Part shown: positions 1 through 64,000 of the stretch, one piece after another | How positions within the stretch are numbered: position 1 is the first letter of the stretch | Layout of the letters: each line of letters starts with the position of its first letter | Assembly: GCA_029260075.1 (NCBI GenBank) | Contig: JAJDDY010000087.1 | Location: 124,001-188,000, forward strand | Direction of reading: 5' to 3' | Length of the DNA: 64,000 nt | Source: Phycisphaerae bacterium | GTDB taxonomy: Bacteria; Planctomycetota; Phycisphaerae; UBA1845 | The notes under the pieces: model-generated | Told to the model about the DNA's origin: nothing | Databases searched by the model: none | The model's input: only the letters and a program-made list of their open reading frames with translations | Position numbers and translations under genes: made by a program

Positions 1-676
1 GAAGAATTTGAAGTAGTTCGTAGAGCACGTCGCTATCGATTCGACCGACGTGCGACGAATCGATAAACAGGATGTCGTGGTCACCGAGCGATTCGAACGT
101 CGATAGATCGACGTCTTGCACGCGCGAGGTACGCAGCTCGGACAGGCCTGGAAAACCGGCACGGATCACATCGTTAGGGTACGGTTCGATGGCGACGAAT
201 TCGCACGGGCTATCGCTGAACTCATTCGCATTGCGTCTGATGGCCGTCGCGGAAAGCAGCGTCGAAAATCCCGAGCCGATCTCAATCATCTTGCGCGGAC
301 GGTTCGCGCGAATCATGCAAAAGAGTATTTCCGGATCTACGCAAGCGAAGTAACTGTTGTCGTAGTGAAAGTCATGCGGCACGGATGTAGCCGTTGCGGG
401 CAACGCATCGTATTCATTGGCGAATCGCCGCCGGAAATTTTCCAACAGTTCGATTTGCCCCTGCTCGTTGAGATTCACGCCGCCCATCGACAAACGTTTC
501 GACCAGACGTTGTCACGCAACGTGGACGTGTCAGGAATGGGCTGATAGAAATGAACCGGCGTCACGTGAAACCCACACCGCTCCCAGAGCTCGAAGTGCT
601 TGCGCCAACCAACGCGCGGCAGCAGCACGCCGATCAATCTCGCGATGATACTCTGTATGAAGTGTATGATGAACAT
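1..676 (-). CDS. Class I SAM-dependent methyltransferase, 3' end outside window
   Basis: This minus-strand frame is open from an ATG at 676 to the window edge, so the C-terminus is missing. A stop codon two codons upstream of the ATG fixes the start. The 225 visible residues contain a glycine-rich SAM-binding motif I (IEIGSGFSTLLSA, about residues 130-142) and a later acidic strand followed by DILFIDSSHVG, the pattern of Methyltransf_24-type enzymes. It probably methylates a sugar or acceptor of the surface glycan made by the neighbouring genes, but the substrate cannot be read from sequence. It is the last visible gene of the minus-strand glycan locus and is separated from the next methyltransferase by an R1 repeat. 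Confidence 0.8.
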   Translation of the reverse strand, partial: MFIIHFIQSIIARLIGVLLPRVGWRKHFELWERCGFHVTPVHFYQPIPDTSTLRDNVWSKRLSMGGVNLNEQGQIELLENFRRRFANEYDALPATATSVPHDFHYDNSYFACVDPEILFCMIRANRPRKMIEIGSGFSTLLSATAIRRNANEFSDSPCEFVAIEPYPNDVIRAGFPGLSELRTSRVQDVDLSTFESLGDHDILFIDSSHVGRIDSDVLYELLQIL

Positions 677-711
677 GTTCTAACTCAGCTCGAAACCACG
701 ATCTTCAGCAG

Positions 712-854
712 CTAGCAGCCCATTGAAAAAGTGTGGCACCGGATTCCACCCGGTGATCCATTAGCCATTTCCGCCTTTTGACGGGGCAAGTCCCGTCTTC
801 ACGTGCGGGTTCGCGGTGACGCACTTGAATACGTGCATGTTCAACGCCCTGCTA
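712..854 (+). repeat. R1 dispersed repeat, full-length copy
   Basis: It begins CTAGCAGCC, carries the internal hairpin (CACCGG-type arm / CCGGTG) about 25 bp in, and ends in a TTCAACGCCCTGCTA-like segment that is an inverted version of the start. The copy at 37172-37319 is the clearest example of the family. Together with flanks it fills the 677-917 intergenic gap. Confidence 0.8.
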
Positions 855-917
855 CAGACCATCCGAGACACAGAGTCCTCGCGCCTACCCATCGCGCGCA
901 AAGTCGAAGGTCCATCG

Positions 918-1685
918 TTAACGCTCCGAACCGGTAGAATACAAGTAAATCTTGCGCCCCATAGCGCCGTGCCGGTTCAGGTCGGCGAGCACCTCAAAGC
1001 CCGGCCGTTCCATCAAGAACGCATCGACCGCTTCCGTCACCTCCGGATAACTATTGTGCGCATAGTCGTCCACCGCAATGATTCCGCTAGGAAGCATGTG
1101 CTCAGCACAAAGCCGCAAGTCATTCAGGGCAACATCTTTGGTATGCCCCCCGTCAACGTGTACGAAACGGAATCGCTGCGATTCATCAAGCTTAAGATCC
1201 GTGCTGTAGCAATCGTGAATTTCCACCGCGCTTTTTGAAAGCCTCGGGCTGACCGTCAACAAGTTTTCCCAGAGGCGCACCTGTGTCGGGTGGACCGTAT
1301 ACGCTTCATCGCCCGGACGCTCGAAGGCGTCGCAAACGTGGAGTGTTTCCGTAGGACTAAGACAATAGGCGAGCAAACATGTCGACCGACCGTGATAACT
1401 ACCGATTTCGAGCACATCACCCAACACGCCCATAGCTGTCTGCATCCGAAGAATGAGCGAAAAATGCGCACAGTCGTCGACGTTGAACCAGCCGGGCATT
1501 TGCCGGATTTTGTCGAAGACCTCCGTGATCAGCGTCGCGGGAATCGCGCCCGCAGCAAACGACGTACTGTTTCGTGCGGCCGACATTGGGGGTCGACCGC
1601 CGCGCAGCACGTAACCCACCACGCCGCCAATACGGTGGCGAAGACTGCGGCGTGTGGCCGGTCGCGATGTCACTTCTGGTTCCAT
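918..1685 (-). CDS. Class I SAM-dependent methyltransferase (Methyltransf_24-like)
   Basis: The 255-residue protein has a variable N-terminus of about 80 residues, then a SAM-binding motif I (GDVLEIGSYHGRST), an acidic motif II (LHVCDAF) and the RFVHVDGGHT strand typical of Methyltransf_24 enzymes such as those of cephalosporin hydroxylase/macrocin O-methyltransferase type. The segment SGIIAVDDYAHNSYPEV near residue 205 is also typical of O-methyltransferases acting on sugars. The ATG at 1685 is kept although its Shine-Dalgarno is poorly spaced; an internal ATG at residue 34 is a possible alternative. It lies 60 bp downstream of a glycosyltransferase, suggesting glycan O-methylation. The substrate is inferred from context only. 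Confidence 0.8.
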   Translation of the reverse strand: MEPEVTSRPATRRSLRHRIGGVVGYVLRGGRPPMSAARNSTSFAAGAIPATLITEVFDKIRQMPGWFNVDDCAHFSLILRMQTAMGVLGDVLEIGSYHGRSTCLLAYCLSPTETLHVCDAFERPGDEAYTVHPTQVRLWENLLTVSPRLSKSAVEIHDCYSTDLKLDESQRFRFVHVDGGHTKDVALNDLRLCAEHMLPSGIIAVDDYAHNSYPEVTEAVDAFLMERPGFEVLADLNRHGAMGRKIYLYSTGSER

Positions 1686-1745
1686 ACCCTTACATCTTCA
1701 TTCAAGACCGCCGCGCCATGGCCGTATCGGTCGGTGTCCAATTCG

Positions 1746-2585
1746 CTAGCGGCGCAGGAAACGTGGCACACTTCGCCATACCGACCGCCAGCCACCGCGC
1801 CGGCGCCCATCACCCGCGCCACCATCAGACACACCACCGAGCCCGCCGAGCGGTTCCACGTTCCACTTGTCGGCGAAGCGTTGACGATCATCGTCCCGGG
1901 CGCTGAGCTGGCGCTGCGTCGGCGCGACGTATGCTGTCGGCTTGTGCTCGAAGACAACACCTGGAAGCACGTCTACCACGACGCCCTCGCGATGACATTG
2001 CATGAAAAAATCGAACAGCTCATAGAAAAAGCCGTATTGAGGATCGAACTGCACGCGCTCAAACACTTCGCGTCGAACGAGCATCGTCGCCAGGCAAAGG
2101 TCCACGCGCAAACTGCTGACGCCGAGCTCACGCGATTGCTCAACGGTAACATAGCTCTTGTAGACAGCATCCTTGCCGTCGATACGGCCGAAGTTGAGCC
2201 GTTGCCCAATCGGACGGTACCGATCGTACTCCCACCAGCCGCCGGCGGCGATACCCACATCGTCATGCTCATCCAAGTGAGTTTGTAGCGCCGCCACGCA
2301 GCCATCGGTCACTTCGTTGTCGTCGTCGAGGTACAACAGAAACGGCGTCGATAGTCGCTTGGCAATTTCCATGCGCGCCTCCGACGGACCGATCGGCGAA
2401 TCCATCGCGAGCAATTGAAGATTGGGATACGCGTCGTAGATGCTTCGATTCGCTTCGTCGAACGCACTGTCCACGACGATGATCTCGTGTTCGACATCCA
2501 CGTATCGGCGCACGCTCTCCAAACAAGCGGCGATCTTGTCCGGCCTGGCGCAGGTCGGAATGCCAACGGTCAGTCGGGGTTTCAT
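1746..2585 (-). CDS. Glycosyltransferase family 2
   Basis: A 279-residue GT-A fold enzyme. The N-terminus (LTVGIPTCARPDK) is the nucleotide-sugar binding strand, followed by HEIIVVDSAF and the metal-binding acidic motif LYLDDDNE at about residue 105. It should be cytoplasmic, transferring a sugar from an NDP-sugar to a lipid-linked or protein acceptor. A longer frame exists upstream, but the ATG at 2585 directly precedes the family's first strand and leaves 16 bp to the upstream sulfotransferase, so it is preferred. The C-terminal 35 residues are Gly/Arg-rich and unconserved in appearance. It is probably co-transcribed with the sulfotransferase and the methyltransferase. Confidence 0.88.
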   Translation of the reverse strand: MKPRLTVGIPTCARPDKIAACLESVRRYVDVEHEIIVVDSAFDEANRSIYDAYPNLQLLAMDSPIGPSEARMEIAKRLSTPFLLYLDDDNEVTDGCVAALQTHLDEHDDVGIAAGGWWEYDRYRPIGQRLNFGRIDGKDAVYKSYVTVEQSRELGVSSLRVDLCLATMLVRREVFERVQFDPQYGFFYELFDFFMQCHREGVVVDVLPGVVFEHKPTAYVAPTQRQLSARDDDRQRFADKWNVEPLGGLGGVSDGGAGDGRRRGGWRSVWRSVPRFLRR

Positions 2586-2601
2586 GGGTCCACCGATACT
2601 C

Positions 2602-3573
2602 CTACGACATACCTGATGCAGAAACGCCGTTGGTCGGCAACCCACTCGTTGATGCGGGCGTATGATTGCACGACGGATCTAACCACATCGACAGATCACG
2701 TCCGATGCACTCCTGCGTTCGCAAAATATCTTCTCGATACAGATCAACGAGTTGGGCTCGGATACCCTCGCTCAGCGCTGGCTTGATCACGTTCCACGCA
2801 CGCACGCGGCAGGCCACCCGCTCGCGAAGGTGTGTAGGGATCATGCGAGACATCTGCTTGAGCACTGGATGACGTGCGTTGAGCACGCGATGCAGCGCTC
2901 GGCTACGCGGTATGCCCGACACGTTGTACCGATTGCCCATATCCGGAACGAACTCGTCGTCGACACCGATGAACCGGAATACGCTGCGAAGCACACCGCG
3001 CGGGTCGGCACTGAAATCATCATAGAGAAATATCTTGATTTGCGCGCGATCAAAATGGGCGTGATAGCGCTCGAGCTGCCGGGCGTATAATCCAACCTCC
3101 TGATACCGCCAAAGCGGACCGAGGTGTTCCGCGACACGTTCTCCCTCTGCGCGCAACGCGTCTCCAAAATCCTCAATCGTTTCGCCGCCCTCGCGCCGCA
3201 GGTGCAGATAGCTCGAAAAAGCCCGGTCGATGGGATTGCGGAGGAGCGCGATGAGCCGAACGTTCGGAAGCATGGCTGCGATCTTCGCCGGGGCCAGCGG
3301 GCTCCATAGGTATTGCGGCGACGCCTCGCCAACAGCGTGCTCATTCGTCACGCCCGCGAACAGCGCCCGATAAGTGTCGACATCCGTAATGGCGTATCGA
3401 TTGAAACCTTCGTTGAGTGGACGATCGAAGTCGACCGCGAAGTATCCCGCTTCCTTCCGTGGGCTCATGAAGACGTCGGGATGTTGTTTCAGATAGTGAT
3501 AGAGCGATGTCGTACCTGCTTTGATGGCTCCAATAACAAGAAATGTGGGTACAGGCTGCTCACCGACAGTCAT
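2602..3573 (-). CDS. PAPS-dependent sulfotransferase (heparan-sulfotransferase-like)
   Basis: A 323-residue cytosolic-type sulfotransferase. The 5'-phosphosulfate loop is IGAIKAGTTSLYHYL (Lys18 in the KAGTT motif), and the 3'-phosphate site is LIALLRNPIDRAFSSYLH, with the conserved Arg and Ser. It is predicted to transfer sulfate from PAPS to a carbohydrate. The frame is open for another 93 codons upstream, but the ATG at 3573 has a strong GGGAGG five bases ahead and starts just before the first strand, so the longer form is rejected. With the second sulfotransferase upstream, it points to a sulfated surface glycan. The particular sugar acceptor is unknown. Confidence 0.9.
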   Translation of the reverse strand: MTVGEQPVPTFLVIGAIKAGTTSLYHYLKQHPDVFMSPRKEAGYFAVDFDRPLNEGFNRYAITDVDTYRALFAGVTNEHAVGEASPQYLWSPLAPAKIAAMLPNVRLIALLRNPIDRAFSSYLHLRREGGETIEDFGDALRAEGERVAEHLGPLWRYQEVGLYARQLERYHAHFDRAQIKIFLYDDFSADPRGVLRSVFRFIGVDDEFVPDMGNRYNVSGIPRSRALHRVLNARHPVLKQMSRMIPTHLRERVACRVRAWNVIKPALSEGIRAQLVDLYREDILRTQECIGRDLSMWLDPSCNHTPASTSGLPTNGVSASGMS

Positions 3574-3782
3574 GCACACCTCCCGATCCGACAGACCAAC
3601 ACCCACAGTCACACCGCCGACACGGCGCGTGCTTCGACCGTTGATCTTATCCACGTTGAACGCCCCCCTCAACTGACCGGGCGAGGGCCTTGGCGCCCAT
3701 AAGTGTTGCGGAGGGTGCGGCGATGGCGCCCAGCCCGTCGTCCGTTGGCGATCATACGCCGTCGGACGACGCCGACATCGAG

Positions 3783-4472
3783 TCAAAACGAGTATCCGTA
3801 ACGTCCGAGATCGTACCGAAATGCAGACTGCACAATAAGACGCGACAGCCACTTGTAGTGCTCGCGATGGTTACTCGCTCTCCCTTGGGTGGGATTGCGT
3901 TTTGCAATCTCTATGGGTCCGTCGAACCCCAGGCGGTGGCCGACAGCGTCCCAATCCTCCTGAAGACGCTCCTTGCGCATCACAATATCCACACCATCAG
4001 TAAACCGGTCGAACATGCTGTTCTGCCGCAGACGTAAAGCCGACGCAATGGCCGACAGGCCGTACCTCCGACGTATCCACGCATCAAACGAGTGATTGCG
4101 ACAGTAGTCGGCATCGGCCATCGTCAGCGGCTGGCGCTGCATCCACGCCTGCACCTTGGGGTCCGTTTTCGCCACCTCCTGTATTCGACTTCGCTTGGCA
4201 TAGAGTGACACCAACGAGTCAAACGGGTTCCGGACGGTCGCAACCTTTAGCATCCCATCGGCTTCCTTCTCCGTCAGGAGCCGATGATCCAAAAGGTTGC
4301 GAAGGGAACAATGAATCTGTTCCACCAAAACCGTTCCGTCGTCAGCGCATACGTTCTCGGACGGAAACCACGCTCCACCGAGCCGATCTCGCAAGAGTGC
4401 GCCAAGCGCCATGCATCCCGTGCGCGGCGTCATAATGAACAGAAGACCGATGTCTCGGCAGATAATCGCCAT
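3783..4472 (-). CDS. Sulfotransferase family 2-like protein
   Basis: A 229-residue protein beginning with a beta-strand and nucleotide loop (LLFIMTPRTGCMALGALL) in which the usual P-K-[AT]-[GA]-[ST]-[ST] has become TPRTGCMA. The 3'-phosphate binding segment is VATVRNPFDSLVSLYAKR. This combination matches Sulfotransfer_2-type enzymes, which use PAPS to sulfate glycans. The Lys of the 5' loop is replaced by Arg, so activity is plausible but not certain. About 210 bp separate it from the next sulfotransferase downstream, enough for its own promoter or a simple gap in the operon. It probably acts on the same glycan as the neighbouring transferases. Confidence 0.75.
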   Translation of the reverse strand: MAIICRDIGLLFIMTPRTGCMALGALLRDRLGGAWFPSENVCADDGTVLVEQIHCSLRNLLDHRLLTEKEADGMLKVATVRNPFDSLVSLYAKRSRIQEVAKTDPKVQAWMQRQPLTMADADYCRNHSFDAWIRRRYGLSAIASALRLRQNSMFDRFTDGVDIVMRKERLQEDWDAVGHRLGFDGPIEIAKRNPTQGRASNHREHYKWLSRLIVQSAFRYDLGRYGYSF

Positions 4473-4742
4473 GGTGGTTTCAGGTCAGGCCGGATAGAAC
4501 AACGAAAAGAGCTGTACGCATCATCGCTCCGTCATTGCGATTCTAGAAACGCACATCACGACGGTCAATGCAGCATACGATTCACGCAATCGTTATGGGG
4601 CGTGCCAGTTATGCGACACCGCCACCCTCCCATGGAATGGGACGAGCCCGCAGCGGCATCGATATCCCTGGCGAACAGGCCCGCCACCGACTGTCCACAC
4701 GCCAGAACCCAAGCCCGATTCGGCGGCCTGTTGACCACCTGT

Positions 4743-6254
4743 TTACGACGGCTCACCCGACCGCAGGAGGCGGAAGTATTCCAACGCCTGCCGAACGCGA
4801 TAGGGGGCGATCAGCCGTATCGCCAACAAGTACGTAGCTGCACCGACCACGACTTCGACCATCAGTCGAACCCACGACGCGACCGATTCGGGAACCACCA
4901 CCAGCTTGATTAGCATTACCGCAGCCACCATGATCAACGACGCCGCGAGCGGGGGTAGGTATTGGCGAACGAAGATCCACAAGTCCAGATCGATCAACCC
5001 GCGCACCACCAGGAGCGGAAGTAATCCGTAGGCGACACGCTGAACCATGACAGCTAGCGCCAACACAGCCACGTCGTTGTAGGTCACAGCCACAAGAAAC
5101 GCCACGATATTTGTCGTGAGGTTGATCAACGCCAAGACAAGTACGCGCCGTGGATAACCACGAGCCATGATCACCGCTCGGTTAAAGAAACTGATAGACT
5201 GTACCACGGCCGCCAGCGCGAGAAACTGCATGACACGAAAGCTCGACGTCCATTCATCTCTGAAAAGTGAGGCCAACAAATCCTTGGAAACAGCCGCCAA
5301 TCCGATGAACACCGGAAACGCAAGCAGCGCGGACATTTGTGTGGCTGACAAGAACGCATGTCGCATCTGATCCAGGTGCTGCTGCAGGCGGGAAAACGTC
5401 GGTAGCATCACAGCCGCGACCGTCGCGGTGAACATGTTAGCCGCAACACGCACGAAGCGTTGCCCGACTATGTAGTAGCCCAATACGGTATGCCCGAGAA
5501 AGATCGGTATGAGCAATCCGTGTAGCTGGTTGTTGAACAACGCCACGGTGTCCGCACCCATGGCGTACGTGGAATATCCGAGTAGCTGTCGCAGGTGACG
5601 CGACGAGAATCCGATCGTGGGTCGAAACCCGCTCGCGACCCAAAGCGTCATCAGCCCGACGGCGGAGCTCACCAGTTGCTGCGCGACCAGACTCCACACA
5701 CCGAAACCGTAAACCGCCATGGCAATGCCCACGACCCCACCCAACACGGCCGACAACAACGACCGGACCGCCAGGCTGCGAAAGTCCAACCGACGCCGAA
5801 GCAAGGCCTGCGGCGTCGTCGCCAGACCATCGAATACAAGCTTGAGCGACATGACCCGAACGATCAGTGCCAGATTGGGTTGGTGGAGAACCGCCGTGAT
5901 TGTGGGTGCGAACAGCGCGACCAGCCCCGCAAGAACGACGCCGACAATCGTCGTAGTCCAAAACGACGCGTTGATGTGCTCCGGTTCAAGGTTCTCTCGC
6001 TGCACGAGCGCCGGGACCAGCCCGAGTTGCTGCACGATCGCGACCACGGCGATCATCGCAGCCGCCGCTGTCATCTCGCCGATGTGCTCCGGACCGAGCA
6101 ACCTCGCCAGTATCAAGAAAACGAACAGGGCAATGAGCCCGGTTCCCCAGTTCTGGACCGCCGTCCACGCAACACCACGAATGGCTTTCTGTCTCAGGCT
6201 CACAGCCACGCCGTCCGCGATGGGCCTGCGCTGGCGGCAGTCGAAAAACGCCAT
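4743..6254 (-). CDS. Polysaccharide flippase, Wzx/WzxC-like (MOP superfamily)
   Basis: A 503-residue polytopic inner-membrane protein with about 12-14 hydrophobic segments. It begins with the family signature for lipopolysaccharide translocases (KAIRGVAWTAVQNWGTG, followed by LARLLGPEHIGEM) and has VPALVQRENLEPEHI near residue 90. Such proteins flip lipid-linked oligosaccharide repeat units across the cytoplasmic membrane. The ATG at 6254 gives 17 residues before the conserved part; a GTG at 6203 (before SLRQKAIRG) is an equally reasonable start. It is transcribed away from the glycosyltransferase at 6598 and probably heads the minus-strand glycan run. It is the exporter for the glycan made here, by inference from position. 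Confidence 0.88.
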   Translation of the reverse strand: MAFFDCRQRRPIADGVAVSLRQKAIRGVAWTAVQNWGTGLIALFVFLILARLLGPEHIGEMTAAAAMIAVVAIVQQLGLVPALVQRENLEPEHINASFWTTTIVGVVLAGLVALFAPTITAVLHQPNLALIVRVMSLKLVFDGLATTPQALLRRRLDFRSLAVRSLLSAVLGGVVGIAMAVYGFGVWSLVAQQLVSSAVGLMTLWVASGFRPTIGFSSRHLRQLLGYSTYAMGADTVALFNNQLHGLLIPIFLGHTVLGYYIVGQRFVRVAANMFTATVAAVMLPTFSRLQQHLDQMRHAFLSATQMSALLAFPVFIGLAAVSKDLLASLFRDEWTSSFRVMQFLALAAVVQSISFFNRAVIMARGYPRRVLVLALINLTTNIVAFLVAVTYNDVAVLALAVMVQRVAYGLLPLLVVRGLIDLDLWIFVRQYLPPLAASLIMVAAVMLIKLVVVPESVASWVRLMVEVVVGAATYLLAIRLIAPYRVRQALEYFRLLRSGEPS

Positions 6255-6597
6255 GCGAGATCAAGGAAGATCGACCCAGTAAGCGGATCGTAGGAATGTC
6301 GTACAACCAAATTCAGCATCGCAGGTCAGGTTCCAGTTCGCCGAGTTATTGCCCCTTCATCGACTTTGTAGATGCATCGACTAGAGAAAGGTCCACGCGA
6401 CGGCCGCGCCTGACGTTCGGTTGCCCTTGCAAATCTTCACGGCTTCCCACTACACGGAAACCGAAAATGCGATAAACTCGACGCAAGTGAGCGACGGGCG
6501 TGGCCGTTGACGTCAACATCGCCGAGACCATTCGTCGCTACCGGTCCGATGCGGATCGGACAGGGTTTCACGAAATACACGAACCATAGCGGGTCTG
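6255..6597. other. Divergent intergenic region, no gene seen
   Basis: This 343-bp gap separates the flippase (minus) from a glycosyltransferase (plus), so promoters for both should lie here. No convincing -35/-10 pair, operator or open frame with coding character was found. No copy of the dispersed repeats is present, which is unusual for gaps of this size in the window. Confidence 0.5.
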
Positions 6598-7653
6598 ATG
6601 ACGACGGATTCACCGACCGACGTATCGAACGACGTCCCGCCCGTCTCCGTCGTCATCCCTACGTGCAACCGGCGAGCAATTCTGCAGCGCTGCCTGGATG
6701 CACTGGCCGCTCAGTCTTACGACGACTACGAGGTCATCGTCGTCGACGACTGCTCCACCGACGATACGCCTGAGTTCCTCGCTCGGTTCGCCGACCAGCA
6801 CTCCGATTTGAAACTTCGTTGCTTACGGAACGAACACCACGCCGGAGCCAATCCAAGTCGCAATCGCGGTATTGAAATCGCCACGGGCGAATTGGTCGCC
6901 TTCCTTGACAGCGACTGCATCGCCGATCCGGACTGGATTGCGAATCTGGCGGCGGGGTTTCAAACCGACCGCGTCGCCGCCGTTACCGGCCTCGTTCGTG
7001 ACGAAGCGCCGACCAACATCTTCGAGCTAACCTTCAAAGGAACGCACCGGCTCGCCAAAGCCGGACCAGCCAACCGACTCGTCGCCGGCAACATGTGCAT
7101 CAGCCGGAAGATCCTTCGCGAGCACATTCTCGATGTGGACCGCGCGACTCAATCGGTCGGCGCGGATGGCCAACCTGATGTTTCGGTCTCCGGACGCGGT
7201 GACGAAGAAGGCCTATTCCTGCACCTCAAATCCTCTGGCTTCGAAATCATCGCCGCACCCAACGCAGCGGTTCTGCACGTTCACCACTACAGCGGCAGAA
7301 CGCTCTTCCGTCAGGCGTTTCGCGGCGGGCAATCGGCAGCCCGGCTCGTACACAAGTTTCACCTGCCACCGCGAATCGACATGGTGCCGTTCGTCTTGAC
7401 CTATGCGACGCTGCCGCTGCTGTTCCTGCGGATCTGGCTTGGCATGATCCCCGCGTTTTTCTTCACCGGCGCCATAGCAGCCATCACCTACAACGACATC
7501 TTTCGTAAGGGAAAGACCGTCGTGGAAACGGCCATCACGTTTCCCATCCTGCTGCTCTACTACCACTTCCGGCTCGTCGGATACGTCAGCGAGACGTTGG
7601 CGCTATGGCTCGGCTTTCGATCTATCAAACGCAAGAAACTGCGTCAGTCATGA
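6598..7653 (+). CDS. Glycosyltransferase family 2 with C-terminal membrane segments
   Basis: A 351-residue protein with a complete GT-A domain: PPVSVVIPTCNRRAILQRCL at residues 14-33, VIVVDDCSTDDT near 48, the asparagine/arginine acceptor motif NPSRNRGIE, and the metal site FLDSDC. Residues about 260-310 form two hydrophobic segments, followed by a basic cytoplasmic tail, so the enzyme is membrane-anchored. This is the layout of undecaprenyl-linked or processive glycosyltransferases. The ATG at 6598 leaves 13 residues before the first strand. It is the only plus-strand member of the glycan locus and is divergent from the flippase. The sugar and linkage are unknown. Confidence 0.88.
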   Translation: MTTDSPTDVSNDVPPVSVVIPTCNRRAILQRCLDALAAQSYDDYEVIVVDDCSTDDTPEFLARFADQHSDLKLRCLRNEHHAGANPSRNRGIEIATGELVAFLDSDCIADPDWIANLAAGFQTDRVAAVTGLVRDEAPTNIFELTFKGTHRLAKAGPANRLVAGNMCISRKILREHILDVDRATQSVGADGQPDVSVSGRGDEEGLFLHLKSSGFEIIAAPNAAVLHVHHYSGRTLFRQAFRGGQSAARLVHKFHLPPRIDMVPFVLTYATLPLLFLRIWLGMIPAFFFTGAIAAITYNDIFRKGKTVVETAITFPILLLYYHFRLVGYVSETLALWLGFRSIKRKKLRQS

Positions 7654-7660
7654 TGGTTTT

Positions 7661-7706
7661 CTGTTGAACCAGTGTAGCACCGGCTTCCAGCCGGTGATCT
7701 ATTGCC
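7661..7706 (+). repeat. R1 repeat fragment
   Basis: Only the first third of the R1 element is present, including the ACCGGC/GCCGGT hairpin. It lies seven bases after the stop of the upstream glycosyltransferase, where the hairpin could act as a transcription-end or mRNA-stabilising structure. Confidence 0.7.
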
Positions 7707-7728
7707 CGGGTGGCCCAACTCTTCAGAG

Positions 7729-7767
7729 GTGGGGGCGTCGAATCCGGCGGCGATTCGACTCCCCCAC
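7729..7767. repeat. Imperfect palindrome
   Basis: Arms GTGGGGGCGTCGAATC (7729-7744) and GATTCGACTCCCCCAC (7752-7767) pair almost fully around a seven-base loop. A related stretch with the words CACGGCTAA and CCATGGGC recurs at about 47860-47885, so this may be a fourth minor dispersed element. It sits between R1 and R2 copies. Confidence 0.6.
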
Positions 7768-7818
7768 GGCTAACGCCATGGGCGACCCAACCCGTCGTTC
7801 GACAGCTAACGAGGCAGT

Positions 7819-7970
7819 GGTGTCTTGTTACGACTCAAGTGACGGGTTCGTCCGAACCGAGCCGCGACCGTGAGGGAGTGTCTTCAAGCTGGCGCGACCG
7901 GCTTTCAATCGCCCGCTTCATTACAGTCGCGGCTCGGTTCGAAGCACCGCTTCCGAAACACCCTCTAATC
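7819..7970 (-). repeat. R2 dispersed palindromic repeat
   Basis: The core runs from about 7855 to 7940, with left arm GAGCCGCGACCGTGAGGGAG and right arm ending TCGCGGCTCGG. The left flank (TTACGACTCAAGTGACGGGTT) matches, in inverted orientation, the right flank of copies at 39070 and 47675. Long-form copy. Confidence 0.8.
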
Positions 7971-7992
7971 GCGAGTCGATACGCCAACGAAA

Positions 7993-8027
7993 AGCGGCGC
8001 GATCCGAACGAACCGGACCGCGCCGCT
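7993..8027 (-). terminator. Rho-independent terminator of the peroxiredoxin gene
   Basis: A GC-rich stem (AGCGGCGCG at 7993-8001 pairing with CGCGCCGCT at 8019-8027, with further inner pairs) is followed, on the minus strand, by TTTTCGTT. It lies 68 bases beyond the peroxiredoxin stop codon. Confidence 0.75.
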
Positions 8028-8094
8028 GAGATATTCACTACGATCATGATCAACGGGTTACGGCAGGTAACCGTCACACCGCTCGGTCATGTTG

Positions 8095-8682
8095 CTAGGC
8101 GTTGGCTTTCTCGAAGTAGTCGCGCGACTTCACCGGGTCAGCCACCATAGTGTCGTCGCCGGGGTTCCAGTTTGCCGGGCAAACCTCGCCGTGCTTCTCG
8201 ACGAATCGGAACGCCTCGATCACCCGGATCGTTTCGTCCACGTTCCGTCCGACCGGAAGGTCGTTGATGGTCGCGTGACGAACGATGCCCTTGGGATCGA
8301 TCACAAACAAGCCGCGAAGGGCAATCCCCGCATCGAGCAGCACGTCGTATTTCGTCGCGATCGACTTGTCGAGGTCGGCAATCAAGGGGAACGTGACCTG
8401 ACCCAATCCGCCCTTGCTTCGTGGCATGTTCACCCACGCCAAGTGCGAGAACGCGCTGTCCACCGAAATCGCCGCCGCCTTCGCGCCGATTTTCTCGAAT
8501 CGATCCGCAGCGTCGCTATAGGCGATGATCTCCGTAGGGCAGACGAACGTGAAGTCGAGCGGGTAGAAGAACAGAACCAACCACTTCCCATCGTGCAACT
8601 TGTCCCAGGAAAGCTCAACGATCTGACCGTCTACAACGGCCTTGCAGTCAAACGTCGGTGCGGGTGATGTTACCAGAGGCAT
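8095..8682 (-). CDS. Typical 2-Cys peroxiredoxin (AhpC/Prx1 family)
   Basis: A 195-residue thiol peroxidase that reduces hydrogen peroxide and organic hydroperoxides in the cytoplasm. The peroxidatic cysteine is Cys48 in [13 protein letters not shown], and the resolving cysteine is Cys168 in GEVCPANW, making it a typical two-cysteine enzyme. Length is normal for the family. The ATG at 8682 has AAGGA eight bases upstream. The gene stands alone, with a good terminator downstream. Its reductant (AhpF, thioredoxin or other) is not encoded nearby. Confidence 0.95.
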
Positions 8683-9103
8683 ATCGATTTTCCTTACGCT
8701 TACGGGTTACGAACAGTCGTGAATTGGGTTCCCCCATTCGTCAAATATCGGGCCGCCATCGTACTCGAACCACCACCGAATTCAAGCGAGACAGCCTCAT
8801 GCGCTCTGATTCGTGACGTTCATCCGCCGCCCGTCCGGCAACGTGGCGCCGACGGTTCGGTTCCTAAGATCCTCGATGGGACCGGGGGCATGGGAAGTGA
8901 TCCACGGTCCAGCTCGACTCGTCAGCGCCCGCTCAATCGATCGCGGACGCACCGAACTGGACGACGAGCAGCTCGAAATGGTCTGCCAATTGTGCGGCGA
9001 AACAGCGGCGTCGGTGGGCTATGCACTTTGACGACAAGTGCGATTCGGTCTACCGCAGGGCCAGAGCGAGACGGCAGGAAGAAGAGACTGGCCACACGCA
9101 CGA
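8683..9103. other. Gene-free stretch
   Basis: About 420 bp between the peroxiredoxin start and the end of the AlbA_2 gene. A 72-codon plus-strand frame starting with GTG at 8813 has somewhat coding-like third positions but no ribosome site or recognisable motif, so it is not called. No R1-R3 repeat is seen. Confidence 0.4.
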
Positions 9104-10282
9104 TCAATCATTAACTGCGCCTTTGATACGATCTTTGTCATAGACACTCTCTTCAAGTTCGATTGTGACGATGAGCGGCGTAGATATGGGATCGGGCAAG
9201 TTGTCAGCGAAGATCGTAGCTCGAAGGTCAAGTCTAGTAGGGTTCGCTGATCCAATATACCACTGGTCGGTGATCCACACGTCGGATTTCGGCTGAAGCT
9301 TTCCGACGTCGACACTAAGCGTCCAGTTCGCGCCGTGCTCTTCAACTTGAACGTTCGAGCGGAACACGCTCGGCATAGACCCTCCAACCCCGACACTTGC
9401 TCGGTTCTTGGGGTGACTCAGCTCATCAAATTGTAGCAATCCATCAGTTTTGGAACCATGGACTTCGATTCTCACATCAGTCGCCGTCACCGAACCACAA
9501 TTTTGAACCAAAAAACCGACGCTGGTTAGAAATGCAAGCTCCTGGTGACGTTCGCGTATCTGCTCGGGAGTCGGCTGCTCGCCAACTAATGAGTTCAAAA
9601 AATGGCGAGGAATCTGCACTCGCGTCGCTGGAGACTCGATCAGCTTGATCGCGCTGAGATGCTTTCCGAGCCACTTCAACTGTTCGCGTGTCAGGGGTGG
9701 GGGATCTACCAGCAATGTCGACGTGATGGCCAGCTGCGTTCCGAGTCGAAGGCGCTTCCTTGTATCAGCAAATTCCACCGCTATGCTTGGGACGGCGGGA
9801 ATCGCCACGCGATCTTCGCCCATCTCCGCAATCTCGTCGGGGCTGGCGCGTCCAGTCGAGCTGCCACGACGGATGTAGACGACTCCCCCACAAAGTTTGC
9901 CAAAGTCACTCGACAGATACACCGGGCGCACCTGGCCAGCCGCGATAGTGATGACACCGACATCCTTTCCGCCGAGCGGGACTACCGAGTACCCGAAGGA
10001 AAGTGGCTTGTTCGTCTTCGCGTGGACAAACTGCTGCAGGTTCGCATCGTCTAGGTGCGTCGATATTCCAACGACGGTCGCCTTGGCTCCCGTTTGTTCC
10101 TCTACGCCAATCAGAATGTAGGCATCTGATGACTTCCAGGCATTCGCCATTGCCAGGATGTCTTTGAGCAATTCACTCTTTACGCGATTGGGTTCCCCTA
10201 CAAAACGATATTGTTCGCGCTTAAAATCCAGCGACTCGGACTCAGACTGATTCAAAAGTGAGTTTAGTAACGCAGCGTCCAT
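9104..10282 (-). CDS. AlbA_2 (Schlafen-like) putative DNA-binding protein
   Basis: The 392-residue protein opens with the AlbA_2 signature: SESESLDFKREQY (residues about 11-23), then a helix ending ILAMANAW, AYILIGVEE and a GGVVYIRRGSSTGRASPDEI segment around residue 145. AlbA_2 domains are found in putative transcriptional regulators and Schlafen-like ATP-binding proteins. The C-terminal half (about 200-392) resembles no family I recognise; it looks beta-rich. The longer frame was trimmed to the ATG at 10282, which has AAGGA at suitable distance and starts immediately before the domain. It has no operon partner. Lone AlbA_2 genes can be accessory or defence-associated, but nothing nearby supports that here. 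Confidence 0.75.
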   Translation of the reverse strand: MDAALLNSLLNQSESESLDFKREQYRFVGEPNRVKSELLKDILAMANAWKSSDAYILIGVEEQTGAKATVVGISTHLDDANLQQFVHAKTNKPLSFGYSVVPLGGKDVGVITIAAGQVRPVYLSSDFGKLCGGVVYIRRGSSTGRASPDEIAEMGEDRVAIPAVPSIAVEFADTRKRLRLGTQLAITSTLLVDPPPLTREQLKWLGKHLSAIKLIESPATRVQIPRHFLNSLVGEQPTPEQIRERHQELAFLTSVGFLVQNCGSVTATDVRIEVHGSKTDGLLQFDELSHPKNRASVGVGGSMPSVFRSNVQVEEHGANWTLSVDVGKLQPKSDVWITDQWYIGSANPTRLDLRATIFADNLPDPISTPLIVTIELEESVYDKDRIKGAVND

Positions 10283-10644
10283 TTCGGCGATCCTTGAGTA
10301 GCGTGACCGAGAGAACCGCAACCGATCGAGGGATCGACTGCCACCGCTACGCGCGATTGCGCAGTACAACTGCCGGAACGACCACCGCTGTCACAACTGT
10401 GGTCCAACCTAATCCCGGAACGCAGACCACGGGGCGCAGCATGTGTCTTGGTTGGCCCGCCGAGCGTGCAGCGGACGCACCGTTCGCCATCGATTCTTCT
10501 ACATTTCTCACTACACTCAGGGGCAATATACCGCATCATTTTCCGCAGCAACAGGTCCGCCCCACCGCGACCGCGTCCGGGATCAATGACGGCGGGCAAT
10601 AGCCCGACCACGACTTGTACAACAACAGCAGCACTCCGCTCGCG
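10283..10644. other. Gene-free stretch
   Basis: About 360 bp between the AlbA_2 gene and the acyltransferase stop. A 115-codon minus frame (10264-10611) is Arg/Ser/Cys-rich and looks like non-coding translation. No dispersed repeat or clear terminator was found. Confidence 0.4.
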
Positions 10645-12015
10645 CTACTCTGCACTGAGTAGGTCGGATACCAACTCGTCGACGAGCTTGTGCATGGTCT
10701 CGGTGGGTACCCTGGATTCAACGTACATGGCGCAGATGTTGAGTTGGTTGTGGCTCTCGTTGACGTCGATGGCGAAGCCCCCGCGCGGTGAGATCGGATG
10801 CGTACCGTAAATATTGCGCAGCTCCGCGCCGCAGAAATGGGTCATCGGGCGACGCGCCGGGCCAATCATACCGAGGACAAGCGACGGTTGATCCGACGTC
10901 TCCGCCGGATCAACACGACGGGATTTCGTTTCCACACGATACATAATGCGACTTAGCCAGCCGACGGGCAGTCGCGTCATGGCGTGCATCTGCGCGAGGC
11001 GGCGCTGCAGCACACCACTTTCGATCTGCGCGTGGGATTGATTGAGAAAGAGGTCGGCGACGGCACGGCGATCGGGGGCCATCTCAGCAGGAATGTAGAT
11101 GGGAAGCCAAGCGACAAGATTGTGGCACACGGGTTTGCGGTCACGGCGTTTGCGGTAGTCGACCAAGTTACCCGTCGAATACGTAGCCCCCGCAGGATGC
11201 GGACGCGGTATCACACGGTCCAAGGCGCGAATCCCACACGCCCGCAAGAAACCGCCGAAACGCGCAAACCCGCAAACGCGCATCGCCATCGTCTTCGCGG
11301 CTTTGGTCTGTTCCACCGTCAACGTGCGCACAAAGTAGCGAACCGGACCCGCATCGCTCGGCGTTGGACCTTTCGTCAGGTACATCGCGCGCGATCCAGC
11401 CACCGGCGCCCCGCGAATGTCGCTGAAATTGAACGCCATGCGCTTCCATCGTGGCATCTCCGCGAAGAGACGCGTGAAGTCATCGCGTAGCTCATCGCCC
11501 GCACTCTCCACCATGGTCGGTTCTTGCGGATCGTGATACAATGCTTGCAGTTCCTCAAGCATCGTCGTCCCGCCGCGTCCGTCCATCAGCGTATGGGGAT
11601 AGCGCGCGATCACAACATCGCCCGACGAACCGCCGCGTAGCACGTGAAGATGAAAAGGGCGTTGTCCGTGGATATCCAACGAACGCGAGAGTAGCGCCTC
11701 GCCGAAAGTGTGCTTGGCTTCGTCGGTCGGAGTTTCGATGTGGTGAAGGTGGACGACCTCGCTCGGGTCCGGGAGCGGTCCATCCAACCGCCATGCCGGT
11801 CGTCGTCCGAACGGGGTCACCGTCAAGCGACCCGCAGCGGCAGGATAGCGACGATACAGCGACATCATCGCCTGCTTCATGCCCTCCACGTCGACCTTGC
11901 CGTCGGTCAGCAAGTGAATCTGCGAGAACGAACCTGCCAGCCCCATTCGCTGCGACACGCGATGGAGCGCCAGAAAGTACAGGTCAAACGGATTGGGATG
12001 ATGATATTTCGCCAC
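10645..12015 (-). CDS. Condensation/WS-DGAT-fold acyltransferase
   Basis: A 456-residue protein of the CoA-dependent acyltransferase fold. The catalytic HxxxDG motif is clear: YPHTLMDGRGG at about residue 138. Such enzymes include wax-ester synthase/diacylglycerol acyltransferases, alcohol acetyltransferases and NRPS condensation-like proteins; the second conserved region is too divergent to choose among them. The N-terminus FDLYFLALHRV resembles the start of acyltransferases that esterify lipids. The start is GTG at 12015, with GGAGA six bases upstream. It is transcribed in the same direction as the GT-C and sulfatase-like genes upstream, but an R1 repeat lies between. A role in acylating a surface lipid or glycan is an inference. 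Confidence 0.7.
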   Translation of the reverse strand: MAKYHHPNPFDLYFLALHRVSQRMGLAGSFSQIHLLTDGKVDVEGMKQAMMSLYRRYPAAAGRLTVTPFGRRPAWRLDGPLPDPSEVVHLHHIETPTDEAKHTFGEALLSRSLDIHGQRPFHLHVLRGGSSGDVVIARYPHTLMDGRGGTTMLEELQALYHDPQEPTMVESAGDELRDDFTRLFAEMPRWKRMAFNFSDIRGAPVAGSRAMYLTKGPTPSDAGPVRYFVRTLTVEQTKAAKTMAMRVCGFARFGGFLRACGIRALDRVIPRPHPAGATYSTGNLVDYRKRRDRKPVCHNLVAWLPIYIPAEMAPDRRAVADLFLNQSHAQIESGVLQRRLAQMHAMTRLPVGWLSRIMYRVETKSRRVDPAETSDQPSLVLGMIGPARRPMTHFCGAELRNIYGTHPISPRGGFAIDVNESHNQLNICAMYVESRVPTETMHKLVDELVSDLLSAE

Positions 12016-12071
12016 GCGCGATCTCCGGACGAATCGTCCGATGTTGGATTCTTCTCGACACGTCCTGATGC

Positions 12072-12150
12072 CTAGCAGCCTATTGTGCGTGGCTGGATTC
12101 CAAGTGCGGCACCGGCTTCCAGCCGGTGATCCGTTAGCGCTTTCACCTTA
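12072..12150 (+). repeat. R1 repeat, partial copy with internal insertion
   Basis: It starts CTAGCAGCC and contains the perfect hairpin CACCGGCTTCCAGCCGGTG. About 15 extra bases separate the terminal part from the hairpin compared with other copies, and the distal half is degenerate. Confidence 0.7.
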
Positions 12151-12199
12151 TCAACAGACGCTCGTCCCATCGCCGCCAACAACCTGTACGTACCGCGTT

Positions 12200-14287
12200 T
12201 CACGGTCCCCCTTCATCGCCGGTGAGAAAAAGATCCGACTGAACCACACGCTCAACCACGCCGAGGATGGAAAAATACGCATCACGCTCTTCGATCATAC
12301 TTGCAGAGGTGGATGTCCACCGGGCGTACTCATCCAGCGCCGCGCCGACATCGACAAGCTCGCACCATGCTCGAACAGCTTCCAGTCTCTCGACAGACGG
12401 CACGCGCTCGCGACTCAAGCCGACCTCGATCGCCGCAGCCAAGTTTCGCGCGGCTGGCCGTACGCGCTGCACAATTCGCTCCCACGCCTCTTGAGCGACG
12501 GGTGCATCGGCTGAGCGCGCTTGATCAAACCATCGCGCGAGCTGCGGGGAAAGGGACGTCGGCTTCAAATCGAACCGAATGCGCTGCGCCGGTCGACCCG
12601 GAGTCGAAACGTAAAACCGATACTTCGGATTATCCAATCGATCGTGGAACGTGAACCGAAGACGCCGCACGCCGGACGCATTGCCGTCGACAATGGTGGT
12701 GTCAAAGACTTCGCCCGGCACGACTGAACCACTGCTCAGCGGCGGACCGGACCGCATCCCGTCAATCAACATTCCGCCGACAACACCGGAAAAGTACTGT
12801 GGCTTGTCCGTCGAAACGACGAGCTCGTAATCGTTAATCCGCTCGACCGTACTTGCGTGCTGCATCATCAACGGATGCGGCGCGACAGTGAGAATGTGCC
12901 CTTCCAAATCATCGACACCCCACGCATCGCGAAGCGCCACCGGTGCGTAGATGCCGGCGATGGGCCAGTTGATGAAGAACAAGTGCGTGCCCGGTTCCGG
13001 TTTCGATGTGGAGAATTCGATATCTGCATAGAGCAGTTGTTCCGATCGCACAATCCCTCGCCACACGAATCGGTAAACACCCAGCGACCAGAGCGTGCCT
13101 ATGATCATCAATGTTGTGACGACAACACGCCGACGACCACGTGCCCGCGACGCGAGCACCGCAAGGAACACAGCGTGCCCGATGAACGGTAGGTAGCTGA
13201 AGTGCGGCATAATGAACACCGGAATCACCGGAGCCAGGGCAGCCGCAGACCAGATGGGCCAAAACCATCGACCGCGCAACCCACGCGACGCGATGGCATA
13301 CCAAAGCACGATCAACCCCAGCAGCAGGAACATCACCGCGTGGGCGGCCAACTGCCCGGTCGACAGACCTTCATACGTCGTAATCCCCAGGAACATGGGC
13401 GTATAGAACGTCAGCGAAAACAACATCTGCATGAGCTTGCTGCCCGCCCAAAGGACATACGCGAAGCCTGCGGGCGAACTGAAATAAATATCCGGAACGT
13501 CAGCCACCGGGAAGATGACGAGACGCCAATAGAGATAGGCACCGCTCAACACTGCCAGCAAGGCGTACACCGGCACGCGACGCTTGACTTGACGCCAACC
13601 GCCCCAAAACAGATCGATCGCGACCACGATCCCTGGAAACACGATGGCCGATTCGCGACTGAACAAGGCGAGCGCCCAGAGTGCGATCGATCCGACCAAC
13701 GGCCACAGGCGCACTGGTTGCGATGCCAAGGGTTTGGCACGAGTGGCCGACATGTATAGCAGAACCGACGCCGCAAAGAAAAAAGCACTGATAAGCGCAT
13801 TGCGCGCCGCCACCCAACTGATCGCAAACACAGCATGCGGGTTCATCAGAAAGAACGCACCCGCCAACAGCGCCCATCCGCGATGCCCAATACCCTTGCA
13901 AGCCAGCAGATAGACCAGAAACCCCGTGGCCAGATGCCAGGTCATGGCACACGCGTGAATCCCTACCGGGTTGCCACCGGTCAGGGCATACTCGATCTTC
14001 ATAAAGACCATCGCAACCGGTCGGGCGTATCGCCATTGAAGGGGTTCGTCCAACCACCACAGGTTCACCAACCGGCCGGGCAAATCGAACGTGGCCGACT
14101 CCACCAGGTCGTCAAAGCCCCAACCGCACTCGCGCAGCGTGACACGATGCCAATAGTCGTCGAAGAACAAACCGTCACCGAGCGACGCACCGTGCGTCAC
14201 CACAACCACCACAAGCAGAACGCCCAGCGCGAACAGGTGTCCGCGCGGCGCTCGATTGTTGTCAGCCGTGACGGTGGGCGTCTCCAT
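12200..14287 (-). CDS. GT-C type membrane glycosyltransferase-like protein
   Basis: A 695-residue polytopic membrane protein with about 10-12 hydrophobic segments in residues 15-420 and a soluble C-terminal region of about 270 residues. The first extracytoplasmic loop has FFDDYWH (Asp43-Asp44), the acidic motif expected of GT-C enzymes that use polyprenyl-phosphate sugars, and later YARPVAMVFMKIEYAL, seen in dolichyl/undecaprenyl mannosyltransferase-like proteins. It would transfer a sugar on the periplasmic face. The gene follows the sulfatase-like gene by six bases, so the two are almost certainly co-transcribed. The exact donor and acceptor are unknown, and the soluble tail has no domain I recognise. 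Confidence 0.72.
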   Translation of the reverse strand: METPTVTADNNRAPRGHLFALGVLLVVVVVTHGASLGDGLFFDDYWHRVTLRECGWGFDDLVESATFDLPGRLVNLWWLDEPLQWRYARPVAMVFMKIEYALTGGNPVGIHACAMTWHLATGFLVYLLACKGIGHRGWALLAGAFFLMNPHAVFAISWVAARNALISAFFFAASVLLYMSATRAKPLASQPVRLWPLVGSIALWALALFSRESAIVFPGIVVAIDLFWGGWRQVKRRVPVYALLAVLSGAYLYWRLVIFPVADVPDIYFSSPAGFAYVLWAGSKLMQMLFSLTFYTPMFLGITTYEGLSTGQLAAHAVMFLLLGLIVLWYAIASRGLRGRWFWPIWSAAALAPVIPVFIMPHFSYLPFIGHAVFLAVLASRARGRRRVVVTTLMIIGTLWSLGVYRFVWRGIVRSEQLLYADIEFSTSKPEPGTHLFFINWPIAGIYAPVALRDAWGVDDLEGHILTVAPHPLMMQHASTVERINDYELVVSTDKPQYFSGVVGGMLIDGMRSGPPLSSGSVVPGEVFDTTIVDGNASGVRRLRFTFHDRLDNPKYRFYVSTPGRPAQRIRFDLKPTSLSPQLARWFDQARSADAPVAQEAWERIVQRVRPAARNLAAAIEVGLSRERVPSVERLEAVRAWCELVDVGAALDEYARWTSTSASMIEERDAYFSILGVVERVVQSDLFLTGDEGGP

Positions 14288-14293
14288 GAAACT

Positions 14294-15904
14294 CTATTCA
14301 ATGTATCCGAGGGTTTGCAGGTGGTCTTCGATTCGCCGCTGATCGTCGGCGCTCAACGCGGTCATGGAAGCATCCGGGCTCGCCTCGGTCGACGCCATCT
14401 CCGTGGCGATCGCCCGCAGTTCGGCACAGCGGTCGGGTTGTTCGGCTGCAAGGTTGATCAGTTCCGCCGGGTCGTTGTGCAGATCGTACAACTCTTGCGG
14501 TAGTTCGTTGTTGGCGGTGCCGAACGTGTACTTGTGGTCTTCGGTCCGCACGCCACCGAGTTCCAGATCTACCGGAAGACCGGTGACCGAAACGTACGCC
14601 GGCGCCGAAGTCCACGGCTTCCCGTCAATGATCGCGCGGAACGATCGCCCGTCGCAACCTTTCACCGACTCGTCACCCGGACCGATCAGGTCCATGAGCG
14701 TCGGCAATACGTCCGGCTGCCGCACCATCTGATCGAACACCGCACCGCCGGGCAACACACCACTCCGGCGCATCACCAGCGGAACGCGCACGAGGTAATC
14801 ATACACATGGATCATGTGCCCTTCTTCGATATTGTTCTTATACGAATTGATCCACATGCGAAGGTGAAGATTGAGCGCCTCGTCCTCGCCCAGGGCGTCG
14901 ACGAACCGATCAACCTTGCCCCTGGCGCTACCGCTGTCGAGCAAACCACGACGCTTGAGCATCCGCGTCAGCTTCAGCGGTTTACCGAGTGAAAGAAGAT
15001 CGCGCAGACCGATCATCGGTGCGAGCCGCAACACCCGCACGCGATCGCGCAATCGATCAGTCCAACCGCGTACAGCCGCAGGTTTCGTGTCACGAAGTTT
15101 CAGCGTGCGAAGCCAAGGCGCGCCGCGCCCGTACAATTCTTGCATCACACTCGGACCAGCCACACCGGCGACCTCGTGCGACGCCATCCCGACCGATGCA
15201 TCCACGCCGAGTAGCTCACGCGAATAGGCGACGGCCGTGCCTTCGCGATAAGTTTCCAGCTCCGTCTTTTCACCATGATCACCGGTGAACACAACGAACG
15301 TGTCATCACCAGCCGCATCCAAGACGCGTCCGAGCTGCGCGTCGAGGCTTGACACCGACCGCTCGTATTCCGTACGCCCAAACGAAGAGTGGCGAAACGA
15401 CGCCGCCACCTGCCGGGGCGTGTGCAACTCCCAGAGATGCAGCATTAAGAACCAAGGCCCGCGGTAATGACCACGGCGCAACCTGTCAACGAATGCATCG
15501 CCCCACGCGGTGTGTAGATAGTCGCAGGGCGCACGGTATTCGTAGCTGTCGAACCCGCGGCCGATACCCGTCTCGAGCAGCAACGGACCGGTCACCTCTG
15601 CGTATGTGTGGTAGCCCCGCGCCGCGGCTAGCTGCGCCATGGTGGGCATGTGATCGGGAAGTCGATAACCCCACACCAGATGAACGCCGTGATGGTGGCT
15701 ATATAGACCGGTCAACAGCGTCGCAAAGCTCGGCGTCGTACAACTTTTTTCCGTAATCGTGGTGGGAAAACTGACGCCCGCTTGAGCCAATCGATCGATG
15801 TTGGGCGTGACAGTCGCGCGATCGGGGCCAAGCCACACGTCAGAGCGTGCGCAATCGACGACGATAAGAAGTACGTTGGGCAAGGATGACGCGGCGCTGC
15901 TCAT
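14294..15904 (-). CDS. Sulfatase-like hydrolase/transferase with Thr at the nucleophile position
   Basis: A 536-residue alkaline-phosphatase-superfamily protein: PNVLLIVVDCARSD at the N-terminus gives the metal-binding Asp, TPNIDRLAQAGVSF follows, and VFTGDHGEKTE supplies the Asp-His pair of the metal site. The canonical sulfatase C/S-x-P-x-R is here TTPSF, so the formylglycine Cys and the Arg are both absent. Thr at this position is usual in phosphoglycerol and phosphoethanolamine transferases, so phospho-group transfer or phosphodiester hydrolysis is as likely as sulfate hydrolysis. There is no signal peptide. The C-terminal LQTLGYIE is the usual end of this subgroup. It is in an operon with the GT-C gene. 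Confidence 0.8.
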   Translation of the reverse strand: MSSAASSLPNVLLIVVDCARSDVWLGPDRATVTPNIDRLAQAGVSFPTTITEKSCTTPSFATLLTGLYSHHHGVHLVWGYRLPDHMPTMAQLAAARGYHTYAEVTGPLLLETGIGRGFDSYEYRAPCDYLHTAWGDAFVDRLRRGHYRGPWFLMLHLWELHTPRQVAASFRHSSFGRTEYERSVSSLDAQLGRVLDAAGDDTFVVFTGDHGEKTELETYREGTAVAYSRELLGVDASVGMASHEVAGVAGPSVMQELYGRGAPWLRTLKLRDTKPAAVRGWTDRLRDRVRVLRLAPMIGLRDLLSLGKPLKLTRMLKRRGLLDSGSARGKVDRFVDALGEDEALNLHLRMWINSYKNNIEEGHMIHVYDYLVRVPLVMRRSGVLPGGAVFDQMVRQPDVLPTLMDLIGPGDESVKGCDGRSFRAIIDGKPWTSAPAYVSVTGLPVDLELGGVRTEDHKYTFGTANNELPQELYDLHNDPAELINLAAEQPDRCAELRAIATEMASTEASPDASMTALSADDQRRIEDHLQTLGYIE

Positions 15905-15982
15905 AATTGCGAATCATAACATGTTCAGATCGGACAATGAGGCTAATCATCCGCAAGACCCCACGACGACGCAAATCCCCGG

Positions 15983-16056
15983 ACTAGATACAACGGGCGC
16001 CAGCCCGAAACTCCTGTGTGGCACCGGCTTCCAGCCGATGATCCATTGCGATTGCC
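15983..16056. repeat. R3 fragment abutting R1 fragment
   Basis: 15983-16007 carries CTAG and the GGGCGCCAGCCCG word of R3. It is followed directly by the R1 hairpin GCACCGGCTTCCAGCCG at about 16021. Both are truncated remnants, showing that copies of different families stack. Confidence 0.6.
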
Positions 16057-16124
16057 TCCGAACAACGGAAGCACGCCCGACTACCGGCCCAGCTCGACGG
16101 TACGATAGCGTGACACGCGCAACC

Positions 16125-17219
16125 CTACTCCGCGACCTGGCGCGCCGCGAGCTGTCGGTCGGCGATGTCGCCCGCCGATCCCTCTTGGCTATCCACGTCC
16201 AACCGCTCACGCAAGTACCAATCGCCAGCCCTGCGCATGCCCTCGGCAAACGTCGTTCGCGCGGACCAACCCAACTCGCGGCCAATCGCCTGCGTATCCA
16301 ACGCGTGATCCGCGCTCATCAGCGCAACCACCGCACGAGTCACGCGCGGTCGAACACCCGGAAGTCGCGACAGGGCGTCCGCCAGACAGGCCAAAATCCA
16401 CGCCGTCTTCACCGGAATGCGCTTCGTCGGCGCCGGCCAACCTACGGCCTCAGCCATGGCTGACAAGAACGCCTGCTGCGTGACGACTTCATCACCGGCT
16501 ACGTCATAGACACGACCCGAAGCCGCAGCATGAGTGGCCGCGAGTATGGCTGCGTCTGCGGCGTCGTCGACGTACAGCGTAGCCATCCGGTTACTACCGT
16601 CGCCGAGCACAGCGTATCGGCCCATCTGCAGTAGCGGAACGACGTGCGTGTGCAACGCACGATTACCCGGACCGTAAATGAAGCCAAACCGGAGGATCGA
16701 CCACGCCACGCCGGCGGCGTCACAGTGCGATCGCACCAGGTTTTCCGCAGCCAGCTTGGATCGACCGTAGTAGTTGTAGGGCGCGGGTCGCGGTGACATT
16801 CGATCGGCACATATTCCACGCTGCATCTGCTTCGGACCGTAGACGCCGGCGGAACTGATGTAGACGAACCGGTCGAGCGCGCCAGACAGCACGCTATCGA
16901 GCAAGCGGCGCGTGCCGTCGATGTTCGTAGCGACGAAGTCTCGCCAGGGACCCGACGTATCAACACGGGCGGCGGCGTGATAGACAACCTTGATAGGCTG
17001 ATCACATAGAACGTCGCGTGACAGACGGCTGAGGTCACCGAGGATCGGCGTGCCGCCAAGCGACTGAACCCACCGCGCATCACTGCTTCGCCGCACCAAG
17101 GCCAGCACACGATCGTTTCGCTCAACCAGTTTCGGAATCAGCGTGCGACCCAGCAGCCCGGTCGCGCCGGTCACCAGCACGCTCACGACGCGTTTCGACT
17201 TGGCGACCGGGGTATCCAT
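16125..17219 (-). CDS. NAD(P)-dependent epimerase/dehydratase (extended SDR)
   Basis: A 364-residue extended short-chain dehydrogenase. The Rossmann motif is VLVTGATGLLGRT (residues about 14-26), and the catalytic YYGRSK (Tyr-x-x-x-Lys) lies near residue 150 after a YISSAGVYG serine segment. The family includes nucleotide-sugar epimerases, 3-beta-hydroxysteroid dehydrogenases and OleD-type beta-hydroxyacid reductases. Its neighbour is a KAS III-like enzyme, so a lipid substrate is worth considering, but this is context only. It overlaps the start of the upstream methyltransferase-like gene's 3' end by 37 bases, indicating translational coupling. Confidence 0.85.
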   Translation of the reverse strand: MDTPVAKSKRVVSVLVTGATGLLGRTLIPKLVERNDRVLALVRRSSDARWVQSLGGTPILGDLSRLSRDVLCDQPIKVVYHAAARVDTSGPWRDFVATNIDGTRRLLDSVLSGALDRFVYISSAGVYGPKQMQRGICADRMSPRPAPYNYYGRSKLAAENLVRSHCDAAGVAWSILRFGFIYGPGNRALHTHVVPLLQMGRYAVLGDGSNRMATLYVDDAADAAILAATHAAASGRVYDVAGDEVVTQQAFLSAMAEAVGWPAPTKRIPVKTAWILACLADALSRLPGVRPRVTRAVVALMSADHALDTQAIGRELGWSARTTFAEGMRRAGDWYLRERLDVDSQEGSAGDIADRQLAARQVAE

Positions 17220-17785
17220 CGCGGAACGCGAGACTTGTACTCTGCGTATGTTGAACCGAAGCGTTGTTCGAGCAACGGCTCTTCAACAAAGGAGGCCTGC
17301 GCGTGGGCGAGCGGGATAGCCACCAGAAACAACAGGGCGATACCCGTCGACGAAAACGCGATGGCTTCGCCGAGCAGGATCATCACCACGCACCCGGCGA
17401 TCGGGTTACGCATCCAGCGATATGGCCCACCCGATACGAACTCACGCGGCGGGTCGAACTCGACGTACGCCCCGCGACCGCGGCTGGTCAGGTAGTAAGA
17501 CGTTCGGATGTATATGACCAGGAACACAACCGCGATCACCCATCCAAGCCAACGAGCGAGACCGATCTCGACGTGCCACTGTGGCCGCCACACGTCGATT
17601 CGGTGGGCGAGCCAGGGAAGGAACCCCACGAACACAGCCAGGAAAAAGAGTCCGTAGAAGACAACCCGCACGGTGAGCGGCACGCGATCGAGAAGCGTGG
17701 GCGCGGCGGCTGATTGGGCGTTGAGGAGCTTGGGGTCGGAGGTAGACCCTCCGGTTGGGGGCGACATCTCGCGTCCGGAGTGCAT
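17183..17785 (-). CDS. Isoprenylcysteine carboxylmethyltransferase-like membrane protein
   Basis: A 200-residue membrane protein with four or five hydrophobic segments. The C-terminal half has the ICMT/PEMT fold signature: GPYRWMRNPIAGCVVMILLG at about residues 115-135 and EEPLLEQRFGSTYAEYKSRVPRWIP near the end, which bind S-adenosylmethionine at the membrane surface. Bacterial members methylate lipids or unknown acceptors rather than prenylated cysteine. The ATG at 17785 lies 66 bases downstream of the KAS III-like stop, and the 3' end overlaps the SDR by 37 bases. The three genes therefore look like one transcription unit that modifies an acyl lipid. Confidence 0.85.
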   Translation of the reverse strand: MHSGREMSPPTGGSTSDPKLLNAQSAAAPTLLDRVPLTVRVVFYGLFFLAVFVGFLPWLAHRIDVWRPQWHVEIGLARWLGWVIAVVFLVIYIRTSYYLTSRGRGAYVEFDPPREFVSGGPYRWMRNPIAGCVVMILLGEAIAFSSTGIALLFLVAIPLAHAQASFVEEPLLEQRFGSTYAEYKSRVPRWIPRSPSRNAS

Positions 17786-17851
17786 CGAATTACCCCGTGG
17801 AACGAATCACAGCAATCTCGCTGCGGGCACCGCGCCGCATCGGGGCGACGG

Positions 17852-18979
17852 CTACCATCGTGCGACGAAACCCGCCGACATCCACTTGCTGGACTCGACC
17901 GAAATAATCGACACCAGTTGCCCGGGCTTGACCTCGCCGGAGCGAATCATCTCGTCGAAATGCACCAGAATGGATGCCCCGCCAACATACCCCGTCTTTT
18001 GTGCCCGGAACTTCATGCGCTCAATCGGTACGCCCAATCGTTCGGTAAAGCTCGCGAGGTTGTTCCGATAGAGCTGTGCGTGCGGGATAGACCAGACGAA
18101 ATGATCGATGTCACGCGAGGCAATGCCCACCGAATCGAGCATGCGCAGGGCAGCTTCGAGCAGCAGCGGACTGGCGTCGTTGTTGACGGCCGTGAAGTCT
18201 TGATCGAGATGGTGCGAGCCTCGGTCATACATGTTGGGCACGGGGCTTTCCGGCATGAGAAGATCAGCCACGCCCGCACCCGCCGTCATGCCCGGCTTGC
18301 GCTTGCCGCCGACTGATTCGAGGTAGGTACCGAGAATCTCGCCGCGAACCTCTTCCGCATCGTCGTCGACTGCTTCAAGAAACAGAGCCCCGCTGCCGTC
18401 GGCGAGAATGTACCGAAGGGCGGCCTGCGTCTTGGTCATTTTTTCTTGGTTGTAGTACGTGTTCCGCAGATAAACCGAAGAGTGTTGCGAATATGCTACA
18501 AGGGCGTTGTCGTACCTACCCAGGCGAATGGCGTCGAAGGCGATCTGCACGCACTTGCCCACACCCGAGCAGTTCGAGTGAATCTCCATCTCGGCGCAGG
18601 TTTCGATGCCCAATCGCTCCTGCAAAATGGTCGAGGTCGGAGGCGTCGAGTAGTCGTAATTCGGGCAGCCCAGCAAGAGCAACTGTACATCGCTCGTCTT
18701 TCGACCGGCGTGTTCAATCGCCGCCCGCGCCGCAGGCTCAGCCATGGACGCCACCGTATGCGTCAACTCGTGCGTTTCGGGATCAATGGCCATATGACGG
18801 CACTCGATACCGCCGTCGGCGAGCATCCGAGCGCTCATATTGACCAGAAATTTCTGAACGCGCGGCGGGGCATCGGTCAGGGGACCGATGATGTCGTCAA
18901 GCCGATCGTTAGGGATCGGGTCGTTGGGTAGAAACGAACCCGTACCGGATATGCGAACACGCCGCACGGCCTTGGTCAT
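17852..18979 (-). CDS. 3-oxoacyl-ACP synthase III-like enzyme lacking the canonical Asn
   Basis: A 375-residue thiolase-fold protein of the FabH/KAS III type, slightly longer than FabH. The nucleophile is Cys137 in IHSNCSGVGKC, and the catalytic histidine is probably His300 in SIPHAQLY. Where KAS III and OleA enzymes have Gly-Asn, this protein has KTGYVGGAS, placing Tyr331 at the Asn position. Loss of Asn has been linked in this superfamily to acyl transfer without decarboxylative condensation, so an acyltransferase role is possible. The start ATG overlaps the stop of a 55-codon upstream frame (ATGA), with GAGG seven bases before it. It is grouped with lysA upstream and a methyltransferase and SDR downstream. 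Confidence 0.8.
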   Translation of the reverse strand: MTKAVRRVRISGTGSFLPNDPIPNDRLDDIIGPLTDAPPRVQKFLVNMSARMLADGGIECRHMAIDPETHELTHTVASMAEPAARAAIEHAGRKTSDVQLLLLGCPNYDYSTPPTSTILQERLGIETCAEMEIHSNCSGVGKCVQIAFDAIRLGRYDNALVAYSQHSSVYLRNTYYNQEKMTKTQAALRYILADGSGALFLEAVDDDAEEVRGEILGTYLESVGGKRKPGMTAGAGVADLLMPESPVPNMYDRGSHHLDQDFTAVNNDASPLLLEAALRMLDSVGIASRDIDHFVWSIPHAQLYRNNLASFTERLGVPIERMKFRAQKTGYVGGASILVHFDEMIRSGEVKPGQLVSIISVESSKWMSAGFVARW

Positions 18980-19143
18980 TGCAGATCCTCGTTAGCCTGC
19001 ATCAGTATTATTCGAAACCGGGCGCCGCCGCCGATGCGTACGACGCCCACGAACCACCCATCGTCGCGAATGCACGCTGTCTTGTCAATGACAGCCGGCG
19101 AAACGGCTCGGCAACAGTGAGGTAGTGTAGGGATGGAATTCAC
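18976..19143 (-). CDS. Possible 55-residue protein coupled to the KAS III-like gene
   Basis: A GTG at 19143 opens a 55-codon frame whose TGA overlaps the downstream ATG as ATGA, the arrangement seen in coupled genes. The C-terminal half (CIRDDGWFVGVVRIGGGARF) has alternating hydrophobic residues as in a beta-rich protein. There is no convincing ribosome site and no homologue I recognise, so it could equally be the leader of the KAS III-like gene. It fills most of the 195-bp gap after lysA. Confidence 0.3.
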   Translation of the reverse strand: MNSIPTLPHCCRAVSPAVIDKTACIRDDGWFVGVVRIGGGARFRIILMQANEDLQ

Positions 19144-19174
19144 ACCACGACCCGACCGGCGGCAACATGAAGTC

Positions 19175-20455
19175 CTACACACGCTCCGGCGCGACCAAGT
19201 CGTCATAGGTCTCGCGGCGACGAATGAGCCTCGCACGGTTGCCCGCAACCAGCACCTCCGCCGCACGCAACCGGGAATTGTATTGGCTGCTCATCACGAA
19301 CCCGTAGGCTCCGGTGGAAAACAGACTGATCAAGTCCCCCCGTTCCACCGGCGGAAGCCAGCGGTCCTTCGCCAGAAAATCACCGCTCTCGCACACCGGC
19401 CCGACGATATCGACGCGCCCGGTCCCATCGAGCTTGAGGTCGCCGCTTCGCCTTGGCGGGACCAACCGCCCGGCCGGCGCCACGGGCCAGGCGAAATGGA
19501 AGGCGCCATACAAAGCCGGTCGCAGCAAATCCGTGATGGCTGCGTCGACGATAAGGAACCGCCGATCACCGGACGCCTTGCTGTACAGCACGCGGGTCAA
19601 TAAGACGCCCGCATTGGCGCAAGTACTGCGTCCGGGTTCCAACATCACGTCCAACGATCGCCCCTTCAAGAGCGGAACAATCCGCTCGGCGTACACCGAC
19701 GCCGCCGGGGCCTCACTTCCGTCGTAATGGGCGCCGAACCCACCTCCAATGTTGATCGCGCTGACCACATGCCCGAGTCGCGACAATTCGTCGATCAACG
19801 CCAGCGTTTTCGTAATGGCTTCAACGTACGGTTCGACCGTGTTGACCGGCGACCCGATGTGCAAGTGAATGCCGCTAAGATCCAGGCCGGGGCGACGGTC
19901 GAAGTCGCAAAAGACCTTCCGGGCTCGGTCGAGGTCCACGCCGAATTTCGTCTCGCGCTTGCCCGTCGTGGTGTAGACGTGCGTCTTGGGATCGACATTC
20001 GGGTTGACCCGCAACGCCGCACGGGCCGTCACGCCGCGTGACTCCGCGATCGAACCGAGGTTCACGAGCTCGGCTTCCGACTCGACGTTGAACCATCCGA
20101 TGCCCACGTCGAGTGCGTAGGCGATCTCCGTATCCGTCTTGCCCACGCCTGCAAATACGATGGACGAAGGCGCCGCGCCGATTTCCAGCACGCGGCGCAG
20201 CTCGCCGCCACTGACCACGTCGAACGAAGCCCCACAGTCCTTCAACAACCGAAGAATCGCCAGGTTATGGCAACTCTTGACGGAAAAGCAGATGGTCGCA
20301 TCGAGCGGAGCCGTAGCCGCCTGCAAGCGTCGGTAGTGTTCGCGAAGCGTGCCGGAGGAGTACACGTAAAGCGGCGTTTGGAACTCCTCGGCAAGAGCAC
20401 CGGCTTCGACGTCTTCGCAGCAAAGGACACCATCTCGATACGTGAAATGATCCAT
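19175..20455 (-). CDS. lysA: Diaminopimelate decarboxylase
   Basis: A 426-residue fold-III PLP enzyme that decarboxylates meso-diaminopimelate to L-lysine, the last step of lysine synthesis. The PLP lysine is Lys60 in CFSVKSCHNLAIL; further signatures are HIGSPV, INIGGGFG, MLEPGRS, GPVCESGDFLA and GAYGFVMSSQYNSR near the C-terminus, all in family order. The ATG at 20455 is preferred over a TTG two codons upstream. Length is normal for LysA. Its position ahead of a KAS III-like gene is unusual for lysA, which normally sits with dap genes; co-transcription is possible because the gap is short. The family also includes related amino-acid decarboxylases, but the CESGD motif favours LysA. Confidence 0.93.
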   Translation of the reverse strand: MDHFTYRDGVLCCEDVEAGALAEEFQTPLYVYSSGTLREHYRRLQAATAPLDATICFSVKSCHNLAILRLLKDCGASFDVVSGGELRRVLEIGAAPSSIVFAGVGKTDTEIAYALDVGIGWFNVESEAELVNLGSIAESRGVTARAALRVNPNVDPKTHVYTTTGKRETKFGVDLDRARKVFCDFDRRPGLDLSGIHLHIGSPVNTVEPYVEAITKTLALIDELSRLGHVVSAINIGGGFGAHYDGSEAPAASVYAERIVPLLKGRSLDVMLEPGRSTCANAGVLLTRVLYSKASGDRRFLIVDAAITDLLRPALYGAFHFAWPVAPAGRLVPPRRSGDLKLDGTGRVDIVGPVCESGDFLAKDRWLPPVERGDLISLFSTGAYGFVMSSQYNSRLRAAEVLVAGNRARLIRRRETYDDLVAPERV

Positions 20456-20679
20456 CGACAAGAATCCGCCCTATCCACGACAACCACTCCACAGGAAGCA
20501 GTACGCCATAGAGTTCCGTTTCCGAACCGGGACGATATACTACCCGCGCTCAGGGAGTAACGCGACGAAGACGCTACGTGCGTCGACCAAGACCGATGCG
20601 CTGGTGTATGTTCCTGATCAACTGAACATGCCGATTCTTTGTTGGCGGGCTGCTATGTGGAGGCGCTACTGGTGTTACA

Positions 20680-20822
20680 ACGCTTGCGAGAAGATGCGTT
20701 AGGGCGTTTGCAATGAACCGAGCCGCGACCGTAAGGAAGCGGTCTGACCTTCCCGCCGAAAACCGCTCCCTTACGGTCGCGGCTCGGTTCGACGAAACCT
20801 TTTTCGGACACCCTCTTGGATA
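20680..20822 (+). repeat. R2 dispersed palindromic repeat, short form
   Basis: The core at 20716-20789 has arms AACCGAGCCGCGACCGTAAG and its complement ending CGGTCGCGGCTCGGTT. The left flank GCGAGAAGATGCGTTAG is shared with copies at 47675 and 56236. It lies just upstream of rnhA and occupies much of the 380-bp gap after the lysA start; nothing else was seen there. Confidence 0.85.
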
Positions 20823-20835
20823 GCAGGCGAAGAAC

Positions 20836-21309
20836 TTGAACGATACACCCGAAATCATCATCTACACCGACGGCGCGTGCAGCGGCAACCCCGGACCGGG
20901 CGGGTGGGCGGCCATCCTCAAACATCCCGCCACCGGTACCGTGAAAGAAGTATCCGGTGGCGAACCCGACACCACCAACAACCGCATGGAACTCATGGCC
21001 GCCATCGAAGGACTGCGCGCCGTCGACAACGACAAACGCCACAGCGTCCGATTGGTTAGCGACAGCGAATACGTTATCAGGGGGCTGACGCAGTGGATCA
21101 AAAATTGGATGGCCAACAACTGGCGCCGAGGCAAGAAAGCCGGCGCGCCGCCGGTTAAGAACGCCGATCTGTGGCGAACTCTAAGTGAACTCGCGTCCGC
21201 TCACGACATGACCTACGAGCACGTCCGCGGACACAGCGGTCACCCGGAAAACGAACGGTGCGACGAACTCGCCGTCGCCGCCATCGAAACCGTACGCGCC
21301 AGACGATAG
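20836..21309 (+). CDS. rnhA: Ribonuclease HI
   Basis: A 157-residue enzyme that cleaves the RNA strand of RNA-DNA hybrids in the cytoplasm, needed for R-loop and primer removal. The catalytic carboxylates are visible: Asp12 in YTDGACSGNPGPGGW, Glu52 in NNRMELMAAIEGL, Asp76 in VSDSEYV and Asp143 in RCDELA, with the HVRGHSGH loop before the last one. A basic handle region (WRRGKKAG) is present, as in Escherichia coli RNase HI. An in-frame stop lies five codons upstream and no ATG or GTG intervenes, so the start must be the TTG at 20836, which may keep expression low. It stands alone. Confidence 0.96.
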   Translation: MNDTPEIIIYTDGACSGNPGPGGWAAILKHPATGTVKEVSGGEPDTTNNRMELMAAIEGLRAVDNDKRHSVRLVSDSEYVIRGLTQWIKNWMANNWRRGKKAGAPPVKNADLWRTLSELASAHDMTYEHVRGHSGHPENERCDELAVAAIETVRARR

Positions 21310-21377
21310 CACGCCGTCAGCACGAAGGTGCGAGATAGGAATCACGCACCAGCCAAGCTTACACGGTGCGAGAAGAG

Positions 21378-21525
21378 GTGCTGTGCCGTCAATCCCTTCT
21401 CGGCACCTCGTGCTGTGCCGTGAATCCCTTCTCGGCACCTCATGAAGAGTCGTGCTGTGCCGTGAATCCCTTCTCGGCACCTCATGAAGAGTCGTGCTGC
21501 GCCGTGAATCCCTTCTCGGCACGTC
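21378..21525. repeat. 42-bp tandem repeat array
   Basis: Two full 42-base units (21410-21451 and 21452-21493) are identical or nearly so, flanked by two shortened 32-base units (21378-21409 and 21494-21525). Each unit contains GTGCCG and CGGCAC around a 12-base loop, so each can fold into a small hairpin. The array lies downstream of rnhA and downstream of the minus-strand gene at 21612, i.e. between convergent genes. No open frame spans it convincingly. Confidence 0.85.
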
Positions 21526-21611
21526 GTGAAACGATGCGAGAAGAGATGCACGTACCAGCCAAGAATCCCGCGCCGGAGAAGGCGCAGCAAGCACCACGAT
21601 TCCGCTCGCAG

Positions 21612-21884
21612 TTACGTCTGCGGAACGATCTCATAAAGCCCTTGGCCCGAGTATTTGAGCCGACCGCGCGCCACCAACTCGTCCCACACGGCTTTGGGAT
21701 ATTGATTCGGCGGCATGATGGCCACGATGCTCGACGCGCGACCGCTGGACATAGGGCCATGTCCGAGGCTCGACTCGTCGTCAAGCCGCGCAAGCTTGAT
21801 ACGCTTCTTGAACGCTTTCATCGCCCTGCGAAGCTCATCCGCAGAAGGCCCATCGGTCGGCGTCGGCGGGTCGGAATCTGGCAT
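21612..21884 (-). CDS. Small conserved-looking protein of unknown function
   Basis: A 90-residue soluble protein with a Pro/Asp-rich N-terminus, then a basic helix (ADELRRAMKAFKKRIKLAR), a Ser/Gly-rich middle and a compact end (YPKAVWDELVARGRLKYSGQ). The end resembles a winged-helix wing or a small regulatory fold, but no family is recognised. The ATG at 21884 has AGGAG eight bases upstream, so the gene is probably real. It is alone, with the tandem array just beyond its stop. Function cannot be assigned. Confidence 0.65.
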   Translation of the reverse strand: MPDSDPPTPTDGPSADELRRAMKAFKKRIKLARLDDESSLGHGPMSSGRASSIVAIMPPNQYPKAVWDELVARGRLKYSGQGLYEIVPQT

Positions 21885-22140
21885 CGTTCGTTACTCCTTC
21901 AAATGAATCATGTTGGCTCAGCAAGGATACCGTACCGACACGGCACCGAAACCGCCTGTCGAACACAGTGTAGCAGGTTCTGACACGAAACACGCGAGGG
22001 CACAGACTGCCACCGCGAGCATCGGGCGGCGATTTCGGCGGCGGCCTCGACGCCGAAACGGGGAGAGGGACAGGCCTGGTCCACCCGCCCGACCAACGGC
22101 CGTCGGCGCAGGAGCCCAGGAATCCCCCCCCGTAACGCCA
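21885..22140. other. Gene-free stretch upstream of an R2 repeat
   Basis: This segment, and the part from 22263 to 22602, carries no convincing gene. Frames in it are Arg/Pro-rich non-coding translations. An AT-rich run near 22395-22410 (TATATATAT) and the following 200 bp could hold the promoter of the secreted protein starting at 22603. Confidence 0.4.
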
Positions 22141-22262
22141 AGTGCTTCGTCACGACTCAAATGACGGGTTGGTCCGATCCGAGCCGCGACCGTGAGGGAG
22201 TGTTTTCGAGCTGTCGCCACCGGCTTTCGAACGTCCGCTTCCTAACGGAATCGGCTCGGTCA
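22141..22262 (-). repeat. R2 dispersed palindromic repeat, long form
   Basis: The core from about 22177 to 22262 begins GATCCGAGCCGCGACCGTGA. The right arm has diverged (GGAATCGGCTCGG instead of GGTCGCGGCTCGG), so pairing is weakened. The left flank CGTCACGACTCAAATGACGGG is shared with the copy at 7819. Confidence 0.8.
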
Positions 22263-22602
22263 ACCCTTCAATCGAGGTGTAACAGAGCACCAGAAACATC
22301 CCCTGTCCGCCCGCACGAGCCGTTACCAACACGTTTCCCGATCCACCGAGCAAGAAAAAAGGACGAAAGACGGCCATTCCGCGGGCTGATTGACGCGATA
22401 TATATATTGCGTCTGTCTTGCTTTCTGGGTACCCTAGAGGCATCGTTTCGTTGCACACGGCATGACCTATCGTGTGTGTTCTGGGGGTGGCGGAAGCCAC
22501 GGGCTTTCTTCGCGATATCTATGCTACGATAAGATTTCTTGGCTAAGCGCGCCGGGGCGATTCGACACATATGGGGAACCGTTTTTGAAAGGAACTGATG
22601 TG

Positions 22603-23550
22603 ATGCGTGGATCCAAAGCAATACTGGCAATAGTGACTCTCGCATTTGGCCTTGCTCCCGCTGCAACGGCCGATGCTCAATCCAAGGCGCCACGCTTGGG
22701 CGCCCGAACGCCCTCGATGCGGCTGGCCACGACCAAGGCGACGGCCGGATTCTCCGCCATGCCGCAACGAGGCGGTGGCACCATTTTCGTAGCATCCAAA
22801 GCCACACTTGCCCCCAACGATGTCGTGCGCGGCGAGACCCTCTCGCTCCGCGACGGTCAAGACGTCGAGCTAACGCTCACGGAAACGGCTGCCAACCGAA
22901 TCGCAACCGCGATGCAGCAGCAAGGAGCGAGTCGACTCGTAGTAGTGCAGCAGGGTCAGGCGGTCTCGGTGGGCACGATCACGATGAGCGACTCCGATAC
23001 GCGAATGATCGTTTCCGGCCTTACTCCGACGGCTGCGAGTCGCTTGGTACGACTAACTCGTAGCAACGCACCGGTGAACATTGGAACAAGGATGTCGCTG
23101 TCGACAACGCAGACTGCCGTAGCCCCGGGAGAACTCGTCACGGTCGAGGTCATGCTCTCCAGCGCATCCGACGTTCGCACGTATCAAGCCACCGTATTCG
23201 CCGAAGGCGGGGACAGCGGCTCACTTATGCTGGAAGACGTCAAGGTCCAGACGCAGCGACCCGACTATGTGTTCCTCGGCGAGCAGAAGCTCGAAGCAGC
23301 CGACAAGCGTGGCGGACGGATCGGCGCGGTGCTCTTCGACGGCGGAGTCGATGTGACCGAAGGCAACCTCGGGACGTTCTATTTTCGAGCATCGACAGAC
23401 GCAGCGGGTACGTTTTCAATTGTAATCCGTAACGACAACAACGCCTCGATCCTCATGAACTCGAAGAACGAGCCGGTCGACTACGCCGTTGCAGGCCCGG
23501 TACGCGTAATTGTCGCAGCCACACGCGAAGCGACACCAGTCGGCCGATAG
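22603..23550 (+). CDS. Secreted protein with cohesin-like domain
   Basis: A 315-residue exported protein. Residues 1-25 form a signal peptide (basic start, hydrophobic core ILAIVTLAFGLAPAA, cleavage near ATADAQ). Residues about 165-305 look like a cohesin/carbohydrate-binding beta-sandwich: SLSTTQTAVAPGELVTVEV opens it, and GNLGTFYFRASTDAAGTF is the typical penultimate strand. Between lies a Thr/Ala-rich region. Such domains mediate protein-protein contact outside the cell, often with dockerins. The ATG at 22603 has AAAGGA nine bases upstream, and earlier in-frame starts lack this. A good terminator lies about 150 bases downstream. Monocistronic; partner unknown. Confidence 0.7.
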   Translation: MRGSKAILAIVTLAFGLAPAATADAQSKAPRLGARTPSMRLATTKATAGFSAMPQRGGGTIFVASKATLAPNDVVRGETLSLRDGQDVELTLTETAANRIATAMQQQGASRLVVVQQGQAVSVGTITMSDSDTRMIVSGLTPTAASRLVRLTRSNAPVNIGTRMSLSTTQTAVAPGELVTVEVMLSSASDVRTYQATVFAEGGDSGSLMLEDVKVQTQRPDYVFLGEQKLEAADKRGGRIGAVLFDGGVDVTEGNLGTFYFRASTDAAGTFSIVIRNDNNASILMNSKNEPVDYAVAGPVRVIVAATREATPVGR

Positions 23551-23565
23551 CACGAGAAATCTCTC

Positions 23566-23682
23566 GCCGAGCCGCGCCCGTGAGCAAGCGATCCGGTCTC
23601 GCGGGTGAGAACCGCTTCCTCACGGGCGCGGCTCGGTTTATCGCGAGCCCTCTGATACATCTTCTCACGCACGTTCTACGGT
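23566..23682 (-). repeat. R2 dispersed palindromic repeat, short form
   Basis: The core at 23566-23639 has GAGCCGCGCCCGTGAG arms closing with CTCACGGGCGCGGCTCGG; the central base changes (GACC to GCCC) are compensated on the other arm. The right flank TGATACATCTTCTCACGCACG is the inverse of the left flank at 47675. Confidence 0.85.
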
Positions 23683-23704
23683 AAGGCGAGTAAGACACCA
23701 TGAA

Positions 23705-23734
23705 GGTCGCCGGTAACCTCGGCGATCTTTTTTT
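23705..23734 (+). terminator. Rho-independent terminator
   Basis: GGTCGCCG (23705-23712) pairs with CGGCGATC (23720-23727, one G-T pair) around a seven-base loop and is followed by seven T residues. It should end transcripts from the secreted cohesin-like gene. Confidence 0.8.
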
Positions 23735-23752
23735 CTGGCCTGGTTTGAACGG

Positions 23753-23835
23753 CGGGTCGCGTCCCCATCAAGAGACGGAAACCGGCCATGCTCGACCGGC
23801 TGGAAGCCGATGCCACACTTGCTTATCAGGCTATG
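23753..23835 (-). repeat. R1 repeat, truncated copy
   Basis: Inverted orientation: GACCGGCTGGAAGCCGATGCCACACTTG is the reverse of the R1 hairpin end; the distal half is shortened (CCCCATCAAGAGACGGAAA remains). Confidence 0.75.
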
Positions 23836-23858
23836 GGCCAACTCCTAAACCAACGCGG

Positions 23859-24167
23859 CTAGTGCTGCGTCACACGTCCTCTTGTGGGTTTTAGGATTGG
23901 CTCGTCGGTTCGTGCGGCATCAGAGCCACGGGCGCCAGCCCGCGGACTAGGCTCTGTCTGAAAACTCCGGAGTAACGGTTCGCGACACCGCCGGTGGCCC
24001 GGAAATCCCGAGAAAAACCAGTCGCTCAATAACGACGGACACGCTCAAAACGGGTTTTCAGACAGAGCCTGGTCCCACCGCTAGCGCGGTGGGCTCTGAC
24101 CCGCACGCCTAGTTCCGGTCGTGCGGACTGCGACAACCCAAAGATTAAGGGTGTGACGCTGCACTAG
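23859..24167 (-). repeat. R3 dispersed repeat interrupted by a small inverted-repeat element
   Basis: Terminal repeats CTAGTGCTGCGTCACAC (23859) and its complement GTGTGACGCTGCACTAG (ending 24167) differ at one position. The interior matches the uninterrupted copy at 48627-48812 in reverse, except for a 122-bp insertion at 23949-24070. Removing the insertion restores the expected R3 length of about 187 bp. Confidence 0.85.
23949..24070. mobile_element. MITE-like element nested in R3
   Basis: A 122-bp unit bounded by AGGCTCTGTCTGAAAAC and its exact complement GTTTTCAGACAGAGCCT, a 17-bp perfect terminal inverted repeat. It splits an R3 element at the word that reads GACTGG in the intact copy. 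The flanks CTAG (left) and CTGG (right) could be a slightly decayed 4-bp target duplication. There is no coding capacity, so a transposase would have to act in trans. The ends resemble those of IS5-type elements, but this is only an impression. Confidence 0.75.
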
Positions 24168-24509
24168 GCTGGCGGCGGGTTCGATCGCAGCGACGCCATC
24201 ACCCTGTCGAACCGCCCCGGCAATGCTGTCAGGAGGGCTCCAATCGCACGTCAGTACTGAGAAACCGGTCTGGTTTAGGATACGGCTCAAGTTTTTCAAT
24301 GCTAATATCCGAATAGGTTCAACTCGGAGATCGAACTGCGGGGAGGTGCTCAAGCAACGTCGTAATCGCTTGACCGCGGCTCCCGCAGCGGGTTGGCGAT
24401 GGAATGTGCACCCGGGTCTCTCGAGTCGACCGATCGAGGCCAAGCAGGAGGCGGCACCTCGACCCGGTATGATCCCTCGCGCCTCCTACGCTCAGTAGAG
24501 GCTTCTCAC

Positions 24510-26084
24510 GTGCGCACTATTACGATTGCCAACCAAAAGGGCGGCTGCGGCAAGACGACCATCGCCATTAATCTTTCGGCGTCGATCGCCAAGCAGGGTC
24601 GACGGACGTTGCTGATCGATTTGGACCCGCAAGGCCACTGTGCACTGGGGTTGGCCGTCCCTGAAGAGCAGATCGACTTGTCGATCCTCGACTGTCTGAT
24701 GCGACAGATCGATGGCGAACCGCTCGAACTTTCTCGAATCACGTGGCAGATCGCTCCCAACTTCGACCTGGTCCCCGCCCGGGCCAACCTCAACACCCTG
24801 GAACCCACGCTCGGCACACACGACGATGGCGACAAGCTCTTGAGCAAGCTGCTCGATGGTAACGCGAACAGATACGACTATTGCGTGATCGACTGCCCGC
24901 CCCACTTGGGGCTGCTGATGAAAAACGGTCTCCGTGCGGCGGACGAGGTCATCATCCCCGTCGACACGGGTTATTTTTCGCTTTACGGACTCACGCAACA
25001 ATTGGCCACCATTGAAGAACTGAGCGAGCGATACGGGTCGACTCCGATCATCCGGGTGCTGCCCAACCAATACGACGTCCGAACGAAGCTCGCCCGCGAG
25101 ATTCTTGCGGAGTTGCGCAAGCGATTCGGCCACGTGATGTTTGAAACGCTCGTCAATTTCAACACGAAGTTGAAGGAAGGCGCGAGCTACGGCCAACCCA
25201 TCACAGAATTCGCCCCGACCAGCATGGGCGCCCGCGACTTTGAAGCCCTCGCCCGCGAACTACTCACGCGCGAGCCGGTCAAGACGCCGACCCGTGATCT
25301 CATTCAACACGCCGAGCAACTCGCCGCCAACGCCGAACGCCTGCTGGCTACGACCGCAACGCTCGTCGGCAATAAGTCCCAAGCTGCGGCGCTACCGAGC
25401 GTCGCGGATGGCACGGTGACCGCGCCGACGCCGGCCTCATCTGTCCTACCGGTGATCATTGCGGCTGAGGACAAGCCCGCGGTTTCGGTTGAGCCGACGC
25501 GTGTAAGCGTTTCCAATAGAGATCGTTCGACGACGCCACGCCAGTCGCCGGTAACAACTGCTGCGCCGCTGTCTTCGACTGCACACGTAACGGTCAACCG
25601 CCACGACGAACAAGCCCCCGTGTCACAGGCAACGAGTCCACGCGCCGCGAATGCCGCGAATGCCCTTGACCCCACGGCAGAACTACCCGAGACACCGCTA
25701 ACGGGTATGAATCCGGTGTCGCCGATGCCGCGTCCGCCACTGGCCAACACACCGGCCGTTCCGCCGGCCACGCCGGAGGAGATCGACAAGAAAATCGAAG
25801 AGATTTACGGCGTCCGCCAGGATGGAGACACCGTAATATTCCGCAACCGGTCGACGGACGCGACTGAGGTTCAACTTGCCGGGGACTTCAACGACTGGAT
25901 GCCACATACGACGCCGCTGAGACGACTGGTCAACGGCGATTTCGAAGCACGCCTACGACTGCCCATGGGTCGATACCGTTACCGCCTCGTGATCGACGGG
26001 CGATGGTCCCACGATACTGAAAACCCGATGATGGAAACCAACGAGTACGGGGAGCTTAATTCGATTATCGAGGTGGCGAAGTAG
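24510..26084 (+). CDS. ParA-family ATPase fused to a glycogen-binding (CBM48/AMPK-beta-like) domain
   Basis: A 524-residue protein with three parts. Residues 1-260 are a ParA/MinD-type ATPase: deviant Walker A QKGGCGKTTIA (Lys10, Lys15), LLIDLDPQGH and YCVIDCPPHLG. Residues about 260-420 are a low-complexity Pro/Ala/Thr linker. Residues about 425-524 carry a carbohydrate-binding CBM48/AMPK-beta-like fold: VQLAGDFNDWMPHTTPL, then GRYRYRLVIDGRW and NEYGELNSII. The start is GTG at 24510 with AGAGG upstream; the longer frame runs into a repeat-rich zone. No parB partner follows. Its nearest functional neighbours are the chemosensory genes, and ParA-like proteins position chemoreceptor arrays in some bacteria, so a role in cell-pole or glycogen-granule positioning is possible but unproven. 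Confidence 0.85.
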   Translation: MRTITIANQKGGCGKTTIAINLSASIAKQGRRTLLIDLDPQGHCALGLAVPEEQIDLSILDCLMRQIDGEPLELSRITWQIAPNFDLVPARANLNTLEPTLGTHDDGDKLLSKLLDGNANRYDYCVIDCPPHLGLLMKNGLRAADEVIIPVDTGYFSLYGLTQQLATIEELSERYGSTPIIRVLPNQYDVRTKLAREILAELRKRFGHVMFETLVNFNTKLKEGASYGQPITEFAPTSMGARDFEALARELLTREPVKTPTRDLIQHAEQLAANAERLLATTATLVGNKSQAAALPSVADGTVTAPTPASSVLPVIIAAEDKPAVSVEPTRVSVSNRDRSTTPRQSPVTTAAPLSSTAHVTVNRHDEQAPVSQATSPRAANAANALDPTAELPETPLTGMNPVSPMPRPPLANTPAVPPATPEEIDKKIEEIYGVRQDGDTVIFRNRSTDATEVQLAGDFNDWMPHTTPLRRLVNGDFEARLRLPMGRYRYRLVIDGRWSHDTENPMMETNEYGELNSIIEVAK

Positions 26085-26195
26085 TCGGGTCCATCGGACC
26101 GAAGGGCTCCGCCTGCCGCCCGCGAACGTTCACGACCAAGTCCGCACCCGACCTCGCTCGTGCGGCCCGGTCCTGACAAAGGCAGCCTCAACACA

Positions 26196-27077
26196 TCAGG
26201 GCGTACAGTCCGTCGGCGACGGAATGGACGTTACGTCATAATGGCCTGCACGCGTGCCATCGGTTCCGATACGCCGATGGATCGCGCCGCCGGATGGAAT
26301 CTCAGGCGCACAATCCCCGGCCCACTTCCCAACTTCTTCCGCCTGTCCGACGCGCGTAATGGCTCGGGGTGCCCCCCAGCACACAAAGTCGAGGATATTG
26401 GTACTCGTGAAGAAGAAATTCGTCCTGAAAAGAATCACTTCGCCACTGCCCTCGGTCGGGTTGGTTAGGAAGTCGGGCCAACCGACAGTGGCGTAGCCGC
26501 CGGCTGGAACAACTTTCGCCGTAGATACCGGACGGTACTGAAACGGGGCGCACCACCAATATGGCGAGAGGGACAAATCTATGTCACTTTCGGTTGTGTT
26601 GAAGACCTCAATATGCACACCCGGCTTGATTTCAGAAATAATTAGATCGGATCGACCGCCAACCGGCAAACCACTCTGATCGTCAAGAGGTGCCAGCCAT
26701 GGGTCACAACAATCAGGTTCAACGGGCACGGCGCCCGTGAATTTGACCTGAAACGCAGCGAAGGCTTTCAGATCGGTGGTTCCTTGAGACGGACCATCGA
26801 GCGCGGCGATCAACGCAGCAAGATCAGCCAGATCAACCGTGCACGAATTACCCTCGTGGTTCACCGCACCGTCAGTGATCAGGGCATCCGAAGAATTCGT
26901 AGCGGCGGAAGCTACCTTTCGATTATCCTGCGCCGCACCTGACATCGCACCAGACGATGCCACAAGGAATGCTACGGACAACGACTGTCGAAAGATGCCC
27001 GAAGGACCACCGCGAGTCCGGGCGAGCATCCTAAGCGAAACCACGGCAAGACAGACGCGCATAAGTCGACTGGACAT
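26196..27077 (-). CDS. Secreted protein with lamin-tail-like domain
   Basis: A 293-residue exported protein. The N-terminal 50 residues have a basic start and a hydrophobic stretch (SLSVAFLVASSGAMSGAAQ) fitting a long signal peptide. A dockerin-like helix (VDLADLAALIAALDG) lies near residue 90. Residues about 145-265 resemble the lamin-tail domain: SDLIISEIKPGVHIEVFN, then VVPAGGYATVGWP and GEVILF. The ATG at 27077 has GGGAGG eight bases upstream; the longer frame is rejected because it would overlap the cheB start region. It converges on the ParA-fusion gene and is divergent from cheB. Lamin-tail domains often occur on extracellular nucleases or adhesins; no catalytic site is seen here. Confidence 0.7.
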   Translation of the reverse strand: MSSRLMRVCLAVVSLRMLARTRGGPSGIFRQSLSVAFLVASSGAMSGAAQDNRKVASAATNSSDALITDGAVNHEGNSCTVDLADLAALIAALDGPSQGTTDLKAFAAFQVKFTGAVPVEPDCCDPWLAPLDDQSGLPVGGRSDLIISEIKPGVHIEVFNTTESDIDLSLSPYWWCAPFQYRPVSTAKVVPAGGYATVGWPDFLTNPTEGSGEVILFRTNFFFTSTNILDFVCWGAPRAITRVGQAEEVGKWAGDCAPEIPSGGAIHRRIGTDGTRAGHYDVTSIPSPTDCTP

Positions 27078-27201
27078 TACTGGACCTCCCGGGGCACCGA
27101 ATAGGGGAATACCCACAGTATCAGAATCTACCAGGAATGGGAAACAGAAAAACCAACGAAGGGCGCCACTTCCGCAGTCGATAGTAAAAAGAGGTGACCA
27201 T

Positions 27202-28284
27202 TTGATAACGAAACACGGTAGCGACAACAAAACCAAGACGATACGCGCACTCGTCGTAGACGACTCCGTCTTCATGCGCGCGATGCTGCGCAACGCCCTG
27301 GAACAGTCCGAAAACATCGACGTCGTGGGTACCGCTCAGAATGGCCAAGAGGCGCTTACTAAGATCGCGAAGCTCTCGCCCGACGTCATCACGCTCGATG
27401 TCGAGATGCCCGGGTTGAGTGGGTTGGATGTGCTACGGAAGATCATGGAGGACGATCCGCGTCCCGTGGTTATGGTTTCCACAAAGACTCAGCAAGGCGC
27501 CAAAGAGACAGTCGAGGCGCTCGAGATCGGCGCGGTGAACTTCGTCGCCAAACCACTGACCGGATCCAACATCACGATTGAAGGCTTCCAGAAGCATGTT
27601 GTGGAGACCGTCAAAGCCGCCCATTGCGCCAACCGGTCACGGCTCGGATCGCTGTCTGCGGCGATCGCTCGTCCGGTCCACACAAGTACACCGACAGATT
27701 CGATCGTGATTGCCATCGGCATCAGCGCAGGTGGACCAGCCACGCTGCATCGGCTTCTTCCAGCGCTGCCGGACACGCTGCCCCCGATCCTGATCACGCA
27801 ACACATGCCCGCAGACTTCACCGGCCCCTTTGCGGATCGACTGAACAAACAGTGTTCGTTGTCGGTAAAGGAGGCATCCGAGGGCGACGCACTGGTTCCC
27901 GGTCGCATACTCCTTGCGGCGGGAAATCGACACCTACGCCTGAAACGACGTGGCGGTCGCGCTGTGGCTTCGCTCGATAACGGACCGAAGATATCCGGGT
28001 TTCGGCCGTCGGTCGATGCTTTGTTCGGAAGCGTGGCCAAGGTGTTCGGTGCACGCGCGATCGGGCTGGTGTTGACCGGTATGGGCTGTGATGGCGCCGA
28101 TGGCGTTCGAGACCTTAAGCAGGCGGGTGCCAGCACTGCGGCACAAGATCAGGCAACAAGCGTCGTGTTCGGCATGCCTAAAGAGGCAGCCAAGACCGGG
28201 TGCGTCGATCGAGTCGTATCGCTCGAAGAAATTCCCGGCATGCTACTGGAATGGATTTCGACACAAGAACCCGTGTTGCGATAG
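27202..28284 (+). CDS. cheB: Chemotaxis response regulator protein-glutamate methylesterase CheB
   Basis: A 360-residue two-domain protein. Residues 14-130 are a receiver (VVDDS; phospho-acceptor Asp66 in TLDVEMPG; conserved Lys in FVAKPL). Residues about 170-355 are the methylesterase/deamidase domain, with the active-site serine in GISAGGP, histidine in ITQHMPADF and aspartate in GMGCDGADGV. It demethylates glutamates on chemoreceptors, opposing CheR. The start is a TTG at 27202 with GAGGTG five bases upstream; an ATG far upstream would overlap the divergent secreted-protein gene. It is separate from the main minus-strand che run and converges on cheY. Confidence 0.95.
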   Translation: MITKHGSDNKTKTIRALVVDDSVFMRAMLRNALEQSENIDVVGTAQNGQEALTKIAKLSPDVITLDVEMPGLSGLDVLRKIMEDDPRPVVMVSTKTQQGAKETVEALEIGAVNFVAKPLTGSNITIEGFQKHVVETVKAAHCANRSRLGSLSAAIARPVHTSTPTDSIVIAIGISAGGPATLHRLLPALPDTLPPILITQHMPADFTGPFADRLNKQCSLSVKEASEGDALVPGRILLAAGNRHLRLKRRGGRAVASLDNGPKISGFRPSVDALFGSVAKVFGARAIGLVLTGMGCDGADGVRDLKQAGASTAAQDQATSVVFGMPKEAAKTGCVDRVVSLEEIPGMLLEWISTQEPVLR

Positions 28285-28289
28285 AACAC

Positions 28290-28446
28290 TACTGCTCTGT
28301 CACACCTAAAGATACGGGTGCGTCCGATCCGAGCCGCGACCGTGAGGGAGCGTATTCATGCGGTCACGACCGGATTTCAAACGTCCGCTTCCTTACGGTC
28401 GCGGCTCGGTAACCCCGTCATTCTAGCTGTGACAAGGCACTACGTC
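28290..28446 (-). repeat. R2 dispersed palindromic repeat, long form
   Basis: Core 28329-28410, arms GAGCCGCGACCGTGAGGGAG and CTTACGGTCGCGGCTCGG. It sits between the convergent cheB and cheY genes, where its long hairpin could serve as a bidirectional transcription end. The flanks CTGTCACACCTAAAG and TAGCTGTGACAAGG are roughly inverted. Confidence 0.85.
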
Positions 28447-28511
28447 CCCAACACCCACCGCCTGCGCCTATTTGACTGGACGGGATCCGGGGCAGCGTGC
28501 TCGCGCGATCG

Positions 28512-28877
28512 TCAACCGGCCATGACGCGGTGCATCGCTTCCGAGACCCGCTCCTTCTCGAACGGCTTGACCACATAGTCCACCGCACCGAGCTTCAGGG
28601 CTTCCATCAGTGGTTCACGTTGATCGATCGCGGAAATCATCACGACTTTCGCCTGCGGGTCGACATGGCGAAGTTCTTTGAGCGCTTCAATCCCGCTCAC
28701 CTTGGGCATGACAATATCCATGGTGACGACGTCGGGCGAAAGTTCTTGATACATCTTGACGACGTCGCAACCGTCGGAGGCCTCACCGACTACCTCCCAA
28801 CCCATATCCACCAAAATGTTCTTGATCATGTGGCGCATGAACTTCGCATCGTCAACAATCAGCACGCGTGTACTCAC
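28512..28877 (-). CDS. cheY: Single-domain response regulator CheY
   Basis: A 121-residue receiver with acidic pocket Asp9-Asp10, phospho-acceptor Asp54 in VTMDIVMPKVSG, switch Ser in VMISA and Lys104 in VVKPFEKE. It is the last gene of the minus-strand che run. The GTG at 28877 with GGAGT six bases upstream is the best start; an ATG five codons earlier overlaps that ribosome site. It is 50 bp after cheD. Its output target is unknown because no flagellar switch gene is in the window. Confidence 0.93.
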   Translation of the reverse strand: MSTRVLIVDDAKFMRHMIKNILVDMGWEVVGEASDGCDVVKMYQELSPDVVTMDIVMPKVSGIEALKELRHVDPQAKVVMISAIDQREPLMEALKLGAVDYVVKPFEKERVSEAMHRVMAG

Positions 28878-28927
28878 GATACACTCCTTCATCAACGGTT
28901 GGTGAAAAATTCGCAACCGGTTGTTCG

Positions 28928-29455
28928 TCAGATGGTGTCCGGCGTTTCGCCGATAATCTCAACCTGAACCATTCCGCTGGCCGGGTCCAGGAGCATTTTT
29001 CTGCCGCGTTGGCCCCCAACAGCCGAGGCCGCCAATCGGATTTTGTGGTGCGCAAGCCTCGCCGTTACAGACTCCGCATTGCGACGTCCCAAACCGCCAG
29101 CGCGTTCATCACCGAACATGGCGGCCCCTCCGACGATCTTGGCGGCGACCCTCGCCCGCACGCCACCCGCCTCCACGAGTTGCTCAAGCAACAAGTCCAC
29201 GGCCGTATCCGCAAACTTCGCAGGATCACCGGTTCCCTCGGTAGAATCGGGGAGTATCACATGCCCCATTCCGCCGATCTTGGCGACCCTGTCGTACATC
29301 GCGACACCGATGCACGAGCCCAGAACCGTGCGCACCTTATCCGGCGCTTTGACCACGCACATCCCGGCTATTCCGATGGAATGAACCACCGCACCGGCGG
29401 GCGCCACCGGTTCCTGCGCCACGCTCGACTCTACGGTGCTCGGTGATACCGTCAT
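28928..29455 (-). CDS. cheD: Chemoreceptor glutamine deamidase CheD
   Basis: A 175-residue protein. The catalytic triad region is recognisable: Cys in VLGSCIGVAMYD, His in GGMGHVILP, and the later LGRRNAESV segment. CheD deamidates receptor glutamines and, in Bacillus subtilis and Thermotoga, binds CheC to stimulate its phosphatase activity. A tandem CheC-like gene lies immediately upstream, in keeping with that partnership. The ATG at 29455 has GAGGG eight bases upstream. About 25 extra residues precede the conserved core (VAPAGAVVHSIGIAGM). Confidence 0.95.
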   Translation of the reverse strand: MTVSPSTVESSVAQEPVAPAGAVVHSIGIAGMCVVKAPDKVRTVLGSCIGVAMYDRVAKIGGMGHVILPDSTEGTGDPAKFADTAVDLLLEQLVEAGGVRARVAAKIVGGAAMFGDERAGGLGRRNAESVTARLAHHKIRLAASAVGGQRGRKMLLDPASGMVQVEIIGETPDTI

Positions 29456-29544
29456 TCTAAGACCCTCAATTCAATTTCTTTCGGCGCATCCGGCCGCGAC
29501 AAAGTCCAGCGCGACGCTCGCGAACCACCCAATCTACGCACACT

Positions 29545-30735
29545 CTATTTCAGCGAGGAGTCGATCAGGCGCATCGCTGAGGGTGCCGGAAGGAGAAGAA
29601 ACATCCACTCCACCGTTTGGCCATCTACGACGAAATCCGTCTGCGTCAAGAATACATCGTCGCCGACCATCGCTTGCTCCGCGAGGACAGATCCGATCAC
29701 TGCGTCGGGCGCATCGTGAACAAATTGCGGCGCACCGGGAACGATCTCAATGTCGAGCCACGTCGACCAACTGTTCAAGAAAGCACTCCCGATGATGTTC
29801 GCACCCTCTTGCAGGGCTGATTCTTCCAACTCCCCCAACTTCGTTGTCGTTGGGACCGGTTGCTGCAAAATCAAATCAGAGAAGCGCAAGGCGTTGGGAT
29901 TGTTCATGACCAACAGTGCATGTCCGTGCAAGTGCGTTCCCAAGTCGAGGTGCCACGCGAGAATCTCGTCGTCGTCGCGAAAGTGGGCCCCGACGTCGTC
30001 AAGCGCCATACGTACAAAACCTTCTGTCGATATCTTGACGCCGCGCCGGAGCAACTTAGAAATAGCCCGGGAGGCGTCGAACGAACCGTTAATGGCGATC
30101 GTCTGTAACGCCTCGGCACGCACCGATTCCTGGTTGCATCGCGACTCCATTACCGCAAACGACGCGTGCGATGGCAGCAACATGAACCCCCACTCGAAGC
30201 GCTTGCCGTCGAGGAGGAATTCCGTCGACGCGACATAGATTTCATTACCAAAACCCGCAAGATCCATAAGCAACGGGTCGAGAATCGCGCACGCCATGTC
30301 AAAGGCAAAAGACGGAACCCGGGGTTCGATGTGTAAGTCGAGCCACTTCGACAAGCTGTTGGCGTAGGCGGTGCTGACAATATTGCCCGTCTCTTCGAGG
30401 CATGATTGTTCGAGTTCCCCAAGCTGTATCGTTGTTCCGGAGGGCGCTTGCATGATCAAGTCCACGAGCGCCGTCGCAGTCTCTTCGGGAAAGGCGAGTA
30501 ACATATGCCCGGTAACGTCGCCAGCCAACGGAAGATGCACGGCTGCGACCACCGTCTCCGCGTCGCCAAATGCCAGACCGGCGTCGGCGATCGGCACCGA
30601 ACGGAATCCGTTGCAAGTCAACCGAACGCCTCGATGAAGCCACTTGGATAGCGCTCGCGACGCGTTGTAGGCGCCATTGATCGCCACAGTGCGCAATGCT
30701 TCAGTCGGCGCCATTGTCGGAGTTTCGCAACTCAT
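29545..30735 (-). CDS. Tandem CheC/CheX-like phosphatase-family protein
   Basis: A 396-residue protein made of two homologous halves of about 200 residues, each starting TVAING or TIAING followed by a [YF][ND]ASRA[LI]SK motif. Each half carries the CheC phosphatase signature [DS]xxxExxNx22P exactly: Ser111, Glu115, Asn118 and a Pro 23 residues later; then Ser306, Glu310, Asn313 and a Pro 23 residues later. CheC proteins dephosphorylate CheY-P. The start ATG overlaps the cheA stop (ATGA), so translation is coupled. Each half also has a long insertion-like region (FGNEIYVASTEFLLDGKRFEW / VGDDVFLTQTDFVVDGQTVEW) absent from short CheX proteins. A duplication-fusion that joins two complete CheC modules is the likely origin. 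Confidence 0.85.
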   Translation of the reverse strand: MSCETPTMAPTEALRTVAINGAYNASRALSKWLHRGVRLTCNGFRSVPIADAGLAFGDAETVVAAVHLPLAGDVTGHMLLAFPEETATALVDLIMQAPSGTTIQLGELEQSCLEETGNIVSTAYANSLSKWLDLHIEPRVPSFAFDMACAILDPLLMDLAGFGNEIYVASTEFLLDGKRFEWGFMLLPSHASFAVMESRCNQESVRAEALQTIAINGSFDASRAISKLLRRGVKISTEGFVRMALDDVGAHFRDDDEILAWHLDLGTHLHGHALLVMNNPNALRFSDLILQQPVPTTTKLGELEESALQEGANIIGSAFLNSWSTWLDIEIVPGAPQFVHDAPDAVIGSVLAEQAMVGDDVFLTQTDFVVDGQTVEWMFLLLPAPSAMRLIDSSLK

Positions 30736-33700
30736 TGGGTAGCCCCCAAGGCGCTCGGCGCGGGTGTGGCGCACTGAGACGCAGATTCGGCGGCTTGGGT
30801 CGCCTTGGACATCACCGCCGCGACGTCCAAGATCAACGAAACGGTTCCGTCGCCTCGAATTGACGCGCCGGCGATACCGGCCACGTTCTGATAGTTTTCC
30901 GCGATCGACTTGATCACGACATCCTCCTGCCCCACCAGTTCATCGACCACGAGTCCGACCTGTTGGTCGTCCAATCCAATGATCATCAGCGTGAGCTCAT
31001 CGGTGGACCGCGATTCGGTCTGCAATCGCGGCGCCATGGTCTCGAAAACATCTTCAAACCAGGCTAACGGAACGACCCGATCGCGCACGCGCACAACTTG
31101 TCGGCGTTGAATACATTGCACGTCACTGCTTGGAACCGTTATGATTTCCGCTACTGATTCTAAAGGAATCGCGTAGATGCCTTGACCGATGCGCGCGACC
31201 ATGGACGTAAGCACGGCGAGTGTCAGTGGAAGCTTAATGACGATGTGCGTTCCTTCGCCTGGCGTCGAATCGATCTCAATGGTTCCGCTAAGCTTTTCGA
31301 TCTTGTTGATCACGATGTCCATGCCCATGCCACGTCCGGACACTTCCGTCACGGTCTGAGCGGTCGAGAACCCCGGCTTGAGGATGTACTGGATCAATTC
31401 GCGATCGCTCATCGCGTCGACTTGAGCCGGCGTCGCCAACTCTCGTTCGACGACCTTGGCCTTGACACGTTCGATATTTACGCCGGCGCCGTCGTCGATG
31501 ATCTCAATGCAAATACTGTTGCCGCGATGGCAGGACGACAGCGTCAAGATTCCCGTTGGGTCTTTCCCGGCGGCGCGTCTTTCTTCCGGCGATTCTATTC
31601 CGTGATCGACGCTATTGCGGACCATGTGCGTGAGGGGGTCGCCGAGTTCGTCGATCATGCGTTTGTCGAGTTCAGTGGACTCGCCGCGCAATATGAGCGT
31701 GACTTGCTTGCCGTTGCCCTTGGTGATGTCCCGCACGACTCGACGAAAACGCGTAAACAGTGGCCCCACAGGAACCATGCGCGTACCCATAATGCCCTTC
31801 TGGATGCTCTCAGAAACACGCGTCAATCCGTGGAGCGCCTCGTCGAAATCGGTCATCGACGCCCGAAGTTCGTGGACCTGGCGCACAAGCGACCGAATCG
31901 GTTCGAAGTTGATGTTGAGATGGGTCAGACAACTGGTCGCCTCAACCAACGCGCGTTGGCCACGCTTGTCGCTGTTGGCGCCGAGGAAGTCGAGCTTGTC
32001 CCCGAGTTGGGATAGCTGCACGCGGACATCATCGATCAGGTACGCAAGGCTCTTTCCGCTGAACAGTTCATGAAACTTGCCATGAACCTGGGCGAAACGC
32101 GAACGGTTGATGACCAGTTCGCCACCGAGATTCATGAGTTGATCAAGTCGTTCCTGGTCCACACGAATTGTGCTGGGGCTCTTAGCCGCGGCCCGTTCGC
32201 TATCACCTCCGCGGGCCGGAGGCGTGGGGGGCGCTGCGGTTGGCGTCGGGTTGCGTTCGGGCGGAGTCGGCGCAAGCGCCGGTTTCACCGAAACTGGCGG
32301 CGTCGAAGTGGCGTCCGCCGGTTGTGTGACTGCGGTGACGTCAGGTCGGCCCGCCTCCACTGGCGGTTGCGCTGAACCGTCTTGATCGTTCTCGCACGCG
32401 GCGGTCGAGGTACCGACGACATCCTGCGACGCGGCAACAACTTCCACGGACGCCACGGCGTACCGGTCAACGAGTTCTTCGATAGCGTCGGCGTGCGTGG
32501 CTGTCATTAGAACGATTTGAACTTCCGTAAGTTCCGTCTCCGGCGGCAGTGCGTCCAGGTCCGGGTTGCAAGACCGAATCGCACCCTCGTCGCTCAGACG
32601 GTTTTGAATCAGAAACGCCTGTATGAACGACTCTGCGTCGTTCGGCGTGAATGTGAACACGACGGAAAGCAGCGTACCATCGCCCCCGTCCGCCGCGCCG
32701 ACATCACTCGGCGGCGTCGATTCCGCCGCGACGTTCGTCACGGAATCATCGCCGACATCGTCGGCCTGCTGCGCTTCGGTCGCCCCGGCACGCGATTCCT
32801 TAATCCAGGGTTCAAACAGACCGACCAGTTCGTCGGGGGCCACATCCGAGCACTGCCCTTGCTCGAGGCTCTCGGTGACCGCACGCAATCGATCGACGAC
32901 GGTGAATACGGCGTTAACAAGTTGGTCGGCGAGCTCGATGCGTTTCCCGCGGAGGAGGTCGAACACCGTCTCCATCTCGTGCGTCAGTCGGTTCATACCG
33001 AAGAGGCCGACGGCACCCGAGGCACCCTTGATGTTGTGTGCACACCGAAACACGGTGTTGAGCAATTCCGTGTCGCCCGCAGAATCCTCCAGGCGAAGAA
33101 GACCTTGACCGAGTTCGTCAAGCGCTTCGTTGGTCGATTCCAAGAAGACGGCCAACATCTCCGGATCGGACAGTAACTCGTTCCCGATAGCCGCTGGGGC
33201 CTGCGCAGCTTTCGCATCGTCAGTGCCCACACCGCCTATGTCAGACGTAGCCGCATTCGGATCGTCGCCGTTCTGCGGTTTCGATACGTCAGAATCGGAC
33301 GCGGATTCGGCATCAGCAACTTCACGTTTAGCATCGGTCATGGTCTCAGCTACCTCTGGGGACGATGAGTTGAGAATAGTGTTTAGCTCCGCCAGCACAT
33401 CTTCTATTTCGACGGGCGGGCTGGACGAATCACTCAACTCTTCGATCAAACAGCGCAGGCGATCGAATACGCGAAACAATGTCTCAAAGCTGTCCGAAGA
33501 TAGCTGCCGCTCACGACGACGCACCTGGTCGAACAGCGTTTCCATGCAATGCGTTAGCTCTTTGATCTTGTCGAAACCGAACACCGCTGCGAGCCCTTTG
33601 AGACTATGGGCCGCGCGAAACATCTCCGTCATTAACAATTGGTCGGCCGGGTCTTCCAGAGTCAACGGACCGGACGCGGCGCGCGACTCAAATTCCATCA

Positions 33701-33788
33701 AGCCGCTGTCCAACATCTCCAAGTATTCCGGAGATTCGTCGAGGAATCCGGCGAGCAGGTCAGGCGTAATTTCAACTGAGGGCGGCAT
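30732..33788 (-). CDS. cheA: Chemotaxis histidine kinase CheA with two Hpt domains
   Basis: A 1018-residue kinase. Two N-terminal Hpt (P1) domains are present: phospho-His61 in FRAAHSLKGLAAVFG and His251 in FRCAHNIKGASGAVG. A ferredoxin-like segment around 372-455 may be the P2 region; a Pro/Ala-rich linker follows. The dimerisation domain begins IRVDQERLDQLMNLGGELV near residue 545, the ATPase N-box is HMVRNSVDHGIESPEER with DDGAGVN and GRGMGMDIV, and a CheW-like regulatory domain ends the protein. It phosphorylates CheY and CheB in response to receptors. The ATG at 33788 follows the cheR stop by seven bases; earlier in-frame ATG lies inside cheR. Confidence 0.95.
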   Translation of the reverse strand: MPPSVEITPDLLAGFLDESPEYLEMLDSGLMEFESRAASGPLTLEDPADQLLMTEMFRAAHSLKGLAAVFGFDKIKELTHCMETLFDQVRRRERQLSSDSFETLFRVFDRLRCLIEELSDSSSPPVEIEDVLAELNTILNSSSPEVAETMTDAKREVADAESASDSDVSKPQNGDDPNAATSDIGGVGTDDAKAAQAPAAIGNELLSDPEMLAVFLESTNEALDELGQGLLRLEDSAGDTELLNTVFRCAHNIKGASGAVGLFGMNRLTHEMETVFDLLRGKRIELADQLVNAVFTVVDRLRAVTESLEQGQCSDVAPDELVGLFEPWIKESRAGATEAQQADDVGDDSVTNVAAESTPPSDVGAADGGDGTLLSVVFTFTPNDAESFIQAFLIQNRLSDEGAIRSCNPDLDALPPETELTEVQIVLMTATHADAIEELVDRYAVASVEVVAASQDVVGTSTAACENDQDGSAQPPVEAGRPDVTAVTQPADATSTPPVSVKPALAPTPPERNPTPTAAPPTPPARGGDSERAAAKSPSTIRVDQERLDQLMNLGGELVINRSRFAQVHGKFHELFSGKSLAYLIDDVRVQLSQLGDKLDFLGANSDKRGQRALVEATSCLTHLNINFEPIRSLVRQVHELRASMTDFDEALHGLTRVSESIQKGIMGTRMVPVGPLFTRFRRVVRDITKGNGKQVTLILRGESTELDKRMIDELGDPLTHMVRNSVDHGIESPEERRAAGKDPTGILTLSSCHRGNSICIEIIDDGAGVNIERVKAKVVERELATPAQVDAMSDRELIQYILKPGFSTAQTVTEVSGRGMGMDIVINKIEKLSGTIEIDSTPGEGTHIVIKLPLTLAVLTSMVARIGQGIYAIPLESVAEIITVPSSDVQCIQRRQVVRVRDRVVPLAWFEDVFETMAPRLQTESRSTDELTLMIIGLDDQQVGLVVDELVGQEDVVIKSIAENYQNVAGIAGASIRGDGTVSLILDVAAVMSKATQAAESASQCATPAPSALGATQ

Positions 33789-33795
33789 GGTGCGG

Positions 33796-34680
33796 TCAAT
33801 TCCCCTTGGACATTGTGGCCATCGGACGGGTACACACGTCGGGGCCACCGGGTTTTTGATACTGATTCAATCCAGACGGCGCCATGCCCAACACATCCTG
33901 CAACGCCGGCGTATTGCGTATCGGGTCCACATCACCCACGATCAGCCGCCCCCCCGGAGCGATCGACTTGGACACATTGACGAGCACACGCTTCTTCATC
34001 TCCAGGTCGAAGTACATCAAGACGTTCCGGAGAAAAGCGAGATCAATACGGCTCGTGGCAAACGTATCGCGAAGATTATGAAACTTGAACGAAACCATAC
34101 TCTTGATCGAGGGCTTCAACACGAAGTGGCCATCGCGCTCGTCGAACCACTTGCGGCGTGTGGCCTGGGGTATCTTCGCAACTGCATAGTCGTTGTAGAT
34201 ACCGGCGTTCGCACGGTCGAGCATATCTTGACTGATATCGCTCCCCATCACGGACACACGCCAACTGGCGAAGTCGGGAAGTTTTTCCTTCAAACATATC
34301 GCAGCGGTGTACGCCTCTTCGCCGCTACTGCTCGCCGCGCTCCAAATCTGTATCGACCTGGTCTTGCCCTTCTTCTGCTCGACGATTTCGGGAATCCATT
34401 GCTCTCTAAAAAAGTCCCATAGTCGTTCATTGCGAAAGAAGTACGTCTCGTTCGTCGTGACGGCGGAAAGAAAATGTGGCAACTCCGCAGAGCATTTCGC
34501 GTCGTTGAGAAGTAGTTCGTAGTACGAAGCGAAGCTGTCCAGCTTCAGAGCACGAAGTCGGCGCCGCAAGCGGTTGCTGAGCAGCGTACACTTGGCCTCC
34601 GGTAAGTGAATTCCCGTACGCTCGTATATGAGTTTGGCGACTTTCTTAAATTCGGTCGGCGATAGTTTGATCAATTCCAC
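33796..34680 (-). CDS. cheR: Chemoreceptor glutamate methyltransferase CheR
   Basis: A 294-residue SAM-dependent methyltransferase that adds methyl groups to receptor glutamates. The N-terminal helical domain (FKKVAKLIYERTGIHLPEAK, then NRLRRRLRAL) is followed by TTNETYFFRN, the SAM region IQIWSAASSSGEEAYTAAI, MGSDIS and the FLRNVLMYFD motif. The GTG at 34680 with AGAGG upstream is preferred to an ATG 14 codons earlier that lacks a ribosome site. The C-terminal 35 residues extend past the usual core and end in a poorly conserved tail. It is 93 bp after cheW and seven bases before cheA. Confidence 0.95.
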   Translation of the reverse strand: MELIKLSPTEFKKVAKLIYERTGIHLPEAKCTLLSNRLRRRLRALKLDSFASYYELLLNDAKCSAELPHFLSAVTTNETYFFRNERLWDFFREQWIPEIVEQKKGKTRSIQIWSAASSSGEEAYTAAICLKEKLPDFASWRVSVMGSDISQDMLDRANAGIYNDYAVAKIPQATRRKWFDERDGHFVLKPSIKSMVSFKFHNLRDTFATSRIDLAFLRNVLMYFDLEMKKRVLVNVSKSIAPGGRLIVGDVDPIRNTPALQDVLGMAPSGLNQYQKPGGPDVCTRPMATMSKGN

Positions 34681-34773
34681 GGTCCAAGCCTCTCGCGTTT
34701 TTGCGCTAGCAACGCAGATCAACAGATGTCATCGTGGTTCAGTTGACGCGACTTCATTGTGCAAACTCAGTCG

Positions 34774-35277
34774 CTACGAATCGAGACATGGCCCGAACGC
34801 AACGACACCTTCAATGTTGAGCAAGATCAACAGCCGGTCTTCCAAGCGGACAATGCTGGAAACAAATTCATCGCGGGCACCGACCACTCCGCGCGGGGCA
34901 GGCCGGATTTGAGATTGGTCAACGCGCAGCACGTGACTCACGGCGTCAACGATGACGCCCGTCGTACGCTGCCCCACGTTGAGCACGATGATACGCGACG
35001 CATCGGTTGGCTCCGCCGAAGGCAATCCGAATCGGGCACGGAGATCAATAACTGGAATCACATGCCCGCGCAGGTTGATCAGGCCACGCATGAATCCGGG
35101 CGCGCCCGGCAACTCGGTGATGTGCCCAATACGAATGATCTCCTGCGTGTACAGAATGTCCACGCCGTATTCCTCATTAGCCAATCCGAAACCAACGATC
35201 AGAGATGCCGCTTGAGTATCAGCGGAGCCCACCGTCGCAGTGGAACCGGCCGGTTGTGGTGTTGTTGCTGTGGACAC
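34774..35277 (-). CDS. cheW: Chemotaxis coupling protein CheW
   Basis: A 167-residue scaffold protein joining CheA to receptors. After a Thr/Ala-rich N-terminal 25 residues, the CheW fold is clear: VGFGLANEEYGVDILYTQEI, ITELPGAPGFMRGLINLRGHVIPVID in parts, and a terminal LLILLNIEGV. The start is GTG at 35277 with GGAG eight bases upstream. It is the first gene of the minus-strand che run (cheW-cheR-cheA-cheCC-cheD-cheY), so the operon promoter should lie in the large gap beyond 35278. Confidence 0.95.
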   Translation of the reverse strand: MSTATTPQPAGSTATVGSADTQAASLIVGFGLANEEYGVDILYTQEIIRIGHITELPGAPGFMRGLINLRGHVIPVIDLRARFGLPSAEPTDASRIIVLNVGQRTTGVIVDAVSHVLRVDQSQIRPAPRGVVGARDEFVSSIVRLEDRLLILLNIEGVVAFGPCLDS

Positions 35278-36291
35278 GACCTAAACTCCACGAGTGGGGC
35301 AATCTCTATTTCGAGGACCCCATCGCACCCGAACGATGTATCAAGGAAAAAACGCCCGTCTGGACCACCTTCGCCAAACGAAAACGTATGCACAGAAGCC
35401 AGTGCAACACCAGCGAGCATAACGTCCCGCGACGACGGCTATACTAGATGTTCGAGCAATAGCAATGCGACCCTCTGACGCATACGCAATCGTCTTCGCG
35501 CCCCCTCCAGAGATCCACAGACGCGCAGGTTTTCGAACCCTGTCGTCTCGACTGCGCATCGGGTTACCGATCGCGTTCCTTAACAGAAAAACTCCGCCCA
35601 TGACTTACCGGACGATCGGTCCCGGGCGCGACCGATATTCAACGCCAGCGAGCGGGACCAGATCGTATTCGGCTATTCCTGTACGGGTTGGGCGCACGCT
35701 GTCTTTGCTGAAGAAGACGGACAAGTAAGAGCGCTCTCACTACAAACGTAGTGGCTAAGCGTCGTGATGTACCAAGAGCAACAGGCGCGCAGATGCTGAC
35801 CGAACACGAGTCCGAATCCATGCGGGCGGGAGCGCCACGTGAGAAGGGTCGGCGCCACCACCTTGGTGATGCGTCACGCCGCAACTCGGGCGCATGTGTA
35901 TCGCGCGCCGCCCGAGGCATGGGACGCCTAGCCGGTCTCCTGCGGCAGAAGAGGACTTCCTAGGGCGTGTCCGCAGCGCCCGCGCAGGCGAGACAAGCCG
36001 CACAACCCCGCCTCGCCTGCTCCGCCCCCGTCCGCCCCTGTTGGCCATTAGAAGCTGTCGTTATTGCAGGGTCGCCGGGTGTCCTTGAACGCACCAAACG
36101 CCACGACGGTTCTTATTCGTAGTACGACTCCTGCTCTTCCGTTCTCGACGGAGCCCGTGCCTTCAGTGACGCGGTGAATAGGTCGATAGTCGAGTCGACG
36201 TCACGATCGTCCCGCTACAGGTGCGTCTCCGGCGGGACGTGACGATGCTTCTTGCGACGACAAACGGGCCACAGACTGGAGATACGCTCCC
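35278..36291. other. 1-kb divergent gap between cheW and cheX
   Basis: No gene is called. Several short frames on both strands (for example 35639-35920 minus and 35751-35963 plus) are Arg/Ala/Ser-rich with no motif. A GC-rich inverted repeat with arms GCAGGCGAG and CTCGCCTGC lies near 35984-36020. None of the R1-R3 repeats occurs, which is unusual for a gap this long. It should contain the promoters of both che transcription units, and could hide a regulatory RNA, but nothing specific was identified. Confidence 0.4.
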
Positions 36292-36801
36292 ATGGAAGCA
36301 CGTTACATCAACCCATTCATCGGATCGATCTGCAACACGTTCGAAACGATGTGCAGCGCCACGGTGAAGATTGGCAAACCGGCGTTGAGGCCGGGTGACA
36401 GTCAACCGTGCGATGTTTCCAGTGTGATCGGGTTCTCAGGTGATGCAGCAGGGTCGGTTGTGCTTCAATTCAGCTTCGACGCGGCGTCGAAACTGGCATC
36501 GCGCTTCGCAGGAATTGAAATCACACCTGATCACGAAGACTTTGCTGATGCCGTCGGCGAACTGGCCAACATGGTGGCCGGTGGAGCGAAAGCGAAATTC
36601 GACGGACTGAACATCAGCATATCTCTCCCCAACGTCGTCGTCGGTCAAAGCCACAATGTTTCGGCGTCGAAAACCGCGCCTCGCTTAGTCATACCGTGCG
36701 ACACCGAAGTGGGGTCGTTCAATGTCGAGGTGGCTATGGAAATCCGAAAAACCGAATCCGTCGCAACGCAAGCGGTCTCGACGGCAGGAGCAACAGCGTG
36801 A
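36292..36801 (+). CDS. cheX: CheX-like CheY-P phosphatase
   Basis: A 169-residue CheC/CheX/FliY-family protein. The helix DAVGELANMVAGGAKAKF matches the [DS]xxxExxN phosphatase signature (Asp86, Glu90, Asn93). The N-terminus NPFIGSICNTFETMCSATV and the GFSGDAAGSVVLQF strand are typical of CheX. It should dephosphorylate CheY-P. The ATG at 36292 has GGAG upstream, and the 3' end overlaps the following response-regulator gene as GTGA, so the pair is coupled: a phosphatase encoded with its probable substrate. About 20 residues at the C-terminus are Ala/Thr-rich and look unstructured. Confidence 0.9.
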   Translation: MEARYINPFIGSICNTFETMCSATVKIGKPALRPGDSQPCDVSSVIGFSGDAAGSVVLQFSFDAASKLASRFAGIEITPDHEDFADAVGELANMVAGGAKAKFDGLNISISLPNVVVGQSHNVSASKTAPRLVIPCDTEVGSFNVEVAMEIRKTESVATQAVSTAGATA

Positions 36802-37175
36802 AAATCCTATTGGTCGATGACTCCCGAACGATTCGAAATATACAAAAGAACGTACTGAAAAAGCTAGGCCACACCGACCTCGTGGAAGCAGAGGACGGCG
36901 TCGTGGCGTTGGCCAAGTTCCAGGAAGAAAATCCGGATCTGCTCCTGATCGACTGGAACATGCCCAACATGGACGGCATCACGCTGATCCGAAAGATCCG
37001 AGAGATCGACAAGGAAGTGCCCATGATCATGTGCACGACCGAAGCGGAAAAATCGCGTGTGCTCGAGGCCATCAAGGCGGGCGTGAACAACTACATCGTC
37101 AAACCGTTCACCGTCGAGTCGCTCGGCGAAAAGATTACGCAGACCATGTCCAAGATCGCGGCAGCAGCTGGCTAG
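36798..37175 (+). CDS. cheY: Single-domain response regulator, second CheY
   Basis: A 125-residue receiver with Asp7-Asp8, phospho-acceptor Asp52 in LLLIDWNMPNMDG, Thr in MIMCTTEAEKS and Lys in YIVKPFTVE. The GTG at 36798 overlaps the cheX stop, with AGGAG eight bases upstream. It is closer to classical CheY than the other copy because of the DWNMPNMDG segment. The TAG stop codon lies in CTAGCAGCC, the first bases of an R1 repeat, so the repeat supplies the end of the frame. Its target (motor or other effector) is not in the window. Confidence 0.93.
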   Translation: MKILLVDDSRTIRNIQKNVLKKLGHTDLVEAEDGVVALAKFQEENPDLLLIDWNMPNMDGITLIRKIREIDKEVPMIMCTTEAEKSRVLEAIKAGVNNYIVKPFTVESLGEKITQTMSKIAAAAG

Positions 37176-37319
37176 CAGCCTTCTGAAGAAGTGTGGCACC
37201 GGCTTCCAGCCGGTGATCCATTAGCGATTGCTGCCGCTTGATGGGGACAAATCCCGTTGTCACGGGCGGGTTCGCGGCGACGTGATTGAATACCAGCCTT
37301 GCTCAACAGGCTGGCTAGC
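37172..37319 (+). repeat. R1 dispersed repeat, full-length reference copy
   Basis: The copy begins CTAGCAGCCTTCTGAAG, contains the hairpin CACCGGCTTCCAGCCGGTG, then GGGGACAAATCCCG and CACGGGCGGGTTCGCGG, and closes TTGCTCAACAGGCTGGCTAG. First and last about 16 bases are inverted versions of each other. It fills the gap between the second cheY and the HU-like gene and includes the cheY stop codon. Confidence 0.88.
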
Positions 37320-37463
37320 AATAAGTGGCAGCGGCAGGGTCAAGAAAGCGAAACCGATCCTTGGCAAGCGTGCCAAGCGCTCGCCATCTTCTTGCGCCGG
37401 GCGAAACACTTCGACCACGCACCCGCCCTCACCGACGTGTCAACCGCACCGCCCTCTGCGCGA

Positions 37464-37850
37464 TCAGGTAGACGAATCGGCCTTACCGTCCGACCCACGA
37501 CGCCCGCCACCGCGCGGTACAACGGACGCGACTACGAGCCCGGTAGCTTCGTCAACGACAAGGGGAATGGCCGCAACACGCTCACGCATCACGCGACCGA
37601 CTTTGAATCGCACCGCACGCTTCGCCGGAACCGACACCTTGTCCAGCGTCTTGGGGTTTTGAGCTCGCCGCGGCGCGCGCGCGCGGCTCTCAAAAACACC
37701 GAAGTCGCGAAACTCAAGGCGGTTCCCGTTTGAAAGCTCCTCGATAATGTTGTCGAGAAAGGATTGAAGCACGCGTTTGACCAGCACCCGGCTGCAATCC
37801 TCCTGATCCGCGATCCGATCGATAAGCTCTTTCTTTGTTACAGTCGCCAT
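37464..37850 (-). CDS. HU/IHF-family DNA-binding protein
   Basis: A 128-residue histone-like protein. The first 90 residues are the HU/IHF fold: ATVTKKELIDRIADQ, then FLDNIIEELSNGNRLEFRDFGVFE, with the DNA-contacting arm RAPRRAQNPKTLDKVSVPAKRAVRF, slightly different from the usual RxxRxGRNPxTG. A 35-residue C-terminal extension ends in a Gly/Arg/Ser-rich tail. It bends and compacts DNA as a dimer. The ATG at 37850 has GGGGG upstream; the much longer open frame is rejected. Some planctomycetes carry several HU paralogues, and the extension suggests a specialised one. Confidence 0.9.
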   Translation of the reverse strand: MATVTKKELIDRIADQEDCSRVLVKRVLQSFLDNIIEELSNGNRLEFRDFGVFESRARAPRRAQNPKTLDKVSVPAKRAVRFKVGRVMRERVAAIPLVVDEATGLVVASVVPRGGGRRGSDGKADSST

Positions 37851-38116
37851 ACACTGCCCCCACCGGCGAGCCTTCGCTGCCACGTTGATCCGGACGCCAA
37901 CGGCTCGTGCCCCGCAACACCAAACCGGCATCCCGAGCACAAAACCCACAACATGCACCGCACGACCCGCATGCGCGGCGGCACGCCACGCCACGGAACG
38001 TGCGCGCAAACCATAATAAACAAAGGCTTTGCGATGATCAAGAAAGAAATGAGGCCCGCTTCAATGCGGAAGAGGTAGGTTCCAACGTTGCCCACGATGG
38101 CGGCGAAGTAAGACGC

Positions 38117-38431
38117 CTACCGATGTGCGCGCCCCTTACGAGTCGACTGGAATCGTCGGTAGAAGCTATCTTCGCCGGATCCGAAATTGCCCTGTCGGTC
38201 GTACACACTCGTGGTGTAAACCACGAACTCGTTCGGATTGCTTGAAACGTCGGTTGCCGGCCAATCGGTACGCCGATTGTCCGCGAGCGTCGGACCACGA
38301 TGCGGGGCGAAGATGATCGGGCCTGCAGGCTTCACGCGCCGGCGTTGCGAGTCAGACACACCGCTTCTGCAACCGCCAAGCAGTACGGACACCGCTACGC
38401 CAACGCAAATCTCCATCGCTAGTCGCTTCAT
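38117..38431 (-). CDS. Small putative lipoprotein
   Basis: A 104-residue protein with a lipoprotein signal: MKRLAMEICVGVAVSVLLGGC, Cys21 in the lipobox LLGGC. The mature part is short, polar and Arg/Pro-rich (PAGPIIFAPHRGPTLADNRR) with no domain I recognise. The ATG has GAGGA close upstream. It should be anchored to a membrane facing the periplasm. It is alone between the HU-like gene and a repeat-rich gap, and its function is unknown. Confidence 0.65.
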   Translation of the reverse strand: MKRLAMEICVGVAVSVLLGGCRSGVSDSQRRRVKPAGPIIFAPHRGPTLADNRRTDWPATDVSSNPNEFVVYTTSVYDRQGNFGSGEDSFYRRFQSTRKGRAHR

Positions 38432-38897
38432 CGTTCCTCAGTCCCCCGTTATCCTGGCTGAATAGCTAGCTTACCACATCTAGCTATCCGTCCGAAACGC
38501 GTGATACGGCCTCTACCTCGTACGCTCACCGGTCAAGACCCGAGGCCGCGCGCTTATCCCCAACTGTCTTCACTCGACACGAGACTCCACCCTGCATGCC
38601 GCAGTACGCGCCCGATTGTGACTGCCGATAATCCCTGTCTCTTCTGTCCTTGATCGATGCTGGGCGCTGAACCTGCGGCGACGATACGGATTGTGCAGCC
38701 TGCACATCCCGCGTCGGGATGTGGCGTGAACGCATCACGCTGTGATTCAACGTCTCTTCCGCGTAGCTTGGCTGCCGCCCGCAACCGGGGAGTTAACGCA
38801 TAAGCACAACCGACCCCGGACGCCTGTTACCAAACTTATCCGGTAACCGATCGTCGTGGATTGCTCACCCTGGCCCGCGCACCTACCATAGACTCGG
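38432..38897. other. Gene-free stretch
   Basis: About 465 bp before the next R1 copy. Short minus frames here (38526-38784) are Arg/Ser/Gln-rich and look non-coding. No terminator or promoter stands out. Confidence 0.4.
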
Positions 38898-39037
38898 CCG
38901 CGTGTTGAAGAAGTGTGGCTCCGGGCTCCAGCCGCTGATCCATTGGCGGTTTCCGCGTCTTGACGGAGATGTGGCCCGTTGTTACGCGCGGGTTCACGAC
39001 GGCTCGATTGAATATCAGCATTGTTCAACGAGCTACC
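38898..39037 (+). repeat. R1 dispersed repeat
   Basis: Almost full-length copy starting GTGTTGAAGAAGTGTGGCTCC; the hairpin is decayed (CTCCGGGCTCCAGCCGCTG). It ends ATTGTTCAACGAGCT and runs almost directly into an R2 copy. Confidence 0.75.
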
Positions 39038-39069
39038 AGTACTTTGTCGCGCGTCGCGTGAGGGGTTGA

Positions 39070-39190
39070 CCGAACCGCGACCGTAAGGAAGCGGACATCT
39101 GAATTCCGGTCGTGACAACTCGAAAGCACTCCCTCACGGTCGCGGCTCGGATGGGACGAACCCGCCACTTGAGACGCGACAGAGCGCCAG
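39070..39190 (+). repeat. R2 dispersed palindromic repeat, long form
   Basis: Core 39070-39150, left arm GAACCGCGACCGTAAGGAAG and right arm CTCCCTCACGGTCGCGGCTCGG in parts. The right flank GGACGAACCCGCCACTTGAG is shared with copies at 43540 and 47675. It lies 80 bp upstream of rmuC. Confidence 0.85.
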
Positions 39191-39271
39191 GTACCGTCCA
39201 CTCATAGTCGCGTTTCACCGCGGCAGGCAAACGGTTGTTTGATCGATCAAGACGCCTGTAGGCCACATGCT

Positions 39272-40477
39272 ATGAACGAAGTCGTCCTTACACTCGTCGG
39301 GTCGGTCGTCGGCGCCGCCATCGTCATCGTGGTGCTCACGCTGCGCCGTCGCCACGAAGACGTCGTAGCCGAGCACCTGCTCGCGCGAGTTCAACAGGAC
39401 AAGTCCGAGGAGCTCGCAGCCGTCATTGAACAACTGAAACTGAACTTCTCAGCGCTGTCGCGCGACGCACTGTCCACGAACACCGATGATTTTCTCAAGC
39501 TCGCGGTGACGAGGCTGGACAAGCAAACGGCGACGGGTGAGCAGCAACTTGACGAAAAGAAGAAGCTCATCGACGCCCGGCTGAACGAATTGGGTTCGAA
39601 ACTGGCCGACCTCAACCTGCTAATCCAAACCGTTGAAAAACAGCGTTCCGAATCGCACGGCGCGCTACGCGGACAGGTCGAGAAGGTCGCGCAAGCCACT
39701 GGTCGCCTTCAAGCCACAACGAGCGATCTGCACATCGCACTCGCGAACCCGCAGGCGCGCGGGCAATGGGGCGAGCGGATGGCGGAGGATGTCTTGCGGC
39801 TCGCCGGGTTTATCGAAGGCGTCAACTACACCAAGCAGCAACTGACCGACGAAAGGAAGCGTCCCGACTTCACGTTTTCACTTCCGGGAAACCGGCGCGT
39901 ACACATGGACGTCAAATTCCCACTGGCGAACTACATGAAGATGCTCGACACGGACGACGACGATCTGCGCGATGCCAGCGCCACACAGTTCATTCGGGAC
40001 GTGCGGGCTCGCATCAAAGAGGTCACGACGCGGACGTACATCGACCCGTCCGCCGGTACCGTCGACTACGTGCTCGTGTTCATTCCCAACGAAAAGGTGT
40101 ACGGCTTCATTCACGAACGCGACCACCGCCTGCTCGACGACGCCATGCGTGCCAAGGTCGTGCTTTGTTCTCCACTTACGCTCTACGCCATCCTCGCGGT
40201 CATCCGTCAGTCCGTAGACAGCTTTCACCTTGAGGAAAACGCTAAGCAAATCTTGCAACTGTTGGCCGGGTTCAAGAAGCAGTGGAGCAAGTACGTCGAA
40301 AGCATGGACAAAATGGGCGATCGGCTGGAATCTGCAACGAAGGAATATCGCGACTTGGTCGGCGTGCGTACGCGTCAACTCGAAAAACAAATCGACAAGA
40401 TCGACGATCTTCGGGCTGATCAAGACGCACCTCCGCCGCAAGCACTCCCGACGAACGCCCACCACGGGGACAGCTGA
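39272..40477 (+). CDS. rmuC: DNA recombination protein RmuC
   Basis: A 401-residue protein. Residues 4-26 are a single membrane anchor (VVLTLVGSVVGAAIVIVVLTL), followed by a coiled coil to about 160 and then the RmuC core: ARGQWGERMAEDVLRLAGF, then PDFTFSLPGNRRVHMDVKFPLANY, and a PD-(D/E)xK-like acidic/lysine pattern (Asp in MDVKFP). It ends with a second coiled coil. RmuC limits inversions and rearrangements at short inverted repeats, and the function is otherwise poorly defined. The ATG at 39272 directly precedes the membrane segment. In a genome so rich in inverted repeats the presence of this gene is notable but not evidence of a link. Confidence 0.93.
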   Translation: MNEVVLTLVGSVVGAAIVIVVLTLRRRHEDVVAEHLLARVQQDKSEELAAVIEQLKLNFSALSRDALSTNTDDFLKLAVTRLDKQTATGEQQLDEKKKLIDARLNELGSKLADLNLLIQTVEKQRSESHGALRGQVEKVAQATGRLQATTSDLHIALANPQARGQWGERMAEDVLRLAGFIEGVNYTKQQLTDERKRPDFTFSLPGNRRVHMDVKFPLANYMKMLDTDDDDLRDASATQFIRDVRARIKEVTTRTYIDPSAGTVDYVLVFIPNEKVYGFIHERDHRLLDDAMRAKVVLCSPLTLYAILAVIRQSVDSFHLEENAKQILQLLAGFKKQWSKYVESMDKMGDRLESATKEYRDLVGVRTRQLEKQIDKIDDLRADQDAPPPQALPTNAHHGDS

Positions 40478-40735
40478 CGCGCGGTTCCACGTTGAAACTA
40501 TGCGTAGAACAGTCCTCCAGCCCACGAAATGACGGACAAAACGGCGGGGGCGCACGATCGTCGGCAGACGCGCCACCAAGAACCCGTGGCGCATGGTCAT
40601 CGTGGTCGCCTCGGTTGGAGCTTTCGGCCCGTGGGCGTACAATCGATCCAACGACTGCCGTTCGGTACGGCGAACCGCTGGGGGATCCGCTCGCCGGCGC
40701 GCAAGTCGAATGAATCAACGAAAGGAAGCATTACC

Positions 40736-41329
40736 ATGAACTACAGAAAAACAATCGTTCTGGTTGGTTTGCTCATGGGGGTTGCGCCCAACGCGGTTCG
40801 CGCTGGTCTTGACTTCATTATCGATTCGGAAAGCTCCGCCGTACTGTTCAAGATCAAGAACCGCGACGTCTCTTTCGTCTACGGACGATTCAGAAAAGTC
40901 TCCGGCGTCATCACGGTCAACCGCCGCGTGAAACCCACCGAGCTCGCGCTGGAAGTACAAGTGTCTGCCAAGTCCCTCGACACCAACAGCAAGAAACGCG
41001 ACAAGCACCTGAAGGGCAAAGACTTCTTCAACACGCGAAGCAATCCGAAGATCAAGTTCAAGAGCACAGAGGCCACCAAGCTGGAAGACAACAAGTTCAA
41101 GGTCAAAGGTGAAATGGAGTTCATGGGAATCAAAAAAGAAATCGCGGTTGAGTTTCAGGTGACCGGGTTCAAGAGGATTGCAGGTCAGAAGTCTCGACTT
41201 GGCGGTCAAACTACATTCACCATCAAGCGCAGCGATTTCGGTATGGGGAAGATGGTGCCCGAAGTGGCTGACGAGGTCACCATCATCGTCAGCTTGGAAG
41301 GGGAATTCACCCTTCCGCCGGCAGGATAA
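40736..41329 (+). CDS. YceI-like periplasmic lipocalin-fold protein
   Basis: A 197-residue exported protein. Residues 1-23 are a signal peptide (MNYRKTIVLVGLLMGVAPNAVRA). The mature protein has the YceI order: DSESSAVLFKIKNRDVSFVYG, then VSAKSLDTNSKKRDKHLKG, KDFFNTRSNPKIKFKS and MEFMGIKKEIAVEF in separate stretches. YceI proteins bind isoprenoid or fatty-acid ligands in a beta-barrel. The ATG at 40736 has AAGGA nine bases upstream; the long upstream frame is spurious. It stands alone, between rmuC and a PLP enzyme. Confidence 0.93.
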   Translation: MNYRKTIVLVGLLMGVAPNAVRAGLDFIIDSESSAVLFKIKNRDVSFVYGRFRKVSGVITVNRRVKPTELALEVQVSAKSLDTNSKKRDKHLKGKDFFNTRSNPKIKFKSTEATKLEDNKFKVKGEMEFMGIKKEIAVEFQVTGFKRIAGQKSRLGGQTTFTIKRSDFGMGKMVPEVADEVTIIVSLEGEFTLPPAG

Positions 41330-41436
41330 GCCGATTCCGCATAGTTGGCTAGTGACTGTGCCAATCAGCACATTCCATGCAACGAACTGCATGTACCTCG
41401 GAATGCGATGATCGCGACACTGGCGTACGATTACCG

Positions 41437-41573
41437 GCCTGTTGAACTATGCAGGTACTCAAGCGCGTCACCGCGAACCCGCACGTGAAAACGGGATTTG
41501 GCCCCGTCAAGAGGCGGAAATCGCTAATGGATCACCGGCTGGAAGCCGGCGCCACACTTGTTCAACAGACTGG
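41437..41573 (-). repeat. R1 dispersed repeat, full-length, inverted
   Basis: Reads CCTGTTGAACTATGCAGG at one end and the hairpin CACCGGCTGGAAGCCGGCG near the other, ending TTGTTCAACAGAC. It occupies most of the 400-bp gap after the YceI gene. A small hairpin CGTCCC/GGGACG follows near 41609. Confidence 0.85.
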
Positions 41574-41731
41574 TACGTGCTGACGGTGCGAAAATTCTCG
41601 AAAGTGCAAACGTCCCTGTGGGACGAGATGTCTTTCTCGCCCTATGCGGGACGCTCCTTCCCTCAGTCAAAGTAGCCCGAACCACCGCGAATCCGTAACA
41701 TACGCGCGACCATTCAGCTAGAGAATCGAAC

Positions 41732-43219
41732 ATGGCGGACACCCACGGTAACGAATCGGCCAAGGAACCATCCAAGCCGGGCGCATCCTTCGATCTTTCC
41801 TCGGAAGAGTTTCGACGACTTGGCCACGGCGTCATCGACATCATGGCTGACATCATGGACGCTGAACGCAACGACCCGGTTTTTCCCGAGAACAGCGGTT
41901 CAGCCACACGCGCCCGATTCGACCTACCTCTTCCCACGCATGGCCGGACCTTCGACGAATCGCTTCACCAATGCAACGAACTGCTGTCCGGCGGTCTGCG
42001 GCGCAACGGACATCCGCGTTTCTTCGCATACGTCGGAGCCTCCGCCGACCCCATCGGAATGTTCGCGGACGCCATGTGTTCCGCGCTGAACCAAAACGTT
42101 ACCGCTTGGCGGTCGGCGCCGGCCGCAACCGAGATGGAACGTCTCGTGCTGCGCTGGCTCGACGAGATCGTGGGATTCGGCGGGGACGGCCACGGGCTGC
42201 TCACCAGCGGGGGATCGGCAGCCAACGCGGCGGGAGTAAGTGCAGCCCTTGCGTCAGCAGCACAACGGAACGGTGGAGCAACTTCCATTTCGCGCGATCG
42301 GATGACGCTGTACACATCTCGCGAAGGGCACCTTTCACTGGCCAAAGCCGCGCGTTGTGCCGGGCTGCGCGACGACCATGTTCGATCCATCGGGGTCGAC
42401 GACGTGCGGCGAATGAACGTTGATGAGTTGACGGCTACGTTGCGGCATGACGTAGACGCAGGACTGCACCCCGCATGCGTCTGCGCCTCAGCAGGTACAG
42501 CCAACACCGGCGCGATTGACCCCCTCAACGACATCGCCTCGGTCTGTAAGCGATTCAACGTGTGGCTTCATATCGACGGCGCGTATGGCGCGCCGGCGGC
42601 TATGACCGAAGAGTTCGCTTGGATGTCGCGCGGCTTCGCCAGCGCCAACTCACTTTCACTCGACCCGCACAAGTGGCTTTTCGCACCGCTCGATGTGGGC
42701 TGCATAATTTTTCGCGACGCCGAGATCACCCGCCGCGCGTTCGCCCTGTCCGCGTCGTATGTGACCGTGCGCCAAACGGACGAAATCGAAAGCTTCGCAT
42801 TTTTCGATCACGGCGTGGATTTGTCACGCCGGTTCCGCGCGTTGAAGGTGTGGATGATTCTCACGACGCGCGGCACGCGCGCCATAGCCGACATCATTCA
42901 ACGCAACATCGGCCTGCGCAAGTCACTCGACAAGCGCATCGAAGGTGAACCACGACTCGAATCGCTAGGCTCGCAGCTGAGCATCTGCTGCTTCCGCTTT
43001 GTGCCAACGGGCTGGACGGACGCCGATCGAATCAATCGGATCAATGAACAACTAATTGATCAGATCGTGACCGAAGGCCACATCTTCATGTCGCCCACAA
43101 CGCTCGACGGACGATTTTCGCTGCGCGTATGCATTGTCAATTTTCGAACACAGGAAAGTGACATCGACTTCTTGGTCAACGAGGTGCTTCGCGTCGGGAA
43201 CGGGCTGGCGAATGCCTGA
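41732..43219 (+). CDS. Group II PLP-dependent amino-acid decarboxylase
   Basis: A 495-residue fold-I PLP enzyme of the aromatic-L-amino-acid/glutamate decarboxylase group. The PLP-binding lysine is Lys314 in SLDPHKWLFAPLD; further markers are RNGHPRFFAYV, LLTSGGSAANAAGV and WLHIDGAYGAPA. It releases carbon dioxide from an amino acid (aromatic amino acid, histidine or glutamate cannot be separated by these motifs alone). The ATG at 41732 gives about 20 unconserved residues before the domain. It is monocistronic, flanked by repeats, and no transporter or amine-metabolism gene is adjacent. Confidence 0.9.
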   Translation: MADTHGNESAKEPSKPGASFDLSSEEFRRLGHGVIDIMADIMDAERNDPVFPENSGSATRARFDLPLPTHGRTFDESLHQCNELLSGGLRRNGHPRFFAYVGASADPIGMFADAMCSALNQNVTAWRSAPAATEMERLVLRWLDEIVGFGGDGHGLLTSGGSAANAAGVSAALASAAQRNGGATSISRDRMTLYTSREGHLSLAKAARCAGLRDDHVRSIGVDDVRRMNVDELTATLRHDVDAGLHPACVCASAGTANTGAIDPLNDIASVCKRFNVWLHIDGAYGAPAAMTEEFAWMSRGFASANSLSLDPHKWLFAPLDVGCIIFRDAEITRRAFALSASYVTVRQTDEIESFAFFDHGVDLSRRFRALKVWMILTTRGTRAIADIIQRNIGLRKSLDKRIEGEPRLESLGSQLSICCFRFVPTGWTDADRINRINEQLIDQIVTEGHIFMSPTTLDGRFSLRVCIVNFRTQESDIDFLVNEVLRVGNGLANA

Positions 43220-43271
43220 CCGCATCCGTGTACCGAGTACGCCTTCCGAAGTGGGTGCGTGACACTTCGGC

Positions 43272-43412
43272 GGGTGCCCCATTCTTCGCCGTAGGCGAAG
43301 GGTGGGGAACGGATAGTCCACGCGAAGAGCAGCAGTTCCCCACCCTTCGCGTCACCAGACACTTGTGCTGCCATGTGGTGCGTTACACGGTGACGCGAAG
43401 AATGGGGCACCC
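43272..43412. repeat. Nested perfect palindrome (cruciform-forming)
   Basis: Outer arms GGGTGCCCCATTCTTCGC (43272-43289) and GCGAAGAATGGGGCACCC (43395-43412) are perfect 18-bp complements. Inner arms GCGAAGGGTGGGGAAC (43295-43310) and GTTCCCCACCCTTCGC (43335-43350) are perfect 16-bp complements. The outer and inner arms also resemble each other, so alternate foldings are possible. It lies 50 bp after the decarboxylase gene and is not related to R1, R2 or R3. Confidence 0.9.
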
Positions 43413-43539
43413 ATATCGGTTTTGGCCCCTCCGAATCTGTCTTGCGCCCGTCCGAAGCGTTCGGGCCATTCTTCTTGCTCTTCGCGTTCACGAGCGGTAA
43501 GCTCGGACGAAGGACGGTTGATGACATTCGATCGGCATC

Positions 43540-43692
43540 GAGTGCTCTATCGCACATCGAATGACAGGTTTACCGAGCCGCGCCCGTAAGGAAGCGGACT
43601 TGCGGGAGCCGGTCGTGAGAGCTTGAAAACGCTCCCGCACGGTCGCGGCTCGGATCGGACGAACCCGCCACATGAGTCGTGACAAGACACCA
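43540..43692 (+). repeat. R2 dispersed palindromic repeat, long form
   Basis: Core 43572-43653, arms GAGCCGCGCCCGTAAGG and CGCACGGTCGCGGCTCGG (one arm decayed). The left flank CTCTATCGCACATCGAATGAC is shared with the copy at 58869, and the right flank GGACGAACCCGCCACATGAG with others. Confidence 0.85.
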
Positions 43693-43782
43693 ATGACGCG
43701 ATCAAGACAAGACCCATCCCCGAGCAAATGATGGACTGATAGTAATCACTCGAACTACATATGAGTCATTAGGAGACTTCGC

Positions 43783-44622
43783 ATGATCATTCGACTGGCC
43801 ATGTTGTGTATCGCGTCTCTGGGAACCCCGGTATGGGCCATGGAAGCCGGAACGATTCGTGCTGACGATGGCGTGCGCATTTCGTACACATCTGTAGGCC
43901 ACGGCGAACCGGGCATCGTATTCATCCACGGATGGACGTGTGATCAGACGCACTGGCGATTCCAAGTCCCTGAGTTTCGCAAGTCGTTTCGCGTTGTCAC
44001 TTTGGACCTTCCCGGACACGGAGCTTCGGGGGCGAACCGCAAATCCTGGTCGATCGACGGGCTGGGCGCCGACGTTGCGACTCTTGTTCGCGGCTTGAAG
44101 TTAAAACAAGTCATACTCGTAGGCCACTCCATGGGCGGTCCTGTCGCACTTGCGGCCGCACCCAAACTGCGCGGCACCGTCCGGGGTATCGTGGCGGTGG
44201 ATTCTCTACACAATGTGGAGTTCAGCTATCCCCCCAGTGTAGGCGACCGAATGGTCAAGATATTCGAAGACGATTTCGACGTGGCGCGGACGCGATTTAT
44301 GACCGGATTCTTCGCAGATCGTAACAGTGAAATTCTGAAGTCGATTCTGGAAGAACCTGTGAGGGCCGATCGAACGGCGGCCACACAACTGTTGGCCTCG
44401 TACAACCGATTTGACTGGAAATCAGCCCTCGCGGAGGCGGGCGTTCCAGTTCGTGCGATCAACGCCGCCGCTCCCTATCCAACCGCCGTCAAGATCAATC
44501 GTAAGTACGGAGACTTCGATGCCGTTCTCGTACACGATGTGGGACACTTCGTGATGCTAGAAAAACCACTCGAGTTCAATCGTCACCTACGAATCATCGT
44601 TGATCGAATGCAAGCAAAGTAA
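43783..44622 (+). CDS. Exported alpha/beta hydrolase
   Basis: A 279-residue serine hydrolase with a short signal peptide (IIRLAMLCIASLGTPVWA). The oxyanion region is VFIHGWTCDQTHW, the nucleophile elbow GHSMGG places Ser116, and the catalytic histidine is in VLVHDVGHFVMLEKP at the end; the acid lies between. It is a carboxylester or related hydrolase with unknown substrate. The ATG at 43783 has AGGAG seven bases upstream. Three cysteines or fewer and no lid insert are apparent, so it is a compact family member. It stands alone, flanked by R2 copies on both sides. Confidence 0.9.
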   Translation: MIIRLAMLCIASLGTPVWAMEAGTIRADDGVRISYTSVGHGEPGIVFIHGWTCDQTHWRFQVPEFRKSFRVVTLDLPGHGASGANRKSWSIDGLGADVATLVRGLKLKQVILVGHSMGGPVALAAAPKLRGTVRGIVAVDSLHNVEFSYPPSVGDRMVKIFEDDFDVARTRFMTGFFADRNSEILKSILEEPVRADRTAATQLLASYNRFDWKSALAEAGVPVRAINAAAPYPTAVKINRKYGDFDAVLVHDVGHFVMLEKPLEFNRHLRIIVDRMQAK

Positions 44623-44703
44623 CGACCGTGCGCCGGAAGTTGATCCGTGCGGTTTGCAAAGAGTCTGGCCATCAGAATCGATGCGCCAACCTGCACAGAC
44701 AAG

Positions 44704-44810
44704 AGCGTGTTCAAGAAGGTGGGTTCGAGCCGAGCCGCGACCGTAAGGGAGCGGTTTTCGTCCGCGAACTCGGACCGCTTCCTCACCGGTGCGGCTCTGA
44801 AAAAAGCTTT
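44704..44810 (+). repeat. R2 dispersed palindromic repeat, short form
   Basis: Core 44730-44798, left arm GAGCCGCGACCGTAAGGGAG and a degenerate right arm CTCACCGGTGCGGCTC. It lies in the 387-bp gap before the secreted Cys-repeat protein; the remaining bases show no gene. Confidence 0.8.
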
Positions 44811-45009
44811 GCTAGGACGTGTGGCGTGCCCAGTCTGAAAGCGCGGGCATGGTTGTTCTCGTACACAGACAATGACCATCGATTGTGGAGCCCAACCTCG
44901 CGTAGGATCGACTAGGGCGTTTCGATTTTTGTTGAATCCGGCAGCGCGTTCAGATACGATCGTGGGTTGAGCGTCTCTAGCTGGAAGTGTTCGGGGAAGG
45001 AATGCAGTC

Positions 45010-46902
45010 ATGATTCAGAAACTATGTGGCCGGGTCTGTCGTGTCTTCGCGGCGGCAATTGTAGTGCTTGTCGTCACGGCCTCCGCGCGTGCCGTGGAGG
45101 TTACCGTTCAAAACGATTCGCTGGCGGCCGGACAAACGGGAAACATCCAGGCGGGATTCGTGGCGGGGGAAAGCGCCGCGTCGTGGTTCACTTCGCCCTG
45201 CGATGGCAGCGTGATCGGTGTACAAGTCTTCTGGCGATCCGTTGACGGCACCGCACCAATCAGCCTTGAGGACTCGATCACGGTTTTCGCGGGCGGAACG
45301 TTCCCGACTCCGGGAGCCGTGTTGGAGGCCATCATCGCGCCGGTGATGACGGATAGTGTGGTGAACGAATTTCGTTTTCTGGATGATACCCAGACCATAC
45401 CGTTGATCGTGCCGGTCACCAACGGGCAGCGGTTCGTCGTGTCCTTCAAGTTTGCCAACACGCCCAACGCCCTGGTCGGGCCCAGTGTGGTTACGGATTT
45501 CGACGGGTGCCAATCGGGCAGCAACGCCCTCTTCGCCGTCCCCGGCGGCTGGTTCGATTCGTGCCTTCTCGGTGTCACTGGCGATTTCTTCATCCGCGCG
45601 GTGGTCGACTGCGGATCGTTGAACGGCGCTTGCTGCGAAGTCGGTGGCGGTTGTTCCGATACGACCGACACCGCATGCACGGCTGCGGGCGGCGCGTTCC
45701 AAGGCGAAGGTACGAACTGCGCCAGCGTGACATGCTCGGAAGCCTGCTGTTTTCAACCGACAGGCTGCCTGGACCTAGCTGTGGCTGACTGCGTGGTGGC
45801 GTCGGGCTTGGCTCAGGGGCCTGGGACGGCATGTGCCACGACAACCTGCTTTCCAGTGGGCGCGTGTTGCAATCCCGATGGCACGTGCAGCGACGGCGTG
45901 CTCGATAGCGATTGCATCGGCGCAGGCGGCGTGTTTCAAGGTGACGGCGCCGTCTGTAGCGGCGTAACGTGCCCGCAACCTGCCGGCGCGTGCTGCTTGA
46001 GCAATGGCGGCTGTCTAGAATTAAGCCTGACCGACTGCGCAGTCATCCCCGATACGTCCTGGGCGGGAACACTCACAGACTGCACGGACGCAGACGGCAA
46101 CGGAACCGCGGACGACTGCGAGGGCTGCCCGCCGTCCGGTCAACCGCAATCAGCCGAAGTCCTTACCCCATCCGGCCTACTCGTGCCCATGCGCACGATG
46201 CGCATGATCGGCGTGCGCACCCTGAGCGCCAACCCCGGACAAAGTCAGGCCCTTCGCGTAACAGCCACGAGCCTCGCATCACCGTTCGACGTGTGGAACG
46301 GTCAGTCGATGTGGGTCGGTCCACCGGTCGAATACAGCGAACTGCCCGGTCGCGGATTTTCGACGCCCGGTCCGTTGAACGTTGAAGACACGTTCCTGTC
46401 GGCGCCACTTCAGTGTTCCCCGTTCTTTATGGACTGGACATCACTGGGCGACGCAACGGTTTGGATCCGCGGCGAGTTGATCGCACCAAGCAGTATGGCG
46501 TCGCCAGCTGGTCCATTGTCCGAACCGTCTGCATATTCTTTGCAGTTTGTCGTTACGGGATGCGCTGTGGACGTGGAGGCCAGTTTCGGACCACCGATGG
46601 ACATCGTCACCGCAGCGTGGGGTGACATCGCAGAACTCAGTCAAGGTGAAGCCCGCGCCGTCAATGACTCGGTGGGCGTTGAGGAATTTTCCTTCATCGT
46701 AGACAAGTTCTCCGGAAAGGGCGGACCCGCCGGCTCGGGCGGTCTACCGATCAAAGCGCGAACCGACATGCTGGGCGTGTTCACCGGCCCGTCACCCGTT
46801 CTGGACGGTGTGGTTTCGGTGGGCGAAGTCACGGCCATCGTAGGCGCCTTCGGTGGCGGCGGATATCCGTTTGTGCCGACCACGTCGGTTGTCTGTCCGT
46901 AG
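45010..46902 (+). CDS. Secreted Cys-rich GACC-repeat protein
   Basis: A 630-residue exported protein. Residues 1-28 are a signal peptide (core VFAAAIVVLVVTASARA). Residues about 30-200 form a beta-rich domain (AGQTGNIQAGFVAGES at its start). Four Cys-rich repeats follow at about 205-360 (nt 45624-46083), each with a GACC or EACC start, a second Cys in GGC or TGC, then DC/AC and a closing [VT]TC, likely forming disulfide-linked modules. The C-terminal 270 residues contain a dockerin-like helix (VVSVGEVTAIVGAFGGG). Such repeats are typical of secreted planctomycete proteins. It should be extracellular or surface-bound. The ATG has AAGGA upstream. Function unknown. Confidence 0.75.
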   Translation: MIQKLCGRVCRVFAAAIVVLVVTASARAVEVTVQNDSLAAGQTGNIQAGFVAGESAASWFTSPCDGSVIGVQVFWRSVDGTAPISLEDSITVFAGGTFPTPGAVLEAIIAPVMTDSVVNEFRFLDDTQTIPLIVPVTNGQRFVVSFKFANTPNALVGPSVVTDFDGCQSGSNALFAVPGGWFDSCLLGVTGDFFIRAVVDCGSLNGACCEVGGGCSDTTDTACTAAGGAFQGEGTNCASVTCSEACCFQPTGCLDLAVADCVVASGLAQGPGTACATTTCFPVGACCNPDGTCSDGVLDSDCIGAGGVFQGDGAVCSGVTCPQPAGACCLSNGGCLELSLTDCAVIPDTSWAGTLTDCTDADGNGTADDCEGCPPSGQPQSAEVLTPSGLLVPMRTMRMIGVRTLSANPGQSQALRVTATSLASPFDVWNGQSMWVGPPVEYSELPGRGFSTPGPLNVEDTFLSAPLQCSPFFMDWTSLGDATVWIRGELIAPSSMASPAGPLSEPSAYSLQFVVTGCAVDVEASFGPPMDIVTAAWGDIAELSQGEARAVNDSVGVEEFSFIVDKFSGKGGPAGSGGLPIKARTDMLGVFTGPSPVLDGVVSVGEVTAIVGAFGGGGYPFVPTTSVVCP

Positions 46903-46981
46903 ACACTCAACCCGTGTGGCAAGCCGAGGCTGGCGTGTGTGCGGGCGATTACTGTCCGTGTCACGTTCTTGTCATGGACGA

Positions 46982-47455
46982 TCAACGTCCGCCGGAGTGG
47001 AAAACGCCGCGTTCGCAGGCGATGGTGAAGGCTTCGACCGTGCTCTTGAACACTTCCCAAGAATCGCGGATTCGGTCGGCTTCCACCGGTTCGATTTCGC
47101 CGTCGTCTTCGATCGAGCGCGTGACGGTTAAAAGAAGCTGGCTGAATTCCTTGACGAGTCGTTGTGTATTCGCGAGCAGCTCCGCGCTGATGTCCATGGG
47201 CGCGGGCGAGGGGTTGCGCACGAAGAAACCACCGCCTTCGTGGCAGAGCCAACTCAGCACGCTGAGGTCGCCGGTGATTCGCGCGATGTCCGCCACACGG
47301 TCGAGTGGGTTCCGCGCACCGCTGGCGTCGGGGTCTGCGGCGTCCCACTCCTGACACCACTTGTATACCAAGGCAGGTGAAAGCCGCAGTTGTGACGCAA
47401 GCGCCTTGACGCCAATGTTGTCGGCGGCCCGTTTCAAGACTTCGTCGGATCGCAT
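46982..47455 (-). CDS. Helix-turn-helix protein resembling phage CII/CP76 regulators
   Basis: A 157-residue protein with an N-terminal helix-turn-helix (VKALASQLRLSPALVYKWCQEW, residues about 16-37), a linker NPLDRVADIARITGD, then LSWLCHEGGGFFV and a C-terminal coiled-coil-like region (ELLANTQRLVKEFSQLLL). This arrangement resembles the phage CII-like Phage_CP76 family, found in prophages and as stand-alone genes. The ATG at 47455 has AGGG nine bases upstream. No other phage gene is present, so it is more likely a domesticated regulator or a related chromosomal family. It is convergent with the Cys-repeat gene. Confidence 0.7.
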   Translation of the reverse strand: MRSDEVLKRAADNIGVKALASQLRLSPALVYKWCQEWDAADPDASGARNPLDRVADIARITGDLSVLSWLCHEGGGFFVRNPSPAPMDISAELLANTQRLVKEFSQLLLTVTRSIEDDGEIEPVEADRIRDSWEVFKSTVEAFTIACERGVFHSGGR

Positions 47456-47674
47456 CAGCGTGTCCCTTGTTTCGCTTCCCGCGCAGATGGTCGCGGAATT
47501 CCCCGATCGTTCATGTCACGCGGTACAACTTCCGTACCGCCGAAGGTGATCTTCACACGCAAACACCGGCGACACAAGGGCACAGCGCATTCAGGCAAGA
47601 GCGTTGCACCAACGATACTTTGACGAATCGAAGCTGACGGTCTCTTCGTCGGTCTCAGATGCCCGCTTCCTCAG

Positions 47675-47821
47675 AACGTGTGCGAGAAGATGTATCAGAG
47701 GTATTCGATGAACCGAGCCGCAACCGTAAGAAAGCGGTTTTTATCCGCGAGCCCGGATCGCTTCCTCACGGTCGCGGCTCGGATCGGACGAACCCGCCAC
47801 TTGAATCGTAACAAGGCATTA
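47675..47821 (+). repeat. R2 dispersed palindromic repeat, short form with both flanks
   Basis: Core 47711-47782, arms GAACCGAGCCGCAACCGTAAG and CTCACGGTCGCGGCTCGG in parts. Left flank GTGCGAGAAGATGTATCAG and right flank GACGAACCCGCCACTTGAAT are both intact, making this a reference copy for the full element. The rest of the 47456-48074 gap holds short direct repeats of GATTCACGCACCAGCCG near 47964-47998 and no gene. Confidence 0.85.
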
Positions 47822-48074
47822 ATCGTGGCGAAAGCAAGCCGTAGTCGATTCGTGTCCCTCACGGCTAAATCCATGGGCCGCCCAATCAGGAGTGCTACTC
47901 TGCATTTGATAACGCCTGGAGTCTACGGGAAGAGATGGCCGAAGAAGCGGGTGCGAGAAAGGATTCACGCACCAGCCGTGGATTCACGCACCAGCCGCTC
48001 TTGTCGTTGATGCGGAGTGTCCGACCATTGACGGCAAATGCGGCGATGCACGCAGTGTGATGGAGGGTCGGCCA

Positions 48075-48530
48075 CTAATCCGAGAAGTGCTCGAATGCGG
48101 CGTGCAGCGCGTCAGCCGTCTCCGCTTGTTCGACGGCCTCTCGAAATCCGTCTCGTTGCCAAAGGCGGCTCACCTGAGCCAACGCTTGGATATGCGGACC
48201 GGTCTTGTCGTTCGGGCTGGCGAGCAGCACCACAAGTCCGCAAAGCCGACCGTCGATGGCGTCGAAGTCCATGGGTTCGTTAAGCTTGGCGACAGCCATC
48301 GTCAGGCGTTGCGATCCGCGAGACTTGCCGTGTGGGACGGCCAACCCAAGGCCGATACCGGTCGATCGCGTCCGCTCGCGGGCGAGGACAGCGTCGAGCA
48401 CGTCGTCGCGCTCGACAAGCTGACCGCTGGTGTGCAGGGCGTCCACCAGTTCGGTGATCAAACCGATCTTGTCCGTTGCGGGCGTCCCGACTTGAACGCA
48501 TTGCTTATCTAGAATCTCTGTTAGTTTCAT
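48075..48530 (-). CDS. ptsN: PTS EIIA domain protein, EIIA-Ntr (PtsN)-like
   Basis: A 151-residue phosphocarrier domain of the fructose/mannitol EIIA family. The phospho-accepting histidine is His67 in GLGLAVPHGKSRG, preceded by LDAVLARERTRSTGIG and followed by FDAIDGRLCGLVVLLASP. Stand-alone copies of this type usually act in nitrogen-PTS regulation of potassium transport, stress and nitrogen genes. The ATG at 48530 has AAGG seven bases upstream; the longer frame is rejected. No rpoN, hpf, ptsP or npr gene is adjacent, so the usual Ntr context is absent and the assignment rests on sequence alone. Confidence 0.85.
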   Translation of the reverse strand: MKLTEILDKQCVQVGTPATDKIGLITELVDALHTSGQLVERDDVLDAVLARERTRSTGIGLGLAVPHGKSRGSQRLTMAVAKLNEPMDFDAIDGRLCGLVVLLASPNDKTGPHIQALAQVSRLWQRDGFREAVEQAETADALHAAFEHFSD

Positions 48531-48626
48531 CGATCGCCTTACCAACTCAATTCGTGGAACCGGGCCATTATAGCGTGCTACACCAGACCGCAAGCCCATG
48601 CGCGAATTGTTACCCTGGCCGACCAT

Positions 48627-48812
48627 CTAGTGCAGGGCAAAACGATAATCTTCGGGTTGTCGCAGCCCGCACGACCGGAACCAGGCGTGCGGGTCAGAGC
48701 CCACCGCGCTGGCGGTGGAACCAGTCTGCGGGCTGGCGCCCGTGGCTCTGAGGCCGCACGAACCGACGAGCCAATCCCAAGACCCACAAATGGACGTGTG
48801 ACCCTGCACTTG
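48627..48812 (+). repeat. R3 dispersed repeat, intact reference copy
   Basis: A 186-bp element bounded by CTAGTGCAGGGCAAAAC and GTGTGACCCTGCACTTG. The interior contains CGTGCGGGTCAGAGCCCACC, the palindromic CCACCGCGCTGGCGGTGG and GCGGGCTGGCGCCCGTGG. It lies between the ptsN-like gene and the prepilin-like gene's 3' end and fills most of that gap. Confidence 0.85.
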
Positions 48813-48842
48813 TCGGTCCACAGCCGCTACCGTCGCCGAAAA

Positions 48843-49697
48843 CTACGGGCTAACCTCGATATCTTCGATCCCGTTGAGGTCGTAATCACGGGCGAGGCGT
48901 TTGCGAAGTCCGGTGTTCCATTCCCCATGCAGGTCGCCGAAAAGGTAGTTCGTGCCGCCGTAGTGGCGATCGGAGAAGCGATTGCCCGTGAATCGGCCAT
49001 CGGACCCGGAGATGTTGGCTTCACCCGCGTCGATATAGCTGCACTCGTCGTCCCCCCGACCGTCACCGCGCTGCGACTGCTCGTTGGCGTCACCGACCAG
49101 GGGAAGTTTCGGGCTGAACTGCTCGCGCCGACCACTGCGTCTCGGATTGGCCCTGATGTCGTCACCATACGCATAGTCGGAACCCAACGACGGGGCTCCG
49201 CCGCTCCATGCGGGAAGGTAGACGCGGTAGTGACCGCTATTAACATCCGTATGGCCAACGGCTTTGCAGACGAAGTAGTCGTTCCATCGCTCGGCGGCCA
49301 CATTGCGCTGTACCGCGAAGCTGACCGGAACGCGAACCCGTTCGTTGTAGACGTAAGCGAACAGGATTTCAGCCCATCCGTAGACAACCGCCTTCTCGGT
49401 CTCACCTTCGGTGTTTCGATAGATTCCGCCGTCCATATCCCAATCGAGCGACGGCGCCGCCGGTGTCCACTCAGCCGGTGGCAGCATCCCTTGGGAGACG
49501 ACTTCGTATGAGGCCAGGGCGTTACCAAAGTCCTTCAACCGAGCCAGACAATGCACGCCCTTGGCTTGGGCGCGAGCCCGACTCAGCGAGGGCATGAGGA
49601 TGGATATGAGTAGTGAGATGATCGAAATGACGACCAATAGCTCGATCAGCGTGAACGCACCGGGCCTTCGCGAATTCGCCTTGATCCCAATCGTCAC
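48843..49697 (-). CDS. Prepilin-like protein with HX9DG-type C-terminus
   Basis: A 284-residue type IV pilin/pseudopilin-like protein. The prepilin cleavage site and first helix are clear: GAFTLIELLVVISIISLLI at residues about 13-31, with Glu19 at the +5 position. The C-terminus has FSDRHYGGTNYLFGDLHGEWN, the histidine/aspartate ending of the HX9DG prepilin group common in planctomycetes. The start is GTG at 49697, with AGGAG unusually close, so an alternative initiation is possible. It should be cleaved by a prepilin peptidase and inserted in the membrane. No secretion or pilus assembly genes are adjacent. Confidence 0.85.
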   Translation of the reverse strand: MTIGIKANSRRPGAFTLIELLVVISIISLLISILMPSLSRARAQAKGVHCLARLKDFGNALASYEVVSQGMLPPAEWTPAAPSLDWDMDGGIYRNTEGETEKAVVYGWAEILFAYVYNERVRVPVSFAVQRNVAAERWNDYFVCKAVGHTDVNSGHYRVYLPAWSGGAPSLGSDYAYGDDIRANPRRSGRREQFSPKLPLVGDANEQSQRGDGRGDDECSYIDAGEANISGSDGRFTGNRFSDRHYGGTNYLFGDLHGEWNTGLRKRLARDYDLNGIEDIEVSP

Positions 49698-49803
49698 ACT
49701 CCTGGCTCCGATAACCTATCTCGCGCACAAGCCGGCGCGATGCGGCTTCCCACACCGAATCGTAGCGGTCGTGGATGGAGAATCAAACACACCGAGCTCG
49801 GCG

Positions 49804-52719
49804 TCATGGGAAGTATATGTTACCCAACGCCATCGGATCGTACACGCTACCCGTCGCTCCGGACCACGAACTCAGCTCTTGATGTTCCACGTCGTACCGA
49901 ACGATGTTCAAACCCCACACGGCGTTCCGCGCGGCGCTTACGTTGAAGTCAGACAGGGGCAGCGCCATCTCGACCGTCCAGCGATCGCGCTCGATATGCG
50001 TCGCCACTCGGATATCCGCAGGCCAGGGTTGGCGGTCGGCGCACGGCGGACTCGTACGAATGCCCTTTTCGACCACATAGGCTCCGGACGGTTTGACGAC
50101 GATGTGGTAGAGATCGGACGGCGAGTGCGTGCCACTGTTCGTGGGATCGATCAAGATTTCCACAAGCTCGTCACCCGTGGGAACCAAATCATCATAGGCC
50201 ACCATGTTGTTACGCGAGATGTTCGTCGAGCGACCGCCGTCGAATTCGCTGTTGACGGCAAGGTATAGATTCTGACGATCCTTGATCGCGAACGCGAACG
50301 TCCGACGTTTTGGATCGGACGGCGCGGTCGCTCGATCACCGGTACGCGCTGATACCGCAAGACGGAATTGCCCGGCGGTGTTCGTCGCCGTTGGCGGCCA
50401 ATCGTCGAGACGACCATCGATCGCCATGGCCTTGGGCGGCTGAACAGCGGTGATGCACGACACGCGGACAGGCACACGGATGTCGTCGTGTCCGGAGACC
50501 AGCACGTCGATCGGGATTTCCAAAGCGCCGTTCGCCGTCGTTGGCAGCGTGGTAATCTGTGCGGTGAGCGTCACGCGGCGCGTGCCCTGCAACGGAATCG
50601 ACGGAAACGGAATGCTCGTGGCATCCGCCGCCCAACCCTCGGGAAGATCGCCGAACCGAATCTCTCCGGTGATCGGAAGCGGCGTTTCGTTTGAAATGGT
50701 CACAGCGCATTCCAACTCCGCCGCCCAGACCGAGTGTGTTCCGCGAAACCGAATGCGCGCGCCATCCAGTTGTGCGCGAATGTGGCTCGTCCCGGCGGTA
50801 AGGCGGCGCCACGCCGTCGTTTGGACCAACGCTTCGGCCCGCGTCCTGTCGACTGCTCCGCCGAGGGCGTCCATCAGGGTCAGACCCATGATGCGCCTCG
50901 CTGAGTCGAATCGGCGTTCGTCGCGTTCCCATCCGATCGGGCGTCCATCGGCAAAATGCGTGCGATAGGCGCCGGTCCCGGCGCGCCCGGCCAGTGTGCG
51001 CGTCAGCATGTCCACTACGCGACCCAGACCATACTCGTCGAGCAGCGCACGGTATGCACTGTCGACAAGACTTTGCCGCAGATGCTTGAGGCGAACGGAA
51101 ACGACCGGCGTATCCAAGCCATACCGTCGACCAGGGTAGATCAGCACAGAGGAATCGAATCGGACGCAGTCCTCCGCGCGCGGGCTCGTCGCCGCCGATG
51201 GCCAGTGGTTGGCAGCACCAAGGAACAGCGCTTCCACGCCCAGACTGCGGGCCTGCCACGAAAGCACGCGCTGGTCCTCCGGACGGCCGTGAATAGACGT
51301 CGTCCCGGAAAACGGCGGACGGTCTGCCACCATCCAGCTTCGCCGTCCCAAGTCTTGCTCACGTGCGATGGTCGGACCGTCACAATATTGCGCCGGCGTC
51401 ACCCAAATGTCAGTCAACGACTCAAGATCAGACTTGACGTAATCAATCCACCCATAAGGGGCCATGTCTTGGGGCCAAGAAGTAATGGCCAGCGGTAAAC
51501 GCGACGCGACGCGCTGCAACGTTTCGGCCACGGATCGCACGGCGCTTCGAGACGCTGTGAGGGTTGTCTCGGAAATCGAGATCAGACCGTACGCCCGCTC
51601 CAGCCAACCGCGCTCCGTGAAATGATCGACACACTGCGCGGCATATTGACTCAGCAATCCCTCGTAGGCCGAGGATCGCGAATCGCCGACACGAGTCGTC
51701 GGATCCAACACGGCCCGCAAAGGCAACGGCCAATGGCGCAACGGCTGTCGCGAGAACAACGCACCGCCGCTCATCAGGGGTGTCACGATTTTGTCATAGG
51801 GTGCCCAGTCGATCACGACGCTTCCGCGTGTGTCAAGCATCATGGGCGGCGCCAGGTCAGGAAGCACAGCCGTCACGCCGTGGGCGTCGAACATCCGAAT
51901 GGTGCTCGTGAGAAGCGAATCGAGTTGTGCGGCTTCCTCAACACCGCGCCAGTCATCGGAAACCGGCGCGAAGGGACGCCCGTCGCGTCGAATGTGGTGT
52001 CGGAACAACGCCCGATGGTCCAACTCGACGATAGCGGCGACATCACCGGCAGCCGGCAGAGAAAACGGCCAGACCGCTACGGCGAGACCTACAACGTCGG
52101 TGGTGGCGGTGTCTTGGACGAGTTCGATTCGTCCCGAGTAGGTTCCGGCGGCTGTGCCCTTGGGGATCGACACGTCGGCCCAGAAGTAGAGCGTTTCGCC
52201 GGCGTCTATGACGTCGGGGAGTCCACCGCGCGGAGCGCGGATCGGCACGAGCACGTCGAACGGCGCCGCGTCGCGATCGGCCGGATCGACGTAGCGGATA
52301 TGCCATCCCGGTAACCGACCCGCGCCAACTCGGTGCATGCGAAAGACTTGCACGGCGGATGAGTCGATACTCCCGGCGCTGGAAATCAGCGGCGTCATCC
52401 GCAACGTGGCCCGTTCCATCGGACCGCAATCGGCATGGACCGCGAATCGGAAACTGACGGTTTCGTTGTTGGCTCCGAACAGATCCACCGTACGCGGGCG
52501 ATCGTCGTGCATCGGCTGTTCCGCGCTGAATGTCCGTGGGCGTATGGATTCAGTTTGACTCGGTCCACCGACAACCCACATCACACCGCTGGTCCCACCG
52601 CTTCGACATCCGGAAACACACGTCGATACAAGCGCAGCCGCACACACAAGCAGGAAGGGGCGCCGGCGAGAAATGCTTTGGGGCGTCGCGCCGAGGCGAG
52701 GCGCCGGTTTGGGAATCAT
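49804..52719 (-). CDS. Large lipoprotein with glycosidase-like core and CBM9-like C-terminus
   Basis: A 971-residue exported protein. Residues 1-38 form a lipoprotein signal with lipobox STCVSGC. Residues about 80-230 are a beta-sandwich (VDLFGANNETVSFRFAVH, then PAGTYSGRIEL-like strands), and 240-600 look like the alpha/beta barrel of GH123/DUF4091-type glycosidases, although the catalytic pair cannot be placed with confidence. The end (about 760-971, from AIDGRLDDWPPTA to ALGNIYFP) is a CBM9-like/sugar-binding domain. The ATG at 52719 is preferred because an earlier ATG overlaps the upstream gene's stop. The upstream TPR gene ends 34 bp before. Role in polysaccharide or host-glycan use is inferred. 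Confidence 0.6.
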   Translation of the reverse strand: MIPKPAPRLGATPQSISRRRPFLLVCAAALVSTCVSGCRSGGTSGVMWVVGGPSQTESIRPRTFSAEQPMHDDRPRTVDLFGANNETVSFRFAVHADCGPMERATLRMTPLISSAGSIDSSAVQVFRMHRVGAGRLPGWHIRYVDPADRDAAPFDVLVPIRAPRGGLPDVIDAGETLYFWADVSIPKGTAAGTYSGRIELVQDTATTDVVGLAVAVWPFSLPAAGDVAAIVELDHRALFRHHIRRDGRPFAPVSDDWRGVEEAAQLDSLLTSTIRMFDAHGVTAVLPDLAPPMMLDTRGSVVIDWAPYDKIVTPLMSGGALFSRQPLRHWPLPLRAVLDPTTRVGDSRSSAYEGLLSQYAAQCVDHFTERGWLERAYGLISISETTLTASRSAVRSVAETLQRVASRLPLAITSWPQDMAPYGWIDYVKSDLESLTDIWVTPAQYCDGPTIAREQDLGRRSWMVADRPPFSGTTSIHGRPEDQRVLSWQARSLGVEALFLGAANHWPSAATSPRAEDCVRFDSSVLIYPGRRYGLDTPVVSVRLKHLRQSLVDSAYRALLDEYGLGRVVDMLTRTLAGRAGTGAYRTHFADGRPIGWERDERRFDSARRIMGLTLMDALGGAVDRTRAEALVQTTAWRRLTAGTSHIRAQLDGARIRFRGTHSVWAAELECAVTISNETPLPITGEIRFGDLPEGWAADATSIPFPSIPLQGTRRVTLTAQITTLPTTANGALEIPIDVLVSGHDDIRVPVRVSCITAVQPPKAMAIDGRLDDWPPTATNTAGQFRLAVSARTGDRATAPSDPKRRTFAFAIKDRQNLYLAVNSEFDGGRSTNISRNNMVAYDDLVPTGDELVEILIDPTNSGTHSPSDLYHIVVKPSGAYVVEKGIRTSPPCADRQPWPADIRVATHIERDRWTVEMALPLSDFNVSAARNAVWGLNIVRYDVEHQELSSWSGATGSVYDPMALGNIYFP

Positions 52720-52753
52720 GAAACTCGGAGAGCAACCGCCGGGCGGGCTTCGA

Positions 52754-53500
52754 TTAGTTGCCACCCCCATCGGTGGGCGCATCAGCGGGATCCGTAGGTG
52801 CTTCGGTTGGAACTGGCACGACCGGCGTCACGACGTTCGCGGTATCGGCAGCCTCGTCTTCCGGATCAGACGGAGCGAAGGTCATAGGAGAAAAAACGGA
52901 ATCGATGATGGCCAAACGTTCTACAGCCATGCGCTGGAAAGGCATGCCCGAAACGAGCGTGTCCTTGCTGACGGATTCGAGGTGCGTGCGCGACTCCTCT
53001 TTGTGTGAGGCGTCGTGATCGAGCGCGTACTCGTTTTCAGCGACCGTCGCGAGCCCGAGGTGGGCGACGCCCACGGCAAACGCGCGTTTGGGAAATCGTT
53101 GGAGCAGTTGCTCGAACGCCGCCTTGGCCTTGTTGTTGAAGTCTTCGTCCGGAGGAAACTCGACGGTGCCCGACAAGCGAAGTGCTTGCTGTCCCTGATG
53201 GAGCATGCTGACGAAGAGGAATCGGTCGTCGGTGACGTCTCGGGTCATACCAGCCAGGGCTTCGAGTGATTGTCGCCCGACCTCCGGGTCGTCGAAGCGA
53301 AGCTCCGATTTCTGCCGCCACTTCGTTTCGATCGCAGCCGTCCGCGCCCGAACGGTCATCGCGGTTCCCACGACGATCGCGCCGACGACCAGAACCGCAA
53401 GACCGATTTGCTTGCCGTGAAGGTCCAGAAAATCTCGCGCCGCCCCGAGAGCATGAATGAGATCGTTTTCTTTGAGTTCGTGTCGTCTTTCAGTTTTCAC
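52754..53500 (-). CDS. Membrane-anchored TPR-like protein with KTERRHEL signature
   Basis: A 248-residue protein. The N-terminus VKTERRHELKENDLIHALG is the start of a family I associate with planctomycetes; a membrane segment follows (IGLAVLVVGAIVVGTAMTV, residues about 32-50), then helical TPR-like repeats (PEVGRQSLEALAGMT, AKAAFEQLLQRFP, VAHLGLATVAE) and a Pro/Thr/Asp-rich tail of about 50 residues. The topology resembles YfgM-type ancillary proteins, with the helical domain outside the cytoplasm. The GTG at 53500 directly precedes the signature. It lies 34 bp upstream of the large lipoprotein and may be co-transcribed. Function is unknown. Confidence 0.8.
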   Translation of the reverse strand: MKTERRHELKENDLIHALGAARDFLDLHGKQIGLAVLVVGAIVVGTAMTVRARTAAIETKWRQKSELRFDDPEVGRQSLEALAGMTRDVTDDRFLFVSMLHQGQQALRLSGTVEFPPDEDFNNKAKAAFEQLLQRFPKRAFAVGVAHLGLATVAENEYALDHDASHKEESRTHLESVSKDTLVSGMPFQRMAVERLAIIDSVFSPMTFAPSDPEDEAADTANVVTPVVPVPTEAPTDPADAPTDGGGN

Positions 53501-54129
53501 AACGCTGTTCCGTTTTTTTGCGGCACGAGCGAATAGAACCCGTCCGACTGTCTGGAATTCCACCGGTCAACCTGCACCCGCGTCGAGCGGCTGTTAACCG
53601 CTCGGCCGGGTTCACCCGCCGGTACGCGCGAACCCGGTCCCATGGAGGGATTTCACAGTGACAGGGCGTCACTCCCGGCGAATATTGCCGGACGCCCTGC
53701 GGGGCGGATCATAGCGGATTTCTCCGCATGTTAAAACCCGCAGCGTCACATCCGCCGTCGACCAGCGAAAACGATCGTCAAACCGACCGAGACCCGGTTC
53801 GCGGGATGTGTTCGACCGACCGCCAATCGTCCCATCACGACCGCTTGCAGATCATATACATCGACCCGCATCGCGACCACCCGCACATGAACCCGGACAC
53901 GACCCGCATTACGTGGCCGAAAACACCACAATTCGGCTTATGAGCCGCTACCAAGCCGAAACCGGACGTCCGAACCTCGCTCCGGTCGTGCCTTCCCTGC
54001 TCGGCGCGACACTTCAAATGAGGCACGCCGCGATATGCGACCTTGCAGTTCGATCGACGGCACGTAGAGTACGGCCCCTCACTATTCAGGCCGCCGGCGA
54101 CGGGGCCGGTTGGGGATCCAGCGAGCACT
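53501..54129. other. Divergent gap with a strong extended hairpin
   Basis: No gene is called in these 629 bp between the TPR gene (minus) and panC (plus). The main feature is a hairpin with CAGGGCGTC (53662-53670) pairing perfectly with GACGCCCTG (53691-53699), enclosing CCGGC/GCCGG. A smaller hairpin GAGCGG/CCGCTC lies near 53587. They could be structured leader elements of the minus transcript or a terminator without a T-run. Promoters for both genes should lie here; none was resolved. Confidence 0.5.
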
Positions 54130-54990
54130 ATGCAGGTCATCGAAGATATTCGAATATGCCGCGACGCCGTGTGTGCGGCGCGAGCCACAGGGCAAACCGT
54201 CGGCCTCGTGCCGACCATGGGCGCCCTCCACGACGCACACCGCTCGCTGATTCGTTCCGCTCGGAATCAGTGCGGGTTTGTGGCCGTGTCGATCTTCGTC
54301 AACCCGCGTCAGTTCGGACCCGGCGAAGACTTCGACGTCTATCCGCGGGTGTTGGATGAAGACCTTACGGTCTGCCGCGATGAAGGCGTCGACCTGGTCT
54401 TCACCCCCACCGCCGAGGCCATGTTCCCCAATGACGATGCGACGACCATACGCGTGGACGGAGTCACCGCCGGTCTTTGCGGCGCGGCGCGTCCCGGTCA
54501 CTTCGACGGTGTGGCCACGGTCGTAATGAAGCTGTTTCAAATCATACCGGCGGATCGTGCGTATTTTGGCGAGAAGGACTATCAACAGCTCGTTGTGGTT
54601 CGTCGAATGGTCCAAGCCCTCAACGTCGCCGTGGACATTGTGGGTTGTCCCATCGTTCGCGAGTCGAACGGATTGGCGATGTCGAGCCGAAACCGGTACC
54701 TTTCCTCGGCTGAGCGGGATCGGGCTGCTTCAATCAACCGGGCGTTGTGTGCCGCTGCGGAGCGGATTCGACAAGGCGAGTCGAGCGTGTCGACCATAAG
54801 CGCGCAGATCCGCGAGGAGTTGAGTGCAGCCGGTTCCGTGGTGATCGAGTATGTGGAAATCGTCGACGCGGAGTCTCTTGCCCCGATCGACACCATCGAT
54901 CGTGCGGCGCGAATATGTGTGGCCGTGCGAATAGGCCCGTGCCGGCTGATAGACAACGTATCCGTGGACGATCCCGGCCAAGCCGGTTAG
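54130..54990 (+). CDS. panC: Pantoate-beta-alanine ligase (pantothenate synthetase)
   Basis: A 286-residue enzyme that condenses pantoate with beta-alanine using ATP to give pantothenate, the precursor of coenzyme A. The nucleotide-binding HIGH-like motif is VPTMGALHDAHRSL, with VSIFVNPRQFGPGEDF, CGAARPGHFDGVATVV, FGEKDYQQLVVVRRM and MSSRNRYLS in the standard order. Length is normal. The ATG at 54130 begins just before the conserved strand; an earlier in-frame start is not favoured. lgt follows after 15 bp, so the two genes are likely co-transcribed though functionally unrelated. Confidence 0.96.
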   Translation: MQVIEDIRICRDAVCAARATGQTVGLVPTMGALHDAHRSLIRSARNQCGFVAVSIFVNPRQFGPGEDFDVYPRVLDEDLTVCRDEGVDLVFTPTAEAMFPNDDATTIRVDGVTAGLCGAARPGHFDGVATVVMKLFQIIPADRAYFGEKDYQQLVVVRRMVQALNVAVDIVGCPIVRESNGLAMSSRNRYLSSAERDRAASINRALCAAAERIRQGESSVSTISAQIREELSAAGSVVIEYVEIVDAESLAPIDTIDRAARICVAVRIGPCRLIDNVSVDDPGQAG

Positions 54991-55005
54991 CATGGCGATC
55001 TAACA

Positions 55006-56214
55006 ATGCATCCTGAACTTTTTACGATTCCAGTCCTCGGCTACACGATCAAGACGTACGGTTTCCTCCTTACGATCGGATTCTTGAGCGGCGTTTGGCT
55101 GGCGATGCGCCGAGCCGAACGCGTCAAAGCCAACCCCGATGTCATCCTGGACATGTCGTTCGTAGCGCTCATGTTCGGCGTGGCTGGCGCACGCGTCTTT
55201 TATGTCATCCACTACTGGCAGACGGAATTCGCGCAGAAGTCCAACAAGTTCCTAGCGGCCATCGACATCACCGCCGGGGGCATGGAGTTTCTCGGTGGGT
55301 TCGTCGGCGCCTTCCTCGCCATTATCGCGTATGCGCTCTGGAAGAACCGACCCGGTGGCAAGAATCCGGTGTCGCTGCGTTTGTACCTGGACATTCTCGC
55401 GCCCAGTTGCATTTGGGGGCTCGCGTTCGGTCGACTCGGATGTTTCTTTAACGGATGTTGCTTTGGCGGCCTGTGCGTGGCTACGCCGACCGCACTGCCG
55501 GACGTGGCGTGGGGCGTACAGTTCCCGTTCTCCAGCCCGGCGCATATCCGCCAATGGGAAAATCGGGAAGTCACCGTGCCGGCGGAACTGGTTTTGATGT
55601 CGAATGCGTCGGTAGAAACGCGGCTGTTGCCCGGTTCGCTGCTCAACGCAAGCGTGGAGCAGCGTGAACGTCCGATTCGCATTCATGAAGCCCTGGTGAA
55701 GCGCCTTGAGGAAGCCCGCGCTGCGGACCCAACCGCAGACCTCACACAACTTGAACGTCAGGTGAAGGCTGCTGCAACCAACCGGGAACTGCATGAGCGG
55801 AAGCTGTGGTCGCTGAACCGAGCCCAGCGATTTCCGTCGAGGAAGGTGCCGTCGCGGCGAACGTCGGTTTCAGAACTAGCGGAGCTTGCCGACGCCAACC
55901 GGTCGCTACCCGTTCACCCGGCGCAGCTGTATGCCGTGATCAACGCCCTGCTCCTTTCCGGCGTGTTGGCCTATCTCTTCCACCTCCGCAAACGCCACGG
56001 CGTGGTGCTCGGTGCGCTCATGGTTTTCTATCCGATCTCGCGGGTATTGCTTGAGATGATTCGCAGCGATAATCCGCACGACGTAGGTGGTCTAACTGCG
56101 TCGCAGTCCGTCAGCGTAGCCATGTTCGCTCTTGGTTTGGCGTTCCTTGCGGTGAACTACTTTTGGCTTCCGCGACGATCGCCCAACCTGGTCCCGTTTA
56201 CTCAACCCGAATGA
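55006..56214 (+). CDS. lgt: Prolipoprotein diacylglyceryl transferase with internal insertion
   Basis: A 402-residue inner-membrane enzyme that attaches diacylglycerol to lipobox cysteines, the first step in lipoprotein maturation. Family signatures are present: IKTYGFLLTIGFLSG, AGGMEFLGGFVGAF, FGRLGCFFNGCCFGG and, near the end, VHPAQLYAVINALLL and EMIRSDNP. The typical length is 260-300 residues; here about 110 residues (roughly 175-285) are inserted in the loop before VHPAQLY, including a charged helical part (HEALVKRLEEARAADP). It is downstream of panC by 15 bp. Substrates in this window include the lipoproteins at 38117 and 49804. Confidence 0.94.
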   Translation: MHPELFTIPVLGYTIKTYGFLLTIGFLSGVWLAMRRAERVKANPDVILDMSFVALMFGVAGARVFYVIHYWQTEFAQKSNKFLAAIDITAGGMEFLGGFVGAFLAIIAYALWKNRPGGKNPVSLRLYLDILAPSCIWGLAFGRLGCFFNGCCFGGLCVATPTALPDVAWGVQFPFSSPAHIRQWENREVTVPAELVLMSNASVETRLLPGSLLNASVEQRERPIRIHEALVKRLEEARAADPTADLTQLERQVKAAATNRELHERKLWSLNRAQRFPSRKVPSRRTSVSELAELADANRSLPVHPAQLYAVINALLLSGVLAYLFHLRKRHGVVLGALMVFYPISRVLLEMIRSDNPHDVGGLTASQSVSVAMFALGLAFLAVNYFWLPRRSPNLVPFTQPE

Positions 56215-56235
56215 TTCACAACGAACGCACTAAGA

Positions 56236-56381
56236 ACGTGCCTGAGAAGATGCATTAGAGGGTCTTCGATGAACCGAGCCGCGCCCGTGAGGAAGCGGAC
56301 GTTTGCAATCCTGTCGTGACAGCTCACGAACGCTCCCTTACCGTCGCGGCTCGGCATGAGGATTCTCGCACACGTCCTACG
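56236..56381 (+). repeat. R2 dispersed palindromic repeat, long form
   Basis: Core 56271-56354, left arm GAACCGAGCCGCGCCCGTGAGG and right arm CTTACCGTCGCGGCTCGG in parts. The left flank GCCTGAGAAGATGCATTAGAG and right flank GATTCTCGCACACGT are inverted versions of each other. It lies 20 bp after lgt. Confidence 0.85.
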
Positions 56382-56481
56382 AAACCCGCAGGCGAGAGGA
56401 CCGCGACAGCACACCGGCAAGCGGTGCATGCATGCCCGGATGCGCCAAAGGCGTCGGCAGGATGTCGGCTCCAAGTAAGAA

Positions 56482-56506
56482 AACGCCCGCGATAGACGCG
56501 GGCGTT
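56482..56506 (-). terminator. Rho-independent terminator
   Basis: AACGCCCGCG (56482-56491) and CGCGGGCGTT (56497-56506) form a perfect 10-bp stem with a five-base loop. On the minus strand it is followed by TTTTCTT, so it ends the transcript of the small gene at 56566-56892, and it may also work weakly for lgt. Confidence 0.85.
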
Positions 56507-56565
56507 CATGTCGATGATAGAGTTGACGTACCGCGGCGCGATGGTACCTGACTCTTCAATACGAA

Positions 56566-56892
56566 TCAGCCAGCCGGCGCCATCACTTTGGCTTTCTTCT
56601 TGATTCGTCTGCCGCCCGTGCGTTTCTTGCGCCGGGTTTCTCCACGCTCGGCGACAACGCGTTCCTTGCGTTTTATCGTCTTGGGCGCCTTGGACACGGC
56701 CGCTTTGCGGCGGGTCTTGCGACCGGACGTGGCTTCCGCCGGCGCGGCGCGTTGCTTCCTGACAACTGGCCCACCGGTTCGCTCGTTCACGGCCTCGCCA
56801 CCCGAGCCTGTACCGAAAACAAAGTACCCACCCGCACCAATAGCTAGAACCGCCACAATCGCGAGTGCAAGTTTTTTTTGTTGGTCGTCCAT
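56566..56892 (-). CDS. Small single-span membrane protein with basic tail
   Basis: A 108-residue protein: a short polar N-terminus (MDDQQKK), one membrane segment (LALAIVAVLAIGAGGYFVF), then an 80-residue extremely basic, Ala/Lys/Arg-rich tail (KTRRKAAVSKAPKTIKRKER and GRRIKKKAKV are typical stretches). The orientation suggests the tail may face the periplasm or DNA. The ATG at 56892 has AGGAG at good spacing and a clear terminator downstream, so expression is likely. No family is recognised. The neighbour at 57134 has a similar plan, so they may be related in function. Confidence 0.7.
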   Translation of the reverse strand: MDDQQKKLALAIVAVLAIGAGGYFVFGTGSGGEAVNERTGGPVVRKQRAAPAEATSGRKTRRKAAVSKAPKTIKRKERVVAERGETRRKKRTGGRRIKKKAKVMAPAG

Positions 56893-57133
56893 CTTGTCGC
56901 TCTCCTGGAAGCCCGGACATCCGCGTCCCAAACGCGATGCCCGACAGTGATCTCAGCACAGAAGTATGTCTTGTACGCGGTCTACAGTCAACCGACGCCG
57001 AACGCCTGACCTTTCGACGGCCATAACAACCGATCGGCACATACATATAGACGCGCCAACCGCCCCTCCGGTTCTCGACTGAAGGGACTTTTTTGAACCA
57101 GAAAATTCCGTTATTGCTTTATGTCTGTAGCAA

Positions 57134-57451
57134 TCAAGAGCCGGGAGCCATTTTCTTGGTTTTCGTTGGGTGCGTCCGACCGGGGTGTCGGGGATTCCGT
57201 TTGTTCAATCTGACGTCTCTAGGATAGTGGACTGGGCGGTTGATTCTCGAATCCGACCGTGTCGGTCTTACGGAGCGATTCGTTCTGCCGCGCGACGCCT
57301 GGGGCGCTTCCGGCCTGCTCGGCCGGACGATCGGCGTTTGCGGCGTGGGGGCGACACCGGCGCTCACGCCGATATACCAATACATTGTGACGCCGACGAC
57401 GGCGGTCGACAGCCCGGCCAATGTGCTCTTGGATCGCAGGAACTGGTTCAT
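57134..57451 (-). CDS. Small single-span membrane protein with Arg/Pro-rich tail
   Basis: A 105-residue protein: basic N-terminus (MNQFLRSKSTL), one membrane segment (LSTAVVGVTMYWYIGVSAGV), then an Arg/Pro/Ser-rich tail. The start ATG at 57451 has AGGAG at about nine bases; an earlier frame extension is not supported. The 240-bp gap to the next gene downstream is without features. No family is recognised. It parallels the neighbouring protein at 56566 in layout but shares no obvious sequence. Confidence 0.6.
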   Translation of the reverse strand: MNQFLRSKSTLAGLSTAVVGVTMYWYIGVSAGVAPTPQTPIVRPSRPEAPQASRGRTNRSVRPTRSDSRINRPVHYPRDVRLNKRNPRHPGRTHPTKTKKMAPGS

Positions 57452-57582
57452 GGTTCGTTCTCCTGGGGCACTGTGACACTTTGACTGGCGGCGATTCGCG
57501 CGCAGAGAGGGCGCAGTGTGTCGCGGTACCCCGCGCGACACGGGCTCGCTGCTTGAACACGTACGACAGGATGTTGGTCCTA

Positions 57583-57726
57583 ACAGTTTGTTGAGCACTG
57601 CAGGTATTCAATCGCGTCACCGCGAACCCGCACGTGATGACGTATTGCGTTCCTATCAAGAGGACGAAATCGCGAATGGACAACGGCTGGAAACCGGTGC
57701 CACGCTTCTTCAACATGCTTCTAACC
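57583..57726 (-). repeat. R1 dispersed repeat, full-length, inverted
   Basis: Begins CAGTTTGTTGAGCACTGCAGG and ends with the hairpin region ACGGCTGGAAACCGGTGCCACG and CTTCTTCAACATGC. The hairpin has lost two pairs. It sits in the divergent gap 57452-57894, where no other feature was seen. Confidence 0.8.
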
Positions 57727-57894
57727 CATTAGACGTCGGACTGAGGCTCCGGGTTCCTTACCGCATACATAATTGCCGTCGAAATGTTGACGCTAGGGCA
57801 CGTTATGATAGGTTGCCGCGACCTACGATGCGGTCTGAAACGCCGCGAGGCTGCGGACGATCGTGTCGCGTGCAGCGGAGTCATAAGCCGACCC

Positions 57895-58776
57895 ATGATC
57901 AAGACCGGTTTTAGTACAGCGGTTTGCCCGGCTTGGGATTTGGAGACGATCGTGTCTCAGGCATCGAGCTTGGGGTATGATGGCGTGGAGCTGCGCGGCG
58001 TTCGCGGTGCCCTTCACCTTCCACTTGTTCCAGAGCTGGCGTCCGACCCGGACGGCGCTGCCGAACTCTTCCGCTCCAACGAGGTCGAGCTTCTCTGTCT
58101 GGGCACTTCGGTCACTTTGGATTCCAAGAATCGAAAAGAGGTCGCCAAGCAGAAGGGCATATTGACCGAATTCATTGAGCTCGCGTCTCGTCTGAAGTGC
58201 CCCCTGGTTCGACTCTACTCGGGGGACGTGCAACGATTCGACAACCATCGGGCTACCCTATCGCGGGTGAGCGACGCGTTGATGTCGCTTGCGCCACTGG
58301 CCTCGCGATACGGCATATCCCTCGTCGTGGAAAACTGCGGCGACCTGGCCGGTAGCGTAGACCTCTGGTTCCTCGTGGATGCCGTCGACCACCCGGCTGT
58401 TCGCTGCTGTTGGAACCAGTGCAACGCCCTGACACTCGGTGAGCGGCCAACGCTTTCCCTTCCGCGCTTAGGAGCAAGGATCGAACTGATTCATCTTTGC
58501 GACGCGGACTACGACGAGCAGGGTGTGCTGCTTGGCTACCGATCGTTGGGAGAGGGGGGTGCGGAAGTCGCGAGGCAAATCGATATCCTTCGCGGTCTGG
58601 CGTATGACGGGCACGTCGTGTTCGAGTGGCCTAAGCTTTGGATCGATTCGCTACCCGCTCCGGAACGAGCGTTACCAGCCGCCATCGCGTACCTGCGTGA
58701 GTGCATCGACGAGAAGCAGACCGTCCTTTCTGCATACAAGGGCGATAAGCGTGCGCCCAATCTGGCGTCGCGATAG
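57895..58776 (+). CDS. Sugar phosphate isomerase/epimerase-like TIM barrel
   Basis: A 293-residue AP-endonuclease-2-like (xylose-isomerase-like) TIM-barrel protein. The N-terminus MIKTGFSTAVCPAWDLE, then LGYDGVELR, a middle LVVENCGDL and a C-terminal IELIHLCDADYDEQG with VVFEWPKLW are the usual metal-binding strand ends (Glu, Asp, His, Glu). The family includes sugar epimerases, myo-inosose dehydratases and hydroxypyruvate isomerases, so the substrate cannot be named. The ATG at 57895 lies directly before the first strand; a longer upstream frame is rejected. It is alone. Confidence 0.85.
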   Translation: MIKTGFSTAVCPAWDLETIVSQASSLGYDGVELRGVRGALHLPLVPELASDPDGAAELFRSNEVELLCLGTSVTLDSKNRKEVAKQKGILTEFIELASRLKCPLVRLYSGDVQRFDNHRATLSRVSDALMSLAPLASRYGISLVVENCGDLAGSVDLWFLVDAVDHPAVRCCWNQCNALTLGERPTLSLPRLGARIELIHLCDADYDEQGVLLGYRSLGEGGAEVARQIDILRGLAYDGHVVFEWPKLWIDSLPAPERALPAAIAYLRECIDEKQTVLSAYKGDKRAPNLASR

Positions 58777-58868
58777 CTAATCAGCGCGGTCACCCCACAA
58801 ATGGCGCGCGTGACGACCTATCTCAACTACTGGAACAAGGCAGATCCCACCCCCAGAACGCAAACGCT

Positions 58869-59031
58869 AGTGGTCTATCGCACATCGAATGACGGGTCTA
58901 CCGAACCGTGCCCGTACTGAGCCGCGCCCGTAAGAAAGCGGACGCTTCGAAATCCGGACGGGACAGCTTAAGACCACTCCCCTACGGTCGCGGCTCGGAT
59001 CGGACGAATCCTTCACTTGGGTCGTGATGAA
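58869..59031 (+). repeat. R2 dispersed palindromic repeat, long form with doubled left arm
   Basis: Core 58916-58999. The left side carries two partial arms (CCGAACCGTGCCCGTACTGAG then GCCGCGCCCGTAAGAAAG) before a right arm CTACGGTCGCGGCTCGG. The right flank ATCGGACGAATCCTTCACTTG matches other copies. It lies in the 395-bp gap before the membrane-protein gene at 59172; no gene was seen there. Confidence 0.8.
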
Positions 59032-59171
59032 GGACGAGGTGGCCGGAAACCAGCGTCTCCGCCGAAAACATCCGACGTTCAGCCCGAATCTGTTGCCCCC
59101 GCCCCAACGTGCCGATGGTCCATAGGGCCGCCCTTGCGGCATGAACAACCTCGATTCTGATCGTCCAACAC

Positions 59172-60641
59172 ATGATGACCATACACACGCTCGCCAACTG
59201 GACCGATAACGCCGCGTGGTTGTGGGGTCCGGTGGCCGCAATGACGGTGGTGGGCTTGATGCGCTCGCGGGGCGTGCCTCGAACCGTCTCGCGCGTCGCC
59301 ACAATGATGTCCGTCAGCATATTCGGCGGCGTACCCATCGCACGATGGTGGGGACCATCCCGTGGCTTCGCTCAAGATGTCGCGTTGATGTGCGGGGCGC
59401 TGGCGTTGTTCTGGGCCATTGTGGCGGCTGTTGATCTGCTGCGTCGACGGGAGGACAGCTCCTCGACCAAGGCGGGTGCGGGTTGGTTTTCTCTCGCGTC
59501 GTCCGCCGCGCTGCTCTTGTGCGTAGTGACGGTAGTGATTCAAGCCGTCGTTCTCGCAATGCGCATGATCTACGTTGGGTTCGACCTTGCGAATGGCTCA
59601 CCGGTTGATCGTCTCGGCGCCTACGGGTTCGGTCCGCATGGTCTTTGGAGTCTCGGGTTCGTGCTGGCTGCGTGTACGGTATCTTTCGGCGCATCCGGTG
59701 ATCGGCGATTGGGAACGTGCGAGCTCTGGTGCGTCGTGGGCGTCATGCTTTGGGCGACGTTGCTCCCTCCTGTCTTCGTCTTGAACGCTACCGGCGCATG
59801 GGCGCGCACTCCGAGCACGCTGCTGGTGCTTATTGGTTTGGCGCTGGTGCTGCCCTTGATGGCGTTGATCACCAACCGCGTCGAACGACGACACAGGTGG
59901 TGGCGACCTCTGTCGAACCCACACAACGTCGCGGCGGTATCGTCCTACTGGCCTGGCCTGTCGCTGAGCGCGATGATCGTAGCCATCGCCGTTACGCTAC
60001 TCGCCGGCTATCACCTCGCCGTACCGACGCTAATCGGATCGCGTGGTTTTGTGCTCAACGCAGCCGTGATCACGGGGACCACGGGCTTGTCAGCGGCTGC
60101 ATGTTTTGTGCTATTGAGAAAGTCATGGAACAAGAACTTGGCGGATGCAGGACTGGGCTTGAGTTCGCTATGCTTGTGTGCGATCCCAACGATTGCGGTT
60201 CCGTTCGATCAGTTCGGGTTGGCCCATCGATACCCCATGATATTCAACGCGATGATGATCGGGTTGGCGGTGAGCACAGCCGGTTGGGCGTGGTGCGCCG
60301 CGGACTGGCAGCTCAAGCGATCCACCGGATCGATATGGTCGACCACGGCGAAGCTGGCGTCGCACGCTCAGCGTTTTGCGTTTCTCACCGGATCGCTCGC
60401 GCTGCTGGTCGGGCTGTCGATGGCGATTTGGCCGCGCTGGCCGAGCGTTGGCGAGATGGACCATTCGCTCGCACGGGTTTCGGACGGTATGTCGGCCAAC
60501 CTGCTGTTGCTGCTGGTGCTGCTCTGGTGCGGGCGGCGTCTGCGTGCGCCGGCGTTTCACATCTTGACCATTCTGTCGCTGGCGCTGACGACTGGGTTTC
60601 TGCTTGTTCGGGTGCTTCCCTTTGGGCATCGATTCGGATGA
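59172..60641 (+). CDS. Polytopic membrane protein of unknown function
   Basis: A 489-residue protein with about 11-12 hydrophobic segments spread through its length, short basic loops and no soluble domain. No transporter or enzyme motif was recognised; the ISG-poor loops and DRLGAYGFGPHGLW near residue 145 are distinctive but not diagnostic. ATG codons at 59172 and 59175 are both usable. It lies upstream of a sulfatase-like gene on the same strand with a 278-bp gap, and a membrane partner in glycan or lipid export is possible but unsupported. Confidence 0.7.
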   Translation: MMTIHTLANWTDNAAWLWGPVAAMTVVGLMRSRGVPRTVSRVATMMSVSIFGGVPIARWWGPSRGFAQDVALMCGALALFWAIVAAVDLLRRREDSSSTKAGAGWFSLASSAALLLCVVTVVIQAVVLAMRMIYVGFDLANGSPVDRLGAYGFGPHGLWSLGFVLAACTVSFGASGDRRLGTCELWCVVGVMLWATLLPPVFVLNATGAWARTPSTLLVLIGLALVLPLMALITNRVERRHRWWRPLSNPHNVAAVSSYWPGLSLSAMIVAIAVTLLAGYHLAVPTLIGSRGFVLNAAVITGTTGLSAAACFVLLRKSWNKNLADAGLGLSSLCLCAIPTIAVPFDQFGLAHRYPMIFNAMMIGLAVSTAGWAWCAADWQLKRSTGSIWSTTAKLASHAQRFAFLTGSLALLVGLSMAIWPRWPSVGEMDHSLARVSDGMSANLLLLLVLLWCGRRLRAPAFHILTILSLALTTGFLLVRVLPFGHRFG

Positions 60642-60919
60642 CCTCGTGATCCGTTCGAGCGCGGCGGACTTCGTAGTGACGGCCCGAACGACGCCAGCAG
60701 AAAGGCGATTGCAACCCGCCCTACCCTCGGCGTACAACAGTTTCTGGTCACACCGATGACGCCGTCGCACAATGCGCTTTCGTTGAAAAGCCTATGCGCA
60801 GCAGGTATGCTTGTGCTTCGTCCGTTCGGATTCTGCGGATAACGCGGAATCGGAACCTTTGCCACGGCGGTTGAGCGGGTGGGGCGTGATCCATTGTTCA
60901 TCGAGATTCTTATAACGCC

Positions 60920-62404
60920 ATGACGAATCGAATCCGGTACGGTGGTTTGCTCTTCGCTTTGGTGGCGATGGTCGGCATTCTGGTCTGGCGCGCGACGGCG
61001 CCGATGATCGGTGTCGGTGGCGACGCATCGAAACCACCAAATCAACTTACAGCTCCACCGCCCAAGGGTGTGTTTCTCATCGTGGTTGATACGCTGCGGC
61101 CCGACCGACTCTCGTGCTACGGTTACGACCAGCACAATACACCCAACATCGACCGACTGGCTACGCGCGGTGTGCGCTTCACCCGCGCCCAATCGGTGGC
61201 GAGTTGGACCTTGCCGAGTATGGGGTCGATGATGACCTCGCGGTACCCGACACAACTCGGTCTTGTTGAACATCCTGCGGGGGAAGAACATACGCTCGCG
61301 TGGCGTGCGAAGCGGTTGCAACAGAACTATCGATTGGGTCCGGAACCGACAACGCTTGCCGAGCGAATGCAGGCGATCGGATACAAAACGGCTGCTTTTG
61401 TCGATCAACCGGCGTTGAACCTGGGCGGCTGTTTCGTACGCGGTTTCGACGATTGGTACTACCCCGTTGACAAAGGCGTCGTCGGTCACCTCGATCGAGC
61501 ATCGAACGGTATGAAGCAAAAATGGGACTTCATCCCCTTCGCCGACCGCAACGATTGGGCGTTGATTGAATCGTTCGAGCAGTGGCTACCCGGGGCGACC
61601 GAAACAGGGTCCATCTTCGCGTGGATCCATCTGCTCACCCCACACCGGCCCTATCTCCCTTCAGAAAAATACCTGCCCCCGCGTGCGGAGGGCGATACGA
61701 ACAAGCTATCCTACTCCGACCGCTACGACGCCGAAGTGCGCATGGTGGACGACATGATCGGTGCGATTACCCATGCCATCAACAAGCACGTCGGCGCGAA
61801 CGAATCGCTCATCATCCTTACTTCGGACCACGGCGAAGCCTTCGGCGAACACGGCATGACCGAGCACGGCCACACGCTGCATCGCGAAGTGGTTCACGTC
61901 CCCCTGTTGATGGTGTCGAACTCGCTCTCAGCCGGTTCGACAATCGACGGATACGTTCGCACCATTGACATCATGCCGACCATCTTGGCGATGGCGGACA
62001 CGGAGTCGCCAACGCCATCGGGCATGATGGGAACGAGTCTGTGGTCGATCATGCGCGAACGGCAAGACCCTTTCCCCGTGTACATGGAGGCGATGCTTTA
62101 TGGCAGCACGGAGCGGGCTATTGTCGAGGACGGGTTCAAACTCATGTACGATCAACAGGACGATCGGTATGCCTTGTATGCAGTGTTGACTGATCCGGAT
62201 GAGCTTACGGATGTGTCGACGCAGTATCCGGATCGACGAACCAATCTCAAGCAACGTCTTACTTCACTCCACGCTCAATTCAAGAGCGACTACGACACGA
62301 GAGGGGCCGTGAAGAAAATCGTCGATCCCACCGATGCGGAACGCGAACAGCAGGAGACGCTCGAAGCACTCCGCTCGCTCGGGTACGTTGGCGATGACGA
62401 GTAG
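60920..62404 (+). CDS. Membrane-anchored sulfatase-like hydrolase/transferase with Thr at the nucleophile position
   Basis: A 494-residue alkaline-phosphatase-superfamily protein. Residues 5-28 form a signal anchor (GGLLFALVAMVGILVW). The metal site is built from VFLIVVDTLRPDRLS, TPNIDRLATRGVRF, ILTSDHGEAFGEHGMTEHG. The canonical C/S-x-P-x-R is replaced by TLPSM, so formylglycine chemistry is unlikely; a Thr nucleophile suggests a phosphotransferase or phosphodiesterase instead. The C-terminal coiled part ends LRSLGYVGDDE, as in the other sulfatase-like protein at 14294. It should act outside the cytoplasm. Neighbouring membrane proteins may handle its substrate, but this is speculative. Confidence 0.8.
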   Translation: MTNRIRYGGLLFALVAMVGILVWRATAPMIGVGGDASKPPNQLTAPPPKGVFLIVVDTLRPDRLSCYGYDQHNTPNIDRLATRGVRFTRAQSVASWTLPSMGSMMTSRYPTQLGLVEHPAGEEHTLAWRAKRLQQNYRLGPEPTTLAERMQAIGYKTAAFVDQPALNLGGCFVRGFDDWYYPVDKGVVGHLDRASNGMKQKWDFIPFADRNDWALIESFEQWLPGATETGSIFAWIHLLTPHRPYLPSEKYLPPRAEGDTNKLSYSDRYDAEVRMVDDMIGAITHAINKHVGANESLIILTSDHGEAFGEHGMTEHGHTLHREVVHVPLLMVSNSLSAGSTIDGYVRTIDIMPTILAMADTESPTPSGMMGTSLWSIMRERQDPFPVYMEAMLYGSTERAIVEDGFKLMYDQQDDRYALYAVLTDPDELTDVSTQYPDRRTNLKQRLTSLHAQFKSDYDTRGAVKKIVDPTDAEREQQETLEALRSLGYVGDDE

Positions 62405-62442
62405 CCGCCTGTCGAATTACGTTGACATCGAAGGATTGGTTT

Positions 62443-62485
62443 ACCGAGCCGCGACCGTGAGGGAGCGGGCTTCTCGAGCCCTAAG
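62443..62485 (+). repeat. R2 repeat, left arm only
   Basis: ACCGAGCCGCGACCGTGAGG and a few more bases are present, but the right arm is missing; an R3 copy starts 20 bp later and may have replaced it. Confidence 0.7.
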
Positions 62486-62503
62486 CTTGGGGCGCGAAAA
62501 AGC

Positions 62504-62669
62504 CTAGTGTACGGCCAGTTTTGAATCTTCGGGTTGTCTCCCGCACCAGCGGAGCCAGGCAGGCCGGTCAGAGCCCGCCGCGCTAGCGGTGGGACCGGTG
62601 TCCGCGGGCTGGCGCCCACGGCTCTGATGCCGTCGCAAACCCGTAGATTTAGCTGTGACGCACCACTAG
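62504..62669 (+). repeat. R3 dispersed repeat
   Basis: A 166-bp copy bounded by CTAGTGTACGGCCAG and GCTGTGACGCACCACTAG. The interior keeps GGTCAGAGCCCGCCGCGC and GCGGGCTGGCGCCCACGG. It overlaps the last seven codons and stop of the membrane-protein gene on the opposite strand. Confidence 0.8.
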
Positions 62670-63995
62670 CATTCTGTCGAACAACGCCAATAGCTTGGTG
62701 TTCGCTCTTCGCCCGCGAGCACCAACCCGCTGCGCCCGAGTCAAGGAAAGTGGATCAGCGCTGACGGAACACCGACTGGAAGCCGGTGCCACACTTCTTC
62801 GGCAAGTTATTGACGCCGTTCGATGCTCTTCTACGTGGCGAAGGTGTGTGGCGAGAAGGTCCGGTTGCCAGATGATCAAGCTGATGAGGAGGCCGACCGC
62901 GATGAACATCGACGTCAGTCGAAGTCGGCGCGTTCGTCGCGAATATGTGGGTTCGAAGATGACGAGCGTTCCGCCGAGGGCGAGCAGTCCTAAGCCGATA
63001 GCGAGCATGGCCACCGACCATCCGATCGTACGACCGGCCACGGGAACCGCCACCCACACCATCAGCGTCGACGCCACTAGTGCGCGTGCCATGATTCCGG
63101 CACCGGCGAACGAGCGGTTCGCGACTTGACCCAAGAGCACATGCCGCCCATAGGCCATGGCAAACCCGATGGTCGCGATGCCCAGTGCGCCGACTGCATG
63201 CCGCACCGCGGACGGCAGCGACGGTGTCGTCGCACACAAGAGCACGGCGAGCGCCGTGGCGATACCGGCCACACCGCATGCGACGCCGAACCCGCCGATC
63301 GATTTGATGCCGCGTCGCTTCGGCCAACACCCGAGCAGAACACCAACGCCCATCGCGAGTAGGATGATGGGCATGGCGGCGCGCGTCGCGGGCAACCCGG
63401 CGCCCTGTTCCCAACAACCCACCACTCCGGCGCCCGCCGCACTGACGGCCACAATGCTGCCGCGAAGAAGCAATGGCCAACGGTCACTAGCAATCGGACG
63501 CAGCGGGAACTCTTCATCGCTCAGTCCCGTCGTCTCTTCGTCGCTACGTGCCTCTGCCGAATGACCGGATCCGGTCAGCGCAGCAATCATAGACACGATC
63601 AGAACAGGCAAGGCGGTAGCCATCAGGATCATGCCGTGTCGCACGCCGAATGTCGCTGCGATCGATGACAGAGAAAGTCCGACCGCTGCGCCGATCAACG
63701 ACCAGCCTGTAGCCTTGGTCTCCCACCGACCAAAGCCGCAACTCAATCGGTGGATACAGGAAATCGCCAGCCCGAGCAACATCCAAAAACACACGCTCGC
63801 CAGCGTGATCGTCGCGGCCTGAAGCACGGCTTCTGAGCCGTGCGACCAGAGGAAATGTCGCCTCATCCACACGTGAAACGCCGCGCCAAAACGAACGGTC
63901 AGGGGTAGGAGTCCAGCAGCTGCACCGCTCGCCAGAGCGATCACCGACAACACCATCCAATGCAACGGCCGATCGGACACCGGTGACAACACCAT
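62649..63995 (-). CDS. Polytopic membrane protein with repeat-derived C-terminus
   Basis: A 448-residue membrane protein with about 11-12 hydrophobic segments, possibly a transporter-like fold, though no family motif is visible. A cytoplasmic acidic loop (SEARSDEETTGLSDEEF) lies near residue 155. The last 55 or so residues (about 393-448, after LRHVEEHR) are Arg/Ser/Cys-rich, unlike the rest, and are encoded by R1 and R3 repeat sequence; the stop codon also lies in R3. The gene therefore appears truncated or extended by repeat insertion. The ATG at 63995 is five bases from the window edge, so an upstream start cannot be excluded. Confidence 0.65.
   Translation of the reverse strand: MVLSPVSDRPLHWMVLSVIALASGAAAGLLPLTVRFGAAFHVWMRRHFLWSHGSEAVLQAATITLASVCFWMLLGLAISCIHRLSCGFGRWETKATGWSLIGAAVGLSLSSIAATFGVRHGMILMATALPVLIVSMIAALTGSGHSAEARSDEETTGLSDEEFPLRPIASDRWPLLLRGSIVAVSAAGAGVVGCWEQGAGLPATRAAMPIILLAMGVGVLLGCWPKRRGIKSIGGFGVACGVAGIATALAVLLCATTPSLPSAVRHAVGALGIATIGFAMAYGRHVLLGQVANRSFAGAGIMARALVASTLMVWVAVPVAGRTIGWSVAMLAIGLGLLALGGTLVIFEPTYSRRTRRLRLTSMFIAVGLLISLIIWQPDLLATHLRHVEEHRTASITCRRSVAPASSRCSVSADPLSLTRAQRVGARGRRANTKLLALFDRMLVVRHS
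62670..62812 (-). repeat. R1 dispersed repeat, inverted, abutting R3
   Basis: Contains GACTGGAAGCCGGTGCCACACTTCTTC in two stretches and begins ATTCTGTCGAACAACGCC; the middle is diverged. It directly joins the R3 copy and lies inside the 3' end of the membrane-protein frame. Confidence 0.7.
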
Positions 63996-64000
63996 GACAC

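Follow-up and report, generated by a model that had tools for sequence, protein, structure and literature searches.

What is the short unit that sits inside one copy of the repeat R3 in this Phycisphaerae genome, and what could have moved it there? The window, by which we mean the whole stretch of 64,000 nucleotides that was analysed, had been predicted to hold a 122-bp unit with 17-bp perfect terminal repeats that interrupts R3. Both repeats are exact, with AGGCTCTGTCTGAAAAC at 23949-23965 on the plus strand and at 24054-24070 on the minus strand, with R3 sequence to the left and to the right of the pair. Allowing up to 3 mismatches, the window contains no further match to AGGCTCTGTCTGAAAAC; shuffled sequence gave a mean of 0.07 matches, and two matches occurred in 0 of 100 shuffles. 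The outermost A/T of the 17-base repeat is part of a TA target, and since the duplication is TA the element proper is corrected to 120 bp, 23950-24069. We are confident that this element is a non-autonomous MITE of the IS5 family, probably from an IS427-like group, on whose ends an IS5-type transposase would act in trans. The features of the window that bear on it are as follows.

23860 to 24166, plus strand: interrupted R3 copy with ends TAGTGCTGCGTCACA and TGTGACGCTGCACTA, probably an IS630-type MITE
23950 to 24069, no strand: type A element, a highly likely MITE, non-coding, 120 bp, with ends GGCTCTGTCTGAAAAC and GTTTTCAGACAGAGCC
23950 to 23965, plus strand: left terminal inverted repeat of the type A element, 16 bp
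24054 to 24069, minus strand: right terminal inverted repeat of the type A element, 16 bp
23948 to 23949, no strand: left flanking dinucleotide of the window copy, TA, the target duplication
24070 to 24071, no strand: right flanking dinucleotide of the window copy, TG, where TA is expected
48628 to 48811 (approximate), minus strand: R3 copy with the empty site CAGACTGGTTCC
62505 to 62668 (approximate), minus strand: shorter R3-type copy that lacks the insert, GGACACCGGTCC

Once the insert and one duplicated dinucleotide are removed, the interrupted R3, which runs from 23860 to 24166, is about 185 bp long. With the flanks rejoined, R3 is continuous and could be aligned to 29 further R3 places in this genome (30 stretches, a subset of 75 matching pieces, were taken and one duplicate place was dropped). 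The site is empty in all 29, reading ACTGGT in 15, ACCGGT in 13 and carrying a small indel in one, and the dinucleotide at the junction is TG in 15 and CG in 13, with TA in none. Two R3 copies in the window had been cited as showing the empty site; both lack the insert, but the one at 62505-62668 belongs to a shorter subtype and has two additional bases at the insertion site.

The definition of MITEs in PMC3733652 gives a size of 70-300 bp, terminal inverted repeats of 15-30 bp and no coding capacity. The window element, 120 bp long with 16-bp ends, agrees with each of these, and its length limits any product to 40 residues at most. The original prediction that it lacks coding capacity and depends on a transposase from elsewhere is borne out, as it has no gene of its own and transposase genes lie between the same ends in related genomes. 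Its site falls outside the long ORFs on both sides, namely an ORF at 22462-23550 with no Pfam match on the left and, on the right, an ORF at 24393-26084 for a ParA-type ATPase with a carbohydrate-binding-like C-terminus. The C-terminal domain of the latter is glycogen-binding-like (AMPK1_CBM, 49.6 bits), a pairing that looks unusual. Elsewhere in the window, at 21376-21533, a 42-base unit forms a tandem array, with two of the four copies listed being identical.

The genome that contains the window (4.92 Mb in 93 contigs, 96.9% complete) had been allowed for as one that might hold no other copy. It holds three copies of type A at three places, these being the window copy, C52:80542-80663 and C28:35060-35180, so that dispersed copies are found together with a site that is empty in every R3 place compared. 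Pairwise, the three differ at 3, 4 and 7 of 120 bases. The window copy is identical to the other two at 117/120 and 116/120 positions; neither of these has R3 around it, and the C28 copy has one worn end. Perfect ends had been taken to imply recent movement, which is weakly supported, as the copies differ at 3-7 of 120 bases and the window flanks are unequal (TA/TG). A sister family, type B, with ends GGCTTTGTCCCAAAAC, gave 8 matches in the genome, of which 7 are intact and each exactly 120 bp (122 bases when the outer A and T are counted, the ends then reading AGGCTTTGTCCCAAAAC). The ends of types A and B are similar and the length is equal in all seven intact type B copies, whereas the insides differ, with no signal beyond shuffled sequence (10.7% of 300 shuffles were as good), and common ancestry of the two insides was rejected for lack of such a signal. 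A search of 150 genomes found the type A inside in none but the window's own; matches in three of the remaining 149 cover 21-25 bases, at the ends only.

Flanks were counted for 42 elements, comprising 10 intact copies from the window's own genome and 32 from a scan of public genomes, with GGC...GCC read as the element and the damaged type B copy L095 left out. TA lies on both sides in 33 of the 42, and the target, judged by eye, is mostly YTAR. Other solo copies had been expected to carry CTAG or CTRG duplications; the copies exist, but the duplication is TA. An exact four-base CTAG duplication was excluded, and CTAG or CTRG rejected as the duplicated target, because flanks such as TTA/TAA (L023) and CTA/TAA (G020) occur. 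Two type B copies (L090, L092) sit exactly at the TA end of R3-type repeats, and R3-type repeat ends with TA offer ready TA targets.

The window copy, TA on the left and TG on the right, is one of the 9 elements with flanks other than TA/TA. Its right flank is the commonest R3 dinucleotide at that place (15/29). Among the 42, four more elements keep TA on a single side, with TG or CA facing it, whereas TG/TG and CA/CA pairs do not occur. On this single case, the element may have landed in an R3 carrying TG, after which the left flank changed, or in an R3 that had already mutated to TA, with a later reversal at the right flank, or it may have brought the left TA along itself. We give a small chance to the last reading, in which the element can enter a non-TA site while carrying its own donor TA on one side; if true, this would be a departure from simple duplication of the target. 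An ordinary mutation in one flank, later than the insertion, accounts for these observations equally well and is the simplest answer.

We looked for the end pattern in 100 genomes, one of them the window's own, and found it in 11. In three related genomes facing ends bound complete elements of 918, 921 and 947 bp with TA flanks.

G013 C22:17661-18580: complete element with facing ends and two overlapping ORFs
G022 C26:9383-10305: complete element with facing ends and two overlapping ORFs
G020 C263:4053-5001: complete element with facing ends and two overlapping ORFs

The first ORFs of all three match DUF4096 (PF13340) and NF033580, the NCBIfam model for IS5 family transposases. The second ORFs of G013 and G022, the two that the scan covered, match DDE_Tnp_1, and NF033580 is above its cut-off for both ORFs of these two elements; for the first ORF of G020 the score was 105.4, below the cut-off of 110. 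An A6-G or A7-G run lies at the ORF overlap in all three, and in G013, where the frame was checked, the second frame is open from the A-run, as a -1 frameshift would need. In G013 the transposase frame (L096, about 1060-1085) extends across the terminal repeat to a TAG stop whose first two bases are supplied by the duplicated target TA; in G022 (L097) the second ORF has the same final residues.

The assignment to the IS427 group, read from sequence, would follow from the length of the duplication and the two-ORF layout. The cognate complete elements of G013 and G022 carry an IS5-type transposase, and the duplication is a short one of 2 bp, TA/TA in 33 of 42 with TA/TG at the window copy. Rows of the IS427 group in the table of PMC3281130 (for example IS1248 and ISPam4) list elements of 832-865 bp with mostly 2-bp duplications. 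Short inverted ends and the 2-bp duplication are thus shared with those rows. The complete relatives here, with an NF033580-type transposase in two ORFs, are longer at 918-947 bp, and the window element differs from the group in being geneless and 120 bp long.

In our proposed mechanism an IS5-type DDE transposase would recognise both 16-base ends in trans, move the element and join it to a TA target, duplicating the TA; the target would have lain midway along an R3 copy, R3 being a probable IS630-type MITE in its own right. The joining chemistry would be that of DDE elements in general. We infer that an IS5-type transposase moved the window copy. The insides of the three complete elements resemble neither family beyond the ends, with 60-95% of 100 shuffles as good for type A and 11-56% of 100 for type B, and an origin of type A by internal deletion from one of the three was rejected on this ground.

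R3 itself has a probable parent. The R3-type end pattern YTAGTGCWNNGTCACA occurs 85 times in the genome, whereas its reversed control occurs once. One facing pair, C20:61533-62759 (G000, L180), is an IS630-family element of two ORFs with ends TAGTGCTTTGTCACA, scoring 64.7 and 121.7 bits to NF033545 (cut-off 100) and matching HTH_32 and DDE_3. Compared over the outer 15 bases alone, the R3 end TAGTGCTGCGTCACA resembles TAGTGCTTTGTCACA; given this likeness to the ends of a complete IS630-family element in the same genome, R3 is probably an IS630-type MITE, as far as sequence can tell. The C20 element is the probable driver of R3 and of the other repeats that start with AGTGC. Several contigs end within about 140 bases of ends of the form TAGTGCTTTGTCACA, a pattern that a multi-copy element interrupting the assembly would leave. 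A second facing pair, C21:31049-32312, is unlikely to be an insertion sequence: the arms extend into another repeat of the genome, and the long ORF that they enclose, judged by eye, is not transposase-like.

The ends had also been predicted to flank a transposase gene. They do so in the three related genomes, but a complete transposase gene between matching ends was not found in the window's own assembly, where exact matches to the type A ends all belong to the three 120-bp copies. Therefore the source has been lost, was left unbinned or lies elsewhere. It could instead be proposed that the MITE was moved by another transposase of the same genome, either the IS5-type pair on C6 or the IS630-type element. 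C6 carries the only complete IS5-type (IS5_3-type) ORF pair in the assembly, about 41% identical over the first part, the weaker IS5-type match on C68 being a fragment, and the complete IS630-type element has ends that also sit at CTAG. However, around the C6 pair no long terminal repeats and no ends like GGCTCTGTCTGAAAAC were seen, and the IS630 ends TAGTGCTTTGTCACA differ, which leaves this explanation improbable. Still less credible is a structural or regulatory repeat (a terminator, an RNA hairpin or a REP-like sequence) spread by recombination between R3 copies, for although the element lies between long ORFs and folds as RNA into a strong stem made up mostly of the paired ends (-52.3 kcal/mol, z -4.81), as any 17-base inverted repeat would, the other two type A copies have no R3 around them and the same ends, with TA on both sides in most elements, bound complete insertion sequences.

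Beyond this genome, the public bins were scanned for elements that have these ends and a length of about 107-137 bases. The scan returned 32 stretches: a single Truepera bin accounts for three, and the other 29 come from Planctomycetota bins, of which some bear the title Pirellulales or Phycisphaerales. Sorted by the 9-mers that they share, the insides form nine groups, distinct from types A and B. Short elements with the same IS5-type ends (L156, L159, L166, L168 and L146, L150, L162, L170) have insides that look palindromic by eye, as if mobile ends had captured other repeats. The end pattern gave 0 matches in viral contigs, in a search that demanded exact ends and would miss decayed copies. 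All 10 intact copies in the window's genome are 120 bp long; a fixed length as a functional constraint was rejected, and no general constraint is claimed, because elements with the same ends measure 108-135 bp in the public scan, and those of G149 and G011 reach roughly 270-290 bp. In the literature searched, GGCTCTGTCTGAAAAC was not found printed as one unbroken word, and among the papers on planctomycetes and MITEs that were listed, none was, judged by title, about these elements.

A comparable case is RUP of Streptococcus pneumoniae, a MITE of 107 bp that PMC2229807 attributes to IS630-Spn1; it has IS-like ends and TA targets and is reported inside other mobile elements. Being small and non-coding, RUP is an analogue both for the nesting seen here and for R3. 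The attribution to IS630 marks the difference, as here it is R3 that appears to be of IS630 type, while the element nested in it has IS5-type ends.

The nested miniature transposon is a genuine but ordinary event. It allows the small repeats of this genome to be explained as two layers of MITEs, an IS5-type one inside a probable IS630-type one, with likely parents named for both layers. In annotation, such elements can be located directly by searching for the two ends. That one kind of ends encloses differing insides in several Planctomycetota suggests that the ends alone define the mobile unit.

Follow-up and report, generated by a model that had tools for sequence, protein, structure and literature searches.

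A Soj-type ParA ATPase tethered to an AMPK-beta-type CBM48 domain is retained across the Phycisphaerae and may be an orphan positioning ATPase

With ATP bound, ParA-type ATPases form dimers that attach to the nucleoid, from which they are freed by a partner connecting them with cargo, and the cargo specificity of ParA/MinD ATPases normally lies in such separate, hard-to-find partner proteins (PMC10241942). What, then, does a ParA ATPase do that carries a carbohydrate-binding domain on its own chain? The question is raised by one gene in a 64,000-nucleotide stretch of DNA from a Phycisphaerae bacterium (the whole of which we call the window), where a sequence-only reading had noticed a ParA ATPase, a Pro/Ala/Thr linker and a CBM48/AMPK-beta-like domain in a single polypeptide. 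Pfam, PDB and AlphaFold agree on this layout, and the features of the gene are as follows.

24510..26084, + strand: ParA-CBM48 fusion gene, an open frame of 524 codons (524 aa) with a GTG start
24510..25274, + strand: Soj-type ParA ATPase domain, residues 1-255 (Pfam AAA_31, PDB 8ray, model against Soj)
24537..24557, + strand: deviant Walker A motif KGGCGKT, residues 10-16, with signature Lys10 and catalytic Lys15 (sequence, conservation)
25080..25082, + strand: Arg191, aligned with the DNA-binding Arg189 of Soj (alignment)
25167..25169, + strand: Lys220, aligned with the DNA-binding Arg218 of Soj (alignment)
25290..25376, + strand: conserved helix past the ATPase core, residues 261-289, consensus AERLAADAERLLATT (alignment A1, model, conservation)
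25377..25769, + strand: variable Pro/Ala/Thr linker, residues 290-420, predicted to be disordered (pLDDT ~30; column conservation ~0.1)
25773..25808, + strand: short conserved helix ahead of the CBM, residues 422-433 (model; Tyr433 and Gly434 conserved)
25827..26081, + strand: AMPK-beta type CBM48 domain, residues 440-524 (Pfam AMPK1_CBM, PDB 1z0m, structure match)
25896..25898, + strand: Trp463, equivalent of AMPK beta-1 Trp100 (sugar contact; alignment with 1z0m)
25983..25985, + strand: Arg492, equivalent of AMPK beta-1 Lys126 (sugar contact; alignment with 1z0m)
26004..26006, + strand: Trp499, equivalent of AMPK beta-1 Trp133 (sugar contact; alignment with 1z0m)

The start was placed at the GTG at 24510, and a longer TTG start at 24393 was rejected, because the alignment of relatives begins at MRTITIANQKGG. 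The ATPase part was recovered by Pfam AAA_31 (3.1e-45, residues 2-174) and, in a sequence search of the PDB, by the ParA family protein 8ray (1.3e-44); its model has the fold of the ParA/MinD ATPase superfamily, matching Soj with Z 35.4 and an rmsd of 1.5 A over 250 residues, MinD with Z 27.8 and McdA with Z 28.6. The C-terminus scored above the curated cut-offs of both Pfam AMPK1_CBM (4.1e-13, residues 449-523; 49.8 bits, cut-off 26.8) and Pfam CBM_48 (1.9e-6; 28.6 bits, cut-off 22.4), and matched the glycogen-binding domain of AMPK beta-1 in the PDB (1z0m, 2.5e-12). In the AlphaFold model the ParA core is confident and is followed by the helix at residues 261-289, pLDDT falls to about 30 across linker residues 290-420, and a confident beta-sandwich begins at residue 440. 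The fold search with the full model reached the ParA part only; folded and searched separately, the CBM matched AMPK beta-1 (Z 12.8, rmsd 1.4 A, 80 residues, 38% identity), which bears out the C-terminal fold that had been proposed, as well as the CBM48s of branching enzymes and esterases (Z 13-14). The gene encodes one genuine polypeptide that joins a ParA ATPase to an AMPK-beta/CBM48 domain through a long disordered linker. A frameshift, an artefact of two genes or a chance join is ruled out, as alignment within the family and order showed the same single-frame architecture in another 27 genomes; in one relative (G025) the fusion is split across two frames, possibly through faulty assembly.

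Conservation, counted over 54 homologous fusions, is concentrated at the two ends of the protein. Lys10 and Lys15 of the ATPase are nearly invariant, and Arg191 and Lys220 are each kept in 47 of the 54, at positions that align with Arg189 and Arg218 of Soj, presumably its DNA-binding arginines by a numbering that agrees with our alignment. In the CBM, tryptophan stands at position 463 in all 54 fusions and at position 499 in 53, while position 492 is Arg in 51 and Lys in two; the counterparts in AMPK beta-1 are W100, W133 and K126, respectively, which we take to be its sugar-contact residues. Residues 290-420 hold almost no conserved column, so that both ends, but not the linker, appear to be under selection, and the linker itself looks like a tether. 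Since at least 51 of 54 fusions retain W463, R492 and W499 while the linker is unconserved, the sugar-binding face is probably under selection, and part of the Trp/Arg conservation could serve the maintenance of the fold. The deviant Walker A of the ParA/MinD family is KGGXXK[S/T] (PMC9178275), found here with its signature lysine as KGGCGKT at residues 10-16. Among the papers cited in PMC10241942 is one whose title ascribes DNA binding by Soj to conserved arginines, and with basic residues at the R189 and R218 positions the fusion is predicted to bind DNA in the manner of nucleoid-binding, Soj-type ParA proteins.

The architecture is conserved in relatives and widespread in the class. Of the 40 genomes that represent the family and order, about 32 have the fusion, a few copies being cut by a contig end or split; it is absent from all four genomes of family f4 and from one f5 genome, and the three further gaps are genomes less than 82% complete. 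A phylum-scale scan with a family-specific CBM profile was positive in about two thirds of the sampled class members outside the order, with matches in frames of 400-900 codons and sporadic carriers outside the class, the ParA part being confirmed in the approximately 20 loci fetched. Among the matches listed, ParA-CBM fusions also occur in loci filed as Sedimentisphaerales, Myxococcales and Omnitrophota; because these are metagenome bins, the Myxococcales and Omnitrophota assignments could be binning errors, and the Sedimentisphaerales fusion (L056) nests within the clade of the class in the tree, in keeping with the class being Phycisphaerae. Plain Soj proteins, taken from a collection scan with alignment A1 whose listed matches were mostly plain Soj picked up through the common ParA motif, served both as the outgroup of the tree and as a control for parB adjacency. 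The ParA tree places all 52 fusions together in a single clade, apart from plain Soj (support 0.999), and most simply the fusion would have arisen once. It is old and has been retained over many families of the class. No paper describing a ParA-CBM48 fusion was found in the open-access literature searched, in keeping with the earlier impression that the combination is not a known one.

The fusion might be the chromosomal ParA that partners the single ParB of the genome, with the CBM48 as an accessory. Chromosomal Soj proteins are indeed closest to it by fold and sequence: Soj/ParA of B. subtilis, H. pylori and T. thermophilus reach fold Z scores of 31-35 at 35-39% identity in the structural alignment, and share the deviant Walker A and the DNA-contact positions, whereas the fusion differs from them in its C-terminal linker and CBM48, in having no adjoining parB and in forming a separate clade. 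The earlier remark that there is no ParB partner stands for the neighbourhood, where the ParABS arrangement of parB next to parA is not found, but not for the genome, which has one ParB above cut-off on another contig (C4), with no ParA-family match on that contig; the ATPase of this ParB is thus unassigned, which speaks for the partnership. In one locus (L190) a parB lies about 4 kb from the fusion. However, this is the only one of some 56 fusion loci with a parB in the fetched stretch, whereas most plain Soj genes, among the matches listed, have parB directly downstream; in addition, the window genome has a second Soj-like ParA (G000 contig C15:374-1558, L203), with no parB beside it, and family f4 does without the fusion. 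We therefore regard a ParB partnership as improbable, and by genomic context the fusion is an orphan ParA, since it has no parB beside it, unlike most plain Soj loci. The C15 ParA reads HDSTTRLA at the Soj R189 region, where the arginine seems, from the sequence, to be shifted or lost.

Two further ATPases resemble the fusion in part. McdA is a ParA-like ATPase that positions a protein organelle, the carboxysome, through the adaptor McdB; it shares the fold (Z 28.6), but only 21-22% identity with the fusion, its adaptor is a separate protein, and its Walker A is SGGQGKT (PMC9178275) as against KGGCGKT in the fusion. BcsQ, of cellulose synthesis, is a ParA/MinD-family ATPase tied to a polysaccharide and also matches by fold (Z ~25). 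The fusion, however, scores 91 bits with the BcsQ model TIGR03371, under its cut-off of 157.85, BcsQ carries no CBM, and no bcs genes were recognised adjoining the fusion.

The sequence-only reading had suggested glycogen as a cargo, in that the CBM48 would hold glycogen granules and the ParA domain would space them over the nucleoid. The domain is of the right type, being like the glycogen-binding domain of AMPK beta (1.4 A rmsd, 38% identity) with the equivalents of Trp100, Lys126 and Trp133, and hence its sugar contacts, intact, and some relatives have GH57, GT35 or GH13 enzymes. Gene content, however, points the other way. Neither a glycogen synthase (GlgA, GT5) above cut-off nor a GT35 phosphorylase or a GH57 occurs in the window genome, which is 96.9% complete. 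Its sole GH13 match is a secreted, divergent protein of 650 residues whose N-terminus resembles a signal segment and whose alpha-amylase domain is fragmentary, so that recognised glycogen machinery is missing from this carrier. Six fusion carriers with genomes at least 90% complete likewise lack GT5, GT35, GH57 and any strong GH13 match; GlgA is above cut-off in just one of 61 other class genomes, most of them fusion carriers; and the fusion is missing from family f4 despite the GH57, GT35 and GH13 enzymes carried there. Fisher tests within the order, on machinery defined as GT5, GT35, GH57 and GH13, gave no positive association of the fusion with any tested alpha-glucan enzyme; with GH57 the association was weakly negative (p 0.046, with no correction for shared ancestry). 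Because of this gene content and the absent positive association, glycogen-granule positioning is unlikely as a general function, a GT4-based route to glycogen being a possible exception, and we consider the granule-spacing reading of the fusion very unlikely. The domain also differs from that of AMPK beta in its setting, being joined to a ParA ATPase and not placed in a kinase complex or a glycoside hydrolase, and, in contrast to AMPK-beta/CBM48 systems, carriers of the fusion are mostly without a classical glycogen synthase.

Two observations on alpha-glucan genes were made along the way. Standalone CBM48 frames of about 109 aa occur in two fusion-less genomes of the class (G276:C1:236520-236771 and G288:C1:1041286-1041537), each about 3 kb from a GlgA-like gene, which may be what a glycogen-linked CBM48 looks like. 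GH57 genes adjoin GT4-like genes in many relatives (G030:C1:1788934-1790357, G034, G020 and others), which might give this GlgA-less group another route to alpha-glucans.

A second suggestion of the sequence-only reading was a link to the chemosensory cluster next door. Orphan ParA-like ATPases that place chemoreceptor arrays are known, PpfA in Rhodobacter and ParC in Vibrio (PMC9178275), and in the window cheB starts ~0.8-1.1 kb downstream of the fusion, followed by cheY, cheD, cheC/X, cheA and cheR. Yet the cheA operon lies on the strand opposite to the fusion, and che genes are close to it in only two of ~56 neighbourhoods, the window and L190, with different arrangement and distances. The conserved location in chemotaxis loci that marks PpfA and ParC is thus not seen, the fusion further differing from both in its extra CBM48, and across 31 loci (the order and the window) the sole gene family common to all is the fusion itself. 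That it is a ParC/PpfA-like ATPase placing the adjacent chemotaxis cluster is, on this distribution, scarcely credible. Within the cluster, the chemotaxis protein encoded between cheD and cheA (29548-30774, - strand) has CheC-like and weak CheX-like matches and two apparently repeated halves. At 21366-21530 the window holds tandem repeats (translated CCAVNPFSAPHEES) in a frame that is probably non-coding, likely an intergenic repeat.

Comparison of neighbourhoods across relatives, which the earlier reading had proposed, yielded no che or glycogen context and one conserved element. In 19 neighbourhoods, all of them outside the window's family, the fusion is followed directly on its own strand by a conserved gene; they belong to families f2, f3, f9, f10, f11, f12, f15, f16 and f18 and to a locus filed as Myxococcales. 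The product of this gene is a fast-evolving protein of 280-870 residues, usually with a LADLFLT/LG-like motif close to the start, which has no P-loop and no match in Pfam or PDB searches. In profile comparisons, the C-terminal half of the FlhG/MinD ATPase fold was matched by profile A4 with a probability of 94% (E 1.5e-7) and by profile A3 with 80% (E 1.5e-5), and A3 and A4 were joined to each other at 95% (E 3e-8). That the product is a degenerate MinD-like protein and a candidate partner of the fusion is moderately supported. In the window's family, profiles A3 and A6 gave FlhG-type matches only and no such gene beside the fusion or elsewhere, so that the candidate partner either is not required everywhere or has diverged beyond recognition; for the gene downstream of the fusion in L201, a locus from another class, no link to the partner profile was found.

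With such a neighbor, the CBM48 might be a recruited protein-binding or regulatory domain, and the ParA and the downstream MinD/FlhG-like protein might act together on a cargo that is not a sugar. Adjacency of the P-loop-less gene in nine families and on the Myxococcales-filed contig is consistent with this, as is the lack of glycogen machinery in many fusion carriers, but conservation of the sugar-contact Trp/Arg/Trp set exceeds that of most of the protein, which would be needless on a purely protein-binding face. We treat this as a tentative reading, and a rather unlikely one.

The reading that we prefer, with a probability of about 0.4, is that the fusion is an orphan Soj-type ParA positioning or spacing ATPase, whose tethered CBM48 recognises a carbohydrate cargo other than glycogen or a soluble oligosaccharide. 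A positioning ATPase is suggested by the Soj fold, the complete ATPase motifs and the retention of both basic DNA-contact positions, by loci without parB, by class-wide retention and by the conserved downstream gene in 19 neighbourhoods; against it, the partner gene is not recognised in the window's family, where no conserved genomic context names a cargo. In such a system, ATP-bound dimers of the fusion would bind nucleoid DNA non-specifically and would be freed from it by ATP hydrolysis, while the CBM48, on a disordered tether of ~130 residues, would act in cis as the head that recognises cargo or ligand. Classical glycogen aside, its target would be a carbohydrate-bearing cargo or a soluble oligosaccharide that it senses, and, where present, the degenerate MinD/FlhG-like protein would be an adaptor or activator in trans. 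The ligand may be other than an alpha-glucan: titles of matched structure entries indicate that xylan-active esterases, too, carry CBM48 domains. An ATPase with a probable built-in ligand-binding head, present class-wide, means that its cargo could be fished directly via the CBM48, and the conserved degenerate MinD-like neighbor offers a concrete candidate partner.

Planctomycetes have been reported to lack FtsZ, and Phycisphaerales divide by binary fission (PMC5147048). We found FtsZ above cut-off in 0 of 40 genomes of the order, with partial matches in two incomplete genomes; the partial match in G017 (63% complete) is strong and may be a contaminant. A conserved positioning ATPase in an order without FtsZ bears on how such cells are organised. 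It is conceivable that the ParA-CBM48 protein and its degenerate MinD-like neighbor form a two-protein system, old in the class, in which the CBM48, on binding a sugar polymer or an oligosaccharide, steers where a nucleoid ATPase acts, perhaps for placement of the division site or of an envelope assembly that bears glycans, a speculation that we consider distinctly improbable.

Some other genes were seen near the fusion. A link to type IV pilus-type ATPase genes, present in three loci, was put down to chance by a rough estimate. An HldE/RfaE-type gene recurs near the fusion in families f6, f8 and f12 (L044, L048, L049, L050, L187, L188, L190), and in the window genome the C15 ParA, too, has such a gene at a distance of about 4 kb. 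In family f12, a DnaJ/CbpA-like gene and clpB stand near the fusion and its candidate partner (L187, L190, L191, L192), and clpB is found near the fusion in L201 as well.
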